A DNA stretch of 64,000 nucleotides from Vreelandella populi (GTDB lineage: Bacteria > Pseudomonadota > Gammaproteobacteria > Pseudomonadales > Halomonadaceae), in assembly GCF_003989825.1 (NCBI RefSeq), contig NZ_RZHE01000006.1, positions 496,001 through 560,000 on the forward strand, in the 5' to 3' direction. How positions within the stretch are numbered: position 1 is the stretch's first letter; each line of letters opens with the position of its first letter. This document shows positions 1 through 64,000 of this stretch, piece by piece. The notes under the pieces are model-generated. The model was not told the DNA's origin, made no database searches, and was given only the letters and a program-made list of their open reading frames with translations. The translations under genes were made by a program, and so were the position numbers.

Positions 1-772
1 CCGACTCAGCAAAATCCCCAACAAGCTTGGCGTAGCTATGCCCCACTTCAATCGCCTTCTGGGCCATCTCTTGGGTATAGGTGGCTTCATGCACCAGCAC
101 CTGGGCACCCGCGCATGCGTCAATCAATAACTCAGGCCGGTCATTGTCTCCCGCGATCACTACTTTCCTGGGCTTGTTCTTGAAGATTAAGTAGTCAGCG
201 CTTTTTAACAGTTCACCCGCAAACTCAACATCAAACCCTTGCTTCAACTGACCCCACAACGGCCCTCTCGGGATTCCCTTTTGGGTTAGCTTTTCGATAT
301 CTAAAGCGGCGTCGACATTTTTTTCTGTGAGCGCATAGGCGTAACACGCCACACGATGGGAAAGCTTGAACGTGGAAATTGCCATGTTCGCAAACTCAAC
401 GCTTGGCAGGTCGTCCGAGGCAATAAACTCCAGGGCAAAGGGCAAGCCTAGCTGCGTAGCCTCGCAGGTCGCCTCCAACCACGCCTTGATGCCTGCGGGC
501 GCCACAATGGTAAGCGGGTCTTTCCGGCCGTTCATTCCCGCACTCGCCAGTATGCCCGGCAGCCCATAGCAGTGGTCGCCGTGCACGTGGGTAATCAATA
601 TGGCTTTCAATGAATTAAACGACAGTTTCGTGCGCAAAACCTGATGCTGAGTGCCCTCCCCGCAATCGATCAGGTACCAACCTTTCCCTTTGCTCTCGCG
701 CAAAGCGATCCCGGTGACGTTTCTGCTTTTGGTGGGTACACCAGCGGAGGTGCCAAGGAATAGTAGGTTCAT
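1..772 (-). CDS. RNase Z-like MBL-fold metallohydrolase, partial at the window edge
   Basis: The reverse strand is open from an ATG at 770-772 to base 1, giving about 257 residues without a stop; the C-terminus lies outside the window. The protein starts MNLLFLGTSAGVP and carries the metal motif [13 protein letters not shown] (HxHxDH), then LSHRVACYAY, IAGDNDRPE and LVHEATYT. This succession is typical of the RNase Z/ElaC branch of the metallo-beta-lactamase fold. Family members are zinc phosphodiesterases, some processing tRNA 3' ends; others act on small phosphodiesters or sulfate esters, so the substrate is unsettled. A broken second copy of the N-terminal half lies at 6841-7229. Not an edge artefact: the reading frame and motifs are intact throughout. 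Confidence 0.85.
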   Translation of the reverse strand, partial: MNLLFLGTSAGVPTKSRNVTGIALRESKGKGWYLIDCGEGTQHQVLRTKLSFNSLKAILITHVHGDHCYGLPGILASAGMNGRKDPLTIVAPAGIKAWLEATCEATQLGLPFALEFIASDDLPSVEFANMAISTFKLSHRVACYAYALTEKNVDAALDIEKLTQKGIPRGPLWGQLKQGFDVEFAGELLKSADYLIFKNKPRKVVIAGDNDRPELLIDACAGAQVLVHEATYTQEMAQKAIEVGHSYAKLVGDFAES

Positions 773-1013
773 ATCTTGTTCTCTTTTAGGCACATGCTTT
801 GAAACCCAGCCTACGGATTCGCTGAATAAATGGGTAATCCAATGGCTGCGGCTTTAAGCAAAAACTGGCCGAACGCATGCCCGCTACCAAGCGCATGATG
901 CGACAGCAGGCTAGCAAATGAAATGCGTTCAAAATACGCGAGCGCTGACTATGCTGAGTAGGGTCGCAACCAGCAGCCAATAACAATCACAACCACTCAG
1001 CAAAGGAAGCCCC

Positions 1014-2216
1014 ATGCGTCGCACACAACTATCCTCTTTCATACAACAGTCCTCTTTCATGATAGCGGGCCTTGGCCTGCTGATATCCTCCCCACTTTGG
1101 GCGTGGGACGGCGTCGTCGAGAAGCAAACCTTTGAGATCGACAGCTTCACGACTCAAAACGGCGAGACGATTCCCAACGTGACAGTAGGTTGGGAAGCCT
1201 ACGGCGAACTCAACGAAGCCCGCGATAACGCCATTCTGATCACCCACTTTTTCTCCGGCACCAGCCACGCAGCGGGCCGCTACAATGCTGACGGTAAACC
1301 CTCTGGCTACTGGGATGCCATCATCGGCCCCGGAAAAGCATTGGATACCGATGAGTACTACATCATCTCCTCGGATACGCTGGTGAATCTCAATGCCAAT
1401 GATCCTAATGTCACGACCACTGGGCCGGCCTCTATCAACCCAGACACCGACGAGCCGTGGGGCATGGATTTTCCGGTAGTCACCATTCGGGACTTTGTCG
1501 AAGTACAGCGTGAACTGCTTGAAAGCCAGGGGATTGAATCGCTGCATGCGGTGATGGGCGCGTCCATGGGGGCCCTGCAAGCAATTGAGTGGGCCAGCGC
1601 CTATCCTGACCGGGTTGAGCGCTTGATCCCCGTGATCGGCGGTGGCGTAGCCGACCCGTGGCTACTGGCCACGCTAAGTTCCTGGGCCGCGCCAATTCGC
1701 GTGGACGCCAATTGGAACGAGGGTAACTACTATGACGGCGAACCGCCCACCGATGGATTAAAAGAAGCGCTTAAACTCGTTACGCTCAATGCCAACCACT
1801 GGCAGTGGGCTAACGAAACCTTTAACCGTGATTGGGCCGATGAAGAACGCGACCCCGCCCAGGATATCAGCGCCCGCTACGCCATCGAGCAAACGCTGGA
1901 TGACATTGCCGTCGCCCGTGCGGAGCTTTCCGATGCCAACCACCTGCTCTACTTAGTACGCGCCAACCAAACCTTTATGGCAGGCCACGGTGACTCGTTA
2001 GAGGAAGGCCTAGCCGCCATCGAAGCACCGACCTTGATGCTGTATAGCGAAAACGACCTCGTCTTCGCGCCTCAAGGCGTGCGCCGCACCGCCGAGCTGA
2101 TTGAAGCGGATGGCACTGAAGTGACGCTGGAAACCTTGGAAGGTAATCGCGGCCACTTGGATGGAGTGCTATCCATTGACCAGGCGAGTGATACGTTGCG
2201 GGCGTTTTTGCAGTAA
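1014..2216 (+). CDS. Exported MetX-like alpha/beta hydrolase
   Basis: A 400-residue alpha/beta-hydrolase related to homoserine O-acetyltransferase (MetX). The N-terminus (residues 1-30, ending in LWA) reads as a Sec signal peptide, so the mature protein should be periplasmic, unlike cytosolic MetX. The nucleophile elbow is MGASMGALQ with Ser184; the other triad residues would be Asp348 (LYSENDLVF) and His381 (GNRGHLDG). True MetX enzymes carry GGSMGG, so this is probably an esterase, amidase or acyltransferase of unknown substrate rather than the methionine enzyme. GGAAG precedes the ATG; Met16 is a possible later start. A 12-bp stem terminator follows at once. The last 66 codons recur as fragments at 2910-3107 and, in part, at 5026-5105. 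Confidence 0.8.
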   Translation: MRRTQLSSFIQQSSFMIAGLGLLISSPLWAWDGVVEKQTFEIDSFTTQNGETIPNVTVGWEAYGELNEARDNAILITHFFSGTSHAAGRYNADGKPSGYWDAIIGPGKALDTDEYYIISSDTLVNLNANDPNVTTTGPASINPDTDEPWGMDFPVVTIRDFVEVQRELLESQGIESLHAVMGASMGALQAIEWASAYPDRVERLIPVIGGGVADPWLLATLSSWAAPIRVDANWNEGNYYDGEPPTDGLKEALKLVTLNANHWQWANETFNRDWADEERDPAQDISARYAIEQTLDDIAVARAELSDANHLLYLVRANQTFMAGHGDSLEEGLAAIEAPTLMLYSENDLVFAPQGVRRTAELIEADGTEVTLETLEGNRGHLDGVLSIDQASDTLRAFLQ

Positions 2217-2221
2217 GGGGG

Positions 2222-2251
2222 AGCGCTGGCTTTTAGACTAAAGCCAGCGCT
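2222..2251. terminator. Bidirectional stem-loop between the hydrolase and higA
   Basis: AGCGCTGGCTTT and AAAGCCAGCGCT form a perfect 12-bp stem around a 6-nt loop. It sits between the stop of the hydrolase gene (2216) and the stop of the convergent higA gene (2254), so it can serve both strands. The run of T after it is short. Confidence 0.75.
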
Positions 2252-2253
2252 AT

Positions 2254-2547
2254 TTAGGCGGCTTCGAAATCCAAAGGTTGAAGATCGTCCAAATTAATTG
2301 TGCTGCGAGCCATCCATAAATCATAGGTATCCTGCATTGCCAGCCAGCTCTCCGGGGTACGTCCCAGAACCTTCGACAAACGCAAAGACATTTCGGGGCT
2401 AATGCCGCTCCCCCCTTTCAGCAATCTTGAAAGCGTAGAGGGTGAAACACCCAAACGGGAAGCAAGCTGGCGGGAGCTAATGCCAAAAGGTGCTAGGTAA
2501 ACCTCCCGAATAAATTCGCCGGGATGCGGTGGGTTATACATCGTCAT
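2254..2547 (-). CDS. higA: HigA-family antitoxin (XRE helix-turn-helix)
   Basis: A 97-residue protein beginning MTMYNPPHPGEF, the usual opening of HigA antitoxins. A helix-turn-helix follows (SSRQLASRLGVSPSTLSRLLKG, about residues 24-45), then the conserved SPEMSLRLSKVLGRTPESWL segment. HigA binds HigB and represses the shared promoter. Its ATG overlaps the higB stop by one base (TAATG), showing toxin-first operon order on the minus strand and translational coupling. The antitoxin frame is intact while the toxin gene upstream is frameshifted. A second in-frame ATG two codons on (MYNPPHPGEF) may be the real start. Confidence 0.93.
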   Translation of the reverse strand: MTMYNPPHPGEFIREVYLAPFGISSRQLASRLGVSPSTLSRLLKGGSGISPEMSLRLSKVLGRTPESWLAMQDTYDLWMARSTINLDDLQPLDFEAA

Positions 2548-2826
2548 TAGTGATAATCCTCATAATCAAGAATGTAAGCGTTGCCGTCCCGGAATTCGAA
2601 CGTCATGCGCCAATTTCCATTGATCCAAATCGACCATCGCTCTTTGTCTTTCCCCTTCAACGGATGCAACCGAAAGCCGGGGATATCCATGTCTTCCACT
2701 GAAATAGCTGTATCCGGAGCAGCAAGCTTGCATACGCAACTTCTTAGCGTGATCTGCCTGTATGCCAGCAGTGCTGCCACTAGCGTAGAACCGTTCCAGT
2801 CCTTTGTGACGAAATGATTGAATCAT
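2547..2826 (-). pseudogene. higB: higB toxin gene with a +1 frameshift
   Basis: From ATG 2826 the frame encodes MIQSFRHKGLERFYASG to about DHAKKLRMQ, the N-terminal third of a HigB/RelE-fold ribosome-dependent mRNA interferase. It then leaves the family frame. The remaining family sequence (LAAPDTAISVEDMDIPGF, then FRLHPLKGKDKERWSIW, NWRMTF and YEDYH) continues in another frame to the stop at 2547. The total length is one base more than 92 codons plus stop, the normal HigB size, so a single extra base near 2727-2731 (in CAAGCTTGC) explains the break. There is no homopolymer at the site. Either the toxin is dead, or the base is a sequencing error. Confidence 0.85.
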
Positions 2827-2909
2827 GAAGACAATAGTGCGTTGCGCATCGCGCATCAAAAAAATTTAAGCCCGGAATGAAAGCAACGTTTTGAAGTGAG
2901 ACTTACCCT

Positions 2910-3107
2910 ATCGAAACACCGACCCTGATGCTGTATAGCGAAAACGATCTCGTCTTTGCCCCCGAAGGGGTACGCCGCACCGCAGAATTGATTGAGACTG
3001 ACGGCACCGACGTGACGCTTGAAACCCTGGAAAGTAATCGCGGCCACTTGGATGGCGTGCTATCCATTGAGCAAGCCAGCGATACGTTGCGGGCGTTTTT
3101 ACAATAA
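2910..3107 (+). pseudogene. Orphan 3' end of a MetX-like hydrolase gene (copy B)
   Basis: In frame with a TAA at 3105-3107, this stretch encodes IETPTLMLYSENDLVFAPEG, then VRRTAELIETDGTDVTLE and NRGHLDGVLSIEQ to AFLQ. That is the last 66 codons of the hydrolase at 1014-2216. No start or upstream part is present. Most base differences from the intact copy fall at third codon positions, so the fragment descends from a functional relative rather than from a recent local duplication. It keeps its own terminator at 3110-3147. The two tails flank higBA as direct repeats. Confidence 0.85.
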
Positions 3108-3109
3108 GT

Positions 3110-3147
3110 GAGCAAGCGCTGGTTTCTCTAAGAGCCAGCGCTTGCTC
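3110..3147. terminator. Stem-loop after hydrolase tail copy B
   Basis: GAGCAAGCGCTGG pairs perfectly with CCAGCGCTTGCTC around a 12-nt loop (which itself can pair CTCT/AGAG). It is a relative of the stem after the intact gene at 2222-2251, sharing GCGCTGG/CCAGCGC, but has a longer arm. Confidence 0.7.
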
Positions 3148-3293
3148 TTCTAGCACCGCTCTGAAGCCTCTCTATTTCGCCACATCCTGACGATGATCAA
3201 CATAACGGCAAATACGTCGACCCACCGCAAGCGCGAACGCTGCGTGAGTGACTACACTGGTGTGGCCACCCACGCTATTAGGACATAACCGTT

Positions 3294-4421
3294 ATGCCAG
3301 TAACCAACGAGAAAGTCTTTATCAGCCCCGGCCGCTACGTGCAGGGGGAAGGCGTTACCGCCCGCGCAGGCCACTATGTCTCAACACTCGGGAAAACGGC
3401 GCTGCTTATCGCCGATGATGTGGTCTGGAAAATTGCGGGCGAGCAGCTCAGCGCTAGCCTGGAAGGCGAAGGCGTCAGTTTCGAGCGTGCCGTGTTCGAG
3501 GGCGAGGCTTCTAACCGAGAAATCGACCGCCTCGTTGAGCTTGGCCGCAAGCAGCAGACAGACGTCGTTATCGGCTTCGGCGGAGGTAAAGCCATTGACA
3601 CCGCCAAAGGCGTGGCTGAAAAGCTTGAAGCGGCTTGTGCCGTATTGCCAACGACCGCCTCTACCGATGCGCCTACCAGCGCCCTGTCGGTCATCTACAG
3701 TGACGATGGCGAGTTCGAGTCCTACCGCTTCTACAGCAAGAACCCCGACCTGGTGCTGGTTGATACCGGCATCATCTGCAAGGCGCCGCCGCGTTTTCTG
3801 GCCTCGGGCATTGCCGATGCGCTGGCCACTTGGGTTGAGGCTCGCGCCGCCATTCGCGCTAACGCCAACAACATGGCGGGCGGTAAAGCCACGTTGCTAG
3901 GCGCGGCCATTGGCGAGAAATGTGAAGACATCCTCTTCGAGCACGCCATGCTGGCCTATCAGGCCAACGAGGCGCAGATCGTCACACCCTCGTTTGAAGC
4001 CGTGGTCGAAGCCAATACCTTACTCAGCGGCTTGGGCTTTGAAAGCGGCGGCCTGGCGGCAGCGCACGCCATCCATAACGGTTTTACCGCCCTACACGGC
4101 GAGATTCACAACCTGACCCACGGCGAAAAAGTGGCGTACGGCACGGTCGCGCAGCTGATTCTCGACCAAACGCCGCAGGCAGAGCTGGAAGAGTATCTGG
4201 ACCTCTACTTGGCACTGGGCCTACCGGTGACCCTGAAAGCGCTCAAGCTTGACCAGGCAAGCGAGGAAGATCTTTACCGCGTAGCCGAGGCGGCGCTTAA
4301 AGAAGGTGAATCAAGCCATAATCTGGCCTATGAACTGACGCCTAAGCAGATAGTCCATGCTATCAAAGCGGTGGATGTGCATGCGCGGGCGTTTATGGAG
4401 AAGGTGGGGCTGAGCGGGTAA
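3294..4421 (+). CDS. gldA: Glycerol dehydrogenase (iron-type alcohol dehydrogenase family)
   Basis: A 375-residue protein close in length to E. coli GldA (367). It shows the NAD-binding loop GFGGGKAIDTAKG (residues 94-106), the adjacent TTASTDAPTSALSV segment, and the zinc ligands Asp175 (GIADALATW), His258 (AAAHAIHNG) and His276 (LTHGEKVAYG). The expected reaction is NAD-dependent oxidation of glycerol, or a related diol, to dihydroxyacetone in the cytosol. It stands alone on the plus strand between gene fragments, with no dihydroxyacetone kinase beside it, so the physiological substrate is not fixed by context. A 28-bp perfect palindrome follows 12 bases after the stop. Confidence 0.9.
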   Translation: MPVTNEKVFISPGRYVQGEGVTARAGHYVSTLGKTALLIADDVVWKIAGEQLSASLEGEGVSFERAVFEGEASNREIDRLVELGRKQQTDVVIGFGGGKAIDTAKGVAEKLEAACAVLPTTASTDAPTSALSVIYSDDGEFESYRFYSKNPDLVLVDTGIICKAPPRFLASGIADALATWVEARAAIRANANNMAGGKATLLGAAIGEKCEDILFEHAMLAYQANEAQIVTPSFEAVVEANTLLSGLGFESGGLAAAHAIHNGFTALHGEIHNLTHGEKVAYGTVAQLILDQTPQAELEEYLDLYLALGLPVTLKALKLDQASEEDLYRVAEAALKEGESSHNLAYELTPKQIVHAIKAVDVHARAFMEKVGLSG

Positions 4422-4433
4422 GACCCGCCAGGC

Positions 4434-4461
4434 ACATGGCGCCACGCGCGTGGCGCCATGT
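4434..4461. repeat. 28-bp perfect palindrome after gldA
   Basis: Bases 4434-4447 (ACATGGCGCCACGC) are the exact reverse complement of 4448-4461. With no spacer it could act as a terminator hairpin (loop of about 4 nt) or as a protein-binding dyad. No T-run follows, so a simple intrinsic terminator is not assured. Confidence 0.8.
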
Positions 4462-4502
4462 TGATCGACCAACCCTCGCTTCAGGCTGGCGCCTCCAGGC
4501 CA

Positions 4503-4984
4503 TTAGCGGTTAGCGTTCTCTTCAGCCAACTGACAAAGCGCATCGACCAGCACCTCGGGGGGCTGAGCGCCGGAAATCAGGTAGCGGCCGTCGAGGATGA
4601 TCCCCGGCACCGCATTCACCCCGGCCTCCATGAATCGCTGCTCTGCCGCCCGAGCGTCATTCGCGTACTGATCAGACCGAACGATGGCTTCGGCAGTGTC
4701 ACCATCAAGCCCAACCTCAATGGCCTTCTCGCGTAGAACCTCTGGGTCTGAAGGGTTTTTCGCCTCACCGAAGTAGGCATCAAACAGTGCCAATTGCAGG
4801 GCCGTCTCTTGGTTTTGCGTTGCGGCCCAGGCCAGCACCCGGTGGGCAGCGAAGGTATTGTTCGCCCGCAGCTCAACGCCCCCCGGAAATTCAATCCAAG
4901 TTCTTCGGCCACATAGACTTTCAAGCCGAAGGCTTCCAGCATTTTGGCAACAGGGCTGCAAACCGGGCATCCCGCAAAGAGCAT
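4503..4984 (-). pseudogene. Chimeric, frameshifted FrnE-like gene copy
   Basis: Bases 4503-4912 match the C-terminal two thirds of the intact DsbA/FrnE-family gene at 5968-6621 (FAAHRVLAWAATQN, DAYFGEAKNPSDPEV, RYLISGAQPPEVL). Beyond 4912 the similarity stops. The 5' part instead begins at ATG 4984 with MLFAGCPVCSPVAKMLEAFG and KVYVAE, a thioredoxin-like CPVC segment not found in the intact copy. The two parts join at VAEELGLNFRG, but one base is missing in the FRGA codons compared with the intact gene, so the frames do not connect. The CPWC active site of FrnE is lost. Best read as a decayed recombinant of two thiol-oxidoreductase-like genes. Confidence 0.8.
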
Positions 4985-5025
4985 TATCAAACAACTTAAT
5001 GCGGCTTACGCCCAAAACAGGTAAG

Positions 5026-5105
5026 GCAATCGCGGCCAGTGGGACGTGCTATCCATCGACCAAGCGAGTGATGCGCTCCAGTCGTTTTTGCCGAAAGTGA
5101 GATAG
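5026..5105 (+). pseudogene. Orphan 3' end of a MetX-like hydrolase gene (copy C)
   Basis: The frame reads GNRGQWDVLSIDQASDAL then QSFLPKVR and stops at TAG 5103-5105. This aligns with the last residues of the hydrolase at 1014-2216 (GNRGHLDGVLSIDQASDTL, RAFLQ). The catalytic His is replaced by Gln, one residue is missing, and the ending is altered. It abuts the chimeric frnE fragment. It is the third occurrence of this gene tail within about 3 kb. Confidence 0.7.
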
Positions 5106-5133
5106 CCGACAAGGAATTAACAGGTAGCGCTTT

Positions 5134-5787
5134 TCAAGATGGAAAAACCACCACGCCATCCCCCTCTTGCCATGGATGAAACTTGGTCATGGCCTGCAGA
5201 AAAAACGCGTGCTCCAACCAGTGCTGTAGCCACCGCTGCAGGTGCGGGTAAGGTAGGCTATAAAAAACATCGCGATCTACATGGGCGAATTGGCGGATAA
5301 AAGGCATGATGCCAATATCAGCAATGGTCGCGTTATCTCCCAGAAGATAAGGCTTTTGAGTCAGCTTCTCCTCTAAAACCTGTAAAAAAGCTTCACCCCG
5401 CTGCCGGTACTCTGCCTGGGTCATTTCGAGATGTCGGTCGGCGTATTTATAGCGATCCAACCAATGTTTAAATTCATTATCGTTTTGCTCGATCAGGGCA
5501 TTGGCCTGAGTCCTAACCTTCGCATCTAACAGCCCTTGCGGATCTTGTTGCTCAAGCGCCCACACCATTATTTCTCGGCTCTCTTCGATCACAGTACCAT
5601 CAAAAAGCTGTAAAACAGGCACAGTGCCTTTCGGGCTAATCGCTAGCATCTGGGCCGGTTTGTTCTTCAATGTGATTTCGCGCAGCTCCACCGGTAACTT
5701 AGCAAACAATAAGCCGAGCCGGGCACGCATGGCATAGGGGCAGCGACGAAAAGAGTAAAGGCGATGAAGTGATGACGTCATGGGCAT
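5134..5787 (-). CDS. Glutathione S-transferase family protein
   Basis: A 217-residue GST-fold protein. The N-terminal thioredoxin-like domain (about residues 7-85) has LYSFRRCPYAMRARLGL, placing a cysteine where GrxB-like and beta/omega GSTs carry theirs. It also has the cis-proline region GTVPVLQLFDGTVIEESREI for glutathione binding. The C-terminal helical domain (about 95-210) has NATIADIGIMPFIRQFAHVD, the conserved folding motif. The likely roles are glutathione-dependent thiol transfer or detoxification in the cytosol; the substrate cannot be told. It stands upstream of, but apart from, other redox genes on the same strand. A TTG or ATG a codon or two later could be the start; the chosen ATG is the first in frame. 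Confidence 0.85.
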   Translation of the reverse strand: MPMTSSLHRLYSFRRCPYAMRARLGLLFAKLPVELREITLKNKPAQMLAISPKGTVPVLQLFDGTVIEESREIMVWALEQQDPQGLLDAKVRTQANALIEQNDNEFKHWLDRYKYADRHLEMTQAEYRQRGEAFLQVLEEKLTQKPYLLGDNATIADIGIMPFIRQFAHVDRDVFYSLPYPHLQRWLQHWLEHAFFLQAMTKFHPWQEGDGVVVFPS

Positions 5788-5967
5788 TTTTCACAGTTGA
5801 ATTGAAGTCAGTAGACTCGGCGTCTCTGGTTTCAGTGGTTACTTCATTTTACGGTTAATCTCTGTTTAAGATTACCGATCAATGGGTCGGAACATGGACC
5901 GGCGTAGAAGGGCTATTTTTGGATCTCAGCAAAAACGAGTCGGCTCGGTGACCACTAAGGCGAGACG

Positions 5968-6621
5968 TTAGCCGTTCGCGTTTTCTTCCGCTACCTGACG
6001 AAGCGCATCGACCAGCACCTCGGCGGGCTGGGCGCCAGAAATCAGGTAGCGTCCGTCGAGGATAAATCCCGGTACAGCGCTCACCCCTGCCTCCATAAAT
6101 CGCTGTTGTGCCGCTCGAACCTCGTCCGCGTACTGATCAGACCGAGCAATGGCTTCGGCAGTGTCGCCGTCAAGCCCCACCTCAATGGCCTTCTCTCGTA
6201 ACACCTCTGGATCTGAAGGATTTTTCGCCTCACCGAAGTAGGCATCAAACAGTGCCAATTGCAGGGGCGTCTCCAGGTTCTGCGTTGCGGCCCACGCAAG
6301 CACGCGGTGGGCAGCGAAGGTATTGTTCGCCCGACGCTCCTGGGCGCCACGGAAATTTAATCCAAGTCCTTCGGCCACCGTCATAATCTCGCGCTGGGAC
6401 TGCTCCATACTGGCAGCATCCTTACCGTACTTGCGGCACAAGTGCTCCAAGATCGGCTCGCCCTCGGGTGGCATATCTCGGTTGAGTTCAAAGGGCTGCC
6501 AGAAGAGTTCGACGTCGATCTCGCCCTTCAAGGTTTCCAGCGCTTGTTCCAAGCGACGGTAGCCAATCGCGCACCACGGGCAGGCGACATCGGATACTAA
6601 GTCGATTCTTACCTTCTGCAT
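5968..6621 (-). CDS. DsbA-family (FrnE-like) oxidoreductase
   Basis: A 217-residue thioredoxin-fold protein with the N-terminal active site SDVACPWCAIGYRRLE (CPWC near residue 14). It contains the helical insertion typical of FrnE and 2-hydroxychromene-2-carboxylate isomerase relatives, and a C-terminal VSAVPGFILDGRYLISGAQ segment with the cis-Pro loop. It lacks a signal peptide, so it should act in the cytosol as a thiol-disulfide exchange or chaperone-like protein. GGAG stands in the 5' region (GATGGATCTCC on the plus strand). A frameshifted partial duplicate lies about 1 kb downstream at 4503-4912. Confidence 0.9.
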   Translation of the reverse strand: MQKVRIDLVSDVACPWCAIGYRRLEQALETLKGEIDVELFWQPFELNRDMPPEGEPILEHLCRKYGKDAASMEQSQREIMTVAEGLGLNFRGAQERRANNTFAAHRVLAWAATQNLETPLQLALFDAYFGEAKNPSDPEVLREKAIEVGLDGDTAEAIARSDQYADEVRAAQQRFMEAGVSAVPGFILDGRYLISGAQPAEVLVDALRQVAEENANG

Positions 6622-6840
6622 GATGGATCTCCTCGTCAGCTTCGGTCATCAGGACTCAAACAGCGCTATACACTGGCTTTTACCATAAAACACATACACG
6701 CAACCAGTTCAGCACATCTCGCACTTTATGGTTGAGGATGCGGAAGTCGGTACGCGTTCATTTCCAGTGCATATCGACTATTAAGCCTGTTGTTTTCATG
6801 TGTTTTCCTTGTTTAGGGTGCACTCATTATTGATCCTAGC

Positions 6841-7229
6841 GTAGCTATCGGCATGCTCCCAAACTCAACACAGGGTAGCTCGTCCGAGGCAATAAACTCC
6901 AAAGCGAAGGGCAAGCAAAGTGTGCTACCTCGCAGGTAGCCGCCAGCCATGCCTTGATGCCTAGGATTCCACAATAGTAAGCGGCGCTTTCCGGCCACCC
7001 ATTCCCGCACTCGCCAGGATGCCCGGCAGCCCATAGCAGTGGTCACCGTGCACGTGGGTAATCCAGATGGCTTTCAATGAATTAAACGACAGTTTTGTGC
7101 GCAAGACCTGATGCTGGGTGTTCTCACCACAACCGATCAGGTACCAACCTTTCCCTTTGCTCTCAAGCAAAGCGATCCCGGAGACGTTTCTTATTTGGTG
7201 TGTACGCCGCCGAGAAACAGTAGTTTCAT
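6841..7229 (-). pseudogene. Broken half copy of the RNase Z-like gene
   Basis: From an ATG at 7227-7229 this matches the first half of the gene at 1-772 ([44 protein letters not shown]). About ten bases are missing after the first six codons (the SAGVP region), which breaks the frame. A further one-base loss near 6963 puts a stop after LTIVES. Similarity ends at about 6841, so the C-terminal half is absent. The metal motif HVHGDH is still readable in one frame. It is a dead, truncated duplicate. Confidence 0.88.
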
Positions 7230-7341
7230 ATTTTGTTCGTGATCCCCCTTATGTACTCGCTTTAAGGCTAAGCCGATGGATTGCTAGCTATCTAAATCGG
7301 CATTTCATTAACCTGCTCGCTAAGGACGTCCCTGCCTCTAA

Positions 7342-7539
7342 CTATTCCGTGGCGATGGGTTCAATATGCCCTTTACGTATTAAAGTTCGAAGAAGTGTGC
7401 GAGCGATAGCTTCTTCGGACCTGCCTCCTAGATGTGTAAATTCTTTTCCGCTGTTCCCTAACATCGTAACTACATTCTCATCCTGCACGTACTCGGCAGA
7501 GTACTTCAGGCCATTCTGCTCTATTTCTATAATGTCCAT
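7342..7539 (-). CDS. Small hypothetical protein (65 aa)
   Basis: A 65-residue open frame starting MDIIEIEQNGLKYSAEY and ending with a charged helix (EEAIARTLLRTLIRKGHIEP). The ATG follows GAGAAA with AAGGGAA a little further up. Composition is balanced and there is no competing frame. The alternating hydrophobic pattern of the first half suggests a beta-hairpin followed by a helix. No family was recognised. It lies between the RNase Z-like remnant and the AT-rich stretch, so it may be part of the accessory DNA. Confidence 0.45.
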   Translation of the reverse strand: MDIIEIEQNGLKYSAEYVQDENVVTMLGNSGKEFTHLGGRSEEAIARTLLRTLIRKGHIEPIATE

Positions 7540-7738
7540 TTTCTCGATTTTCCCTTCGTGCGTTTACTAAATAGCGTTTAACTCAGCGACGGTCTTAGAA
7601 TGAGGGCAAAGTCGCAATGAAAAGGGGTTCCATCGGCCGCGTACGGAAGCGACTGATTAGATGATTATCACCTGCGCACAAGCCTATCGATTTTAATCTC
7701 GATCTGCTGCGAGACCTTCAGGGCTATATACGAGTTAG

Positions 7739-8926
7739 CTATCGCCCGAACCATCGGCCAATCGCCTTATAAGTCCCAGCTAACCTCCTAGTTCCGCTGA
7801 AAAGTCCGCGAATGGTTGGCTGAACTAACCGCCGCCTATCATGGGCACTACGTTGATCTAGATTGGCAACTTTTGTCGTCGAATTAGCTATTTTCCCACC
7901 AACTACGGCAGCTAGAGCTATATACAACCACCACCGTTGATATCGATTCTGCTGGTTGCTTGCGATAGCAGCATTCGAATTTTCCTGACGAGCCCTTGAA
8001 ACAACCAACGTTGGAATTATGCATTCACTAGCAAGAGCAACCGAATGTATGATCATATCTTTATCTACTAACCCTTCCGGAGGGTCTGGGAAAGAGGTGC
8101 AAAATGCAGGTGGCACTTGTTGACAAAATCTAGAAGGCCTAGCGTATCGCCGGATACCCTTGCCAAGGTCTTCAACTGGACAAACCATGAGGTTATAAAG
8201 CTTAATCTCCTCACGAATTTCGATAATTTCTCTTGCTGTTACCGGTCTTCTAATATCAGCGTAGATTTCTGAGCTGTCAGCGGGACCTAAACGGTAGAAC
8301 GTAGCCGATCCATAAGCCGCATATTCATTCAACGTCTGCTGCACATCAGAAGCCCACACGCACGAAGACGTTTCTGTCAGGCCTTCGGCTTTACAAAACT
8401 GATCGTAGCTCCGCACCTGATCCAATAAATACAAGCTCGCTGCTTGGCTTACTTGATTTTCTTCGGCAAGATTCTTCGCGTGTTGATTACCAATAGAGTC
8501 GGCTACAAAAAATATCCCTGCAAGGAGCGCCGTCGTGTACCAGAGATGATCATAATAGCTGCGAAATTTGTCATTTAGATTAAGGGTATCGTAGACGATG
8601 ACAGTTATGCACCACCCTGTTAGCAAACTAATAGCCAGGAGGGGCACAAGACCTAATGGGCTCCCTAGCCCACCTCCGCCAATGTAATAAGAATCCGGAA
8701 GGTAGCTTATTTGAGGCCACTGCCCAGCAAGGTTCAAGAATCCAGGAAGAGCTAATAGCACAAAGACAACAGCAACGCCTCGCCACCGAGCTATCACAAA
8801 TCCCGCAGCTAAAAGCGCACCAATAAGGATAATCGAATATATCAGAAGGAGGCCAAGAATTGGGATTACTGCCTCTGCAGGGGACCAGTAACTTCCAACT
8901 ATATATCCATCATCATTTCGTTCCAA
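7739..8926 (-). CDS. Hypothetical multi-span membrane protein (395 aa)
   Basis: Unrecognised. The N-terminal 150 residues contain about four hydrophobic spans (near 20-45, 49-67, 90-112 and 128-147). A soluble domain of about 180 residues with several cysteines follows (FCKAEG, SSCVWA, MVCPVE, RFCQQVPPAFCTSF, SECIIP). A short hydrophobic span near 330-347 and a very basic tail (DQRSAHDRRRLVQP ... RRLAGTYKAIGRWFGR) end the protein. The cysteine-rich part probably faces the periplasm and the basic tail the cytosol. Base composition is more AT-rich than the housekeeping genes, suggesting acquisition. It is the last of three minus-strand genes of similar composition, separated from the next by 284 AT-rich bases in which no gene is seen. 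Confidence 0.65.
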   Translation of the reverse strand: MERNDDGYIVGSYWSPAEAVIPILGLLLIYSIILIGALLAAGFVIARWRGVAVVFVLLALPGFLNLAGQWPQISYLPDSYYIGGGGLGSPLGLVPLLAISLLTGWCITVIVYDTLNLNDKFRSYYDHLWYTTALLAGIFFVADSIGNQHAKNLAEENQVSQAASLYLLDQVRSYDQFCKAEGLTETSSCVWASDVQQTLNEYAAYGSATFYRLGPADSSEIYADIRRPVTAREIIEIREEIKLYNLMVCPVEDLGKGIRRYARPSRFCQQVPPAFCTSFPDPPEGLVDKDMIIHSVALASECIIPTLVVSRARQENSNAAIASNQQNRYQRWWLYIALAAVVGGKIANSTTKVANLDQRSAHDRRRLVQPTIRGLFSGTRRLAGTYKAIGRWFGR

Positions 8927-9210
8927 GAAGTTTGAAGATGCTAACCCAATCCCCTCTAGAATTTGTTGGATGCTATACGCCGCACCGTAAAGAAATGCTA
9001 TATAAGGAAATAAAAAAATAAAATCCGACTCCTAATTCATATTGCTTCTAAAAGTTACTATATGGATGGCTATACAAACTCAATACCACGATTATTTTAT
9101 TTTTGCTCTCATATTATAGTATCTCTGAGCCTTTTCTAATTAATTATTTTATATCCAATATAGTTGCAGCACTTAAAAAATTTTTCCTCAGCCTAAATTT
9201 AAAATATTTA

Positions 9211-9630
9211 TCACACCTTCTTTTGCAACAAACTTGTTGTAAAGCCATCTGAGAAATGAAAGTAACTTGCTATGAAAAACAATATTATTTGAGCATAGCC
9301 CAACCCTATAGTCGGCTTTGCAAGCATACCAAAATAAAATGCAACCGCAATGATGACAAAGAAAAATCGTTTTGCTGTATATAAACCGAAATGCTGCTGA
9401 CTGGTCTTAACTGAGCTACTTGCAACCGCTTTAGACACTTTTGATGTTATTTGCCCAAACATTAAGCATGATGCTAGAGACCAATCTGGAGATAAAACCA
9501 CATCTTGCCATGCACCTATATAGAGCCTCACGCTAATGAGAAGCATGAAGGGAATAGCTATATAAATATATTCAGTTTTTAAATCAGCATATATGGCTCT
9601 TCTCTCAAACTTAGTTGGTTCACAACTCAT
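9211..9630 (-). CDS. Hypothetical membrane protein (139 aa)
   Basis: The likely start is the ATG at 9630 (MSCEPTKFERRAIYADLK). Three hydrophobic spans are visible: YIYIAIPFMLLISVRLYIG, FFFVIIAVAFYFGMLA and IGLGYAQIILFFIASYF, with a polar Ser/Lys-rich stretch between the first and second. The gene overlaps the end of the upstream gene (stop at 9620-9622) by 11 bases, so the two are probably co-translated. Strongly AT-rich. No family was recognised. A small multi-span protein coupled to a soluble partner is a layout seen in some phage-defence effectors, but nothing here proves that role. Confidence 0.6.
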   Translation of the reverse strand: MSCEPTKFERRAIYADLKTEYIYIAIPFMLLISVRLYIGAWQDVVLSPDWSLASCLMFGQITSKVSKAVASSSVKTSQQHFGLYTAKRFFFVIIAVAFYFGMLAKPTIGLGYAQIILFFIASYFHFSDGFTTSLLQKKV

Positions 9631-10477
9631 ATTGATGACCATTATTCCGGTGCACATTTACGACTTCTTTTACCCGGGCATTTCTTATTTGTGGCTGCCC
9701 CTTTCCTTTCGGAGGCATATAAATATCATAAGAAATATCCGCTTCGATAACGTCTTTTGGACCGATTGCTTGTATTAACCCATTTTGATAGCTCTCAAGC
9801 CACTCCTTATGGGTTATGCGCGCGCAAAATCTTCTGTTCAATGAATGGCTGCGAAAAGACCACACTGAATTGCCTTCATTCACTGAAACTTTTACGGACA
9901 ATTTGTCTCTGTGTTCTTGGCATTCTGTTGATCCTCTGAACATATTCTTAGGATCACCAGTAAATCTCCAATTAGTATTTAAATTACACTTTTGGCCAAG
10001 TTCCTGACCGGACATTATAATCACACTCTCTCTCGGCTTCATCTTTTCGTTTGCAGAAGAAAACCCTTTAAGAACATGTGCTAAATTCTGCCTATCAATA
10101 TATGGGTCAGCAATTTTATCCTCAAGATTATCTGCTAACGTTGATTCAATATTTGCAGCAATAGACTCAACCTGCTCCTCACTTTTTGTTTCATTTGTTT
10201 CCGCCAAAGTTTCAAAAAGTCTATTTCCAGACGAGTAAAATGCTTTTTCCAGCATAGAGTCGATGCTATTTGGCAACGCAGAAAGCTTGCTTAATATAGA
10301 GCTTTTCTCAATATCATTGAGTTGAAACTCGAAATCTAATTTTAGGCCAACCGAATTTGTAAGCAGCTGTCCAAAGCCTTTATATGCATTAATATATAAA
10401 GCCATTGCCTCAAAGACTTCAGCAGGGTTACTCCTATTTTCGAGGTATTCTAACTTTATCGATAGCTCAGGGGACAC
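9620..10477 (-). CDS. Hypothetical soluble protein (285 aa), partner of the 139-aa membrane protein
   Basis: Unrecognised. Residues 1-150 are mostly helical and acidic (MSPELSIKLEYLENRSN to the ETKSEEQVESIAANIES region). Residues from about 175 on look beta-rich (WRFTGDPKNMFRG, KLSVKVSVNEGNSVWSF, RFCARITHKEWLESYQNG, VIEADISYDIYMPP, ARVKEVVNV). The C-terminal pattern of a short beta module ending in a statement of binding-like strands is reminiscent of C-terminal domains of many uncharacterised soluble proteins; this is memory of a pattern, not a match. No signal peptide. It is strongly AT-rich and first in a two-gene unit with the membrane protein. Start at the only strong ATG. Confidence 0.6.
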   Translation of the reverse strand: MSPELSIKLEYLENRSNPAEVFEAMALYINAYKGFGQLLTNSVGLKLDFEFQLNDIEKSSILSKLSALPNSIDSMLEKAFYSSGNRLFETLAETNETKSEEQVESIAANIESTLADNLEDKIADPYIDRQNLAHVLKGFSSANEKMKPRESVIIMSGQELGQKCNLNTNWRFTGDPKNMFRGSTECQEHRDKLSVKVSVNEGNSVWSFRSHSLNRRFCARITHKEWLESYQNGLIQAIGPKDVIEADISYDIYMPPKGKGQPQIRNARVKEVVNVHRNNGHQYEL

Positions 10478-10681
10478 TTTATATCCTTATGGTTCTCAAT
10501 GTCATACAGCATTAAATATTTACTATATAGCTTACTAAAGAATTTCAATCAGCGTTTAATCACTGAGCCTATGAAATCAACTTATCCGACTCTATCTCAT
10601 TGATTCACTGCTAGGCAAAGAAAATCTAGGCGATCTATAGAAATTTGTTTTCCACATGTTTTGCTACTGCCACTTCTGAAA

Positions 10682-11551
10682 TCATGCCAACACTACACAA
10701 ATTACCTCCTCACCTAACCATTGCTGCTTTAACCCCCGCTGCTTTTCCAACAACAGCGTTAAGTAGTCACGCAATGGATGGGCTGGCGATAGCGCGGCGA
10801 GATGCTTACGAAGCCTACGCTGATAAGAAAACTGCTCAGCAGGCACATGCAATGGCGTGGCGTTTTGGATGAGCCATTCGATAGAGGGCAGAAGCAAGTG
10901 AGTAGCGTTACTGTCGAGCGCTAGCGTGACGCCTTTTACATCGAAATCACCAGCGTAAATATGCGGCCGATGCGTTTTCCGCCACGCCTCGGCCAGTAAC
11001 GCAAAGCCGCCGCCGTAGTAGCTATCGCCTCGGTAGACGACTAGCGGGTTAACGTAACTGCTTAGCGCTGGTAGTTCTGGTGAAAACTCATAGAAGCTAT
11101 CCAGGTTTTCGACCTGAATCATGGCGCTGAATGCGCTCAGCTTTAGTGTGTGTACATCCACATCGTGAATAGCGCGTGGCTCGATGGCAAGCCCGGCTAT
11201 TGGCTGTGGGGAAAAGCTTACGAGTACTCGCCGGGCGCGGGGGCGTTCGCGGTTGGCTTTATTCTCTTCTACACCCTCTTTGGCTTGGGCGCTGCTGGTC
11301 AGGCCGCTGAGTGAGCGGCCTAGCGGCGCTATGCGGGCGCTGTCTAATACATTGTTAATCTGCGCGAGCAGCGCGGAATCAAAACGCAGCGTTTTGCTGT
11401 TTATTCGCGTAGCCAGGTCAATATCGTGCTGGTGGCACCAGGCCACCAGGTCGTCTACCCACTGGCGGCGCGGTTTTTCCACCGCAGGCTGGCGGAGAAG
11501 TTCGCGGGCTACACCATTCAACCCATTACGCGCGCGGCTGGGTAGGTTCAT
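10682..11551 (-). CDS. TOPRIM-domain nuclease subunit of an Mks/Wadjet-type system (MksG/JetD-like)
   Basis: A 289-residue protein, last gene of a four-gene condensin-like operon. The C-terminal half has the signs of a TOPRIM fold: VENLDSFYEF (the acidic residue of the first strand), VYRGDSYYGGG, and HIYAGDFDVKG (the DxD pair). This is the arrangement seen in JetD and MksG, which nick or cleave DNA captured by the SMC motor. The N-terminal half (residues 25-130) resembles the DNA-binding part of such proteins but is short; JetD proteins are often near 390 residues. Its ATG overlaps the stop of the kleisin gene by four bases. Predicted cytosolic. Confidence 0.75.
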   Translation of the reverse strand: MNLPSRARNGLNGVARELLRQPAVEKPRRQWVDDLVAWCHQHDIDLATRINSKTLRFDSALLAQINNVLDSARIAPLGRSLSGLTSSAQAKEGVEENKANRERPRARRVLVSFSPQPIAGLAIEPRAIHDVDVHTLKLSAFSAMIQVENLDSFYEFSPELPALSSYVNPLVVYRGDSYYGGGFALLAEAWRKTHRPHIYAGDFDVKGVTLALDSNATHLLLPSIEWLIQNATPLHVPAEQFSYQRRLRKHLAALSPAHPLRDYLTLLLEKQRGLKQQWLGEEVICVVLA

Positions 11552-12777
11552 ACGGCCAGCTGTAGTTCAACGTCGTGGATAAGGCGCAGGTGATTGAAGG
11601 CACTCGCCTGGCTCTCCTGCTGTTTAAGGCGAAACGCGCGCTGGTCGTTGCGCGGCAGGCCTTGGTACTCGGCAATCACCTGAAACAGCCAGATTTCATC
11701 CGGCCACTCCAGCGGGCTTTCATGCAGGTATTCAAGGGCGCTGACTGGCTCCGCTTGGGGCTGATCAATCACGCTTAAATAAAAGTGTTCAACATCCTGC
11801 TTGAGTGCCTGTTGGCGGGCGGCGGCCAGGCTGTTTTCCTGAGCCTGGGCGGGTGCGGCGGCTTCCACCGTTTGCGTGGTGTGGCGCGGCTGGGGAAGTT
11901 GGTGCAGCAAGTCGGCGAGTACCTGGCACTCCAGGTTGCGATCCAGCGCCGGGGCGGCCGCTGCGCTTAGCGGGGCGGCCTGGTTGATCAGCGCGGGTAC
12001 CTCGCTGCGTCGGGCGTAATTGCCGGGTACAAAGCCTGGGTGTTCGCGCATAAACGCGGCCATGCCGCTGATCAGGCGGCTGCGCGCCTGCTGCTTGCGA
12101 AAGCGCGCCATCAGCTCAATCAAACGCCGCTGCACTTCACGCAGGCCGGTATAGTGGTGACTTAACTGCTGCTGTAATTGGCTGATCAACAGCTTACGCA
12201 GGCTGCCGTCACTGCCTACCAGCTCTATCAACTCGTCAAAGTTAATCAAAGCAAGGCCATCCAGCAGCCTTGCGATCTGTTTCTGGGCGCGGTCGTTTTC
12301 ACGAATTTTATCGTTGAGCTGGCTGACGAAACCAAAATCGCTATTCAGCCGCTGCCATAAGCTGTCGATGGCATCGGCAAAGCGCCCGTTCAGGTCGTCG
12401 ACTTCCTGGCGCAGGCGCATTAGCTGCTGCTCCAGCCGCCAGTGCTCACCACGGCTGCGCGCCTCGCGGTAGCTGTGTACCAGGGCACGAATCAGCTCCA
12501 GGGTCTCCGCGACATCGGCATTCACATGGCGGCGGGTTTCATCGGCGAGCATTTCCGCGATCAGTTCGCGCACCTTGGGCGAAAGCTTCACGCCGCTCTG
12601 CTCATCCGGGCGCCATAGAATACGCGCCGCCAGCATCTTGCGCAGCGCGCTGTCGCTGAGTGATTCCAGCGGCACTTCATCGCGGGTGTAGGCCTGCATC
12701 AGCGCCTCAGAATGCTTACCCAACAGCGCCAGCCGTTCGCCGCCGGTTTTCAGCAGGCGGCTTTCTAACTCACTCAA
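11548..12777 (-). CDS. Kleisin-like subunit (MksF/JetA-like)
   Basis: A 409-residue, largely helical protein. The N-terminal 100 residues (LLKTGGERLALLGKHSEAL ... KLSPKVRELIAEML) fit a dimerising winged-helix domain as in MukF/MksF. The middle (about 110-250) is a long coiled-coil region (WRLEQQLMRLRQEVDDLNGR, LREVQRRLIELMARFRK). After a proline/alanine-rich linker (about 270-320) a compact C-terminal domain follows. It should bridge the heads of the SMC ATPase. Both ends overlap neighbours by four bases (ATGA), so expression is coupled. Automated annotation of such proteins is often misleading; the assignment rests on position and architecture rather than on a motif. Confidence 0.7.
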   Translation of the reverse strand: MSELESRLLKTGGERLALLGKHSEALMQAYTRDEVPLESLSDSALRKMLAARILWRPDEQSGVKLSPKVRELIAEMLADETRRHVNADVAETLELIRALVHSYREARSRGEHWRLEQQLMRLRQEVDDLNGRFADAIDSLWQRLNSDFGFVSQLNDKIRENDRAQKQIARLLDGLALINFDELIELVGSDGSLRKLLISQLQQQLSHHYTGLREVQRRLIELMARFRKQQARSRLISGMAAFMREHPGFVPGNYARRSEVPALINQAAPLSAAAAPALDRNLECQVLADLLHQLPQPRHTTQTVEAAAPAQAQENSLAAARQQALKQDVEHFYLSVIDQPQAEPVSALEYLHESPLEWPDEIWLFQVIAEYQGLPRNDQRAFRLKQQESQASAFNHLRLIHDVELQLAV

Positions 12778-13403
12778 AGCAGCGCCTCCTGCTTGCCCTC
12801 TTCACCTTCGGCATCAATCGGCAGGTTTTCTTCATCGCGAATAAAGCGCACCAGATCCACCAGGTAATCGATTTTGCCGGTGACCACAAATACCTGCCGC
12901 TCTGAATGCGGCTGAAGCAGGTAGCCGTGCTCTTTCAGGCGTTTGAAGACCTGCTTTACCTGGGCATCCAACTGGTCACTTTGCGAGCCAAAAAAGCTGT
13001 CGGTGGCCAGGCGTTCCAGGCGCTCGCGCAGGCTTTGGTTGTCTTCACACTTGGCGCTGAACTCGGCGGGTTTGAGTACATCGCCGGGGGCCGCCAGGGT
13101 ATCGCGGCCCAGCGCTTCTTGAACCAGCTGTAGCCACTCCAGCAGCGGCAGCAGGCTATTGAGCGTATCGCCGAGCTGGCGCGAGAGTTGATCCCGGGCG
13201 CTGTCATTGAGCTGACGCCAGGCCAGAAAATACACGCTGCCCTCTTCGTTGCTTGCCAGGCGGCGGTTAAGTGGCCGCAGGTAGGTATCGATCTCCTCGC
13301 GGGTTTCTGCGTTGCTCAAGTGGCGATAGCCGCTTTCATCGCTGACCGGGCAGACAAATTCCCCGGCGAGTAAACGCTCAAGCAGTGGGCCATGTTCGAT
13401 CAT
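12774..13403 (-). CDS. MukE/MksE-like (JetB-like) condensin subunit
   Basis: A 209-residue protein, second in the operon. It opens MIEHGPLLERLLAGEFVCP, then alternates helices and short strands, ending in a winged-helix-like segment (QVFKRLKEHGYLLQPHSERQ, FVVTGKIDYLVDLVRFI). Size, position between SMC and kleisin genes, and the tandem winged-helix look match MukE/MksE/JetB, which binds the kleisin and controls its contact with DNA and the ATPase. It overlaps each neighbour by four bases. Confidence 0.72.
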   Translation of the reverse strand: MIEHGPLLERLLAGEFVCPVSDESGYRHLSNAETREEIDTYLRPLNRRLASNEEGSVYFLAWRQLNDSARDQLSRQLGDTLNSLLPLLEWLQLVQEALGRDTLAAPGDVLKPAEFSAKCEDNQSLRERLERLATDSFFGSQSDQLDAQVKQVFKRLKEHGYLLQPHSERQVFVVTGKIDYLVDLVRFIRDEENLPIDAEGEEGKQEALL

Positions 13404-16400
13404 ACCGTCACCTCCTGCTGACGTTCCTGGAGCCGCTCGGCCAAGCGGCTCAGGCGCGGTTCAATACGTTTTAATACCCGCTTGTTGGGGTTGGCATCAG
13501 CGCGATCAATCAGGTAGCGATTGGCGAACAGCAGCAACACGTCGGATTCGGGATTGGGGAACGCGCCGACGATATGAATACGGTTGCTGTCGCAGGCATC
13601 GAAGAGTTTTTCGACGTTGTGGTAGGCCAGCGTGCCGATCTCATCGATGGGCCAGTGGATGGCGATGTCCGCATCGCCGCGCAGCAGGCGGGTAAACGCG
13701 AGCAGGAATTTGCATAGAATCAGGTACGCCATGCCGTGGCTTGACGACTCCAGCAGCTGGCGGTCGTTTTTGATCACCAAGTCCGTGCCGCCTTCGTTCA
13801 GGTGCAGCTCCAGGCGCAGCAGGCTTTCAAAGCTGTACTGCTGGTCGCTGCGCAGTAAATCGACCACGTCCGCCAGGGTGTTCAAGTAGTCGTCACTGGG
13901 CAGCGTCTGGCCGGATTCACGCCACTCTTTATAGCGCTGAGCGAACAGCTTCAGGGGCTCCCAGAAACCCAGTTCATCGATGGTGGACTGAATACGCACT
14001 TCGGCCTTGGTGATGCCTTCCAGGCGCAGGTCGTCGGCGACTTCTTCAGAAAGCCGGCGGCTCTGGGCGCTGATGCGTCGGTTCAAATCGCGGAATACGG
14101 TAAAGAACTTATCCAGGTCGTCGCTCAGGTTGCGGCCTTCCTGAATCAACTGCTGCTGTTGATCTTCAAGCAGTTTGAGCATGTCGCGCAATAGCGGCAG
14201 CTGTAGGCGCGGGTTGTCGCTTTGCAGCTTGCTGCGCTCGCTCTCCAGCGCTTCGGCAAAGCCGCTGCTAGCGTCTTTGATCAGTTGGCTTTCGACTTCA
14301 AGGCAGCCACGGCGCAGCTGTTCGATCAACTGGTGGCGATTGCCCAACGCCTGGCGGGCGCGCTCAATGCGCTCATCCACATCACCCAGCGGCGCAGCCG
14401 GGGTCTGGCCGTCAGGCTCAAGAGCCAGACCTTCCAACTGAGTCAGCAGTGGCTTTAAGGCTTCCAGGCTGGCGTACTCGCTTTCCCGCTTCGTTTTAAG
14501 TCCACTCACCGTGCTTTGGTGGGTTTTGCGCGCCGCCTGAAAATCGTTTTTCAAACGCTCTTTATCACGCTGAAGCTGTTGCTCGGCTTGCTCCAACTCG
14601 GCTTCCTGGGTGACCAGCTGCGGCTTGTTCTGCCCCCACTCCACGCGCATAAAGCGGGTGTATTCGGTGAGCTCATCCTGACGATTGGCGGTGGCGCGGA
14701 TGCGTTCCTCCTGGCTCGCCAGGCGCGCCTTGGTATCTTTTAGCTTGGCGGGGTCAACACCCTGCTCGGCCAGTTCCTGGCTGAAGGCTTCTTCCAGCTC
14801 CGCCCGCTGGCGCTGGTGTTCGGTGTTGGCATCGCTCAGCTGCTGCTTGTACTGGCGCAGCTGGGCATCCAGGCTATCCAACTGGCTTTGGCCGTCGGCT
14901 TTTAATTCCAGCAGTTGGCTTTGATGGGTTTCACCCAGCGCTGTTAGAGCTTGCTGTTTCTCTTCACGCAGCTCAGCTTGTGCCTGCTCCTGGCGGGCTA
15001 ACGCGTCTTGATGCGCGGCGCGGCGCTCCTGTTGATGCTTGGTGTGGCGCTCTTGCTGCTGGCGGCGCGCTTCAAGGGCAAACTCAACTTCCAGCTCGGC
15101 ACGCTTATTAGCCATACGGCCCTGGTCTTGAGCTTCATCGGCCTGCTGAACGCGCTCGTTATGCTGTTTAAGCGCTTTCTCGGCCGCTTGGCACTCTGCC
15201 TGCACGCGCCGTTTGGCGCTATCCGCTTCTTCAATGGCGGCAAGCAACGTAGCTTCGTCTTGAGCGTAATCAGGCAAGGCAATGGCCGAGAGATCCAGCG
15301 CCAGCCCAAACAGATCGTCGCTGCCGCCGTCGGCTAATCGAGGTGCTAAATCGCGTCGCTCCAACAGCTCTGGAGCAATTACTTTGCCTAATTGCTGCTC
15401 CCAGCCGGGGCGGTGGTAGCGCAGAAAATGGCGCAGGCTGCCCTGTTCGGGGTCACGCTGCTGATAAAGCGCGTAGCTGCGCTGCTCGGCGCGCTCAAGC
15501 TGCTGGCGAAGCTGAACCAGCTGCTGCTCGGCGTCGTCCCGGGCGCGGCGGCAGCTTTCAAACTCGCGGCGCAGGCCGTCTAGCGTGGCGGCCGATGCGC
15601 TGCGCTCCTGCTGGGCTTGGTCCAGGCGCGCTTGGGCAAGCTCCGCCTCGTTGGCTTCTTCGGCGGTTTGTGTTGAAAGCGAGAGCTGGGCTTTTAGCTC
15701 GGCCAGCTGCTCAACGCCCAGCTCAAGCTGGGCTTGATACTCACCGTCCAGGCGCTGGCGCTCCTGCTGGTAGCGCTCATTGAGCTGCTGCTCGGCTTCC
15801 CATTGCTGTTCGCGGCGCAGGGCTTTTTCTTCCACCAGGGCGTCGATCAGCTCCTGGGCTTCACCCGTCTGGCGGGCCAGCGCCTCTGAAAGTTCGCGCA
15901 GGCGCCCATCAAGCCGCGCCTGGCTCTCTTTTACCGCATCCTGCATCACGTTCAGGTGGGCACGCAGCTGATCGCGCTGTTCACGCCACTGGGGCAGCGC
16001 ATTGATATCGCGCTCCAGGGCGGGCATATCCGCCTCAAAATAGCGCTCGTACTGGGTTTGCAGATCATTAAGGTGGCGCTGGGTCTGCTGTAAATCGCTA
16101 ACCACTTCGCTATGGCGGTCGTTAAGCTCATCCCGCGCTTGGGCGTAGTCGCTTTCCCGCTGCTGGAAATCGCGCTGATGGCGGGCAAGCTCGGCGTCTA
16201 CATCAGCCATGCGCCGCTCAGCCTGCTGGCGATCATCTTCAAGCTGAGGCTTAAGCTGCCAGAGGGTGGCATCCAAATGGGCAAGCTCACGGTCAATCCC
16301 GGCAAGCCGGGCAAGCGACGCCTGTAGGGGTTCCAGGCGCATGGATTGGCGCATCTGGGCAATCCACTCACGCGCCTTGGTGTTGCGAATTCGCGTCACC

Positions 16401-17065
16401 GGCAGCTCAACGCCATCCTCTTCAAAAATCGCTGCCAGCATGGTTTTAAGGGTATCCATCTTGCCCTCTTTCGCATGCACCGCTGACACCAGCTTTTCGA
16501 TATGGCGAATGCGCCGCTCGGGTTTGACCAGGCTGAACTGAGCGGCGATCTGGCGCAGCTTGAGTCCGTCACGGCTATTGCCGTGCAGCTGGGTAAAGTC
16601 GTTCTGGATCACCGAGCGAAATTCAGAGGTAGCACCGAGCTTGGGCGATACCGGCGTGCCGCTTCGGCGCAGGCCACTCGCCCACTGGGTGTAGTCGAGT
16701 GCGGCCACGCCTTGTTCGCTTTCGACCAGATAATCTTCAGGCTGATAAGGGGCGCCGACAAAGCGATACTCCACCCCACCCTCTTGCTTACGAGTCAGCA
16801 CCGCCTGGCAGATATTGCCCGCTTCGCGGCGGTATTCGTACACCAGGTAGCTGTTGCGATGCGGCAGGTAGAACGCATCGAACTTCATGCGGGTTTTGGG
16901 CACTACCTTATTGGGCAGCTCGCCGTAAAACACCGGCACTAAGCGCTGAAGCGTGGTTTTTCCCGAAGCGTTGGTGCCGCAAATATTGGTGTGGCCGTCC
17001 ACACTGAGTTCAACCACGCCTTCAAGGTGGCCGTGAATCATCACGATGCGTAGCAGGTGGGCCAT
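13400..17065 (-). CDS. SMC-type ATPase of an Mks/Wadjet system (MksB/JetC-like)
   Basis: A 1221-residue SMC/MukB-like motor. The N-terminal head has Walker A GTNASGKT (residues 30-37). Residues from about 230 to 1010 are an almost unbroken coiled coil rich in Gln, Glu, Arg and Leu, with a break near 560-620 that may be the hinge. The C-terminal head has an ABC-signature-like SSSHGMAYLI and Walker B IAIHWPIDEIG. Such proteins extrude DNA loops with their E and F partners; in Wadjet and MksBEFG this exposes plasmid DNA to the TOPRIM subunit. It is first in the operon, an order (SMC, E, F, TOPRIM) different from the usual jetABCD. The promoter should lie in 17066-17300, shared with the divergent toxin-antitoxin genes. 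Confidence 0.85.
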   Translation of the reverse strand: MAHLLRIVMIHGHLEGVVELSVDGHTNICGTNASGKTTLQRLVPVFYGELPNKVVPKTRMKFDAFYLPHRNSYLVYEYRREAGNICQAVLTRKQEGGVEYRFVGAPYQPEDYLVESEQGVAALDYTQWASGLRRSGTPVSPKLGATSEFRSVIQNDFTQLHGNSRDGLKLRQIAAQFSLVKPERRIRHIEKLVSAVHAKEGKMDTLKTMLAAIFEEDGVELPVTRIRNTKAREWIAQMRQSMRLEPLQASLARLAGIDRELAHLDATLWQLKPQLEDDRQQAERRMADVDAELARHQRDFQQRESDYAQARDELNDRHSEVVSDLQQTQRHLNDLQTQYERYFEADMPALERDINALPQWREQRDQLRAHLNVMQDAVKESQARLDGRLRELSEALARQTGEAQELIDALVEEKALRREQQWEAEQQLNERYQQERQRLDGEYQAQLELGVEQLAELKAQLSLSTQTAEEANEAELAQARLDQAQQERSASAATLDGLRREFESCRRARDDAEQQLVQLRQQLERAEQRSYALYQQRDPEQGSLRHFLRYHRPGWEQQLGKVIAPELLERRDLAPRLADGGSDDLFGLALDLSAIALPDYAQDEATLLAAIEEADSAKRRVQAECQAAEKALKQHNERVQQADEAQDQGRMANKRAELEVEFALEARRQQQERHTKHQQERRAAHQDALARQEQAQAELREEKQQALTALGETHQSQLLELKADGQSQLDSLDAQLRQYKQQLSDANTEHQRQRAELEEAFSQELAEQGVDPAKLKDTKARLASQEERIRATANRQDELTEYTRFMRVEWGQNKPQLVTQEAELEQAEQQLQRDKERLKNDFQAARKTHQSTVSGLKTKRESEYASLEALKPLLTQLEGLALEPDGQTPAAPLGDVDERIERARQALGNRHQLIEQLRRGCLEVESQLIKDASSGFAEALESERSKLQSDNPRLQLPLLRDMLKLLEDQQQQLIQEGRNLSDDLDKFFTVFRDLNRRISAQSRRLSEEVADDLRLEGITKAEVRIQSTIDELGFWEPLKLFAQRYKEWRESGQTLPSDDYLNTLADVVDLLRSDQQYSFESLLRLELHLNEGGTDLVIKNDRQLLESSSHGMAYLILCKFLLAFTRLLRGDADIAIHWPIDEIGTLAYHNVEKLFDACDSNRIHIVGAFPNPESDVLLLFANRYLIDRADANPNKRVLKRIEPRLSRLAERLQERQQEVTV

Positions 17066-17302
17066 GCCGTGTCCTTTCGTTTGCTAAGCGGATCGTTATG
17101 CTGATCGCCAAAAGTGACTATCTTGCCAGACACAGACCAAAGCGGCATCCGTTTAGTCCACAACAACAATAGACACCAAGTAACTTACTGAATACCCTTC
17201 ACTCATCCATGATACTAAGTTTATTTTGGCCAACCTACCAAGATAAGAAACTATGGATACAGGCCGCGTGTAGCTTAAGTGACTTTAAAAAAAGATGCCC
17301 AA

Positions 17303-17323
17303 ATATAGCACTTAGTGCTATAT
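17303..17323. promoter_or_regulatory. Palindromic operator of the RelE/XRE toxin-antitoxin pair
   Basis: ATATAGCACT-T-AGTGCTATAT is a perfect 10-bp inverted repeat around one base, ending 27 bases before the toxin start. AGCACT-type dyads are typical binding sites of XRE antitoxins, so autoregulation is expected. TATATT within 17321-17328 may be part of the -10 region. Confidence 0.8.
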
Positions 17324-17349
17324 ATTATTAATAAGCGCAAAGGCGCAAA

Positions 17350-17727
17350 ATGCGAATATTTAAAAACAAAGTGTTCAGTAAATGGGCAGCAAAGGAAGGG
17401 GTAGATGATGCTGCTTTGCTAGCCGCAGTTGAGGAAATAGAGCGCGGTCTGATTGATGCCGACTTGGGTGGTCATGTGGTGAAAAAGCGCGTGGCGATCG
17501 GCGGTCGAGGTAAGAGCGGCGGGGTCAGAACCCTGTTGGCTTACAAAATCGCTAATAAGGCATTCTTTGTTTATGGTTTTGCCAAAAATGCTCGCGCCAA
17601 TATCAGCGCTGATGAACTAAAAGCATTGAAGCATTTGGCAAAAGAGCTGCTGAGTTACAGTGATAGAGCATTAGCCGAAGCTATTAAGCATGGCGCGTTG
17701 ATTGAGATGGAAAACAACGATGGATAA
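17350..17727 (+). CDS. RelE-family toxin (type II toxin-antitoxin)
   Basis: A 125-residue protein of the RelE/HigB-2-like family whose members cut mRNA on the ribosome. Typical traits: MRIFKNKVFSKWAAKEG at the start, the beta-core GGHVVKKRVAIGGRGKSGG, VRTLLAYKI, then AFFVYGFAKNARANIS and a C-terminal helix ending in the antitoxin-binding region. GKSGGVRT followed by FVYGFAKN is the family signature. It is the first gene, with the antitoxin overlapping by eight bases. Transcription is divergent from the SMC operon. Confidence 0.88.
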   Translation: MRIFKNKVFSKWAAKEGVDDAALLAAVEEIERGLIDADLGGHVVKKRVAIGGRGKSGGVRTLLAYKIANKAFFVYGFAKNARANISADELKALKHLAKELLSYSDRALAEAIKHGALIEMENNDG

Positions 17728-18025
17728 ATCAATTTTAGATATGGTGCATGAAACAGCTCAAGACCTGCATGCGGCGGGTGTGATGAAAGAAACCACACTG
17801 CGTGAGTTCGATGCGCTTTGTCTACCGCCAGTAAAAGAATACACAGCGATACAGATCAAGCGAATCCGCACCAAGAATCACGCCAGCCAAGGCGTGTTCG
17901 CGGCGTACCTGAATACTAGCGTATCCACGGTCCAGAAATGGGAGCAAGGCCAGAAGAAACCCAATGGCCCTTCGCTAAAGCTGCTGAATCTGGTGGCGGA
18001 AAAAGGCTTGGAAATACTGGCTTAA
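17720..18025 (+). CDS. XRE-family antitoxin
   Basis: A 101-residue protein starting MDKSILDMVHETAQDL at the ATG inside the end of the toxin gene. An upstream in-frame ATG at 17702 would add six residues and is less likely. The C-terminal half is a helix-turn-helix (SQGVFAAYLNTSVSTVQKWE, about residues 54-74) followed by GQKKPNGPSLKLLNLV, the usual ending of HigA/NadS-type antitoxins. It should bind the palindrome at 17303-17323 and neutralise the toxin. Its stop overlaps the 3' end of the convergent amidohydrolase gene by four bases. Confidence 0.88.
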   Translation: MDKSILDMVHETAQDLHAAGVMKETTLREFDALCLPPVKEYTAIQIKRIRTKNHASQGVFAAYLNTSVSTVQKWEQGQKKPNGPSLKLLNLVAEKGLEILA

Positions 18026-19059
18026 ACATGGGTACTTTCTACTTCTCCCAGCAATCCCTTAAAGAAACTCATCGCATTAGCCTCTAGTCCCTCCAGGTAG
18101 TAGCCGCCCTCCTGTACTACCAGCGTGGGTAGATTCAAACCCGCCATTCGGTGGCCAAGCTCTGCAAACCCTGGGGTGGAGACGGCTACTTTGGCCTGTG
18201 GATCAAGCTCGTAAATATCAAACCCCAGCGCCAATACGATTGCGTCAGGCTCGAATAGGCGAATGGCTTGGCAGGCCTCATCCAAACGCTCGAAAAATAC
18301 TGATTCCTTTGATCCATGGGGCATCGGCAAGTTGAGGTTATAGCCCAGCCCGACACCCTCGCCGCGTTCGTTTTCAAAGCCGGTGACTGCCGGGTAAAAG
18401 TTGGTGGTATCGCCGTGGATCGAGATATACATCACGTCGTCGCGCTGGTAGAAAATCTCCTGAATCCCCTGTCCATGGTGCATATCAGGGTCGAGCACGA
18501 CAATACGCGGAAAACGCGAGGTAAGATGCTGAGCCGCAATGGCTGCATTGTTGAGGAAGCAAAAGCCACCCGCCGAGTCGATGCCCGCGTGGTGGCCAGG
18601 CGGGCGCGATAACGCATAGGCAAACCGCTCGCCCGCTAATAACGCCTCGGCACCGGCGACCGCGCTCTGAGCGGACCAGTAGGCGGATTGCCAGGTATAG
18701 CGGCCCACCGGCGCGCTGCCGTCTGCCAAGTAGCGTGCGGCTTCCGCCAAAATCCCCTGCAGGGCGTTAGGCGAGCGTACGAAGATGTTAGAGATCACCT
18801 CCTCGCCCCAGTCTTCTCCCAGAGCGTGCCAGCGGGAATAGGCGCTCTCCAGGAAGCGAAGATAAGCCAACGAGTGCACGGCTCTCAGCGGCGCCACGCC
18901 ATAATCCACCGGTGGCTGCATATCAAACCCCAGCCGCTTGGCCGCCGCCAGCAGGTGCATGGTGCGCTCAGGCACCTCCTGAGGCGTACGCATTTTCCCT
19001 CGTGAGAAGTAGGTCTGCGGATGATGAAGTGCTTGTTCGCCGTGGTAAAACGTCTTCAT
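18022..19059 (-). CDS. Acetylpolyamine amidohydrolase-like histone deacetylase family protein (1)
   Basis: A 345-residue zinc amidohydrolase of the arginase/deacetylase fold, matching acetylpolyamine amidohydrolase (APAH) in length and layout. Key residues: the charge-relay pair His156-His157 (RPPGHHAGID), zinc ligands Asp192 and His194 (LDPDMHHGQG) and Asp281 (LGFDIYELDP), and catalytic Tyr320 (QEGGYYLEG). APAHs remove acetyl from N-acetylated putrescine, cadaverine or related amines in the cytosol. The usual DVD before the zinc His is DPD here, which keeps both ligand positions. It follows the GntR gene with a four-base overlap, so it is likely part of the same regulated unit and linked to the divergent ABC importer operon. 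Confidence 0.88.
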   Translation of the reverse strand: MKTFYHGEQALHHPQTYFSRGKMRTPQEVPERTMHLLAAAKRLGFDMQPPVDYGVAPLRAVHSLAYLRFLESAYSRWHALGEDWGEEVISNIFVRSPNALQGILAEAARYLADGSAPVGRYTWQSAYWSAQSAVAGAEALLAGERFAYALSRPPGHHAGIDSAGGFCFLNNAAIAAQHLTSRFPRIVVLDPDMHHGQGIQEIFYQRDDVMYISIHGDTTNFYPAVTGFENERGEGVGLGYNLNLPMPHGSKESVFFERLDEACQAIRLFEPDAIVLALGFDIYELDPQAKVAVSTPGFAELGHRMAGLNLPTLVVQEGGYYLEGLEANAMSFFKGLLGEVESTHV

Positions 19060-19763
19060 CGTTGACTCTCCTGGCTCCCCAGCTCTCCTGGCTCTCCGAC
19101 ACCGCGCACAACGAACTTCCGTGCTACACCGATATGGTAATCAATCGCCTCCCGGCAGACAGCAGAGCTGCCGCTTGCCAGCGCTTCAAGCAGTTTGAAA
19201 TGGCTGGTGGCAATAGTGTCCGGTGCGTCATGGGTCTTGGTAATCAGGGCAATACATAGGCGCAGCTCGTGGGTTAGCCCATCAAATGCCTTTAGCAGGC
19301 GTTCGTTGCCCGCGTAGTGCAGCATTAAGCGATGAAACTGAAGATCTTCCTCGATTCGGCGCGTCTCATCATTGCCAAGGGCGGCTTCACACAATACTTC
19401 TACCTGCTGTTCCAAGGCGCGCTGGGCTTCAACACTATAGCGCTCGGCTAGCCGATCAATAGCGTGACGTTCAAGGCACAGGCGCAGATCGAAGACATCT
19501 TCAAATTCAACGGCGTTCAACGCCCTGACAAAGAAACCGCGGCGTGGTTTGGAGATCAAAAGCCCCCGACTTTCAAGCAGCCTGGCCGCTTCACGCACCG
19601 GGGCGCGGCTCACTCCTAAATCTTTGGAAAGCTGTACTTCCGAAAGGCGTTCACCAGGCAAAAAGTGTTGCTGAATAATCGCTTGGGTCAAATAGTCAGC
19701 AACTTGCTCAACCAGATTTTGATGTTGAATAAAGGCCTTGGGAGCCATGGTTGATAAGGCCAT
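19056..19763 (-). CDS. GntR-family transcriptional regulator (FCD/FadR subfamily)
   Basis: A 235-residue regulator: an N-terminal winged helix (residues 12-75: LTQAIIQQHFLPGERLSEVQ, LGVSRAPVREAARLLESRG) followed by an all-helical FCD ligand domain (about 85-220: DLRLCLERHAIDRLAERYS, DLQFHRLMLHYAGNERLL). FCD regulators usually bind small organic acids, often with a metal. It is divergent from the ABC importer operon across a 218-base gap containing the dyad ACTGTCGACAGT, and overlaps the amidohydrolase gene downstream. It therefore probably represses both directions until the imported substrate or its product appears. Met6 is an alternative start. Confidence 0.9.
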   Translation of the reverse strand: MALSTMAPKAFIQHQNLVEQVADYLTQAIIQQHFLPGERLSEVQLSKDLGVSRAPVREAARLLESRGLLISKPRRGFFVRALNAVEFEDVFDLRLCLERHAIDRLAERYSVEAQRALEQQVEVLCEAALGNDETRRIEEDLQFHRLMLHYAGNERLLKAFDGLTHELRLCIALITKTHDAPDTIATSHFKLLEALASGSSAVCREAIDYHIGVARKFVVRGVGEPGELGSQESQR

Positions 19764-19836
19764 TGACGTTACTCATTAAAATTATTGCGTATTTCAGTAT
19801 GACGCAAAAAAGCGCTCTGTCGATGAACGACTGCCG

Positions 19837-19848
19837 ACTGTCGACAGT
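19837..19848. promoter_or_regulatory. Candidate GntR operator
   Basis: ACTGTCGACAGT is a 12-bp perfect dyad in the divergent gap between the GntR gene (start 19763) and the importer operon (start 19982). FCD-type GntR regulators commonly bind short dyads with a GTC/GAC core. The link to this regulator is by position only. Confidence 0.5.
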
Positions 19849-19981
19849 TTTACAAACCGGTGCTATGGTCAAAAAAGCCCCCAATAACCAACATAACCGG
19901 GCTTTTAAGTACCACGCCTCGCTCGCCTAACGACAACGTAAATTTAATTACGTGCTAATAAATAACCGAGGAGCAGGAACA

Positions 19982-21538
19982 ATGAAACACCCTTTGGCTT
20001 TGGCAATTTCCGCTGCAGCACTCGCTTTTACGACCACCGCACTAGCCGACGCCCCTCAACAGGGCGGCACCGTTAATACCATCGTTCAGCCAGAGCCGCC
20101 TGGCTTGGTACTGGGCATGATCCAAAACGCCCCCACCCGGGTCGTGGCTGGTAATATTTATGAAGGCCTTTTGCGCTACACCACCGACTTGGAACCTATT
20201 CCCCAATTGGCTGAGTCCTGGGATGTCAGCGATGATGGCCGCACTTATACGTTCCACCTGCGCGAAAATGTTACGTGGCATGACGGAGAGCCGTTCACTG
20301 CTGATGACGTCGTATTCTCTGCCGATGTTTTCCACCGCGAACTAAACCCCAGTGCGCGGGCTGTTTTGCAGCATGTGGAAAGCATTGAAGCCACCGATGA
20401 GCATACGGTGGTGTTCACTTTGATCGAGCCTTTCGGCCCGTTCCTGCTCTCTTTTGAAGCGGGCACCTTCACCATGGTGCCGGAGCACCTTTACGCAGGC
20501 ACCGATTTTCGCAACAACGAACATAACGACCACCCCATCGGTACTGGCCCCTTTAAGTTTGCCAACTGGGAGCGCGGTACCGTGATTGAGCTGGTCAAAA
20601 ACGATGACTATTACGAGGAAGGCCTGCCTTATCTTGATGGCGTCAACTGGCACATTATTCCCGACGGTGGTTCGCGTGCCGTGGCCTTTGAAAACGGCAC
20701 GATTGATGTACTGCCCAGCGGCACCGTTGAAAACTTCGATATTCCGCGCTTATCCGAGATGGATAACGTCTGTGTGACTGAAGAGGGCCATGAGTACTTC
20801 AGCCCCTACTCCATGCTCTGGATGAACAACCGCGAAGGCCCCACGGCCGATAAACGCTTCCGCCAGGCGGTGATGTACGCCATGGACCGGGAGTTTGCCC
20901 GGAATGTTCTGTGGAATGGTTTAGGCAAAGTGCCTCTCTCGGCTTTCGGCTCCAATGCTCGTTTCCAGGATGACTCGCTGGAACCTTACGACTATAACCC
21001 TGAGCGCGCCCGTGAGCTGCTGGAGGAAATGGGTTACGACGGCGAAGAAGTTACTATCCTGCCGCTGCCCTACGGAGAAACCTGGACCCGCTGGGCCGAG
21101 GCCGTGCAACAGAACCTACGTGAAGTAGGTATCAACGTTCGCACGCAAGCCACTGACGTTGGCGGTTGGAATCAGCGCCTGGGCGACTGGGATTACGACC
21201 TCGCCTTTACCTACCTATACCAGTACGGCGACCCAGCGCTGGGGATTTCACGCACTTACCTTTCCGACAACATCGCTAAAGGGTCGCCCTGGAATAACGT
21301 GGAAGGGTATGAAAACGCGCGTGTTGATGAGCTTTTCAACGAAGCTGCTACCGCCTATCCAGATGAAGAGCGAGAAGCGCTCTATAAAGAAGTGCAAGAG
21401 ATACTGCATGAAGATGTGCCCGTTGGCTGGCTGATGGAACTGGGCTTTCCGACCCTCTACCGCTGCGATGTGAAAGACCTCGTCAACTCTAGCGTAGGGC
21501 TGAACGAAGGCTTCAGGGATGCCTGGCTAGACCGCTAA
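19982..21538 (+). CDS. Peptide-type ABC transporter substrate-binding protein
   Basis: A 518-residue periplasmic binding protein of the family-5 (DppA/OppA) type. The start at 19982 is preceded by GAGGAGCAGG and yields a signal peptide MKHPLALAISAAALAFTTTA with cleavage after ALADA or nearby; an upstream in-frame ATG at 19952 has no good ribosome site. Family marks include YEGLLRYTTDLEPIPQLAES and SDDGRTYTFHLRENVTWHDG near the N-terminus. These proteins deliver oligopeptides, but also opines, polyamine-like or other amino compounds. Being first in the operon and followed by a hairpin, it should be made in excess over the permease. Confidence 0.93.
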   Translation: MKHPLALAISAAALAFTTTALADAPQQGGTVNTIVQPEPPGLVLGMIQNAPTRVVAGNIYEGLLRYTTDLEPIPQLAESWDVSDDGRTYTFHLRENVTWHDGEPFTADDVVFSADVFHRELNPSARAVLQHVESIEATDEHTVVFTLIEPFGPFLLSFEAGTFTMVPEHLYAGTDFRNNEHNDHPIGTGPFKFANWERGTVIELVKNDDYYEEGLPYLDGVNWHIIPDGGSRAVAFENGTIDVLPSGTVENFDIPRLSEMDNVCVTEEGHEYFSPYSMLWMNNREGPTADKRFRQAVMYAMDREFARNVLWNGLGKVPLSAFGSNARFQDDSLEPYDYNPERARELLEEMGYDGEEVTILPLPYGETWTRWAEAVQQNLREVGINVRTQATDVGGWNQRLGDWDYDLAFTYLYQYGDPALGISRTYLSDNIAKGSPWNNVEGYENARVDELFNEAATAYPDEEREALYKEVQEILHEDVPVGWLMELGFPTLYRCDVKDLVNSSVGLNEGFRDAWLDR

Positions 21539-21549
21539 GCCAAGCCCGT

Positions 21550-21571
21550 CCAGGTAGCGCAAGCTATCTGG
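21550..21571 (+). terminator. Intercistronic stem-loop after the binding-protein gene
   Basis: CCAGGTAGC and GCTATCTGG pair (one G-U) around GCAA. There is no T-run. Such hairpins between a binding-protein gene and its permease genes usually protect the upstream mRNA or partly stop transcription, adjusting protein ratios. Confidence 0.6.
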
Positions 21572-21599
21572 GCGCTCTATTGCTGTCAGGGAAATACTC

Positions 21600-22577
21600 A
21601 TGCTTTATGCCCGCTTAATTATCATGCGGCTTTTCAAAGCCGTGATAGTGCTGTTCTTAATCGTTATTCTTAACTTCCTGCTCATCCAGCTGGCCCCTGG
21701 CGACCCCGCTGCCATTCTGGCCGGTGAAGCGGGTGCTGCCGACCAGGAATTTCTCAACCAGCTGCGCGAGCGCTTCGGGCTCGACCAGCCCATGTATGTT
21801 CAGCTGTGGCGCTATGTCTCGGGTATCGCGATGCTCGATTTCGGCTACTCGTACCGGCTTGGCGTCCCGGTATTTGACCTGATTATGGCGCGGCTACCTG
21901 CGACGTTGCTGCTCACCGGCACGGCTTTTCTGATCTCGCTGGTATTGGGCATTATCGCGGGCTCGATGGCCGCAGCACGGGTTAAAAAGCCCTCCGGCTC
22001 GATTATTATGGCGCTGGCACTAGTGTTCTATGCCACACCGCTGTTCTGGGTCGCTTTGATGTCGGTGTTGGTGTTTTCCGTCTATCTAGACTGGCTACCG
22101 GCCTACGGCTTTTATACGGTTGGCGCTGGCTACACCGGTTTTGCCCTGGTGCTGGATGTCGCAAAACATCTGATACTCCCCGCCACGACCCTCGCGCTGT
22201 TCTTTATGGCGATCTATACCCGGATGACCCGTACCTCCATGCTGGACGCCGCTCAGCAGGACTACGTTAAAACCGCCCGAGCGAAGGGCTTAAAACCTGG
22301 GATTATCCAACGTCGCCACGTGCTGCGTAACGCACTACTTCCCATTATTACTCTGGCAGGCTTACAGGCAGGACAAATGGTGGGCGGTGCTATTCTGACG
22401 GAAACCGTATTTGCCTGGCCGGGCATCGGTCGGCTGATGTTCGAGGCGCTTCAACAGCGCGATTACAACCTGCTGCTAGGCATTTTCTTCTTCTCTGCCG
22501 CCCTGGTCATCGTCTTCAACATTATTACCGACCTGGTGTACCGCTTGGCTGATCCGCGTATCAAGGGGGCCTCATGA
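21600..22577 (+). CDS. ABC transporter permease (DppB-like)
   Basis: A 325-residue inner-membrane permease with the layout of DppB/OppB. There is an N-terminal span (LFKAVIVLFLIVILNFLLIQ), the conserved LAPGDPAAILAG and LRERFGLDQPMYVQ segment, and five further spans. The cytosolic EAA loop (DYVKTARAKGLKPGIIQRRHV) docks the ATPase. It pairs with the next permease, which starts inside its last codons (four-base overlap). The substrate is set by the binding protein. Confidence 0.93.
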   Translation: MLYARLIIMRLFKAVIVLFLIVILNFLLIQLAPGDPAAILAGEAGAADQEFLNQLRERFGLDQPMYVQLWRYVSGIAMLDFGYSYRLGVPVFDLIMARLPATLLLTGTAFLISLVLGIIAGSMAAARVKKPSGSIIMALALVFYATPLFWVALMSVLVFSVYLDWLPAYGFYTVGAGYTGFALVLDVAKHLILPATTLALFFMAIYTRMTRTSMLDAAQQDYVKTARAKGLKPGIIQRRHVLRNALLPIITLAGLQAGQMVGGAILTETVFAWPGIGRLMFEALQQRDYNLLLGIFFFSAALVIVFNIITDLVYRLADPRIKGAS

Positions 22578-23407
22578 GCTTTTTCGCACGTTTTGCGCAG
22601 AACCGTGGCGCCCTGGTGGGGCTGATTATCCTGCTGATGATTATCGCTATGGCGATTCTTGCCCCGCTGCTATTTCCTGAATCTCCCTGGCGCATGGTGC
22701 AACGCCCCTTTCTGCCGCCCTTATCTCAGGATGGTTTTCCGCTAGGTACCGATACCATGGGCCGCAATGTGGCCGCAGGCCTGATGCATGGCGCCTGGGT
22801 GTCGCTGCTGATTGGCCTGGTATCTACCAGCGTGGCGCTATTGATTGGCGTACCGCTAGGCGCTATTGCCGGGTATTACGGTGGATTGATTGACGACATC
22901 CTGATGCGCTTCACCGAGTTCTTTCAGACCATTCCCAACTTTGCCCTGGCCATTGTGCTGGTCGCCATCATGCAGCCCAGCGTTACTTCCATTGTGTTGG
23001 CCATCGCCCTGGTGAGCTGGCCCCCCGTGGCTCGTCTGGTGCGCGCTGAATTTATGTCACTGCGCAACCGCGAGTATGTGGAGGCTGCCCGCTTAGTGGG
23101 GCAAACCAACACCACTATTATATTGCGCCAAATCCTGCCCAATACGCTTTCCCCGATTATTGTGCTGGCATCTCTGATGGTAGCAACCGCCATTTTGCTG
23201 GAATCTTCTCTGTCGTTTCTCGGCCTGGGCGACCCTAACGTGATGTCCTGGGGCTATATGATTGGTGCAGCCCGCACCGTGATTCGTCAGGCGTGGTGGC
23301 TAAGCTTCTTCCCCGGTGTGGCCATTCTGCTGACCGTACTGGCGCTTAACCTAGTGGGCGAAGGCTTGGATGATGCCCTGAACCCCAAACTTTCCCGCGA
23401 GCGCTAG
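22574..23407 (+). CDS. ABC transporter permease (DppC-like)
   Basis: A 277-residue permease of the DppC/OppC type. It begins with a short N-terminal span (GLIILLMIIAMAILAPLLF), then the periplasmic PLSQDGFPLGTDTMGRNVAA motif typical of this family, four to five spans, and the EAA loop (REYVEAARLVGQTNTTIILR). It forms the membrane channel with the upstream permease, with which it overlaps by four bases. Confidence 0.93.
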   Translation: MSFFARFAQNRGALVGLIILLMIIAMAILAPLLFPESPWRMVQRPFLPPLSQDGFPLGTDTMGRNVAAGLMHGAWVSLLIGLVSTSVALLIGVPLGAIAGYYGGLIDDILMRFTEFFQTIPNFALAIVLVAIMQPSVTSIVLAIALVSWPPVARLVRAEFMSLRNREYVEAARLVGQTNTTIILRQILPNTLSPIIVLASLMVATAILLESSLSFLGLGDPNVMSWGYMIGAARTVIRQAWWLSFFPGVAILLTVLALNLVGEGLDDALNPKLSRER

Positions 23408-23416
23408 GAGCTTTTT

Positions 23417-25048
23417 ATGTCTGATATAGCGACAGAGACCGTACTGAGTATCCGTCAGCTTAGCGTGGCGCTACCCAAGGGCGCCGACCGGGCTCTCGCG
23501 GTTGAAGACGTCAGTTACGACGTTAAGCGCGGCGAAATCATGTGTGTGGTAGGTGAGTCTGGTTCAGGCAAATCCATGGCTGCCAATACGGTCATGGGGC
23601 TGCTGCCCAAGGGCGTTCGGCCCGTTCAGGGTGAGGTTATATTCGAGGGGCAAAACCTCATCACCTTGACCGAAAAGCAACATAGGGCGCTGCGCGGTCT
23701 CAAGATCGGCATGATTTTTCAGGAGCCGATGACAGCACTCAACCCGCTGATGCGCGTCGGGGCGCAAATTGCCGAGGTGTTTGAGGCCCACGGCAAGCTT
23801 ACACCCAAACAGCGTCAAGCCCGTGCTCTGGAGCTTTTAATTGAGGTGGGAATTCCTCAGCCGGAAAAGGCGATCAGCGCCTACCCTTTTGAGCTTTCCG
23901 GCGGGCAGCGTCAGCGGGTGGTTATTGCCATGGCGCTGGCGTTAGAGCCGGTGCTATTGATTGCCGATGAGCCAACCACGGCGCTGGATGTCACCACCCA
24001 GGCGCAGATTCTTGAGCTGATTCGCGACCTGCAACGTCGCCGAGGCATGGCAGTGATGTTTATCACCCACGATTTTGGCGTGGTGGCCGAGATAGCCAAC
24101 CGTGTTTGCGTGATGCGCCACGGCCAGATTGTCGAAATCGGTGAAGCCAGCGAGGTGCTTGGTAACCCTCAGAACGAGTACACCCAAGCGCTAATTGCCG
24201 CTATTCCCAGCAATGCCGTGCCGCCCCACCGAGAGGCGAACACCACCACACCGCTGCTCGACATCAAACGGCTTAATAAGGTCTTTCGCTCCCGCGGGGG
24301 CTGGTTTAAACCGTCTCGCGAAGTGCGCGCGCTGGATGATGTTTCACTCACTCTAGCCCGGGGTGAAACAGTAGGCATTGTGGGGGGATCCGGTTCGGGC
24401 AAGTCAACGCTCGGGCGCTGCGTGGTGCGCCTGGAACACCCGGATGACGGCGAGCTACTGTTGGATGGTGTTAACCTTTCACAGCTTAAAGGCGATGCAC
24501 TGCGTCGTGAACGTCATCGAGTGCAGATGATTTTTCAGGACCCTTACGCCTCGCTCAACCCGCGCACTCGAGTGGGCATGGCAATTGCTCAGGGGCCGAT
24601 CGCCAACGGTACGCCTAAAGCGCAGGCACTTAAGCAGGCTGGCGAACTGCTCGATATGGTTGGGCTTGGCGCCAGCTCGGTGGAGCGCTACCCCCACGAA
24701 TTTTCCGGTGGCCAGCGCCAGCGGATTGGCATTGCACGGGCCTTGGCACTCAACCCAGAGCTGATCGTGGCCGATGAAGCCGTCTCCGCGCTGGACGTAT
24801 CGATTCAGGCGCAGGTGCTGGAACTGCTTGAAGAACTCAAACAGCGTCTGTCGCTATCGCTTTTGTTTATCACCCACGATTTACGGGTCGCTGCGCAAAT
24901 TTGTGATCGTATTGTGGTGATGCAGCATGGGCGAATTGTGGAGCAGGGAAGCGCCGAGCAGATATTTTTACATCCTCGCGAGGCCTATACTCGCTCGCTG
25001 CTGGAGGCGATTCCCGGCCGCAGCGCATCGGTTGCCGCGACCGCGTAG
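23417..25048 (+). CDS. ABC transporter ATPase, DppD-DppF type fused in one chain
   Basis: A 543-residue protein with two full nucleotide-binding domains. NBD1 has Walker A GESGSGKS (46-53), signature LSGGQRQR (160-167) and Walker [16 protein letters not shown]2 (from about 280) has Walker A GGSGSGKS (323-330), signature FSGGQRQR and Walker [13 protein letters not shown]. The fused DppD/DppF layout is common in peptide and opine importers. NBD2's Walker B carries DEAV in place of the usual DEPV; the catalytic Glu is kept. A good Shine-Dalgarno (AGGAG) precedes the ATG, nine bases after the permease stop. Confidence 0.93.
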
Positions 25049-25079
25049 CGAAAGACCCATTAATTTCTAAGGATAATCA

Positions 25080-26462
25080 GTGCAAATAAGTCTAGAAACA
25101 CTGCGCAACATCGTGGGCGCTGCCCATGTTATCACCGGCGATGATGTGAATAGTCGTCAGGAAGACTGGATGACCGGTGCGCTTTGCCACGCCGGTGCCA
25201 TTGTACGCCCCGCCGATACCGACCAGCTGGCGGCCGTTATGCGCGCCTGCTTTGAACTCAAGCAACCTATCGTCACTCACGGCGGGCTTACCGGCTTGGT
25301 GCACGGCGCTGAAACCAGCCCCGATGAACTGGTGATCTCTCTTGAACGCATGACCGCCATTGAGGAGATAGACCGAGTCGGCGGCACGCTGACGGTACAA
25401 GCAGGCACCCCACTGCAACGGGTACAGGAGGCGGCCAGCGAGGCAGGCCTGCAGTTCCCGTTGGACCTTGGCGCGCGGGGCAGCTGTACCATCGGCGGCA
25501 ATATTGCCACCAACGCCGGCGGTGTTCGGGTTATTCGCTACGGAATGATGCGCCAACAGGTTTTGGGTCTTGAAGCCGTGATGGCCGATGGCCGCGTGGT
25601 TAGCTCCATGAATCGCATGCTGAAAAACAACGCTGGGTTTGACCTAAAGCAGCTGTTTATCGGCAGCGAAGGCACCCTGGGCATTGTGACCCGCGCCGTG
25701 CTGCGTTTGCAGCCGCCTATGCCCATTGAGCAGACAGCGCTGGTCGCCTGCCCGTCGTTTGATGCACTTACCGAACTACTCGGCCATATGGGTAAAACGC
25801 TGGGCGGCAGCCTCGGTGCCTTTGAAGTCATGTGGCAGAACCACTACCGCCTGCTCACCGAGACGACGGGACGCCACACCCCGCCGATTCCTACTGACCA
25901 CCCTTTTTACGTGATCATCGAAGGGTTAGGCAGTGATGAAGCCCGCCTTGAAGCACAGTTTAGTGAAGCGCTGGAGCAGGCGCTGGAACGTGAACTGATC
26001 GTCGATGCCGTGATTGCCCAATCGGCCACACAACGCGCTGGTCTTTGGGCTATCCGTGAGGATATTGAAGGACTGGTCAAAGGGCTAGCGCCGGTGCTGA
26101 CCTTCGATGTCAGCCTGCCGATTATCGATATGCAGCGCTACACCGATACGCTGGAAGCACAGTTGTTGCAGCGCTGGCCTGACGGCCGCCTGGTCGTGTT
26201 TGGCCATTTGGGCGATGGTAATCTGCATATCTCCATCAGCGTCGGCAGTCATGACCCTGACGTGCGCCGTGCCGTCGAAGCGCTGGTTTATGAACCGCTT
26301 CAGGCCTTGGGAGGGTCTGTTTCGGCAGAGCACGGTATCGGGCTTGAAAAGCGCGCCTGGCTAAGCACCTGTCGGACCAGCGCTGAAATTGAGCTAATGC
26401 AGACGCTCAAACAGGCACTTGACCCCCACTGCCTGCTGAATCGCGGTAAAGTCTTGGCTTAA
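25080..26462 (+). CDS. GlcD-like FAD-linked oxidase / 2-hydroxyacid dehydrogenase
   Basis: A 460-residue flavoprotein of the vanillyl-alcohol oxidase/PCMH family, starting at GTG 25080 after AAGGATAA. The FAD domain includes QPIVTHGGLTGLVHGAETS, GARGSCTIGGNIATNAGG and FIGSEGTLGIVTRAVLRL. The cap domain carries the metal-binding HLGDGNLHIS and SAEHGIGLEKR motifs of GlcD, D-lactate and D-2-hydroxyglutarate dehydrogenases. It should oxidise a D-2-hydroxy acid, or a related substrate, to the keto acid. As it lies between an importer and an aminotransferase, it probably acts on the carbon skeleton of the imported compound. Confidence 0.88.
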   Translation: MQISLETLRNIVGAAHVITGDDVNSRQEDWMTGALCHAGAIVRPADTDQLAAVMRACFELKQPIVTHGGLTGLVHGAETSPDELVISLERMTAIEEIDRVGGTLTVQAGTPLQRVQEAASEAGLQFPLDLGARGSCTIGGNIATNAGGVRVIRYGMMRQQVLGLEAVMADGRVVSSMNRMLKNNAGFDLKQLFIGSEGTLGIVTRAVLRLQPPMPIEQTALVACPSFDALTELLGHMGKTLGGSLGAFEVMWQNHYRLLTETTGRHTPPIPTDHPFYVIIEGLGSDEARLEAQFSEALEQALERELIVDAVIAQSATQRAGLWAIREDIEGLVKGLAPVLTFDVSLPIIDMQRYTDTLEAQLLQRWPDGRLVVFGHLGDGNLHISISVGSHDPDVRRAVEALVYEPLQALGGSVSAEHGIGLEKRAWLSTCRTSAEIELMQTLKQALDPHCLLNRGKVLA

Positions 26463-26490
26463 TCATTAGTACTGTTTTTAGGATATCGAC

Positions 26491-27600
26491 ATGCCTCGCT
26501 ACCCAGACCACCTGACCGGCGAAGGCCCGGTTAACCCCTTTCCGGGTATTAAAGTGCTTGAGCGCCGCCTTGGCCGAGAGATCCCACATCAGCTGGGTTC
26601 AAACGAAGGCCTGGATATGCCCCATCGGGCGCTGCGCGAGCACTTTGGTGATGCCCTAGCTAAACACGTGTACGGCTACGGCGATGCCGAAGCCTTGGGC
26701 GTACGCCAGCGGCTGAGCGCTCAGCAGGGCATTCTTCTTGATCATATGCTGGTGGATGCTGGCGCTGACAGCCTGATTGCATTGGCCGTGCGAACTACCT
26801 GTGAGCCCGGCGCCACGGTCGTGTGTACGGCGGGCACTTACCCCACTTTTGGCTATTTTGCCAAGGGGCAAGGCTGCCGGCTGATTGAACCTAGCTACCA
26901 TGAAGCGCCGGGCGTGTTAGCGCCTGACCTGGAAGCGCTGGCCACAGCAGCGCATCAAGAAAACGCGCGTCTTGTCTATCTTGCCAACCCGGATAACCCC
27001 AGCGGCCATCTGCATAGCGATAGCGCGATTCTCAAGCTGCGTGAGGCGCTGCCGGACACCTGCTGGCTATTGCTGGATGAGGCGTATGGGGATTTTCGTG
27101 ATGACGCGGGAAGCGAGTTTGCGGCCAAAGCGCTGCCCGGCGTGATTCGCCTGCGCACACTCTCCAAGGCCCACGGCTTAGCGGGGCTGCGCATTGGCTA
27201 CGCAATTGCCGAACCGGCTGTGCTTGCCATGATGATGAAGGTGCGCATTCACTATGCAGTGTCGACACTGACGCTGGCCGCGGCGGAAGTAGTGCTTGAC
27301 CACCCTGACGAAGTGAATCAGCACGTCGCTGATGTAAAAGCGCGCCGCGAGCAGTTGGCCGAGCACTTTCGCGCCTTGGGGGCCGATGTGTTACCCAGTG
27401 CCACCAACTTTATCGGCATCCGCCTACCCAGCGCTGACATTGCAGCGACGGTGCATCAGCAGCTGCTCGCAGAAGGCGTGCTGGTTGCACGGCTGGCGCA
27501 TCCTGAACTTGCCAACGTGATACGTATTACCGCCGTGGCGGATGCTTTGGCGCCTGGGCGGCTAGCGATTATTGAACAGGCCATTAAAGCGCACGTCTGA
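26491..27600 (+). CDS. Class I/II aminotransferase (HisC-like)
   Basis: A 369-residue PLP enzyme of fold type I. Visible are LGSNEGLDMPHRAL, VYGYGDAEALGVRQRLSAQ, LANPDNPSGHLH, WLLLDEAYGDF and the PLP lysine in TLSKAHGLAGLRIGYAI. The pattern is that of histidinol-phosphate aminotransferase relatives, many of which use other amino acids. It is last in the importer operon, 28 bases after the oxidase, and is followed by a palindromic terminator, so its job is likely catabolic rather than in histidine synthesis. Confidence 0.88.
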   Translation: MPRYPDHLTGEGPVNPFPGIKVLERRLGREIPHQLGSNEGLDMPHRALREHFGDALAKHVYGYGDAEALGVRQRLSAQQGILLDHMLVDAGADSLIALAVRTTCEPGATVVCTAGTYPTFGYFAKGQGCRLIEPSYHEAPGVLAPDLEALATAAHQENARLVYLANPDNPSGHLHSDSAILKLREALPDTCWLLLDEAYGDFRDDAGSEFAAKALPGVIRLRTLSKAHGLAGLRIGYAIAEPAVLAMMMKVRIHYAVSTLTLAAAEVVLDHPDEVNQHVADVKARREQLAEHFRALGADVLPSATNFIGIRLPSADIAATVHQQLLAEGVLVARLAHPELANVIRITAVADALAPGRLAIIEQAIKAHV

Positions 27601-27620
27601 ACCGCTTAGGCTTGCCTAGA

Positions 27621-27640
27621 ACCCCGGCTTAAGCCGGGGT
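27621..27640. terminator. Bidirectional 20-bp palindrome between two convergent operons
   Basis: ACCCCGGCTT-AAGCCGGGGT is a perfect palindrome. It follows the aminotransferase stop on the plus strand and overlaps the TAA (27629-27631) of the opposing branched-chain-type aminotransferase gene. Confidence 0.7.
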
Positions 27641-28585
27641 CAACCAATGCCTAAAATCATCCAACTCGCCGCGTACCGCCTGTTGGTATAAGCACTGCAA
27701 CTGGGCCGTCACGCTGTCTGGGCTAATCGGTTCGCTGGTAGGCGGCGCGCCCGCGCGGGTGCCTATATGGCGCCCATCCAACTCGCGCAGCGGGAGAATT
27801 TCCGCAGCGGTGCCGGTTAAAAAAGCCTCATCGGCGGTATACAGCTCATCGCGGGTAATTCTGCGCTCGCGCACTTCAATGCCCAGCACCTGTTGCGCTA
27901 ACTGAATCACGCTATCCCGGGTAATGCCCTGCAGGCACGAGGTCACCTCGGGCGTGTGCAACACGCCGTCGCGCAGCAGAAAGACATTAGCCGCCGAGGC
28001 TTCGGCCACGTAGCCTTCCGGGTCAAGCATGATGGTTTCATCAAAACCGGCTTTCACGGCGGTATTGAGCGCCAGCATCGAGTTGACGTAGTGGCCGCTG
28101 GTCTTGGCGCGGCACAGGCTGATATTGACATGATGGCGCGCCCAGGAAGACGTTAGCGCGCGCAGCCCGTGGGTGGCAGCCTGGGGTGAGATATACGGAC
28201 CCAAGTCCCAAGCGGCCACCATCACATGGGTCGTTAGCCCTTGGGCGCGTAGCCCCAAACCTTCTGCCCCTAAAAACACGGTGGGTTTTAAGTAGGCATT
28301 GCTCAAGTCGTTTTTATTCAGGCACTCGCGTTGGGCAGTGATTAACTCAGCTTCACTAAAGGGCAGCGGGACATCCAGCGCATGGGCACTTTCCGCCAGG
28401 CGGCGCGTGTGCTCTGCCACGCGAAACAGGTGTGTGCCAGCCGCTCCAGCGTAGGCCCGTACGCCCTCAAAACAGCCCATGCCGTAATGCAGGGTATGGG
28501 TAAACAGATGCACCTTGGCCTCACGCCATTCGCGCCATTCACCGTCCTGCCAAATCCAGCCGTCGCGATCATAAAGCGGTGTCAT
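27629..28585 (-). CDS. Branched-chain amino acid aminotransferase family protein
   Basis: A 318-residue fold-type IV PLP enzyme of the IlvE family. The start at 28585 gives MTPLYDRDGWIWQDGEW; a longer frame from 28615 is unlikely. Features: THTLHYGMGCFEGVRAYAG near the N-terminus, the PLP lysine Lys161 (CRAKTSGHYVNS), and EASAANVFLLRDG with SCLQGITRDSVIQLA towards the end. It ends a minus-strand operon behind two deacetylase-fold genes and overlaps the upstream stop by 17 bases. In this place it more likely transaminates a product of the deacetylases than serves leucine/valine synthesis. Confidence 0.87.
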   Translation of the reverse strand: MTPLYDRDGWIWQDGEWREWREAKVHLFTHTLHYGMGCFEGVRAYAGAAGTHLFRVAEHTRRLAESAHALDVPLPFSEAELITAQRECLNKNDLSNAYLKPTVFLGAEGLGLRAQGLTTHVMVAAWDLGPYISPQAATHGLRALTSSWARHHVNISLCRAKTSGHYVNSMLALNTAVKAGFDETIMLDPEGYVAEASAANVFLLRDGVLHTPEVTSCLQGITRDSVIQLAQQVLGIEVRERRITRDELYTADEAFLTGTAAEILPLRELDGRHIGTRAGAPPTSEPISPDSVTAQLQCLYQQAVRGELDDFRHWLTPA

Positions 28586-29684
28586 GCATGCTCTCCCATT
28601 GTTGGCGCCAGCCATCGATCAAAACCTGTTGGTGCGGCTGTAAGGTCTGATAGCCCCAGGCGGCGATTTCATCATTCTGCGGGTCAGGTACGGCAATCGC
28701 GCTGCCCGCCAAGGTTTGGATGACGGCGTGGCCACATAACGGAACGTAGCCTTCTGAATAGCCGCCTTCATGCACAAAGACGAGTTTTCCTTTGCAGCAA
28801 CGCTCAGCCAGTGCTTTAAGCTGGCCCGTCATGCGGGCGAATGCGCCGCTGTTGAGGAGCATTTTGCCCAGCGGATCTTTGGCGCAGGCGTCATAGCCAC
28901 AGGCCACTACGATCAAATCCGGCGCGAAAGCTTCAAGCGCTGGCAAAATAAGTCTTTCCATCGCGTATTCATAAGCCCCTAGGCCACAGCCGGGAGGCAG
29001 TGGCAGGTTAAGGTTGGCACCTAAACCGGCCCCCTCGCCCTGCTCCGCAAAGTGCCCTGTTTCCAGCGGGTAATTGGCCGCTTGGTGCACCGAGACAGTC
29101 AACACGTCAGGCTCGGCGTAAAACGCTGCCTGCTGGCCATTGCCGTGATGAACATCCCAATCGAGAATTGCCACCCGCTTCGTCTGGCCCAAGGCGCGTG
29201 CGCGCATGACGGCTACAGGGATATTTCCTAACAGGCAGAACCCCCGACCCTGATCCGCTTCCGCGTGATGACCCGGCGGGCGACACAGAGCATAAGCATT
29301 GCTGACCTGACCCAGCGCCACGGCTTCTACCGCGGCGATAGCCAGCCCAGCCGAATGGCGGGCAGCAGCCCAGCTGCCCGGCATAAACGGTGCGCAGTCG
29401 CCGCCGTTACCGCCCTGCGCCTGATCGCCTGCCTGCAACGCCTCTAAATAGCGCGGGGTGTGACAGCGTAGCAAGTCTTCCAAGCTGGCCGCTGGCGGCT
29501 TGACCACGCGGAGTTCGTCTATCAAACCGCTAACCTCAAGAATATTTTTAAGGCGCCGTTTGCTCTCGGGGCTTTCCGAGGCGGCTTGAGGCTGCAAAAA
29601 CTCGCCGGGGGCAGAAAACACCCCAATCGCGCCCTGATCGTGCCAAAAACAGCGCTCGTGCCAGTAAAAACCGGTCGTGCTCAT
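28569..29684 (-). CDS. Class II histone deacetylase-like amidohydrolase (HDAH type)
   Basis: A 371-residue zinc deacetylase-fold protein. It opens FYWHERCFWHDQGAIGVF, with tryptophans typical of class II bacterial HDAHs, and carries CRPPGHHAEADQGRGFCLL (charge relay His-His), ILDWDVHHGNGQQ (zinc Asp and His), ACGYDACAKDPLG (third ligand Asp) and VHEGGYSEGY (catalytic Tyr). Its length and LDWDVHHGNG motif match the bacterial HDAH group rather than APAH, so it may prefer a different acylated amine or acyl-lysine-like substrate from its two neighbours. It overlaps the next APAH-like gene by four bases and the aminotransferase by 17. Confidence 0.88.
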   Translation of the reverse strand: MSTTGFYWHERCFWHDQGAIGVFSAPGEFLQPQAASESPESKRRLKNILEVSGLIDELRVVKPPAASLEDLLRCHTPRYLEALQAGDQAQGGNGGDCAPFMPGSWAAARHSAGLAIAAVEAVALGQVSNAYALCRPPGHHAEADQGRGFCLLGNIPVAVMRARALGQTKRVAILDWDVHHGNGQQAAFYAEPDVLTVSVHQAANYPLETGHFAEQGEGAGLGANLNLPLPPGCGLGAYEYAMERLILPALEAFAPDLIVVACGYDACAKDPLGKMLLNSGAFARMTGQLKALAERCCKGKLVFVHEGGYSEGYVPLCGHAVIQTLAGSAIAVPDPQNDEIAAWGYQTLQPHQQVLIDGWRQQWESMHDTAL

Positions 29685-30712
29685 GACGCAAAGCCCTGCA
29701 TAAAGGCAGCCAAGTTGGCGCTGAGATGCTCGGTCGGATAGCCACCTTCCTGGATAATCACCGTGGGCAGCGCCAGCGCCACCAAGCGCTTGCCTACGTC
29801 GATAAATGCCTGGGCCTCGACATTCAACCCCGCTAGCGGGTCGTCCTTATGGGCATCCAGACCTAGCGCGACGACCACGGCTTCGGGTTCATAGCGCTGC
29901 AGGTGATCAATCAAGACCGCCAGTGCGTCTAAATACACCTCGCCATTGCTACCAACTGGCAGGGGCAAGTTAACGTTGGTATCCAGGCCTTCACCACAGC
30001 CCTCTTCATCGGCACCACCCCAGAAAAACGGGTAGAAGTCGCTGGGGTCGGCGTGTAGCGAACCGGTCCAGACATCGCTTCTTGAGTAAAAGATATCCTG
30101 GGTGCCGTTTCCGTGGTGGAGATCTACATCAATGATGGCCACTTTGGCATAGCGCTCGCGCAGTACGGTGGCGGCAAGCCCTGCATTGTTTAGCAGGCAA
30201 AAACCGCCGGCGCGCTCCGGCCCCGCATGATGGCCCGGCGGTCGACACAGCGCATACGCGCTGGGTGCGCCGTTCAGCACCTCTTCTGCCGCGGCTTCAG
30301 CGGTGGCCGCCGAGGCCAACGCACCACGAAAGCTGGTTGCGCTCAATGGGCAGGCCATATCGTGCAGATGCCACCCGGCTTGGCCAATCGGGTGGCGTGG
30401 GTAGTGATGGCCACCACCGCAAGGATGAATATTGGGGGCGACGAACTCAGCAGCATTGGGGAGTTCCTGCCAGCGCTTGTAGATAGTCTCGAGAAAATGC
30501 AGATAGCGCGGCGTATGAATCTGTTCCAAGCGCTTGCGCAGCGTGGGTGAATCGGCCTCTTTAGGTTCGCTCAGCGTATGTCCTACGCTTGCCAAGCCCT
30601 GGGTAAGCAGCTCAGCACGTACCGGGCCCTCCGGTGAAGGCGCAGGCTGGCCGCGTAGCAGAAAAGTCGGCGGTGCATGGTAGGCCTGATCGGGGTGATA
30701 AAAACATTTCAT
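29681..30712 (-). CDS. Acetylpolyamine amidohydrolase-like histone deacetylase family protein (2)
   Basis: A 343-residue APAH-like zinc amidohydrolase, a diverged paralogue of the gene at 18022-19059. Marks: LCRPPGHHAGPERAGGFCLL with His161-His162, IIDVDLHHGNGTQ with zinc ligands Asp197 and His199, ALGLDAHKDDPLAG for the third ligand, and IQEGGYPTEHL with the catalytic Tyr. An insertion rich in His, Gly and Pro (IHPCGGGHHYPRHPIGQ, about residues 95-111) matches the loop that shapes the narrow amine-binding tunnel in APAHs. It lies downstream of the TRAP transporter genes (27-base gap) and overlaps the class II-type deacetylase gene by four bases. Confidence 0.88.
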   Translation of the reverse strand: MKCFYHPDQAYHAPPTFLLRGQPAPSPEGPVRAELLTQGLASVGHTLSEPKEADSPTLRKRLEQIHTPRYLHFLETIYKRWQELPNAAEFVAPNIHPCGGGHHYPRHPIGQAGWHLHDMACPLSATSFRGALASAATAEAAAEEVLNGAPSAYALCRPPGHHAGPERAGGFCLLNNAGLAATVLRERYAKVAIIDVDLHHGNGTQDIFYSRSDVWTGSLHADPSDFYPFFWGGADEEGCGEGLDTNVNLPLPVGSNGEVYLDALAVLIDHLQRYEPEAVVVALGLDAHKDDPLAGLNVEAQAFIDVGKRLVALALPTVIIQEGGYPTEHLSANLAAFMQGFAS

Positions 30713-30739
30713 AATGCGTTCGCAATCCTTGGCAGCCCG

Positions 30740-32014
30740 TTAGAGTAAAGAAGGAATCCAGGTAGATAGCGCTGGGAAAGCGGCAAGCAGCACGATCACC
30801 ACAATAAACGACACGTAAAACGGCAGCGACGCCACAATGGCCCGCTCATAAGGTACTTCGGCTATTCGCGCGGCGGTCATCAGGGTCATGCCTACCGGCG
30901 GCGTCACGTTGGAGATATTGAGTACCACGATCATTAGGATCGCGAAATGCAAGGGGTCAAACCCCAGTTGTATCATGGCAGGTACTAACACCGGGGCAAT
31001 CACTACCAGCGCGGGCAGCACATCCATTACCGTGCCAATCAACAAGAGTAGCAGGCAGACCAGCATCAGCTGCACAAAGGCCACATCGCTAAAGGTGGTA
31101 ATCATGCTGGCCGCGTCTCTGGCAATCCCTGAGCGGGTGACGAACCAGCCCAGCACTGCCGAGGTCGCGAGTAGAAAAAACACCACGCCGGAGAAGCGCA
31201 CCGTGGTCACCAGGGCGTCCCATATCTTGCGCCAAGTAAGATTGCGGTAGAACACCACGCCAATCACGATGGCATACACCGCCGCAAAGCCGGATGCCTC
31301 GGTAATTGTGGTTAGGCCCGAAAGAATGCCGCCAAGAATAATCAACGGCACCACCATCGCCGGTAGCGCGACCAGCAGCGCAACTATCGCCGCTTTAAAA
31401 GGGGTGGGTGCCTGTTTAGGGTAACCACGTTTCCAGGCCAGGAAAAAGCTCACCCCAAGCAGTGCCAACGCCATCAGCAGGCCGGGAATAATGCCGCCCG
31501 CAAACAGATCGATCACCGATATATCGCGCAGCAGCGTGGCGTAAACCACCATCACTACACTAGGAGGAATAATCGGCCCAATAATCGATGAGCAGGCGGT
31601 AACCGCCGCGGCATACTCGGCGTCGTAGCCTTGCCTCTTCATCTCGGGGATCATAATTTTGCCGATGGCAACGGTATCGGTCACTGCGGCGCCCGTCAGG
31701 CCTGCAAAAAACACCGAGACTGAAATATTGACGTGGGAAAGCGATCCACGCACCCGGCCAAACAGCGCATTGTTAAACGCGATCAGCTTATGGGTTAGCC
31801 CGCCTTGATTCATCAGTTCAGCGGTAAAGATAAAGTAGGGCACGGCAATGAGCAGAAAGCCGGAAACGCCGGAAAACATACGGTCAGCAATTATCCCCAG
31901 CATGCGCTCGCCACCCAGCGCAAAGCCACCCGCCAAGCCCGACATCGCCATGACCACCGCCACCGGCGCACCAATAAACAACAGTAGTCCGAATACTAAA
32001 ATCGCAGGCGTCAT
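30740..32014 (-). CDS. TRAP transporter large permease (DctM-like)
   Basis: A 424-residue protein with 12 or so hydrophobic spans and the DctM family hallmarks (FVVFLLFIGAPVAVVMAMSG-like N-terminus, AVTDTVAIGKIMIPEM and GPIIPPSVVMVVYATL loops, LNISNVTPPVGMTLM near the C-terminus). It is the ion-coupled channel subunit of a tripartite ATP-independent periplasmic transporter; sodium coupling is likely in a halophile. It starts four bases inside the end of the small permease gene. Confidence 0.92.
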   Translation of the reverse strand: MTPAILVFGLLLFIGAPVAVVMAMSGLAGGFALGGERMLGIIADRMFSGVSGFLLIAVPYFIFTAELMNQGGLTHKLIAFNNALFGRVRGSLSHVNISVSVFFAGLTGAAVTDTVAIGKIMIPEMKRQGYDAEYAAAVTACSSIIGPIIPPSVVMVVYATLLRDISVIDLFAGGIIPGLLMALALLGVSFFLAWKRGYPKQAPTPFKAAIVALLVALPAMVVPLIILGGILSGLTTITEASGFAAVYAIVIGVVFYRNLTWRKIWDALVTTVRFSGVVFFLLATSAVLGWFVTRSGIARDAASMITTFSDVAFVQLMLVCLLLLLIGTVMDVLPALVVIAPVLVPAMIQLGFDPLHFAILMIVVLNISNVTPPVGMTLMTAARIAEVPYERAIVASLPFYVSFIVVIVLLAAFPALSTWIPSLL

Positions 32015-32556
32015 GGTCGGCGCTCCCCGTCATTGGCTTCAATGAGCTCATCAATCATGTCGCGCTCATCTAAAAAGTGCTCTAACAAGGCAAAGCCATG
32101 CACCAAGTGCAAAAGCATAAGGACGCCACTGATAGGCACCACCACAGCGGTGAACTTACTGGGAATGCGAATTTGATCGGAGACCATGTACACCTGAGTC
32201 GCATTAGTGAAATAACCCCAGCCATACCAAATCAACATCAGCGCAAACAGGCCAATCACTGCCAGGCAGAGACCCGCTGCTATTTGCACCATTATTCTGG
32301 GCAGGCTGCGTACCAGCAGGGTCATGGCCACGTGTTCGCCATAGCGCAGCGAAATGGTCATGGAGAGAAAGCCTATCCACGGCAAAAACAGCCGCGCCAG
32401 CGAGTAGGTCCAACTCAGCGTGCTGCCGGTGAATAGCTTATAAAGAAACGCGGTAAAAGAGATGCCCAGCATGGCTAAAATGCAGCCAACGCATAGCACA
32501 ATCGCCACCTGGTTAACGCTATCGCTCAGGCGGCGTAACGGGTGTAAAACGCCCAT
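32011..32556 (-). CDS. TRAP transporter small permease (DctQ-like)
   Basis: A 181-residue protein with four hydrophobic segments (VALVLCVGCILAMLGISFTA-like, WIGFLSMTISLRYGEHVAMT, GLCLAVIGLFALMLIWYGWG, FTAVVVPISGVLMLLHLVHG), the typical DctQ topology with WIGF and the following amphipathic stretch. It partners the large permease; genes overlap by four bases. Confidence 0.9.
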   Translation of the reverse strand: MGVLHPLRRLSDSVNQVAIVLCVGCILAMLGISFTAFLYKLFTGSTLSWTYSLARLFLPWIGFLSMTISLRYGEHVAMTLLVRSLPRIMVQIAAGLCLAVIGLFALMLIWYGWGYFTNATQVYMVSDQIRIPSKFTAVVVPISGVLMLLHLVHGFALLEHFLDERDMIDELIEANDGERRP

Positions 32557-32613
32557 GATGATTCCTCACGCTGGAGCAAACCGACTGCCCCAGCGTTTAT
32601 CCGTCACGAAACT

Positions 32614-33687
32614 TTATTGCCCGTAAATACGTAGGTCATCATCTGCTAATTGCTGGCCTACCCGCTCAACTTCATCCAGCAGCCCCTGCACACGAGTTTC
32701 ATCCATGCCGAAGTCGTTAACGATCCACGCCTGCCAAGCCGGGCGGGCTATGTCAGCCATTCGCTCGCGCTCGGCATCGGGCATCAGGTAACAAGCTTCA
32801 AAGCGTTCGCAGGATTCCACCCAACTGGTGGTCGCCAAGGCTCCTGACATACCGTGACTAAGCTGAATCGCTTCGCGGGCAGAACTTATCAACGCCTGCT
32901 GATGTGTTTCTGGCAGCGACTGATACCAGGATTCACTGACCATCCAGGGGGCGCTGTTATACACATGCCCGGTGAGCGTGGTGTAGTCCGTCACCGCATC
33001 AAAATTAAAGGTGGTGTTGAGAACGGGGGCATTAAACTGACCGTCGGCAAGCCCAGTTTCCAGCGCGGTAATCAACTCGCCCCAGGGCAAAGGCGTGGCG
33101 GAAGCGCCCAGTGATCGCATAATGGCCACGTGAGCGGGGTTCTCTTCGGTACGGATATTAAGACCTTCAAGGTCTTCAAGCGTCTCGATTAAGCGGACGT
33201 TATTGGTAAACGCGACAAAGCCGCCGCCATCGTCGAAGGTACCCAGGTAGCGCATATTGGCCTCTTCGATAGTGCCGGACATAAAGTCGGCAAACCACTC
33301 GCTATCAAAAAAGGTCCATGCCTGACGCCAGCTGGTAAACAAAAACGGTGCGGTGACTGCTTGATAGTCGCCATAAAAAGAGGACATGGCGCCAGCTGAC
33401 ATAATGGTTGATTGAAGCGTGCGGCCACCCTGCACTTCGGAGCCGTTTTCCACTTCAGAGCCCAACTGCCCACCACCAAAAATGGAGACTTCCAGATCGC
33501 CGTCGGTACGTGCTTCTACCAGGTTTTTAAAGTGCACCAGCGCCGGGTAGACTTCGTTGTTGCTCATGTCTTCGGGCAGTTGGGTACCGATCACCATTTC
33601 ATAGGATTGCGCCTGAGCATTGGCACTGATAATCGCCAACGGAAGCACTGCCAAGGTAGCCAAGAGCAAAGGTTGATTAGCGTTCAT
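32614..33687 (-). CDS. TRAP transporter substrate-binding protein (DctP-like)
   Basis: A 357-residue periplasmic protein with a signal peptide (to about residue 27, AQAQS). The DctP pattern includes NNEVYPALVHFKNLVEARTD, FGGGQLGSEVENGSEVQGG, and LEGLNIRTEENPAHVAIM, whose Arg normally salt-bridges the substrate carboxylate. The ligand is therefore expected to be an organic acid or an acidic N-acyl amino compound. It is the first gene of the transporter set, 58 bases ahead of the small permease. Confidence 0.92.
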   Translation of the reverse strand: MNANQPLLLATLAVLPLAIISANAQAQSYEMVIGTQLPEDMSNNEVYPALVHFKNLVEARTDGDLEVSIFGGGQLGSEVENGSEVQGGRTLQSTIMSAGAMSSFYGDYQAVTAPFLFTSWRQAWTFFDSEWFADFMSGTIEEANMRYLGTFDDGGGFVAFTNNVRLIETLEDLEGLNIRTEENPAHVAIMRSLGASATPLPWGELITALETGLADGQFNAPVLNTTFNFDAVTDYTTLTGHVYNSAPWMVSESWYQSLPETHQQALISSAREAIQLSHGMSGALATTSWVESCERFEACYLMPDAERERMADIARPAWQAWIVNDFGMDETRVQGLLDEVERVGQQLADDDLRIYGQ

Positions 33688-33797
33688 AACACACCTCGTT
33701 TTGATTATTAGTGGTCTTCGTTATGAGTGACGTTTTAAGTTATTTACATAGAAGTGGCGTGATTGTATTTATGCTCGCCATCCTCTGTTTGCCCCGC

Positions 33798-34733
33798 TTA
33801 GCGAGACAGCGACTCCCAGACCTCAATAGCGGCTGCCAAGTCTTCAAGCGATGCACCCACCGATTTAAACAGGGTGATAGTCTCTTCTGAGGCACGCCCT
33901 GGCTTAGTACCGGAGAGCACCTCGGCTAATTCAGCCTTAATATCATCGAAGCGGAAGGCACCTTCATCAATTGCCTGAAGAATATCGCCCGCTTCACCTT
34001 GGGCACCTGCATAAGTATCGACAAACACGTCGGCGCGGCGCAGGCACTCGGCATCGGTTTCTCGCATTTGTGGTCGGAATGCGCCAATCAAATCCAGGTG
34101 TGTGCCAGAGGTTAGCCATTCGCCTTTAATCAGCGGCTGGGTTGAAAGCGTCACGCAACTGACGATATCAGCCGCCGCCACTGCCGACGCCAAATCTTCG
34201 ACTACCTCGGTTGTAAAACGCGTGGCGTATGCATCCGCAATAGCGGCTGCTTTGCTTGCGTTACGCCCCCAAATCATCACATGCTTAATAGGTCTGACGC
34301 TTGCGTGCGCCTCAATCACCATGGGCGCTAGCTTGCCAGTACCCACCACCAGCAATGTTTCGGCTGACTCATTGGCTAGCGCCTGAGCCGCTAATGCCGA
34401 GGCGGCCGCGGTACGTCGTCGGGTCAGCTCGCTGCCATCAATACAGGCCAACGGTTGACCGTGCTGCCCCTCACTCAGCAGGTAAAGCCCAGAAATAGCC
34501 GGGATGCCATGATCCGCGTTTTGTGGAAATACATTAACCATTTTAACGCCGATATAGCCCGCCGCTTCCCAAGCGGGCATCAGCAGCATAGTGGCTTCGC
34601 CATCAGGCCGGTGCATGGCATGGTGATGGCGCGGCGGTGACTCAACGCCATTTACAAACGTAGTATGCAACCGACTGATCACCCCTTCCCACGTGAGGTG
34701 GTGAGCTACCTCTTCGGCAGAAACAATCCGCAT
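33798..34733 (-). CDS. Ornithine cyclodeaminase / mu-crystallin family protein
   Basis: A 311-residue protein starting at ATG 34733 (MRIVSAEEVAHHLTWEG); the longer frame to 34847 overlaps ridA and is rejected. Family traits: PRHHHAMHRPDGEATMLLMP, DGSELTRRRTAAASALAAQ, a Rossmann NAD(P) site (LLVVGTGKLAPMVIEAHAS, WGRNASKA) and HLDLIGAFRPQMRETD. The family covers ornithine cyclodeaminase, alanine dehydrogenase and ketimine or pyrroline-carboxylate reductases. Being adjacent to ridA (one-base gap), an imine-forming or imine-reducing reaction is likely. Substrate not determined. Confidence 0.85.
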   Translation of the reverse strand: MRIVSAEEVAHHLTWEGVISRLHTTFVNGVESPPRHHHAMHRPDGEATMLLMPAWEAAGYIGVKMVNVFPQNADHGIPAISGLYLLSEGQHGQPLACIDGSELTRRRTAAASALAAQALANESAETLLVVGTGKLAPMVIEAHASVRPIKHVMIWGRNASKAAAIADAYATRFTTEVVEDLASAVAAADIVSCVTLSTQPLIKGEWLTSGTHLDLIGAFRPQMRETDAECLRRADVFVDTYAGAQGEAGDILQAIDEGAFRFDDIKAELAEVLSGTKPGRASEETITLFKSVGASLEDLAAAIEVWESLSR

Positions 34734-34734
34734 A

Positions 34735-35091
34735 TCAAGCCTCCGGCAGTGCGGCGACCACCATGATCTCGACTTTCCATTCAGGCTTGGCAAGCTTGGC
34801 TTCAAGCGCGGCACGTACTGGCGGGCGCCCTGGCAAAACCCAGGCATCCCAGGCAGCGTTCATCTGGTCAAACTCGGCCATACTGGTCACCCAGACTTGC
34901 GCTGAAATAAGATGCTCTTTAGAAGTACCCGCCTGCTCCAACAGCTGATCGATACGCGTTAACACCTGCTCGGTTTGGCCGCGCATATCGGCGCTGGCAT
35001 CGCCCGGCACCTGGCCTGCGAGGTACACGGTACCGTTATGGATAGCCACCTGGCTCATACGCGCATTGCTGTCTTGATAAGTAACGCTCAT
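34735..35091 (-). CDS. RidA-family enamine/imine deaminase
   Basis: A 118-residue protein with the RidA (YjgF/YER057c/UK114) fold: NGTVYLAGQVPGDASADMRG, QTEQVLTRIDQLLEQAG, and the substrate-binding Arg in RPPVRAALEAKLAKPEWKVEI. RidA proteins hydrolyse reactive enamines or imines released by PLP enzymes and amine-oxidising enzymes. The stop lies one base before the start of the ornithine-cyclodeaminase-family gene, so the two are co-translated; two aminotransferases in the same locus could supply its substrates. AGAG stands ahead of the ATG. Confidence 0.9.
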   Translation of the reverse strand: MSVTYQDSNARMSQVAIHNGTVYLAGQVPGDASADMRGQTEQVLTRIDQLLEQAGTSKEHLISAQVWVTSMAEFDQMNAAWDAWVLPGRPPVRAALEAKLAKPEWKVEIMVVAALPEA

Positions 35092-35233
35092 AGGCTCTCT
35101 CCAAGGAATAATGGGTTCCTCTTGAGACTACGATGTTGCCAGGTAACTCGCTTGCCCCAAACTCCGGCAGTTTTGCCCAGAAATCAGGTAAGTCATAAAG
35201 AGTGATCAACAAGAGATAAAAGAAGGGGAAAGC

Positions 35234-36001
35234 CTAGCGGTCTGATGAAGGGGCAATATCAAAGTGGCGGCGATAAGCGCGCGAGAAGCTGCCTTGATCA
35301 CGAAAGCCCACCAGCATCGAGATGTGGCCCAGGCTCAAGACGCTGTGCCTTGCCAGGGTGCGGGCATGCTCCAAACGCCGCCGCTGCACGTAGGCCAAGG
35401 GCGTAACGCCGGTCAGCTCGCGAAAGCAGGCGTGAAAATGCCCAGGGCTCAGCGCACACAGGGCGGCCAGCTGTTCGACCCGTATATCATCGGCTAGATG
35501 CTGGTCCAGCCAGGCATCAAGGCGCTCCAGATCAAGTCGTTCACTGACACACCGCGTGCCCAACTGGGCAACGGCTGAAGCAGGTTCATCCTGCAAATAC
35601 ATGGTCAGCGCGCGCAGTAGCAAAATGGCGATTTCATTTTGCAGCCCAGGGCACTGCTCAAGCTGATTTGCTAGCGCGTGGGTAAGCTGGTTTAAGGCCG
35701 GCGGGATGGTAAAAAAGCGTGGTTTATCAAATAGCCGCTCGATATCATCGCCCTTTTCAAGACTGGCTAATTGGGCAGTCGGAATATCCAGCACCAGCGT
35801 GCGGTTACTGCCATCGCCTTCATATTCATGGTGACGTGAAGAGGGAATCAAACAGCCACGGCGTGCGGTAACACGCTCCCCCTGCCCTTCCATGGCAAGC
35901 TCTGTCACCCCGCTGGTTGCCAGAATCAGCTGATGAAATTCATGCGAGTGAGCCACATGCTCAGATGCCAGGTTTCGGCTCTGCAGCTCAAAATGGGTCA
36001 T
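35234..36001 (-). CDS. AraC-family transcriptional regulator
   Basis: A 255-residue regulator starting MTHFELQSRNLASEH at 36001. An in-frame extension to 36103 is arginine-rich and looks non-coding. The N-terminal half is a cupin-like sensor (SHEFHQLILATSGVTELAME, RRGCLIPSSRHHEY). The C-terminal half has two helix-turn-helix motifs (DIRVEQLAALCALSPGHFHA and VLSLGHISMLVGFRDQGSFS, then RAYRRHF). It is the first gene of the minus-strand set leading into ridA, the cyclodeaminase-like gene and the TRAP operon, so it probably activates those genes. Confidence 0.9.
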   Translation of the reverse strand: MTHFELQSRNLASEHVAHSHEFHQLILATSGVTELAMEGQGERVTARRGCLIPSSRHHEYEGDGSNRTLVLDIPTAQLASLEKGDDIERLFDKPRFFTIPPALNQLTHALANQLEQCPGLQNEIAILLLRALTMYLQDEPASAVAQLGTRCVSERLDLERLDAWLDQHLADDIRVEQLAALCALSPGHFHACFRELTGVTPLAYVQRRRLEHARTLARHSVLSLGHISMLVGFRDQGSFSRAYRRHFDIAPSSDR

Positions 36002-36118
36002 GGCAATAGCCTTTCTTATTGGAGTCTGTCTTCGCACTATAAAACGACCCGCGGCGAAAAAGCGAGCCAGCGGAGATGGCGCTAAACGGGCGCACTGGGT
36101 CATTGAGGCCGTTTTTTC

Positions 36119-36709
36119 CTAACCACTAAACCCCACATACCAGATCACGAAAGGCACCGCCGCCAGAAATAGCGTAGAGATCATGGCGAGCAATCCATCC
36201 CTGGTTAAGAGCCCTGCCGCTAAACAGGCGATGGCGGCCGAAGCCATCGAACCTGAGGTGGGGATGACTTCCATAAACGGCATGAAGGGAGTGACGACCA
36301 AAATAACGGCGAGAGGTAGATACAACCAAGGCGGCTTGACGAAAAACACCAGACGCGGTTTGAGAAAACGCTCAGCAAAATGAATCGGCTTACGCAGCCA
36401 GTTAATCCCTTTGCAGAGTTTGCTGGTCGACAGGTTTTTACGTGAAACGACGCTTGGCAGCCAAAGGCAATCCCGCCCCAAGATCATCTGTGCGACGAGG
36501 ATGAACTCGATAGCGGCAACCATCGCGGTGACCCCCGGTATCGAACTTGCCGGAGACGTCGAAATAAGGGCGAACATCAGCATCAGTGATGCAAAGGAGT
36601 GAGAGCCAAGTTCGTGCACAAGCGATCCGACGCTGACTTGCTTGCCTTGAACCGAGCGCTCAAGGTGATCAAGCACCTCGCTGAGTGCCCGCGTCGGGTT
36701 TTCGGCCAT
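36119..36709 (-). CDS. ExoD-family membrane protein
   Basis: A 196-residue protein starting MAENPTRALSEVLDHL at 36709. It has the ExoD layout: a soluble start with GSLVHELGSHSFASLMLMFAL, SPASSIPGVTAMVAAIEF, then the hydrophobic helices ending the protein (WLYLPLAVILVVTPFMPFME, GSMASAAIACLAAGLL, LAMISTLFLAAVPFVIWYVG). ExoD was first linked to exopolysaccharide production and alkaline or sodium tolerance in rhizobia; the molecular role is unclear. It is a single gene on the minus strand between the catabolic locus and the tRNA. Confidence 0.85.
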   Translation of the reverse strand: MAENPTRALSEVLDHLERSVQGKQVSVGSLVHELGSHSFASLMLMFALISTSPASSIPGVTAMVAAIEFILVAQMILGRDCLWLPSVVSRKNLSTSKLCKGINWLRKPIHFAERFLKPRLVFFVKPPWLYLPLAVILVVTPFMPFMEVIPTSGSMASAAIACLAAGLLTRDGLLAMISTLFLAAVPFVIWYVGFSG

Positions 36710-36890
36710 TATCGACCTCTCCGGTAGCCATAGCGCCATTCACACAATGAGTGAAGCACCTACGGTATCCATGGCATCTGAGAATTCGCCTAAAACACCT
36801 GTGCCAACATGGTCGAGTGTAGCCCAGATCAATGTATTAAGAGTGAGGCTGCACTAGTGAAGATCGTTGACGCTTTGGAAAGCCGAAAAC

Positions 36891-36921
36891 AAAAAAGGGC
36901 CTAGCGATAAACGCTAAGCCC
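36891..36921 (-). terminator. Intrinsic terminator of the tRNA-Leu gene
   Basis: On the minus strand GGGCTTAGCG pairs with CGCTAGGCCC (one G-U) and is followed by a run of six T. It starts a few bases after the encoded CCA end of the tRNA. Confidence 0.85.
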
Positions 36922-36928
36922 TAAAGTT

Positions 36929-37015
36929 TGGTGCCGGTGGCCAGACTCGAACTGGCACACCCGTAAAGGCGGCGGATTTTGAATCCGCTGCGTCTACCAA
37001 TTCCGCCACACCGGC
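36929..37015 (-). tRNA. tRNA-Leu (anticodon CAA)
   Basis: The minus strand reads GCCGGTGTGGCGGAATTGGT at the 5' end, with a 7-bp acceptor stem closed by CACCGGC, an encoded ACCA end, an anticodon stem GCGGA/TCCGC with loop TTCAAAA (CAA, reading UUG) and a T-arm containing GTTCGAGTC. The long variable arm makes it class II, as expected of leucine tRNA; 87 nt in all. It sits at the border between the catabolic locus and core genes. Confidence 0.96.
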
Positions 37016-37128
37016 AATGGATGCGCATTATACGTAGATAACCCAATAGGTCAATCACATTGACTGACTTTGTCCAGCGAAGGGGGTATCCTATGCCGCC
37101 TGTTTGACCACCGAAAAGAGCCACTTCC

Positions 37129-38160
37129 ATGCAGCGCGCGGACTTTTATTTCGAGCTACCCGATGAGCTGATTGCTCGCTACCCTTCTGAGCAGCGCAGC
37201 GACTGCCGTTTGCTGTGCGTGGATGGCCAGAGCGGCGCGCTTGAGCATCGCCGTTTTCCTGATCTGCTTGAGCTGCTGGAGCCTGGCGATTTGCTGGTGT
37301 TCAACGATACCCGAGTGATCCCTGCCCGCCTGCACGGCCACAAGGCCAGCGGCGGCAAAGTGGAAATGCTGCTCGAGCGCCCTCTGGATAGCCACCGGGG
37401 CCTGGCGCATATCCGCTCCAGTAAATCGCCCAAGCCCGGCACCGAGCTGATCTTTGAAGGTGATATTCACGCCGTAGTGGAAGGCCGTCGCGACGCGCTG
37501 TTTGAGCTGCGCTTTCTGGGCGATACGCCCATGATTGCGCTATTAGAGCAGCACGGCCACATGCCGCTGCCGCCCTATATTACCCGCGAAGACGAACTCA
37601 GCGACCGCGAACGCTATCAAACCGTCTACGCCCGCAGGGACGGTGCCGTTGCTGCGCCCACCGCGGGGCTGCACTTCGACCAACCGCTTCTGGATGCACT
37701 GGCCGAAAAAGGCATCAACAGCGCGTTTGTCACTTTGCACGTGGGCGCGGGCACCTTTCAGCCGGTGCGGGTGGATAACATTCTTGAGCACCATATGCAC
37801 AGCGAGTGGATTGAGGTGTCAGAAGCCACCTGTCAGCAGGTGCGCGAAACACAAACTGCGGGCAAGCGGGTAATTGCCGTAGGCACCACCAGCGTTCGCT
37901 GCCTGGAAAGTGCCTGCCAGAAAAGTAGCGACGGGCAAATCGCGCCCTACAGCGGGGATACGGATATCTTCATCTATCCCGGCTACGAGTGGCACTGTGT
38001 GGATGCATTGATTACCAACTTCCATTTGCCGGAATCGACCCTGCTAATGCTGGTGTCCGCCTTTGCCGGTTACGACACCATGATGAACGCCTATCAAAAA
38101 GCGGTTGATGAGTGCTACGCCTTCTTTAGCTACGGCGATGCCATGCTGCTTACCCGCTAA
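37129..38160 (+). CDS. queA: S-adenosylmethionine:tRNA ribosyltransferase-isomerase
   Basis: A 343-residue enzyme that adds the epoxycyclopentane ring of queuosine to preQ1-modified tRNA in the cytosol, using SAM as ribosyl donor. Clear family sequence: [82 protein letters not shown] and [19 protein letters not shown]. Length matches E. coli QueA. It leads the queA-tgt-yajC-secD-secF cluster, conserved across gammaproteobacteria. Its promoter lies in the roughly 110 bases shared with the divergent tRNA. Confidence 0.97.
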
Positions 38161-38203
38161 GCGCCTTGCCGTTGCCCTTAGCGTTTTACCGATGATTATT
38201 TGA

Positions 38204-39352
<1,149 letters not shown>

Positions 39353-39382
39353 AGTTCACCCGCTTTGGCGGATGAGCCAAGG

Positions 39383-39416
39383 AGGTGCTGATTAACGTAT
39401 TAGTTGATCAGCACCT
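39383..39416 (+). terminator. Stem-loop between tgt and yajC
   Basis: AGGTGCTGAT (39383-39392) pairs with ATCAGCACCT (39407-39416) around a 14-nt AT-rich loop. The downstream stretch TCTCTAACCCTTTTACCC is only moderately T-rich, so it may be a weak terminator or attenuator. Confidence 0.55.
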
Positions 39417-39464
39417 TCTCTAACCCTTTTACCCATTAGGGTCTTAACCTAGGAGTTCTCTGCA

Positions 39465-39791
39465 ATGCTGGATTTCTTCATCTCACCAGCCCACGCCCAA
39501 GAAGCGGCAGCTGGCGGTGGCATCGCGCAAATCGTCATGCTGGTCGGCTTCGTGCTGATTTTCTATTTCCTGCTGTGGCGTCCCCAAGCCAAGCGTGCAA
39601 AGCAGCACAAACAGCTGGTCACCAGCCTGGATAAAGGCGATGAAGTCGTGATTGGCGGTGGCCTGGTAGGTCGCGTCACTAAAGTCAGCGATGAGTTCCT
39701 GACCCTTGAAGTATCTGAAGGCACCGAAGTAAACGTGCAGAAGAACGCCGTTGCCGCCGTGCTGCCGAAGGGCACTATTAAGTCCATCTAA
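39465..39791 (+). CDS. yajC: Preprotein translocase subunit YajC
   Basis: A 108-residue single-span membrane protein that joins SecDF in the accessory complex of the Sec translocon. A short periplasmic start (MLDFFISPAHAQEAAAGG) precedes the span IAQIVMLVGFVLIFYFLLW. The family motif RPQAKRAKQHKQLV follows, then GDEVVIGGGLVGRVTKVSDE in the cytosolic domain. AGGAG precedes the ATG. It is separated from secD by a hairpin-containing spacer. Confidence 0.95.
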   Translation: MLDFFISPAHAQEAAAGGGIAQIVMLVGFVLIFYFLLWRPQAKRAKQHKQLVTSLDKGDEVVIGGGLVGRVTKVSDEFLTLEVSEGTEVNVQKNAVAAVLPKGTIKSI

Positions 39792-39864
39792 CGCTTAAAA
39801 CATCCCTGCCGATTCAGTGCCAGCCACCCCGGCAGGGGTGCCATGGTAGATACGATGGTAAATT

Positions 39865-39895
39865 TTGCTGTGCATGGAATCTCCATGCACAGCAA
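39865..39895 (+). promoter_or_regulatory. 13-bp perfect hairpin in the yajC-secD spacer
   Basis: TTGCTGTGCATGG and CCATGCACAGCAA pair perfectly around AATCT, 30 bases before the secD start. A second stem (CCCTGCCG/CGGCAGGG, 39804-39811 with 39830-39837) lies just upstream. No T-run follows, so the hairpins may control mRNA stability or secD translation. Confidence 0.6.
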
Positions 39896-39924
39896 TTCCG
39901 TTTGTAATTGAAGGCAGGGCTTGC

Positions 39925-41778
<1,854 letters not shown>

Positions 41779-41782
41779 GAGC

Positions 41783-41860
41783 ATGGACTTAAAGGATATG
41801 AATTTAAAGAACATGCGTTTGAATCATGCGCTCAGCCCCGAATTCAAGAGGTGGCAATGA
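41783..41860 (+). CDS. Possible 25-codon leader peptide between secD and secF
   Basis: A short frame MDLKDMNLKNMRLNHALSPE then FKRWQ, stop. Its TGA overlaps the secF ATG (CAATGA), as expected for translational coupling. The peptide repeats an M-x-L-K/N-x unit (MDLKD, MNLKN, MRLNH), mirrored in the DNA by repeats of ATGNANTTAAAG. A GA-rich stretch (AAGAG) lies just before its ATG. It could be a real leader, or merely a remnant of a duplicated start region; no homologue is known to me. Confidence 0.35.
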   Translation: MDLKDMNLKNMRLNHALSPEFKRWQ

Positions 41861-42783
41861 AACCCCTATCACACCTGCAAATCGACTTTATGGGACGGCG
41901 TAAGCTTGCGTTTATCGTCTCTGCTTTAATGCTGATTGTGTCGATTGGCGCTATCGTGTTCCAACAGCTTAACCTGGGGCTCGACTTCACCGGCGGCACG
42001 CTGATTGAAGTGCGCTACGCCACGGCGCCCTCGCTGGATGCCATTCGCCAGCTGATGGTAGAAAGTGGCTTTAGAGATGTCTCGGTACAGACCTTCGGTG
42101 CATCCACTGAGGTGCTTATCCGCCTGCAGCAGGCGTTCGACCCGGATGTCGGCAGCGATGTCGTCAACCTGCTGCGCACCAGCGGTGAGAGCGTCAACCT
42201 GGTACGCGCCGAGTTTGTCGGCGCCCAGGTAGGCGATCAGCTGCGCGACCAAAGCGGCCTGGGCCTGCTGGTCGCGCTTGGCGTAGTGATGCTGTATGTC
42301 GCCTTCCGCTTCCAGTACAAGTTTGCCATCGGAGCGCTCGTCGCCCTGCTTCACGATGTGATCATCGTGGTGGGCATCTTTGCGCTGTTCCAGCTTGAGT
42401 TCGATCTGACCGTACTGGCGGCCATTCTGGCGGTTATTGGCTACTCGTTGAACGACACAATCGTCGTCTATGACCGTATTCGTGAAACCATCCGCACTTC
42501 GCGTATCGACGATATGCCGCAAATCTTCAACGAAGCGATCAACGCCACGCTGTCACGTACGCTGGCAACCTCCGGCACCACCATGCTGGTACTGATTGCC
42601 CTGCTCTTGCTGGGCGGCGATATGATCGAGAACTTTGCGATTGCCCTGTTGATTGGCATCGGCGTGGGCACGTTCTCCTCCATCTACATCTCGGGCGCGC
42701 TGCTGCTGCCGCTCAAGCTTTCGCGTGAGGACCTGATCCCCACCAAGAAAGCCATTGATGAAGAGGAAGAAGAGCTGCCCTAA
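41857..42783 (+). CDS. secF: Protein translocase subunit SecF
   Basis: A 308-residue membrane protein acting with SecD and YajC. The start MKPLSHLQIDFMGRRK at 41857 is placed by AAGAGGTGG seven bases before it. Motifs: LGLDFTGGTLIEVRYA, FQYKFAIGALVALLHDVIIVVG, GYSLNDTIVVYDRIRET and RTLATSGTTMLVL, all typical of SecF, with six spans. Its start overlaps the stop of the small frame at 41783-41860. An intrinsic terminator follows. Confidence 0.96.
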   Translation: MKPLSHLQIDFMGRRKLAFIVSALMLIVSIGAIVFQQLNLGLDFTGGTLIEVRYATAPSLDAIRQLMVESGFRDVSVQTFGASTEVLIRLQQAFDPDVGSDVVNLLRTSGESVNLVRAEFVGAQVGDQLRDQSGLGLLVALGVVMLYVAFRFQYKFAIGALVALLHDVIIVVGIFALFQLEFDLTVLAAILAVIGYSLNDTIVVYDRIRETIRTSRIDDMPQIFNEAINATLSRTLATSGTTMLVLIALLLLGGDMIENFAIALLIGIGVGTFSSIYISGALLLPLKLSREDLIPTKKAIDEEEEELP

Positions 42784-42804
42784 CGAGTAGTTCTTGTATA
42801 ACGC

Positions 42805-42842
42805 AAAAAGGCCCTGCCGGGACAACCCGGCAGGGCCTTTTT
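42805..42842 (+). terminator. Intrinsic terminator after secF
   Basis: AAAAAGGCCCTGCCGGG pairs with CCCGGCAGGGCCTTTTT around ACAA. The strong GC stem with T-run ends the secDF transcript; with A-run on the other side it could serve the opposing suhB gene too. Confidence 0.95.
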
Positions 42843-42916
42843 AATACGCAAATGACAAGCAGCTATTCGTTACCGACCACTTACCATTCACTATTTACCA
42901 CTGGCTATTCTACTCA

Positions 42917-43711
42917 TCAAAAATGCGGTGCCAGCTGCTTGATCATGGCCTTGTAAAGGCGCGGCCCGGCGGCCATCAACTGCCCTTCCACCTTGACGCT
43001 TGGCTGGCCATCGGGCGTGCCCATAAGTGCACCGGCTTCTTTCAAGAACAGGGTACCTACCTGCATGTCCTGCTCTTCCATGCCCATCACGAACGCGCTG
43101 TCGACACGGCCAGCCGCCAGTTCGCACATGTCCAGCAGGCCACAGCCGGTCGCCACCAGGGTTTCTACCTGCGGGGCAAGCTGTTGGGTGACGGTAAGGT
43201 AGGCAGGCAGATGACTAGGACGCAGCCACGCTTCAGGAAGGCTCATAGCCAGGCGTGTGCCAGTAATCGCGGTGGGTTTGCTGACCCGCATACGCTTGCC
43301 ATTGTGCTGGGCGCCACGGCCGCGGCTGGCAATGTATTCATCATCGCCAAAGGGGGCGATAACCACCGCGTGTTCCGGGCGGCCTTTGATAAGACACACC
43401 ACTGAGAGAGCAAAGCCTTTACCCGCTACCGCCAGATTGGAGTAGCCATGCATGGGTTCAATCTTCCAGACGATCTCTTCTCCTTCGCCTTCGCCAGCCT
43501 TGTGAGGCGTGTAGCGACCGGTAACACCGTGCTGGGGATAGCCGCGCTCCAACTGATGCACAATTGTCGCTTCGGCCTTGCGCGCCGTATCTTCAAGCAG
43601 GCGGTCAAGATTGGATTCTTCATGGGCGTTTTCGATACGCTCACGAACACGTTGAAATTGTTCAACCGCGCTGCGCGCCGCGCGCAGCGTAAATTGGACC
43701 ATCGGATTCAT
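42917..43711 (-). CDS. suhB: SuhB-like protein with eroded inositol monophosphatase motifs
   Basis: A 264-residue member of the IMPase superfamily, aligned along its whole length with SuhB (start MNPMVQFTLRAARSAVEQF; YIASRGRGAQHNGKRMRVS; end APHF). The Mg2+-binding motifs are changed. The usual DPLDGTTN reads EPMHGYSN (residues 85-92), the EVDR aspartate region reads LLEDTARKAE, the GEEG loop is absent, and WDIAAG reads QDMQVG, keeping only Asp215. Phosphatase activity is therefore doubtful. E. coli SuhB also works without catalysis in the rRNA antitermination complex with NusA and RNA polymerase; that role may be what is kept. It is divergent from trmJ, as in other gammaproteobacteria. Confidence 0.88.
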   Translation of the reverse strand: MNPMVQFTLRAARSAVEQFQRVRERIENAHEESNLDRLLEDTARKAEATIVHQLERGYPQHGVTGRYTPHKAGEGEGEEIVWKIEPMHGYSNLAVAGKGFALSVVCLIKGRPEHAVVIAPFGDDEYIASRGRGAQHNGKRMRVSKPTAITGTRLAMSLPEAWLRPSHLPAYLTVTQQLAPQVETLVATGCGLLDMCELAAGRVDSAFVMGMEEQDMQVGTLFLKEAGALMGTPDGQPSVKVEGQLMAAGPRLYKAMIKQLAPHF

Positions 43712-43854
43712 GATCGGGCCTTGTCACAGTGATGTTAAAGAACGTTAGGCGCAGGACTGCCTATGGCGCGCAATTCTAGCAGACCCCTCTCGGGCACGCT
43801 ATCGACTCGTGCTAAACTGCCCGTTTTCTGCTTTTGATCACCGAGCCTATTATC

Positions 43855-44592
43855 ATGCTTGAGCGCATTCGTATCGTTTTAATCGGCACCAGCCATCCCG
43901 GCAATATCGGCGGCGTCGCCCGCGCCATGCACAACATGGGCCTGGCCGATCTAGCGCTGGTCGCCCCTCGCTGTGAGGTAATTACCCAGGACAGCATCTC
44001 CCGCGCGTCCGGCGCTGATCATCTGTTGCACCAGGCAAGCGTCTACGCAACGCTTGAAGAAGCCGTCTCCGATTGCACGCTGGCCGTTGGCGCCAGCGCC
44101 CGCTCCCGCACCCTGCCCTGGCCCATGCTGACCCCTCGCGAATTGGCGGATCGCCTGCCAAGCGAATGTCAGGCGGCCGCTTCACGTGTGGCGCTGGTAT
44201 TTGGCCGGGAAGATAGCGGCCTGACCAACGCCGAGCTTCAGCGCTGCCATGCCCATGTGCATATTCCCACCAACGCAGATTTCAGTTCGCTCAACCTGGC
44301 CGCTGCGGTACAGGTGTTGGCCTATGAATGCCGCATGGCCTGGCTAAGCCAGCAAGACGTAACTCCTGCGCCTGTCGCCGATGATGAGCTAGTTACTCAC
44401 GAGGAGCTTGAGCGCTACTTTGAGCATCTCGAGCGCACCCTGATTGCTATCGAGTTTCACGACCCTTCCCAGCCTCGCCAGCTGATGGCGCGGCTGCGCA
44501 GGCTCTATTTGCGTGCCCGCCCGGAAAAAATGGAAATGAACATTTTACGCGGCATTTTATCCGCCACTGAAAAAGCGGCAGGCAAGCCATAA
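43855..44592 (+). CDS. trmJ: tRNA (cytidine/uridine-2'-O-)-methyltransferase TrmJ
   Basis: A 245-residue SPOUT methyltransferase modifying the ribose at position 32 of tRNAs. The start MLERIRIVLIGTSHPGNIGG at 43855 matches the family; a TTG at 43834 is an alternative with no support. Other motifs: VARAMHNMGLADLALVAPR, LVFGREDSGLTNAELQRCH, and IPTNADFSSLNLAAAVQVLAY, which forms the trefoil knot and SAM site. The C-terminal helices (LERYFEHLERTLIAIEFHD) complete the protein. Divergent from suhB and followed by cysE and iscR, the usual order. Confidence 0.95.
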   Translation: MLERIRIVLIGTSHPGNIGGVARAMHNMGLADLALVAPRCEVITQDSISRASGADHLLHQASVYATLEEAVSDCTLAVGASARSRTLPWPMLTPRELADRLPSECQAAASRVALVFGREDSGLTNAELQRCHAHVHIPTNADFSSLNLAAAVQVLAYECRMAWLSQQDVTPAPVADDELVTHEELERYFEHLERTLIAIEFHDPSQPRQLMARLRRLYLRARPEKMEMNILRGILSATEKAAGKP

Positions 44593-44713
44593 CCGACACC
44601 GGCAAATAGCCAGGGAAAGCGTAAACTTGAAGTTACGGGTCAACGCCCCAATCTCGCTACCCTGCTAACGATGCCTTAAATGACCGCGCGCCTGCCCTGA
44701 TCAAGGACCACTC

Positions 44714-45589
44714 ATGTTTCAACGCCTACGTGAAGACATTAACAGCGTATTTGACCGCGACCCGGCGGCCCGCAATTTTCTAGAGGTACTGACCAACTAC
44801 CCCGGTCTTCACGCGCTGTTGATTCACCGTTGTGGTCACTGGCTGTGGAACAAAAACCTGAAATGGCTGGCCCGCACGCTGTCAACGTTTTCGCGCTGGC
44901 TGACCGGCATCGAGATCCACCCAGGGGCCACGATCGGCCGGCGCTTTTTTATCGACCACGGCATGGGGGTTGTGATCGGAGAAACAGCCACGGTGGGAGA
45001 CAACGTGACGCTGTACCAGGGCGTGACACTCGGCGGCACCAGCTGGAACAAGGGCAAGCGTCACCCTACCCTTGAGAATGGCGTGATTGTAGGCGCCGGC
45101 GCTAAAATTCTCGGCCCCTTTACCGTGGGTGCAGGCGCTAAAATCGGTTCGAACGCAGTCGTCACCAAGGAAGTGCCGCCGGGCGCTACGGTCGTGGGCA
45201 TTCCCGGCAAGATTGTTAAACGCGCCGACCCCGACGTTGAAGAAGCGCTGGATGTCGACCCGGCTCGTCGTGAGGCCATTTGTCAGAAGTTTGGCTTCGA
45301 TGCCTATGGCGTCAGCCAGGACATGCCCGATCCGGTCGCCCGTTCCATGCAGGCGATGCTCGACCACATGCACGCCGTGGACGAGCGCATCGAGCGGATG
45401 TGTTCAACACTTCGCAAGCTGGATGCCAGCTACCGTGAGGGGCGCCTTCCGGAGCTGCGCGATGAGGACTTCGCCGGCATTCTGGATGAAAACGACACCG
45501 GCTGCGCAGGGCCTGGCGAACCGCTCGCCGCTACCGACACACCTACGGCTGGCACGGTGGATGGCACCCGGCCACCGGGTAAAGGTTGA
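44714..45589 (+). CDS. cysE: Serine O-acetyltransferase
   Basis: A 291-residue hexapeptide-repeat acetyltransferase making O-acetylserine for cysteine synthesis. It is the short-N-terminus (EpsC-like) type starting [19 protein letters not shown]. The left-handed beta-helix has [20 protein letters not shown], with the catalytic His, then [18 protein letters not shown] and [20 protein letters not shown]-terminal extension beyond residue 185 is charged and partly disordered (to GTRPPGKG), longer than usual. Placed directly before iscRS it can feed cysteine to the desulfurase. The iscR promoter overlaps its stop codon. Confidence 0.94.
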
Positions 45590-45615
45590 CCAAACTACTC
45601 AGGTTTTCCCATAAT
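45582..45615 (+). promoter_or_regulatory. iscR promoter with a candidate IscR (type 1) site
   Basis: TTGACC (45586-45591) and CATAAT (45610-45615) form a -35/-10 pair with an 18-base spacer. The segment GGTTGACCAAACTACTCAGG resembles the IscR type-1 half-sites of other gammaproteobacteria, which overlap the -35 and let [2Fe-2S]-IscR repress its own operon. The site overlaps the cysE stop codon. Confidence 0.65.
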
Positions 45616-45667
45616 GGCAGCACATTTGCCGGGAGCACGCTGAACGCTCAGCGTCGAGGTGCCTGTC

Positions 45668-46135
45668 ATGCGTTTAACTACCAAAGGGCGTTACGCTGTT
45701 ACCGCCATGCTTGATCTGGCCTTGAACGGTCAGTACGGGCCTACCTGCCTTGGGGACATTTCAAAGCGTCAGGAGATTTCGCTCTCCTACCTTGAGCAGC
45801 TGTTCTCCCGGTTACGCCGCTCGGGGCTGGTGCAGAGCGTTCGCGGCCCGGGCGGTGGTTACTTGCTGGCCCGCCCGGCGGGTGAAATCAGCGTTTCCCA
45901 GGTGATCGATGCGGTAGATGAAACGGTAGATGCCACGCGTTGCCAGGGGTTATCCGATTGCCAGCAGGGTAGCACGTGCCTGACCCATCATCTCTGGTGT
46001 GAACTATCTGGCCAGATTCGGCATTTTCTTGATGACGTTACCCTTGCCCAATTGATGCAGCGCCCCGATGTTCTACGTATTGCTACGCGGCAAAGAAATC
46101 GCGTTGAAGCAGGCATTCTTGCCTCATCACCGTAA
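45668..46135 (+). CDS. iscR: Fe-S cluster-sensing regulator IscR
   Basis: A 155-residue Rrf2-family regulator starting [20 protein letters not shown] at ATG 45668; a GTG at 45659 is less likely. The winged helix includes [20 protein letters not shown] and [13 protein letters not shown]. The [2Fe-2S] ligands Cys92, Cys98, Cys104 and His107 are all present ([20 protein letters not shown]). It represses its own operon when clusters are plentiful. The operon continues with iscS and iscA only. Confidence 0.96.
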
Positions 46136-46189
46136 TGCGTCTGAGTGTGACGACGACCACCCAGGCGCATTTGAATTAAGCGGCTTTTC

Positions 46190-47365
46190 ATGACTACGAC
46201 CTCTACGCCCTCACTACCTATTTATCTGGATTACGCCGCTACCACGCCGGTAGATACCCGTGTGGCTGACGTTATGCAGCGTTATCTGACGGTGGATCAG
46301 CTGTTTGCCAACCCTGCCTCGCGCAGCCATATGCTGGGTTGGCAGGCCGAACAGGCCGTCGAGCAGGCGCGCCGCCAGGTGGCTGACACCATTGGCGCCG
46401 ATCCACGTGAAATCGTCTGGACCAGTGGTGCAACAGAAGCCGACAACCTCGCGCTGATTGGCTATATGCGCGCCAATCGCGAGCGCGGTATGCACCTGGT
46501 GACCTCGATCATTGAGCACAAGGCGATTGTGGATACCGCTAAAGCGCTTGAAAGCGAAGGCTTTGAGGTCACCTGGTTAACGCCGGGTGAGGATGGTCGC
46601 ACCACGCCAGAGCAGCTGCGTGCCGCCATGCGAGATGATACTGCGCTGGTTTCGCTGATGGCGGTGAATAACGAACTGGGCAGCATTAACGATGTTGCCG
46701 CGCTTGCTGAAGTAGCCCACGAATTTGGCGCGGTCTTTCACACGGATGCCGCTCAGGCGGTGGGGCGAATTCCTCTCGACGTGGCCGCTCTGGGAATCGA
46801 TTTGATGTCGCTTTCCGCGCATAAGTCCTACGGCCCGAAAGGCGTGGGCGCGCTTTACGTCAAGCGCCACCCGGATATCCGCCTGGAGGCGCTGATTCAC
46901 GGCGGCGGGCACGAGCGCGGCATGCGTTCCGGCACCCTGCCGACCCATCAAATTGCTGGCATGGGCGAAGCGTTTGCGCTGATGCAGCAGCAACATGCAG
47001 AAGATCAGGCGCATATTGCCGGTTTGCAGAAACGCTTTTTGAGAGGGCTTGGCGAGCTTGACGGCGTGGTAGCCAATACCCCACTTGACGGGGCAGTGCC
47101 GAACATTCTGAACCTGGCGTTTGAAGGAATTGACGGCGAGTCGCTATTGATGGCGCTACGTGATGTCGCGGTTTCCACCGGTTCGGCCTGCAACTCGGCA
47201 AGCGTTGACCCCTCTTATGTACTGCTGGGCGTCGGCGTTCCGCGCGCCCTGGCGCTATCCTCGCTACGCTTTAGTTTCGGGCGCTTTACCAGCGAAGACG
47301 ATATTGATCACGCGCTGACCCTTATCCGCCATGCGGTAACGGGTTTGCGCACACCGCCACGCTAA
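46190..47365 (+). CDS. iscS: Cysteine desulfurase IscS, without the C-terminal tail
   Basis: A 391-residue fold-type I PLP enzyme that takes sulfur from cysteine for Fe-S clusters and tRNA thiolation. Start MTTTSTPSLPIYLDYAATTP. PLP lysine Lys212 (SLSAHKSYGPKG) and sulfur-carrying Cys334 (GSACNSASVDPSYVLLG) are intact. The protein ends RHAVTGLRTPPR, whereas E. coli IscS (404 aa) continues with about 20 more residues that help dock IscU. The shorter end goes with the absence of iscU from this operon. Confidence 0.94.
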   Translation: MTTTSTPSLPIYLDYAATTPVDTRVADVMQRYLTVDQLFANPASRSHMLGWQAEQAVEQARRQVADTIGADPREIVWTSGATEADNLALIGYMRANRERGMHLVTSIIEHKAIVDTAKALESEGFEVTWLTPGEDGRTTPEQLRAAMRDDTALVSLMAVNNELGSINDVAALAEVAHEFGAVFHTDAAQAVGRIPLDVAALGIDLMSLSAHKSYGPKGVGALYVKRHPDIRLEALIHGGGHERGMRSGTLPTHQIAGMGEAFALMQQQHAEDQAHIAGLQKRFLRGLGELDGVVANTPLDGAVPNILNLAFEGIDGESLLMALRDVAVSTGSACNSASVDPSYVLLGVGVPRALALSSLRFSFGRFTSEDDIDHALTLIRHAVTGLRTPPR

Positions 47366-47397
47366 GCGGCTGGCGCTTTTTATCAGGAGGACGCCTT

Positions 47398-47724
47398 ATG
47401 GCAACACTCAACATCACCCCGGCTGCCGCACAACAGATCCGTCTCGTGCTTGATGAGCGCGGCCAGGGCCTGGGCCTGCGTGTGTCGGTCAAGCCCAGCG
47501 GCTGCTCGGGCTACAGCTACGTACTGGATTTTGCCGACGAGGTCAGCGACGAAGAAATTCGCTTCGAAGACCACGGCGCCAGCGTTTACGTGGCCCCTGA
47601 CGCGCTTGAGATGCTCGACGGCAGCGAAGTGGATTACGTAAGCGAAGGTTTGAACCGCTTTTTCAAGTTCAACAACCCCAACGTCAAGGACCAGTGCGGT
47701 TGTGGTGAAAGCTTTACGGTCTAA
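47398..47724 (+). CDS. iscA: A-type Fe-S carrier IscA
   Basis: A 108-residue A-type carrier with the three invariant cysteines: one in VKPSGCSGYSYVLDF, two in the C-terminal QCGCGESFTV. The end NNPNVKDQCGCGESF matches IscA more closely than ErpA or SufA. It passes clusters to apoproteins. Starts after CAGGAGGACGCC, 32 bases beyond iscS. The expected iscU, hscBA and fdx are missing: the next gene is ndk, with its own promoter. Confidence 0.93.
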   Translation: MATLNITPAAAQQIRLVLDERGQGLGLRVSVKPSGCSGYSYVLDFADEVSDEEIRFEDHGASVYVAPDALEMLDGSEVDYVSEGLNRFFKFNNPNVKDQCGCGESFTV

Positions 47725-47751
47725 TCCGCATGCCCCTCTGCGCATCACCGG

Positions 47752-47780
47752 TATTCAACCCCCGCGTGAAGCGCTATAAT
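47752..47780 (+). promoter_or_regulatory. Candidate ndk promoter
   Basis: A perfect -10 TATAAT at 47775-47780 with a weak -35 (TATTCA at 47752-47757, 17-base spacer). It gives a long 5' leader of about 125 bases before the ndk start. Confidence 0.55.
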
Positions 47781-47909
47781 CGCGCCCACTCGGCAACCGG
47801 TAACGTTGTGTTGCAAAGTTATCGCCACATGCCGAAACGCTTTTCCTTCGCCGCCCCGGCTTGCCAGGGCGGCAATTTCTGCTTTATCCCCTTTTAAGGA
47901 GATCTTTAC

Positions 47910-48335
47910 ATGGCTACTGAACGCACTCTTTCCATCATCAAGCCCGATGCCGTTGCCAAAAATGCGATCGGCGACATCATCGCTCGTTTTGAAAAAGCGG
48001 GTCTGCAAGTGGTTGCCGCCAAAATGGTTCAGCTTTCTGAAGAGAAAGCGGGTGGTTTCTACGCAGAGCACAAAGAGCGTCCGTTCTTCAAAGATCTCGT
48101 AGGCTTCATGACTTCTGGCCCGGTTGTTGTACAGGTGCTGGAAGGCGAAGGCGCGATTGCCAAAAACCGCGACCTGATGGGCGCGACCAATCCGAAAGAA
48201 GCGGCACCCGGCACTATCCGTGCTGACTTTGCGGAAACAATCGACGCTAACGCTGTCCATGGTTCTGATTCTGCAGAAAGCGCTGAGCGTGAAATCAGCT
48301 ACTTCTTCGGTAACGACGAAATCTGCCCGCGCTAA
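47910..48335 (+). CDS. ndk: Nucleoside diphosphate kinase
   Basis: A 141-residue enzyme exchanging gamma-phosphates between nucleoside tri- and diphosphates. Family sequence throughout: [60 protein letters not shown], and the phosphorylated His117 in [29 protein letters not shown] precedes the ATG. It stands between the reduced isc operon and rlmN; a weak hairpin follows. Confidence 0.97.
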
Positions 48336-48377
48336 TTACTAGCGCCGCCGTTTCAACGTTCGTTGCCGGCCATTTTC

Positions 48378-48406
48378 GCGGGGGCTTTAGTCCCCGCCTC
48401 TTCTCT
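48378..48406 (+). terminator. Possible terminator after ndk
   Basis: GCGGGG (48378-48383) pairs with CCCCGC (48392-48397), followed by CTCTTCTCT. The T-tract is imperfect and the stem short, so read-through into rlmN is likely. Confidence 0.5.
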
Positions 48407-48421
48407 AGAACGCTGACCGCC

Positions 48422-49606
48422 ATGACCACCACCGTAGCCCAACATACGCCTGCCTCCCACTCTTCACCTGACAGCACAACGCCGGTCGAAAAGGCGCCTG
48501 CGCGCCAGAACCTGCTTGGCATGTCCCGCGAACAGATGGAAGCGTTCTTTTTGTCGATTGGCGAAAAGAAATTTCGCGCCGCCCAACTGATGAAGTGGAT
48601 TCACCAGGAAGGCAGCGACGATTTTTCCGTCATGACCAACCTGTCGAAACCCTTGCGCGACAAACTTGCCCAGGTAGCCGAGATCCGTGGCCCAGGCGTG
48701 GTGTATGAAGGCACCTCAAGTGATGGCACGCGCAAATGGGTGCTTGAAGTTGAAGACGGAAGCTACGTCGAAACGGTGCTGATCCCGGCTGAAAACGGTA
48801 AACGCCGTACCCTGTGCGTGTCTTCACAGGTGGGCTGTTCACTGGACTGCAGCTTCTGCTCGACCGGTAAACAGGGTTTTCAGCGTAACCTGACCGCCGC
48901 AGAAATCATCGGCCAGGTATGGGTTGCTCAACGAAGCGTAGGCCCGCGTCGCGATACCGCAAACCGCCCCGTGACCAATGTGGTCATGATGGGCATGGGT
49001 GAACCGCTGCTCAATTTTGACAACGTGCTCCCCGCCATGAAGCTGATGTTGGACGACAACGGCTACGGGCTTTCCAAGCGCCGTGTCACGCTGTCGACCT
49101 CCGGCGTTGTGCCCATGATCGACAAACTGGGCGACGAAATTGACGTTAGCCTGGCCATTTCACTGCACGCCTCAACCGACGAGCTGCGCAACGAATTAGT
49201 GCCGATCAATCGCAAGTACAACATCCAGGCGTTGCTGGATGCGTGCCACCGCTATTTGTCCAAATGCCCGGACAATCGCCAGGTCACCATCGAGTACACC
49301 TTGATCAAGGATGTAAACGACCAGCAGGAGCATGCCGAGCAGCTAGCTGCCTTGCTCAAAGAGTTGCCCTGCAAGATCAATCTGATACCGTTTAACCCGT
49401 TCCCGAACTCAGGTTACGAGAAACCCTCACGCAATCAGGTAATGCGTTTTCAGCAGTGGCTTTACGACCTGGAATATAACGCCACGGTACGCGTCACTCG
49501 TGGTGATGACATTGACGCGGCCTGTGGCCAGCTGGTTGGCCGCGTAAAAGACCGCACGAAACGCAGTGCACGCTATATCCAATCCGTGCAGTTGGATGCT
49601 GACTAA
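48422..49606 (+). CDS. rlmN: 23S rRNA/tRNA (adenine-C2)-methyltransferase RlmN
   Basis: A 394-residue radical-SAM enzyme methylating C2 of A2503 in 23S rRNA and A37 in some tRNAs. The cluster motif CSLDCSFC gives Cys139, Cys143 and Cys146. Other marks: [60 protein letters not shown] and [18 protein letters not shown]; the methyl-carrying Cys is in [10 protein letters not shown]. The first 30 residues are Ser/Thr/Pro-rich and poorly conserved, as in relatives. Confidence 0.97.
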
Positions 49607-49707
49607 ACAGTGCTTATCTTGACTTCCGGCGAGCACGGCGCTTTGATGGTCACGTTTTTATTTGCCGTGTTCGCGGATAGTTGGCAACTTACACCATGAG
49701 GGCAAAC

Positions 49708-50442
49708 ATGATCTGTCACTGCAGGCGCTTTAACCCATTCAGGGTGCCCATGCTCGCTGTGCTGTTTAGCAGTGTGTGGCTTGCCGGCTGTGCCACATCC
49801 AGTTCTTCGCCCACCCAGGCAAATAATGATGCCAAGGACGCTTATACCCAGCTAGGGGTCGCGTACCTTGAACAAGCCAACCTGCCCCGGGCACGTAGCG
49901 CTCTTGAGCGCGCATTGGAGATCGACCCACGTCATGCGCAAGCGCTCCAGGCCATGGCGCTGGTCTATCAGCAGCAAGGCGACGTTGAACTTGCCGACAC
50001 GTATTTTCAACAGGCCATCGACGCCGAACCTACTTTTACTCGGGCGCGTAACAATTACGCGGCCTTTTTGTATCAGCAGGGGCAGATAGACGCCGCCTGT
50101 AAACAGCTGGAAAGTGCTTCAGAAGATCCCCAGTACGCCAACCGCGCCCAACTCTTTACCAACTTGGGCCAATGTTATCTGGCACTGGAAGAATTTGATA
50201 AGGCGCGCGGCTATTTAACCCGCGCGCAGCGTATCGACCCGCGCCATACACGCGGATATTTAACGTTAGCCGAACTGGAAGTTTTGCAGGGCAATTACAC
50301 GGATGCCTGGCCACCGCTGCACACTTATCTACAGCTGGCAGGTCCCGACCAGGTTGCGTTGGAAATGGCGATTGATATCGCCCGCGCCGAAGGCGATGAC
50401 GCCGCGGCTGCCGATTACCAGCGCAAGCTTAGCACTTATTAA
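49708..50442 (+). CDS. pilW: Type IV pilus biogenesis lipoprotein PilW/PilF
   Basis: A 244-residue outer-membrane lipoprotein that helps the PilQ secretin assemble. The start MICHCRRFNPFRVPMLAVLF at 49708 is preceded by GAGGG at a good distance; a TTG frame further up is not credible. Lipobox VWLAGC places the lipid on Cys28. Tetratricopeptide repeats follow (AYTQLGVAYLEQANLPRARS, ALEIDPRHAQALQAMALVYQ, FTNLGQCYLALEEFDKARGY, IDPRHTRGYLTLAELEVLQG). Position between rlmN and rodZ is standard. Confidence 0.93.
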   Translation: MICHCRRFNPFRVPMLAVLFSSVWLAGCATSSSSPTQANNDAKDAYTQLGVAYLEQANLPRARSALERALEIDPRHAQALQAMALVYQQQGDVELADTYFQQAIDAEPTFTRARNNYAAFLYQQGQIDAACKQLESASEDPQYANRAQLFTNLGQCYLALEEFDKARGYLTRAQRIDPRHTRGYLTLAELEVLQGNYTDAWPPLHTYLQLAGPDQVALEMAIDIARAEGDDAAAADYQRKLSTY

Positions 50443-50482
50443 TTGATGCCCTGATCACCCAATTATTTAAGGATGCTCAGCC

Positions 50483-51442
50483 ATGAGCGACACACAGTTT
50501 CAAGATAGCGCTACTTCTTCTCGTATCAACGCCTCTCCTGGGGAGCTTCTCTTACGCCAGCGTGAACAGCTAGGTGTACCGCTGGGTGAAGCTGCCCGTG
50601 CACTCAATTTACGCCCTGCAGTGGTCGAAGGTCTTGAGCAGGACCGCTACGACGAGATTCCGGTCGCGGCTTATCGTCGGGGTTATCTGCGTGCCTACGC
50701 CAGATACCTGGGTCTGGATGATCGCCTGGTTCTAGACAGCTATCAGGAGCGCTTTGGCGCGGCAGATGCCGAGCGTAAAGTGGCGCCGGTTTCCGTCAAC
50801 CGCCCGCCATCAAAGCTTGGTGTCTGGCTCTTCAGATTGATGACGGTACTAGTCATTGCAGGCTTGATCGGCGTGACGGTGATGTGGTGGCAAAGCCGGG
50901 GGGGCAGCGAACCGCCCAGCTTCGATGAATCCCCGGCCATGGAAGAGAATAACGAACTGCCTCCAGGTGCTCAGGAAGGTGCCGAGCCGGCCCCTCCTAC
51001 CACACCGGCGCTCTCCTCAGAGCAGCCAGGCGCGCGCTTAACGCAGCCTGACGAGGAAGCTGATGCCGCGGAGACAACCGAAAGCCAAGCCGCGCCTGCC
51101 GAGACTGAGCAAACCGCGACTGTAAACGATGTCGCTGCCTTGGATTTGGCGGCGAATATCTCCGGCGAAGCTGCCGAAGAGCCAGCGCCTGCAGGCAGCA
51201 CCAACCGGCTGGAGCTTACGTTCAACGAGCAGTCATGGACTGAAATTTTCGATGCCAACAACCAGCGTGTCTTTGTTGGCTTACAAATGCCGGGCACCAC
51301 TGCCACAGTGGAAGGTGAGCCGCCGTTTCGTTTAACCGTAGGAAACGCCACTGGCGTTGTGCTGCGTTATCAAGGTGAGCAGGTCAATCTTGTAGAACGC
51401 GCAGGCGCCAATAATGTAGCCCGATTTACTCTGGGAGAGTGA
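50483..51442 (+). CDS. rodZ: Cytoskeleton-associated protein RodZ
   Basis: A 319-residue bitopic protein linking MreB to the cell-wall elongation machinery. An N-terminal helix-turn-helix domain ([36 protein letters not shown]) is followed by a basic linker, one membrane span at about 112-136 ([19 protein letters not shown]), a long acidic Pro/Ala/Glu periplasmic linker (about 140-235) and a beta-rich DUF4115 end ([38 protein letters not shown]). The acidic linker is in keeping with a halophile. Confidence 0.94.
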
Positions 51443-51450
51443 CCCGTCTT

Positions 51451-52566
51451 ATGCACGCCCCTTCTCCGATAAAACGCCGTCTGTCTCGCCAAATTCATGT
51501 AGGCAAGGTCGCGGTAGGCGGAAATGCGCCTATTTCCGTACAGAGCATGACCAACACCAACACGCTGGATGTGGCGGCTACCGTGGCGCAGATCCAGCAG
51601 CTGGAAAAGGCCGGTGCTGATATCGTGCGCGTGTCCGTGCCCGATATGGACGCCGCCGACGCCTTTGGCAAGATCAAGAAGCTGGTGGACGTGCCGCTCG
51701 TTGCAGACATCCACTTCGATTACAAGATCGCCCTGCGTGTGGCCGAGCTCGGCGTTGACTGCCTGCGCATCAACCCCGGCAATATTGGCCGTGAAGACCG
51801 CGTACGCGCGGTGGTGAGCGCGGCGCGCGATAACGGTATTCCTATCCGCATTGGCGTGAACGCCGGTTCGTTGGAAAAAGATCTTCAGAAAAAGTATGGC
51901 GAGCCCACGCCTGCCGCACTGGTGGAGTCGGCCATGCGCCATATCGACCACCTGGACCGACTCGACTTTCAAGAGTTCAAGGTCAGTGTTAAAGCCTCTG
52001 ACGTGTTTATGGCCGTGGCCGCCTATCGCGACCTAGCCACCCGTATCGAGCAGCCGCTTCACCTGGGCATTACGGAAGCCGGCGGGCTGCGTTCAGGTAC
52101 CGTCAAATCCTCCATCGGCCTGGGCATGCTTCTGATGGACGGTATTGGCGATACCATTCGCGTGTCGCTTGCCGCTGACCCGGTCGAGGAGATCAAGGTC
52201 GGCTTTGACATGCTCAAAAGCCTTAAGCTGCGCGCCAAAGGCATCAACTTCATCGCCTGCCCCAGCTGCTCACGGCAGAATTTTGACGTTATCAGCACCA
52301 TGAACCAGCTTGAAGAGCGCCTGGAAGATGTGATGACGCCGCTGGATGTCTCGGTCATCGGCTGTGTGGTCAACGGGCCAGGTGAAGCCAAGGAAACCGA
52401 TATCGGCCTGACAGGCGGCAGCCCTGCCAACCTGGTGTATATCGATGGTAAGCCCGCCAGCAAATTGAACAATGATCACTTAGTGGATGACTTGGAGCGG
52501 CTAATCCGCGAAAAAGTGCGCCAGAAACAGCAGCAAGAAGATGACATGATTGCCCGCAGCATTTGA
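51451..52566 (+). CDS. ispG: 4-hydroxy-3-methylbut-2-enyl-diphosphate synthase (flavodoxin)
   Basis: A 371-residue [4Fe-4S] enzyme, the penultimate step of the MEP isoprenoid pathway. The start [20 protein letters not shown] at 51451 matches the family; GTG 51439 overlapping the rodZ stop is an alternative. Motifs: [70 protein letters not shown], and cluster cysteines in [15 protein letters not shown] and [15 protein letters not shown]. Confidence 0.97.
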
Positions 52567-52612
52567 TCGCCGGGACAGCGCATCAGCCAGGATGCAGAAC
52601 AAGGAGTTTTCA

Positions 52613-53908
52613 TTGAGCAAGTCCGCCGCTAAAAAGATTCAAGCCATCCGTGGAATGAACGACCTGTTGCCCAGCGATAGCCCTCGCTGGCAATTTTTTG
52701 AGGCCAAGGTGCGCCAGTTGATGCAGCGCTATGGCTTTGACGAAATTCGCACCCCGATCGTCGAGCAAACCGCCCTGTTTGCTCGCTCGATCGGCGAAGT
52801 GACCGATATCGTCGAAAAAGAGATGTACACCTTTGATGATCGTAATGGCGACAGCCTGACCCTGCGCCCTGAAGGTACCGCCAGCTGTGTACGCGCGGCG
52901 ATGGAACATGGCCTGCTGCACAACCAGACCCAGCGGCTTTGGTACCAGGGCCCGATGTTTCGTCATGAACGCCCGCAAAAAGGTCGTTATCGCCAGTTTC
53001 ACCAGGTGGGCGTGGAAACTTACGGCTTTGAAGGCCCGGACATCGACGCTGAAGTCATCTTGATTTCTGCACGTCTATGGAAAGAGCTTGGCCTGTTTGA
53101 GCATGTAACCCTTGAACTGAACTCGCTGGGCTCAGCGGAGGCACGTCTTGCCTACCGTGAAAAGCTGGTGGCCTACTTCGAACAGCACCGCGAAGTTCTC
53201 GATGAGGATTCCCAGCGCCGCCTGATCAGCAACCCGCTGCGCATTCTGGATTCCAAAAATCCGGCCATGGCCGATATGCTCAATGGCGCACCGCAGTTGA
53301 TGGATCATCTGGATGACGAGTCTCGCGAGCATTTTGAGCAGCTGAAAGCCATGCTGGATGCGGCGGGCATCCCCTTTGTGATCAACCCTCGCCTGGTACG
53401 TGGGCTCGACTATTACTGTCGCACGGTATTTGAATGGACCACCTCGGCCTTGGGCAGTCAGGGCACGGTATGTGCCGGTGGCCGTTATGACGGCATGGTG
53501 GAACAGCTGGGTGGCAAGCCAACCCCGGCGGTCGGGTTTGCGATGGGTATCGAACGGCTGATTTTGCTGCTGGAAACGCTGGATCTGGTACCTGAAGAGG
53601 CTCTGGGCGGCTGTGACGTCTATCTTGTGCCCATGGATGACAGCGCAACCGTTACCGCGCTCACGCTCGCCGAGCAGCTGCGCAGCGAGCTTCCTGACCT
53701 GCGCCTTCAACTGCACTGCGGCGGCGGCAGTTTTAAAAGCCGCATGAAAAAGGCCGACAAGAGCGCAGCGACCCTTGCTATTTTGCTGGGCGAAGATGAG
53801 CTGGCCGAGCAGATGGCAACGCTCAAGTTCCTGCGCGACGACCGCGAGCAGCAGCGAGTAAGCCAGGCAGCGCTCTCTTCAGCGCTTGGCGAACTGCTGG
53901 CCCGCTAG
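52613..53908 (+). CDS. hisS: Histidyl-tRNA synthetase (TTG start)
   Basis: A 431-residue class II synthetase. The TTG at 52613 is chosen because AAGGAG stands seven bases before it and the product ([20 protein letters not shown]) then starts like other HisS proteins; longer frames from 52550 or 52592 add unrelated residues. Motifs: [20 protein letters not shown], the class II motif 2 [20 protein letters not shown], histidine-A [15 protein letters not shown] and [14 protein letters not shown], and an anticodon-binding C-terminus. It follows ispG, as usual. Confidence 0.96.
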
Positions 53909-53944
53909 GTCAAACGAACCGGCGCTTGCGCCTACCAATCACTT

Positions 53945-53969
53945 ATCGTCGCTAGATAGCGGCGATTTT
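53945..53969 (+). terminator. Stem-loop after hisS
   Basis: ATCGTCGC pairs with GCGGCGAT (one G-U) around TAGATA, followed by TTTTA. It is short and lies just before the next gene's ribosome site, so it may only attenuate. Confidence 0.6.
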
Positions 53970-53988
53970 ATGCAATAGGAGACCGCCC

Positions 53989-54645
53989 GTGGCGGATCGA
54001 AGCGAAGAAGAGCAGCTGGATATCGTCAAACGCTGGTGGAAAGAGAACGGTACTTCGCTGATTGCAGGTGCTGTGCTGGCGGCTGCGGGTGTGTTTGGTT
54101 GGAACGCCTGGCAGAACTACCAGGAAGGCCAGTCAGAAGCCGCCTCGGTCCGCTACCAGCAGTTGATCAGCATAGCGACGGCCCAGGAGCTGGACGAGCA
54201 GCAGACCGCTAGTGCCCGCGAGTTGATTAGTGAGCTTACCGACGATTACGGCAAGACGCTGTATGCCGATCTCGCCCGATTGCTGGATGCCCGGCTGGCG
54301 GTGCAGCAGGATGATATTGACGGCGCCAAAGCGTCACTTGAGCAGGTGGCCGACGGTTCATCGCGCCGCTATGTGCAAAGCCTTGCCTGGCTGCGTTTAG
54401 CGCGTATTGAAGTAGCTTCTGGAAACCCGGATGCCGCGCTTGAGCTGCTTGATGAGCCCATCAGTGAATCCTTGGCCGCTCAACAGGCTGACGTACGCGG
54501 CGATGCTCATGCAGCGCTTGGCCAGACCGTACAGGCACGTAGCGCCTGGCAGGACGCACTGGCGCTTGCTCAACAGCAGGATCAAACGCTTTACGGCGTG
54601 CAATTCAAGCTTGACGATCTCGGCGCCGAGGAGGCGACACAATGA
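53989..54645 (+). CDS. yfgM: YfgM-family tetratricopeptide membrane protein
   Basis: A 218-residue single-span protein starting at GTG 53989 after AGGAGACC. The start MADRSEEEQLDIVKRWWKEN is followed by the span LIAGAVLAAAGVFGWNAW (about 23-40) and a periplasmic TPR-like helical domain. YfgM is an ancillary translocon subunit that, with PpiD, hands exported proteins to periplasmic chaperones. Position between hisS and bamB is conserved; bamB overlaps by four bases. Confidence 0.92.
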   Translation: MADRSEEEQLDIVKRWWKENGTSLIAGAVLAAAGVFGWNAWQNYQEGQSEAASVRYQQLISIATAQELDEQQTASARELISELTDDYGKTLYADLARLLDARLAVQQDDIDGAKASLEQVADGSSRRYVQSLAWLRLARIEVASGNPDAALELLDEPISESLAAQQADVRGDAHAALGQTVQARSAWQDALALAQQQDQTLYGVQFKLDDLGAEEATQ

Positions 54646-55811
54646 TGAATCTGCGTTTTTCCAAACAGATCATGCGCGTGACGTTAGGCGCGGTAGCCGT
54701 TGCTCTTTTGGCAGGCTGTGCCAGCAAAGGCGAACCCGCCTACACGCCTAAAGAGCTACGTAGCTTTAATGAAACCGCAACGCTTGAAACACAATGGCGC
54801 CAGAATGTTGGCAGCGGCCTGGGCCGGGCACGCTACCCCATTGCCCCGGCGCGTGAAGGCAATACCGTGTTTGCCGCCGATGCTGAAGGGCTGGTCATGG
54901 CGCTTAACGCCAATAATGGCGAGCGCGAATGGCGGGTAGAGCTCGATACGCCAATTTCAAGCGCTTTGACCGCTATTGCCGGTCAGGTTTACCTGGGCAC
55001 CCGCAACGGTGAAGTGATCGCCCTTGACCAGCGCGATGGCAGCGTTAGCTGGCGCTCGCGGGTTTCCAGTGAAGTGCTCGCCGCTCCTCAAGCCAATCAG
55101 CAGCTTCTGGTCGTACAGAGCGTCGATGGTCAGGTGACGGCTCTGGACCGCGCCACCGGCGCCGAGCGCTGGGTATACACCAGCTCACAGCCTGCACTGA
55201 CCCTGCGCGGCACCGGCACGCCAACGGTGATTGAACCGGTCACGTTCGTGGGCCTTGCCAACGGGCGCCTGGCAACCCTTGATAACCGTAGCGGCCAGCC
55301 CCTTTGGGATATGCAGATTGCAACCCCTCAAGGGCGCAGCGAAGTTGAGCGACTTGTCGACCTTTCCGGCCAGCCGTTGATTACACCTGACGGTCGCCTG
55401 TTTATCACCAGTTACAACAGCCGGGTCGTGGCGCTTGAAGCCACCCGTGGCAACGTTCTCTGGGAAAGCAATCTCTCTAGCCGCCATACGCCGTTGATGG
55501 TAGGTGACTATCTGTTTGTCGTTACCGATGACAGTCAAGTGGTGGCACTCGATGCCAGCAATGGCCAGGAAATCTGGCGTAACGATGAGTTTGAGGATCG
55601 CTGGCTCACCGCCCCGGCATTTGCCGATGGCCGTATCGTGCTTGGCGATTTTGAAGGTTATGTCCATTTGATCGACGCGCGTGAAGGTAACATCGTAGGC
55701 CGCACCCGGGTTCATAAATCCGGCATTAGCGTGCCCGCCGTTACTGATGGCAGCACCATTCATGTCCAGGCCGATAATGGTCGCCTGGAAACCCTGGAAG
55801 TCACTCCATGA
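54642..55811 (+). CDS. bamB: Outer membrane assembly lipoprotein BamB
   Basis: A 389-residue eight-bladed beta-propeller of the BAM complex. Signal peptide with lipobox ALLAGC, lipid on Cys26. Blade repeats with the PQQ-like pattern are plain: [80 protein letters not shown] and [20 protein letters not shown]. Both ends overlap neighbours by four bases, giving a coupled yfgM-bamB-der unit. Confidence 0.96.
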
Positions 55812-57211
55812 CACCCGTCATTGCTTTGGTCGGTCGCCCCAATGTGGGTAAATCGACGCTGTTCAACCGCCTGACGCGCTCGCGTGATGCGTTAGTGGCC
55901 GATTTCCCCGGCCTTACCCGTGACCGTAAGTATGGAAACGGTATGCTGGGCGGCAAGAGTTACACCGTCATCGATACCGGTGGTATCAGCGGTGATGAAG
56001 AAGGCATCGATGCGGCCATGGCCGAGCAGTCGCTTGCCGCGATTGATGAGGCAGATATCGTCCTGTTTCTGGTCGATGCCCGCGCCGGGCTGAACGTGGC
56101 CGACGAAGCCATTGCCAACCATCTGCGGGTCAACCAGAAGAAAACCTGGCTGGTGGTCAACAAGACCGATGGTCTTGAAGAGCACTCGGCCATGGCCGAC
56201 TTCTGGAAGCTGGGCCTGGGTGATCCGTGGCCCATTGCGGCCGCCCACGGGCGTAACGTTTCCACGCTGATGGATACTGTGCTTGAACCGTTTCCCGAAC
56301 GCGATGCCAGCATTCCGGCCGACACCGGCAGCAAGGGCATTCGCATCGGCGTGATCGGCCGCCCGAACGTAGGCAAATCTACGCTGGTCAATCGCCTGCT
56401 AGGCGAAGAGCGCGTGGTGGTATTCGATGAAGCGGGTACCACACGGGATGCCATCGAGATTCCGTTTGAGCGGCGCGGCAAGCCCTATGTGCTGATCGAC
56501 ACAGCCGGTATTCGTCGACGTAAGAACGTTAGCGAAATTGCCGAGAAGTTCTCCATCATCAAGACACTTGATGCGATCAAAGAGTGTCATGTGGCGGTGA
56601 TGGTATTGGATGCACGCAACGGCCTGGTCGAGCAGGATATGCACCTGTTGGATTACGTGCTGACCACCGGGCGCGCCCTGGTGCTGGCGATCAACAAGTG
56701 GGACGGCCTGGAAAACGAAGCCAAAGAGAAGATGCGCTCGGATATCAAGCGCCGCCTGGGCTTTGCCGACTACGCTGAAATACACTTTATCTCGGCGCTT
56801 CACGGCACGGCGGTCGGCGACTTGTACCCCTCCATTGATCGGGCATTTAACGCGGCCAACGCGCACTGGTCTACCAACCGGTTGACCACGCTGCTGCAGG
56901 ATGCGGTTAGCCAGCATCCGCCTCCCATGGTTAACGGGCGGCGTATCAAGCTGCGTATGGCTCACCAGGGTGGCAGCAACCCGCCGATTATCGTGGTGCA
57001 CGGCAACCAGACCGCATCAGTGCCCGAAGCGTATCGTCGCTATTTGATCAATACCTTCCGCAAGGTGTTGAAGGTGCGCGGCACGCCCATGCGCTTTGAA
57101 TTCCGTTCAGGCGATAACCCGTTTGACCATATGGCGGGGGCCAGCGATAAAGAGAAGGCCAAGAAGCGCGAGCTTAACCGCACCAAAGAGGCACGCCAGA
57201 AGCGCCGCTAA
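55808..57211 (+). CDS. der: Ribosome-assembly GTPase Der (EngA)
   Basis: A 467-residue protein with two GTPase domains and a KH-like end, needed for 50S maturation. First P-loop GRPNVGKS at residues 9-16 with [19 protein letters not shown] and NKTDG; second [15 protein letters not shown] with DTAGIRRR and NKWDG. The C-terminal domain has [16 protein letters not shown] and a basic tail ([16 protein letters not shown]). Its start overlaps the bamB stop (ATGA). A strong terminator follows. Confidence 0.97.
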
Positions 57212-57233
57212 TCGCCAAGCGCTCTACGTACCC

Positions 57234-57262
57234 AAACGCCTGCTTTGAGCAGGCGTTTTTTT
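57234..57262 (+). terminator. Intrinsic terminator after der
   Basis: AAACGCCTGC pairs with GCAGGCGTTT around TTTGA, followed by a run of T. It ends the yfgM-bamB-der transcript. Confidence 0.93.
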
Positions 57263-57394
57263 GTTCTACCCTACCATGGCGCTTTCAACGCCTTTAATTC
57301 GCTTGACAGAAAATCCTGCGGGCCCTCAAATAGCCGCGCTTTTTAGCCTATCACGTTGGCAGTTGCCATCACTGCCCTTCTTAGGAGGGAACTT

Positions 57395-58009
57395 ATGCGT
57401 TATGCCGTTCGTCACTGGCGCTGGCTGGTGACCCTTAGTTTGGCCAGCCTGCTTAGTGGCTGTCTTGCACTGCCCCAAACAGGGCTTTTTGCGTTCCGCT
57501 TGGCGGTCACATCGCTGGGCGTTGAGGATGTACGTATTGGCCCCTACAGCATCAATGCAGGCCTGGATACCAGCGACCTGACCAGCCTGCTGGCGTCAAG
57601 CCTGGGCGCTGGCAGCCTGCCGGTTCAGGCAACGCTTGCCATGGGTCTGGGGTTACCGGCTGGCATGCCACCGGTGGCCATGTCAGGCTTTAACTGGACG
57701 CTGGATATGCCGGGCGTTGATCCTGTGCAGGGGAAATATACCCAGGATGTTTCATTGACCCCAGGCGACGGCGCCAACCTGCGCCTGCCGGTGGCGTTTG
57801 ATATCCTGGCGACCGATACCCAGAAGATGACGCCGATGCTCAATTTAGCCAGGCAGCTCGCTGCTCAAGGCGAGCTGCCGGCGGGTAGTCAACTGGCTAT
57901 CACGCCGGGGGATCTGCGCGGGCTTGGCATGACGCTACCCGCAGGGCTACTGACGCCGACCATTCGCCTCAATGTAGGTGAAGATGGCCAGCTGATTCCA
58001 CAGCGTTAA
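57395..58009 (+). CDS. Hypothetical lipoprotein (204 aa)
   Basis: The start at 57395 has a strong ribosome site (AGGAGGGA). The signal MRYAVRHWRWLVTLSLASLL ends in lipobox LLSGC, lipid on Cys23. The mature part is rich in Leu, Gly and Pro (LAMGLGLPAGMPPVAMSGF, NWTLDMPGVDPVQGKYTQD) and looks like beta-sandwich of the LEA14-type or related lipoproteins; this is a weak likeness. It converges with the ATPase gene downstream, overlapping by four bases at the 3' ends. Function not recognised. Confidence 0.75.
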   Translation: MRYAVRHWRWLVTLSLASLLSGCLALPQTGLFAFRLAVTSLGVEDVRIGPYSINAGLDTSDLTSLLASSLGAGSLPVQATLAMGLGLPAGMPPVAMSGFNWTLDMPGVDPVQGKYTQDVSLTPGDGANLRLPVAFDILATDTQKMTPMLNLARQLAAQGELPAGSQLAITPGDLRGLGMTLPAGLLTPTIRLNVGEDGQLIPQR

Positions 58010-58875
58010 CGTTTCTCTTCCAGGCGTTTGCGGCCAACAAAGTGAGCCGCAAACTGCCACGCCGTACGACCACTGCGCCCACCGCGTAATGTAGCAAAGC
58101 GCACCGCTTCAGCTCTTGCTGCGTCATCCCAATCGCCCGGCTTGCCTACCTGCCTGACCCAGTGCTCGCATACTTCAAGATACGTGGCCTGGCTGAACGG
58201 GTGAAAGCCCAGCCACAAGCCAAACCGGTCCGACAGGGAGATTTTTTCCTCCACTGCATCACCGTGATGAAGCTCCTCGCCTACGAGCTGTGACCCGCTA
58301 TTGTCGTCCATCGACTCCGGCAGCAAATGGCGTCGGTTGGATGTTGCATACAGCAGTACGTTTTCAGGCGGGCCGGTCAAAGCGCCATCCAGTACGCTCT
58401 TTAACGCCTTGTAGGCAGCGTCGTTACCTTCAAACGACAGATCATCGCAGTACACTACAAACCGGTGCGGCACATGGCGTAACTGCTCAACCAGCATGGG
58501 CAGGCTTGCCAGGTCGTGACGGTCGACCTGGATCAAGCGCAACCCCTCACCACCCAGTGAGTTAAGCAGCGCGCGCACCACCGATGATTTACCGCTTCCC
58601 CGCGAGCCCCAGAGCAGGGCGTGGTTCGCCGGTAAGCCTTGCAGAAAAGCGCGGGTGTTATCCAAAAGCGCCAGCTTCTGCCGTTCAATACCTAGCAGGT
58701 CGTCCATGGTCATGGCATCGCGGGGCGGTACCGGTACCAACCGGCCACCCAGCGGATGGCGCTGCCAAATGGCGGCCACGTGGATGCTCCAGTCCACCGG
58801 TGTCGGGGCGGGGGGCAGCCACTGCTCTACGTGGTCAAGTAGCGTGGTTAAACGTTGGTTCAGTTCAGCGTCCAT
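58006..58875 (-). CDS. DUF815-like AAA-type ATPase
   Basis: A 289-residue P-loop ATPase. Walker A GSRGSGKSS begins at residue 90 (LLWGSRGSGKSSVVRALLNS), Walker B is RFVVYCDDLSFEG, and a sensor-like LLYATSNRRHLLPE follows, then ISLSDRFGLWLGFHPFSQ. This succession is that of the DUF815 family, widespread in proteobacteria and without a proven function. No membrane segments. It stands alone on the minus strand between two plus-strand lipoprotein genes. Confidence 0.85.
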   Translation of the reverse strand: MDAELNQRLTTLLDHVEQWLPPAPTPVDWSIHVAAIWQRHPLGGRLVPVPPRDAMTMDDLLGIERQKLALLDNTRAFLQGLPANHALLWGSRGSGKSSVVRALLNSLGGEGLRLIQVDRHDLASLPMLVEQLRHVPHRFVVYCDDLSFEGNDAAYKALKSVLDGALTGPPENVLLYATSNRRHLLPESMDDNSGSQLVGEELHHGDAVEEKISLSDRFGLWLGFHPFSQATYLEVCEHWVRQVGKPGDWDDAARAEAVRFATLRGGRSGRTAWQFAAHFVGRKRLEEKR

Positions 58876-58978
58876 ACCTATCCTCTGGCAAGCAGGGTTA
58901 CAATAAGGGGATTGATTTACCGCTCTTAGTGGTTATCTTGTGTTCAAGGAACTCATTCGTCTATAAGGAAACCATCTC

Positions 58979-59782
58979 ATGCGCTGGCTTCGTCCATTTG
59001 CGGTTACCGCGTTGTGCGCTTCACTGGCAGCCTGTTCCACTTCGCCCACCGGGCGCTCGCAATTACTGCTGCTCTCAGATGATCAGCTCAACGAAATGGG
59101 TCAACAGGCATTTGCCCAGTATCAGCAGGATGTCCCCATTGCTGACCAGGCCAGCCTTCGCTATGTGCAATGCATCACCGATGCGATTGTTGAAGTGCTT
59201 CCCGGCGAGCAGCGCAATCTGGATTGGCAGGTGCGTGTCTTCAAGGCCGAGCAGCCCAACGCCTTTGCCCTGCCCGGCGGTTACATGGGTGTAAACACCG
59301 GCATGCTGAATATCGCCACCACCCAGGACCAGCTGGCCGCCGTTGTCGGCCATGAAATTGGCCACGTGCTTGCCCGCCACGCCAACGAGCGTGCCTCAAC
59401 CCAGAATGCCACCTCCCTTGGGCTATCGGTGATTTCCAGTGCGTCAGGCATGCAAACCCCGGGCGGACAGCAGCTGATGGGCGTACTGGGCCTCGGCGCT
59501 CAATACGGCATTGCCTTGCCCTTCTCACGCCGTCATGAAAGTGAAGCCGATATCATTGGCCTGGATCTCATGGCCCAGGCAGGTTTTGACCCCCGCCAAA
59601 GCGTAACGCTTTGGGAAAATATGCAGGCAGCCTCTGGGGGCGGCGCCCCGCCCGCCTGGATGTCGACCCACCCCAACCAGGGCCAGCGTATTCAGGGCCT
59701 TCAGGCCAATATGGATGGCGCGCTCGCCACCTATGAGCAGGCACGCAGCAGCGGGCGTACGCCTAACTGTCAGCGTCCCTGA
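58979..59782 (+). CDS. M48-family metalloprotease lipoprotein
   Basis: A 267-residue periplasmic zinc protease. Lipobox SLAAC, lipid on Cys19. The HEXXH site is VVGHEIGHVLARHANERAS with His125, Glu126 and His129; the third ligand is the Glu in RRHESEADIIGLDLMAQAG. The substrate-cleft motif AFALPGGYMGVNTGML is present. It is close to LoiP/YcaL-type proteins that clear misfolded outer-membrane proteins. Preceded by AAGGAAACC. A palindromic terminator follows. Confidence 0.92.
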   Translation: MRWLRPFAVTALCASLAACSTSPTGRSQLLLLSDDQLNEMGQQAFAQYQQDVPIADQASLRYVQCITDAIVEVLPGEQRNLDWQVRVFKAEQPNAFALPGGYMGVNTGMLNIATTQDQLAAVVGHEIGHVLARHANERASTQNATSLGLSVISSASGMQTPGGQQLMGVLGLGAQYGIALPFSRRHESEADIIGLDLMAQAGFDPRQSVTLWENMQAASGGGAPPAWMSTHPNQGQRIQGLQANMDGALATYEQARSSGRTPNCQRP

Positions 59783-59816
59783 GGTACCGACTTTAGTCGG
59801 CTGGCGATAAAACCAG

Positions 59817-59848
59817 CCAAAAGGGCCGAGCGATCTCGGCCCTTTTGG
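59817..59848. terminator. Bidirectional terminator between the M48 protease and aroE
   Basis: CCAAAAGGGCCGAG pairs with CTCGGCCCTTTTGG around CGAT. With A-run on one side and T-run on the other it can stop both convergent genes. Confidence 0.93.
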
Positions 59849-59860
59849 TTTCCAGCTCGG

Positions 59861-60682
59861 TTAGCCAGCGTTCAGCATCCGGCGCAGCGTCTGGCGCACG
59901 TGGGTGGTGTCAGGACGCACGTTGCGCCATAAAAAGAACGCTTCAGCGGCCTGCTCAACCAGCATTCCCAACCCGTCCAGCCGTTGGGCGCCGTGGGTGC
60001 CGGCCCATTTCAGAAACACCGTCTCTTCCGCACCGTACATCATGTCGTAGGCCCAGGCGCCGTCGGCAAACAAGTTGTCGGGTAGCGGCGGTAGATCGCC
60101 GTTAAGGCTTGCGCTGCTACCGTTGATTACCACATCAAATGGACCTTTAGCCGCTTTGAAGCCCCCACTGTACAGCTCACCGAGGTCGCAGAAATCCTCT
60201 GCCAGCTGCTGGGCTTTTTCAGGGGTGCGGTTGACCACCATCACCTCGCCTGGCTGCTCAGCGAGCAGCGGCTCCAGGATACCCTGCACGGCCCCGCCGG
60301 CGCCCACTACCAGCACGCGTTTGCCCGCCAGCGTAACGCGGTGATATTTCAGATCACGTATCAGACCAACGCCATCCGTGTTATCGCCATAAGTAAGTCC
60401 GTTGCCCCCCACCGTTAAGGTATTGACCGCTTTGGCACGCTGGGCGCGTTTGCTCAGGGTGTCGCATAACGCATACGCCTCGCCTTTAAAGGGTACGGTA
60501 ACATTGGCTCCCCGCCCGCCCTTCTCGACAAAAGTGCGCCAGGCGTCGGCGAAGCCGTCGGGAGGCGCCTGCTTCGCCGTATATTCGATTATTTGCTGCG
60601 TCTGCTGAGCAAATTCGGCGTGGATCAGCGGCGACTTTGAGTGCTCAATCGGGTTGCCAAATACGCAGTAAAGGTCACTCAT
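59861..60682 (-). CDS. aroE: Shikimate dehydrogenase
   Basis: A 273-residue NADPH-dependent enzyme of aromatic amino acid synthesis. Motifs: FGNPIEHSKSPLIHAEF (shikimate pocket), GANVTVPFKGEAYALCD with the catalytic Lys, NTLTVGGNGLTYGDNTDGVG, the Rossmann loop VLVVGAGGAVQGILEPLL, VVNRTPEKAQQLAED and GLGMLVEQAAEAFFLW. Length matches E. coli AroE. It lies 61 bases after hemF in the conserved dprA-tsaC-hemF-aroE block. Confidence 0.96.
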   Translation of the reverse strand: MSDLYCVFGNPIEHSKSPLIHAEFAQQTQQIIEYTAKQAPPDGFADAWRTFVEKGGRGANVTVPFKGEAYALCDTLSKRAQRAKAVNTLTVGGNGLTYGDNTDGVGLIRDLKYHRVTLAGKRVLVVGAGGAVQGILEPLLAEQPGEVMVVNRTPEKAQQLAEDFCDLGELYSGGFKAAKGPFDVVINGSSASLNGDLPPLPDNLFADGAWAYDMMYGAEETVFLKWAGTHGAQRLDGLGMLVEQAAEAFFLWRNVRPDTTHVRQTLRRMLNAG

Positions 60683-60743
60683 TAGCGCGTTCCTATGCGG
60701 TGTTTACGTTACCCTACGTTGCTACGCAGCCGAGCAGGTAGCA

Positions 60744-61757
<1,014 letters not shown>

Positions 61758-62600
61758 CTACGGCCGCGCCTGGAAGCGCACGAGCGCCCGGCGGTAGGCG
61801 CCGCTTCGCACCGCGCGGCTGATCATGGGCATGGCGCTTTTGATCCCAGCCCGCACCAGCTGGCGCTGAAGCCGAGGCATATCCAATTCAAGTTGGTTTG
61901 CGGCCCATTCGGGAAGCAGGTCGATACCCGCACGCATGAAAAGAGCGCCGGCCGGGCGAAAGATTAGATGGCGCGGCGGGGCGTTTAGCAATACTTGTAC
62001 GACTTCCTGGGTGCGCTCGTCGCAGATGAGTTCGCGCCGCTTGGTGTCGAGATACGCCTCGACGGCGGCGCAACTGTCAGGCACGTTGCGCGCTCCCAAC
62101 GCCTCGGCGATACAGGCGGTCTCGAAAAAGTAACGGTCCTGGCTCTCGCGCTCAAGGTGAGGATTACGATAACGCAGGTGTGCGGCCATGAAGCGGCTCA
62201 TCTCCGCCACATGCACCCAGGTGAGAAGGTCAGGATCGTCGGCCGAGTAAGGGCGGCCGTCGGCGGCGTGGCCGCGTACGTTGGCGTGCACCCGGCGCAC
62301 CCGAGCGATCGCCTCTTCGGCCTGCGCGAAGGTGCCGAAGCTGGTGGTGGCGATGAAATCACTGGTGCGTCTTAGCCGCCCGACCATATCGTGGCGAAAG
62401 CTTGAGTGATCCCATACACCGGCCAGCGCCAGCGGATGCAGCATCTGCAAGAGCAGTGCGCTGATACCGCCGCACATCATGGGGGTGAAGTCGCCATGAA
62501 TGTTGCGTACCAGGCCATCCAGAGGAAAGGGGCCAGGATTTTGCGCGGCGCGCGCCTCACCCAGGCGCGACGCCATGGCGTCATACAAGAAAGTGATCAC
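61758..62600 (-). CDS. Oxygenase MpaB-like family protein (DUF2236)
   Basis: A 280-residue protein, start GTG 62600 (an ATG eight codons on is possible). The family pattern includes GGISALLLQMLHPLALAGVW, HSSFRHDMVGRLRRTSDFI, RRVHANVRGHAADGRPYSAD, and LLTWVHVAEMSRFMAAHL with conserved histidines. Members of this family, including a rubber oxygenase (Lcp-related) and MpaB, bind haem or similar cofactors; the substrate here is unknown. It is inserted between tsaC (2-base gap) and hemF in an otherwise conserved block. Confidence 0.82.
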   Translation of the reverse strand: MITFLYDAMASRLGEARAAQNPGPFPLDGLVRNIHGDFTPMMCGGISALLLQMLHPLALAGVWDHSSFRHDMVGRLRRTSDFIATTSFGTFAQAEEAIARVRRVHANVRGHAADGRPYSADDPDLLTWVHVAEMSRFMAAHLRYRNPHLERESQDRYFFETACIAEALGARNVPDSCAAVEAYLDTKRRELICDERTQEVVQVLLNAPPRHLIFRPAGALFMRAGIDLLPEWAANQLELDMPRLQRQLVRAGIKSAMPMISRAVRSGAYRRALVRFQARP

Positions 62601-62602
62601 GG

Positions 62603-63160
62603 CTATGCGCGCAGCACCTGGCCCGTGGCAAGATCGCGTATGGTGCTGGGTCGTGGGTTGCCTCCCAGCTCACCGGCCACAATCGCGGCGACCTCCTGGC
62701 CAAAGATGCTGACAATTTCGTCACTACTCATGGCCGGTGGCTCTCCGGCGCGATTGGCCGAGGTAGAGACTAACGGGCCGCCAAACGCCTCGCACAGCGC
62801 CTTCATTAGCGGGTGGTCGGTCACCCGCAGCGCTACGCGCTGGTGAGCCCCGCGTACCAGCGCGTGGCTGCGGCCGTTATCCGGCACCAGCCATGTATTG
62901 GGGCCAGGCCAGCTAGACGCCAGTGGGGCATGCAGGGCCAAGGGAAGCTGATTTAACCAGGGCTGGAACTGCTGGATACTCGCAGCCACCAGAATAACGC
63001 CCTTGGCCGGGTCGCGCTCTTTCATGCGCATTAATCGGGTAAGCGCTTCGTCATTATCCGGGTCGCAGCTAAGCCCCCAGACGGCTTCGGTGGGGCAGGC
63101 AATCACACCACCTGCGTGCAGCGCATTAATGGCAGTATCGAGGTCGGTAGCCGGTTTCAT
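62603..63160 (-). CDS. tsaC: Threonylcarbamoyl-AMP synthase
   Basis: A 185-residue YrdC-fold enzyme making L-threonylcarbamoyladenylate for t6A37 of tRNA. The start MKPATDLDTAINALHAGG at 63160 follows AGGAGTTGCC; the in-frame extension to 63265 runs into the dprA end and is dropped. Motifs: GGVIACPTEAVWGLSCDPDN, RLMRMKERDPAKGVILVAAS, SSWPGPNTWLVPDN, RVALRVTDHPLMKAL and PLVSTSANRAGEPPA. Length is close to E. coli TsaC (190). Confidence 0.96.
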   Translation of the reverse strand: MKPATDLDTAINALHAGGVIACPTEAVWGLSCDPDNDEALTRLMRMKERDPAKGVILVAASIQQFQPWLNQLPLALHAPLASSWPGPNTWLVPDNGRSHALVRGAHQRVALRVTDHPLMKALCEAFGGPLVSTSANRAGEPPAMSSDEIVSIFGQEVAAIVAGELGGNPRPSTIRDLATGQVLRA

Positions 63161-63216
63161 GGCAACTCCTGCTCTACTCAAGGCAACGGGCAATAAAAAG
63201 AGTTTTCCGCATCCTA

Positions 63217-64000
63217 TCACGGCCTGGGCAAGCGCACCCAGCCACCCGCCTGCTGGGCTACCCAACCATCAAGCTCCAGCATGAGCAGCCGCTGCTGGCA
63301 GCCGCTGACGCTTTCACCGGTCGCCTGCACCAGCACATCAAGGGGCGTAGGCGTTGCTGATAAGTCACGTAACAGTGTATCAGGCAGTGTTTCGCACTCA
63401 TCAGCCTCAGCGACTGGGACTTGCGGCTCAACGGTAGGCGGCGGCAAAAACGTGCTTGCCCACTGCTGTAGCTCTTCAAGCATGTCGTCAACGTGACGCA
63501 CCAGTGTTGCCCCGTTACGCAGCAGGTGCAGGCAGCCCTGTGCCTGTACGTTATGCAGCGACCCCGGCAGGGCAAATAGCTCCTTGCCCTGCTCCAGTGC
63601 CAGACGTGCGCTGACCAGCGAGCCGCTTTTCTCTGTCGCCTCCACCACCAGCGTGCCTAGAGAAAGCCCGGTCACGATGCGATTGCGCCGTGGAAAGAAG
63701 GCAGGCCGGGCCACCGTACCCGGCGGGTGTTCTGAAAGCAGCAGCCCGCCGGGTGCCTGGCCCAATTGTTCGTGAAGATCACGGTGCCGGGCGGGGTAGA
63801 TAACATCAACGCCACAGCCCAGCACGGCAATGCTGCTCCCGCCGGCGCTTAACGCAGCGCGCTGGGCGATACCATCAACCCCAAGTGCCATCCCGCTAAC
63901 CACGCACCACCCGCGGCGCGCCAACTCGCGGGCAAACCCTTGCGCATTAGCGCTCCCTTCCGAGGTCGGCTTGCGGGTTCCCACCATGGCAAGCTTTGGG
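63217..64000 (-). CDS. dprA: DNA-processing protein DprA, start outside the window
   Basis: The frame is open from the stop at 63217 to base 64000; the N-terminal part is cut by the window edge. Visible are PKLAMVGTRKPTSEG, WCVVSGMALGVDGIAQRAAL, GGSSIAVLGCGVDVIYPARH, LLLSEHPPGTVARPAFFPRR, NRIVTGLSLGTLVVEATEKS and GSLVSARLALEQGKELFALP, the Rossmann-like core that binds ssDNA and loads RecA during transformation. A winged-helix-like end follows (LDVLVQATGESVSGCQQRL, LELDGWVAQQAGGWVRL). Confidence 0.95.
   Translation of the reverse strand, partial: PKLAMVGTRKPTSEGSANAQGFARELARRGWCVVSGMALGVDGIAQRAALSAGGSSIAVLGCGVDVIYPARHRDLHEQLGQAPGGLLLSEHPPGTVARPAFFPRRNRIVTGLSLGTLVVEATEKSGSLVSARLALEQGKELFALPGSLHNVQAQGCLHLLRNGATLVRHVDDMLEELQQWASTFLPPPTVEPQVPVAEADECETLPDTLLRDLSATPTPLDVLVQATGESVSGCQQRLLMLELDGWVAQQAGGWVRLPRP

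Follow-up and report, generated by a model that had tools for sequence, protein, structure and literature searches.

We propose that the SuhB protein of a Vreelandella is a pseudophosphatase, which has lost the Mg-dependent site of inositol monophosphatases (IMPases) and has been retained as a single-purpose Nus factor; judging from sequence, we give this reading a probability of about 84%. For this protein we infer NusA and RNA binding, antitermination and autoregulation, and the absence of phosphatase activity. The initial annotation had suggested a pseudoenzyme kept for its role in transcription antitermination, and the suggestion gained support from the residues that contact the NusA AR2 domain, a NusA with AR2, purifying selection as strong as on the neighbours and, in the leader, an exact boxA. 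The gene and its neighbours lie in the window (the whole 64,000-nucleotide stretch that was analysed) as follows:

42917..43711, minus strand: degenerate suhB, 264 amino acids, putative pseudophosphatase and proposed Nus factor (open reading frame, profile and structure-sequence matches).
43834..44592, plus strand: trmJ, the divergent neighbour that marks the suhB locus, in E. coli too; its start is possibly at 43855.
41851..42783, plus strand: secF, the convergent neighbour on the opposite side of suhB.

Both sequence and locus identify the gene as an orthologue of suhB, carried by a Vreelandella (Halomonadaceae). Its open reading frame starts with ATG, and it combines full-length similarity to SuhB with a place beside divergent trmJ, having secDF on one side and the divergent trmJ-cysE-iscR-iscS cluster on the other; E. 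coli suhB is likewise divergent to trmJ, with iscR further on. The best solved relative was P. aeruginosa SuhB (PDB 9j90 and 8wdq; E 6e-46, 160 bits, residues 1-263), and E. coli SuhB (PDB 2qfl) matched with E 5e-36 and 128 bits, at 30% identity. Apart from its altered motifs the protein aligned end to end with SuhB, as first noted (residues 1-263 or 1-260 across the solved SuhBs), and it matched Pfam Inositol_P with 87.5 bits (cut-off 27). It missed the cut-off of the NCBIfam equivalog PRK10757 (134.6 against 332 bits). In the order, intact SuhBs included, 0/28, 0/28 and 1/34 genomes passed it, and in a class-level sample 58 of 232 did. Since order genomes with an intact SuhB miss this cut-off too, it is narrow and not diagnostic here. 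Among named relatives (80 of the 268 loci found, from Vreelandella, Halomonas, Halovibrio and Billgrantia, the window's own genome possibly being absent), the closest to the window locus was Vreelandella songnenensis, at 99%. AlphaFold2, run on the window SuhB and 37 named relatives, gave a mean pLDDT of 44 and a pTM of 0.40, too low for the model to be used.

Three of the four acidic metal ligands, which in IMPases are E67, D84, D87 and D212 (E. coli numbering), are replaced in the window protein. The segments concerned are:

43508..43516, minus strand: RYT, codons 66-68, counterparts of ligand E67 and its neighbour E68 (R66 and Y67).
43436..43459, minus strand: EPMHGYSN, codons 85-92, counterpart of DPLDGTTN (D84 to E85, D87 to H88, T89 to Y90); coordinates computed from the open reading frame.
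43064..43072, minus strand: QDM, codons 214-216, counterpart of W-D-x; the Asp ligand is D215 and the Trp is gone.

E67 is thus replaced by R66, D84 (conservatively) by E85 and D87 by H88. The fourth ligand, D212, is still Asp (D215), and its W-D-x-A-A-G context is lost, W211 having become Q214 and AAG having gone. Further replacements are D44 to A43, E68 to Y67 and T89 to Y90, at what are presumably catalytic residues or their neighbours, and the counterpart of K34 is replaced as well. Instead of the four ligands and T89 expected of an inositol monophosphatase, the window SuhB therefore has R66, E85, H88, D215 and Y90. The motif changes first read from the DNA were all present: EPMHGYSN stands in the open reading frame in place of DPLDGTTN, the EVDR and GEEG regions read TAR for VD[RK] and GRYT for GEE[GS], and EQDMQVG was found where WDxAAG was expected (WDIAAG having become QDMQVG). 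In contrast, P. aeruginosa SuhB keeps DPLDGTTN and WDMAAG. The accompanying claim, that several metal ligands were lost, stands for E67, D84 and D87, but not for D212. Since the named relatives share the same residues (E85, H88, Q214 and K254 in 80/80, R66 and D215 in 79/80), sequencing error is excluded as the source of the site changes.

The retained D212 and the conservative change of D84 argue against our reading to the extent that they would leave room for residual metal binding. The protein might then still be a slow or differently tuned phosphatase working via D215, E85 and other residues, and the retained Pfam family fits this. We consider it very improbable, because the counterparts of E67, D87, T89, D44 and K34 are all replaced, and because two other IMPases with complete sites are encoded in the same genome.

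Returning to loss of the site, we tested 86 positions that are conserved at ≥85% in 66 intact genera (E. coli included). Five of them that had not been used for sorting, and that are active-site residues in human IMPA1 (K34, D44, E68, T89 and E205), had a family-mean retention of 0-0.11 in the degenerate groups. The median was 0.66 for the other 77 conserved positions (p = 0.0002, with the active-site set assumed from human IMPA1). The strictest marker of loss was the pair R184 and E205 (E. coli numbering): intact genera conserve them at 92% and 89%, respectively, and retention is 0 in all degenerate families; R184 has reportedly been discussed for the SuhB dimer and for RNA polymerase. Their disappearance from all degenerate families is a point against a retained Nus role. 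One family of the order, coded f37, contains a half-way state (L097, L110, L199, L201 and L204), in which D87 and E67 are kept, D84 is Asn or His, D212 is Glu or Thr, and DGT is DS[LIV]. These half-way SuhBs may reveal the sequence of site decay.

A family-level search gave a SuhB match in all 151 genomes, from 24 genera. Sequences were inspected in 150 of them (70 sequences from 23 genera, and 80 more genomes that brought the 24th genus; G076 was left out): 135 retain one of the four ligands, 15 retain none, and not one is intact. The question of when the motifs were lost could be answered in part: because the loss is present in all 24 genera, it most likely predates the Halomonadaceae. The former site is not drifting within the family. 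Of the 150 members, 142 have His at the D87 position, 140 have Arg at that of E67 and 132 have Asp at that of D212, and among the 70 sequences Gly is found at G88 in all and Asn at N91 in 63. Conservation of the His and the Asp, and of G88 and N91, would suit a dead phosphatase whose pocket has been re-used for another ligand, making SuhB a sensor or a new enzyme with its Nus role secondary or lost. We regard such re-use as unlikely: the His is not common to the other degenerate families, some of which nevertheless have the AR2 contact or boxA, and the local conservation may be partly structural, as W81 is kept throughout and most groups largely keep N91 and G88.

Loss of the site extends beyond the family. 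An order-level search found SuhB matches in 376 of 390 genomes; from these and from further searches we assembled 188 sequences, 187 from 46 families (coded f1 for the Halomonadaceae, f6 and so on) and that of E. coli, counted as intact. Non-orthologous IMPases and duplicate loci had been dropped before this count; G351 (f15, a degenerate SuhB about 1 kb from trmJ) was dropped as well. In 175 of the 188 the gene adjoins and diverges from trmJ; the other 13 were assigned by sequence or other neighbours. Every sampled sequence carries all four ligands in 36 of the 46 families, mostly represented by 1-3 genomes each. Wholly degenerate families are f1 (70 in the order set), f6 (9), f7 (2), f20 (3), f27 (4), f37 (10) and f38 (6), and mixed ones are f15 (5/6 degenerate), f39 (4/13) and f44 (5/8). 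The f12 gene, truncated by a contig end with 3/3 visible ligands kept, was excluded from site and residue counts. No SuhB was recognised at the trmJ loci of G152 (the only f3 genome), G264 and G370 (both f15) and G309. Genomes of f27 and f37 (G214, G447, G513, G186, G398 and others) have a second TrmJ-like gene, with 43-47% identity to the window TrmJ.

At class level, SuhB matches were obtained in 230 of 232 genomes, three of which belong to the order. We followed 19 of these genomes, chosen as low-scoring or for comparison; 13 had a trmJ match. Outside the order, a degenerate SuhB without the K251 contact stood beside trmJ in two more families (L382; L389 and L390). One trmJ match (L388, G641:C7:263424-263996) lay inside a 24,230-residue open frame, which probably consists of masked or unknown bases.

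We asked how often the site was lost using a NusA+TrmJ tree of 60 rows, from which G442 was excluded (intact SuhB, f15; NusA fragment, 82% complete, possibly misbinned). The degenerate label needs at least five changes on this tree, two of which are forced by well-supported branches. A single common origin of all degenerate SuhBs was rejected (AU p 0.006 against one clade, the test group having been named from the trait and not from the tree). With f44 and f39 set aside, the remaining 33 degenerate rows are compatible with one clade (AU p 0.70), with a likelihood above that of the free tree. In a small FastTree tree of SuhB itself, the degenerate and intact f44 sequences are neighbours (0.994), and one group (0.993) holds the degenerate sequences sampled from f1, f6, f20, f27, f37 and f38; these groupings are tentative owing to long branches. 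We read this as at least two losses in the order and probably three, namely a large old one, one in f44 and one in genus g99 of f39.

If phosphatase activity was lost, another IMPase might have taken over. The window's own genome has five IMPase-family genes, of which two are CysQ above the curated cut-off. Two others, L001 and L002, have intact ligands and 152 and 142 bits to PRK10757, carry Asp or Glu at the K251 position and lie on a different contig from suhB. A second, intact SuhB doing the antitermination work, the case raised at the outset against a specialised pseudoenzyme, was not found among the five genes: both other intact IMPases lack the contact Lys and the trmJ locus. L002 falls together with similar IMPases from f6, f7, f20, f38 and f44, in a group whose base lacks reliable support. 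These belong to an IMPase subfamily with the motif DPIDGTVN[FY] and no K251 counterpart, which co-occurs with degenerate SuhB in f1, f6, f7, f20, f38 and f44. Its members are:

C4:252205-252948, own genome: L002, an IMPase with DPIDGTVN[FY].
Other genomes: L129-L132, L134-L139 and L165-L170, IMPases with the same motif.

This IMPase is a possible replacement for the lost phosphatase. Among the tree genomes, another IMPase with at least 130 bits to PRK10757 was present in 24 of the 38 that are degenerate and in 0 of the 21 that are intact. Counted as independent pairs, the association comes down to 2 when supported branches are used and to 5 when all branches are (sign test p 0.5-1). It is weakened by f27, most of f37 and others, in which SuhB is degenerate and a second IMPase is missing, and by G442, outside the tree, which has another IMPase at 149.7 bits beside its intact SuhB. 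We therefore treat the idea that loss was accompanied by a second IMPase as a lead only.

In E. coli SuhB, double mutation of K251 and L254 lowers the affinity for AR2 of NusA from 94 nM to 141 μM, according to PMC6614801. Their counterparts in the window are:

42941..42952, minus strand: KAMI, codons 254-257, matching the AR2-contact residues K251 and L254 of E. coli SuhB.

The window SuhB has both the Lys (K254) and a hydrophobic residue at position 254 of E. coli (I257). At K251, Lys or Arg stands in 114/118 of the degenerate and 66/69 of the intact sequences, and residue 254 is Leu, Ile, Val or Met in 110/118 and 64/69, respectively; by chemical-group retention the two positions rank 11th and 10th of the 86. 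In the family set, K251 is Lys or Arg in 149/150 and residue 254 is Ala in 25/150, Ile being the window residue. The Ala members speak against a strict contact in those proteins, because Ala, together with K251A, breaks the contact in E. coli. On the side of the partner, 59 of 60 genomes encode a NusA with AR2; in the remaining one, NusA is a fragment. Across genomes, 28 to 46 of the 71 AR2 residues are identical to those of E. coli, and the window's own NusA has 38/71. In genus g99 of f39 (L174, L214, L215 and L223), the active site and the K251 Lys are lost at the trmJ locus, with Arg in 2/4 and no boxA.

The degenerate gene evolves under constraint. In the Vreelandella group, median dN/dS was 0.062 for suhB (85 pairs), 0.060 for trmJ (47), 0.071 for secF (83) and 0.044 for cysE (84), with 150 pairs drawn and those with dS outside 0.05-1.5 omitted, and the open frame was 263-264 amino acids long in 80/80 named relatives. 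At a TrmJ identity of 0.40-0.60, median SuhB identity was 0.295 for degenerate (1341 pairs) versus 0.547 for intact (1367) sequences. This faster divergence would be expected of a decaying gene heading to loss. For the Halomonadaceae decay is contradicted, and hardly credible overall, given a dN/dS equal to that of the neighbours, a frame and a boxA kept in nearly all named relatives, and a match in every family genome; genus g99 of f39, or small genomes, may be exceptions. The divergence is consistent with release from catalytic constraint while other constraints remain. Residues retained in both degenerate and intact groups include P3, W81, G132, R139, R141, E222, G232 and K251.

The suhB leader provides further evidence for a retained Nus role:

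43733..43743, minus strand: boxA GTTCTTTAACA, exact to GYTCTTTAANA (consensus of PMC5725501), 21 bp upstream of the suhB ATG.
43746..43763, minus strand: short boxB-like stem-loop TAGGC...GCCTA immediately ahead of boxA, with weak support.

The same 11 boxA letters stand 17 bp upstream of E. coli suhB. In PMC5725501, GYTCTTTAANA is given as the gammaproteobacterial boxA consensus, and the E. coli suhB boxA is described as functional, recruiting Nus factors and repressing suhB. The same study reported that boxA stands ahead of suhB in many of the genera it covered, Halomonas not being named in the main text; the Vreelandella-type suhB boxA itself may already be listed in its supplement. Since the suhB leader carries the boxA that in E. 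coli recruits Nus factors and represses suhB, the window gene appears to bear the mark of Nus autoregulation. In 32 of 79 named loci (L288-L367; shuffled mean 9.3, maximum 15), boxA is directly preceded by a stem-loop with at least 5 pairs, whose sequence varies, an arrangement that is boxB-like, as in rrn leaders.

This is the only exact boxA in the window (11 at ≤1 mismatch, 5.0 expected), and the whole genome has 17 exact matches, against 5 for a backwards-pattern control. An Rfam scan of 10 of these 17 loci placed one about 180 bp ahead of a 16S gene (L369) and six without rRNA; three of the ten lay within 65 bp of contig ends. Exact boxA sequences without rRNA shown downstream, such as those at C7:391826, C8:195320 and C12:211701, may be other Nus targets or chance matches.

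Within the family the element is nearly universal. An exact boxA lay ≤150 bp upstream of suhB in 142/150 members (66/70 and 76/80), and within 60 bp in 79/80 named relatives; at ≤1 mismatch it was present in 150/150. Beyond the family, exact matches were found in 4/4 of f27 and 5/6 of f38, and matches at ≤1 mismatch in 7/9 of f6 (some 98-114 bp off) and 2/2 of f7. The reversed pattern was absent upstream of suhB in the order set (0/188) and in the 80 added family genomes (0/80). Within 150 bp upstream, exact boxA was absent from the degenerate members of f20 (0/3), f15 (0/5), f39 genus g99 (0/4), f44 (0/5), f37 (0/10), f6 (0/9) and f7 (0/2). Intact orthologues had an exact boxA in 3/70 and, with one mismatch allowed, a boxA in 16/70. 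The uneven pattern of boxA and K251 among degenerate lineages, the rarity of an exact boxA among intact orthologues sampled and the single 16S gene at the ten scanned boxA loci count against our reading.

In the mechanism we favour, SuhB is probably still a dimer of the IMPase fold, whose C-terminal segment (K254, I257) would bind the C-terminal AR2 domain of NusA. SuhB would join NusB, NusE and NusG on boxA-bearing rRNA leader RNA and, like the E. coli protein, suppress both intrinsic and Rho-dependent termination; synthesis of SuhB would probably be repressed by the same Nus complex via the leader boxA. The model is E. coli SuhB, both Nus factor and inositol monophosphatase (PDB 2qfl, 6ib7/6ib8, 6tqn/6tqo). 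The window protein shares with it the divergent trmJ locus, the IMPase family, the AR2-contact Lys and hydrophobic residue, and an identical boxA that lies 17-21 bp ahead of the start. It differs in lacking three of four acidic ligands and T89; that the role in the complex was proven with a protein only 30% identical weighs against the transfer.

Pseudoenzymes in general keep the family fold and lose catalytic residues, with another function proposed; for SuhB, what is kept would be its part in transcription antitermination. We found no paper on SuhB as a pseudoenzyme, as a catalytically inactive inositol monophosphatase or in Oceanospirillales, in a search that most subscription journals lay outside, and papers naming SuhB and Halomonas appear unrelated, judged by title. 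According to PMC6614801, IMPase activity is not needed to relieve the effects of suhB mutation; our result is only moderately surprising, because the phosphatase of E. coli SuhB was already held dispensable. What would be new is the breadth of site loss together with the retained boxA, as variation on a known protein.

Taken across the order, we lean towards an old and repeated split of a moonlighting SuhB, in which the phosphatase was dropped in several families, Nus selection and boxA autoregulation were kept, and another IMPase possibly took over in many lineages. Family-wide loss of the site with the AR2 Lys and boxA kept would make these natural separation-of-function proteins. If so, they would show that antitermination works without the catalytic site, and what is still conserved would outline the Nus surface of SuhB, the sites kept in both groups being candidate Nus, RNA or dimer surfaces. 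The name inositol monophosphatase would then mislabel the function of suhB in these halophiles.
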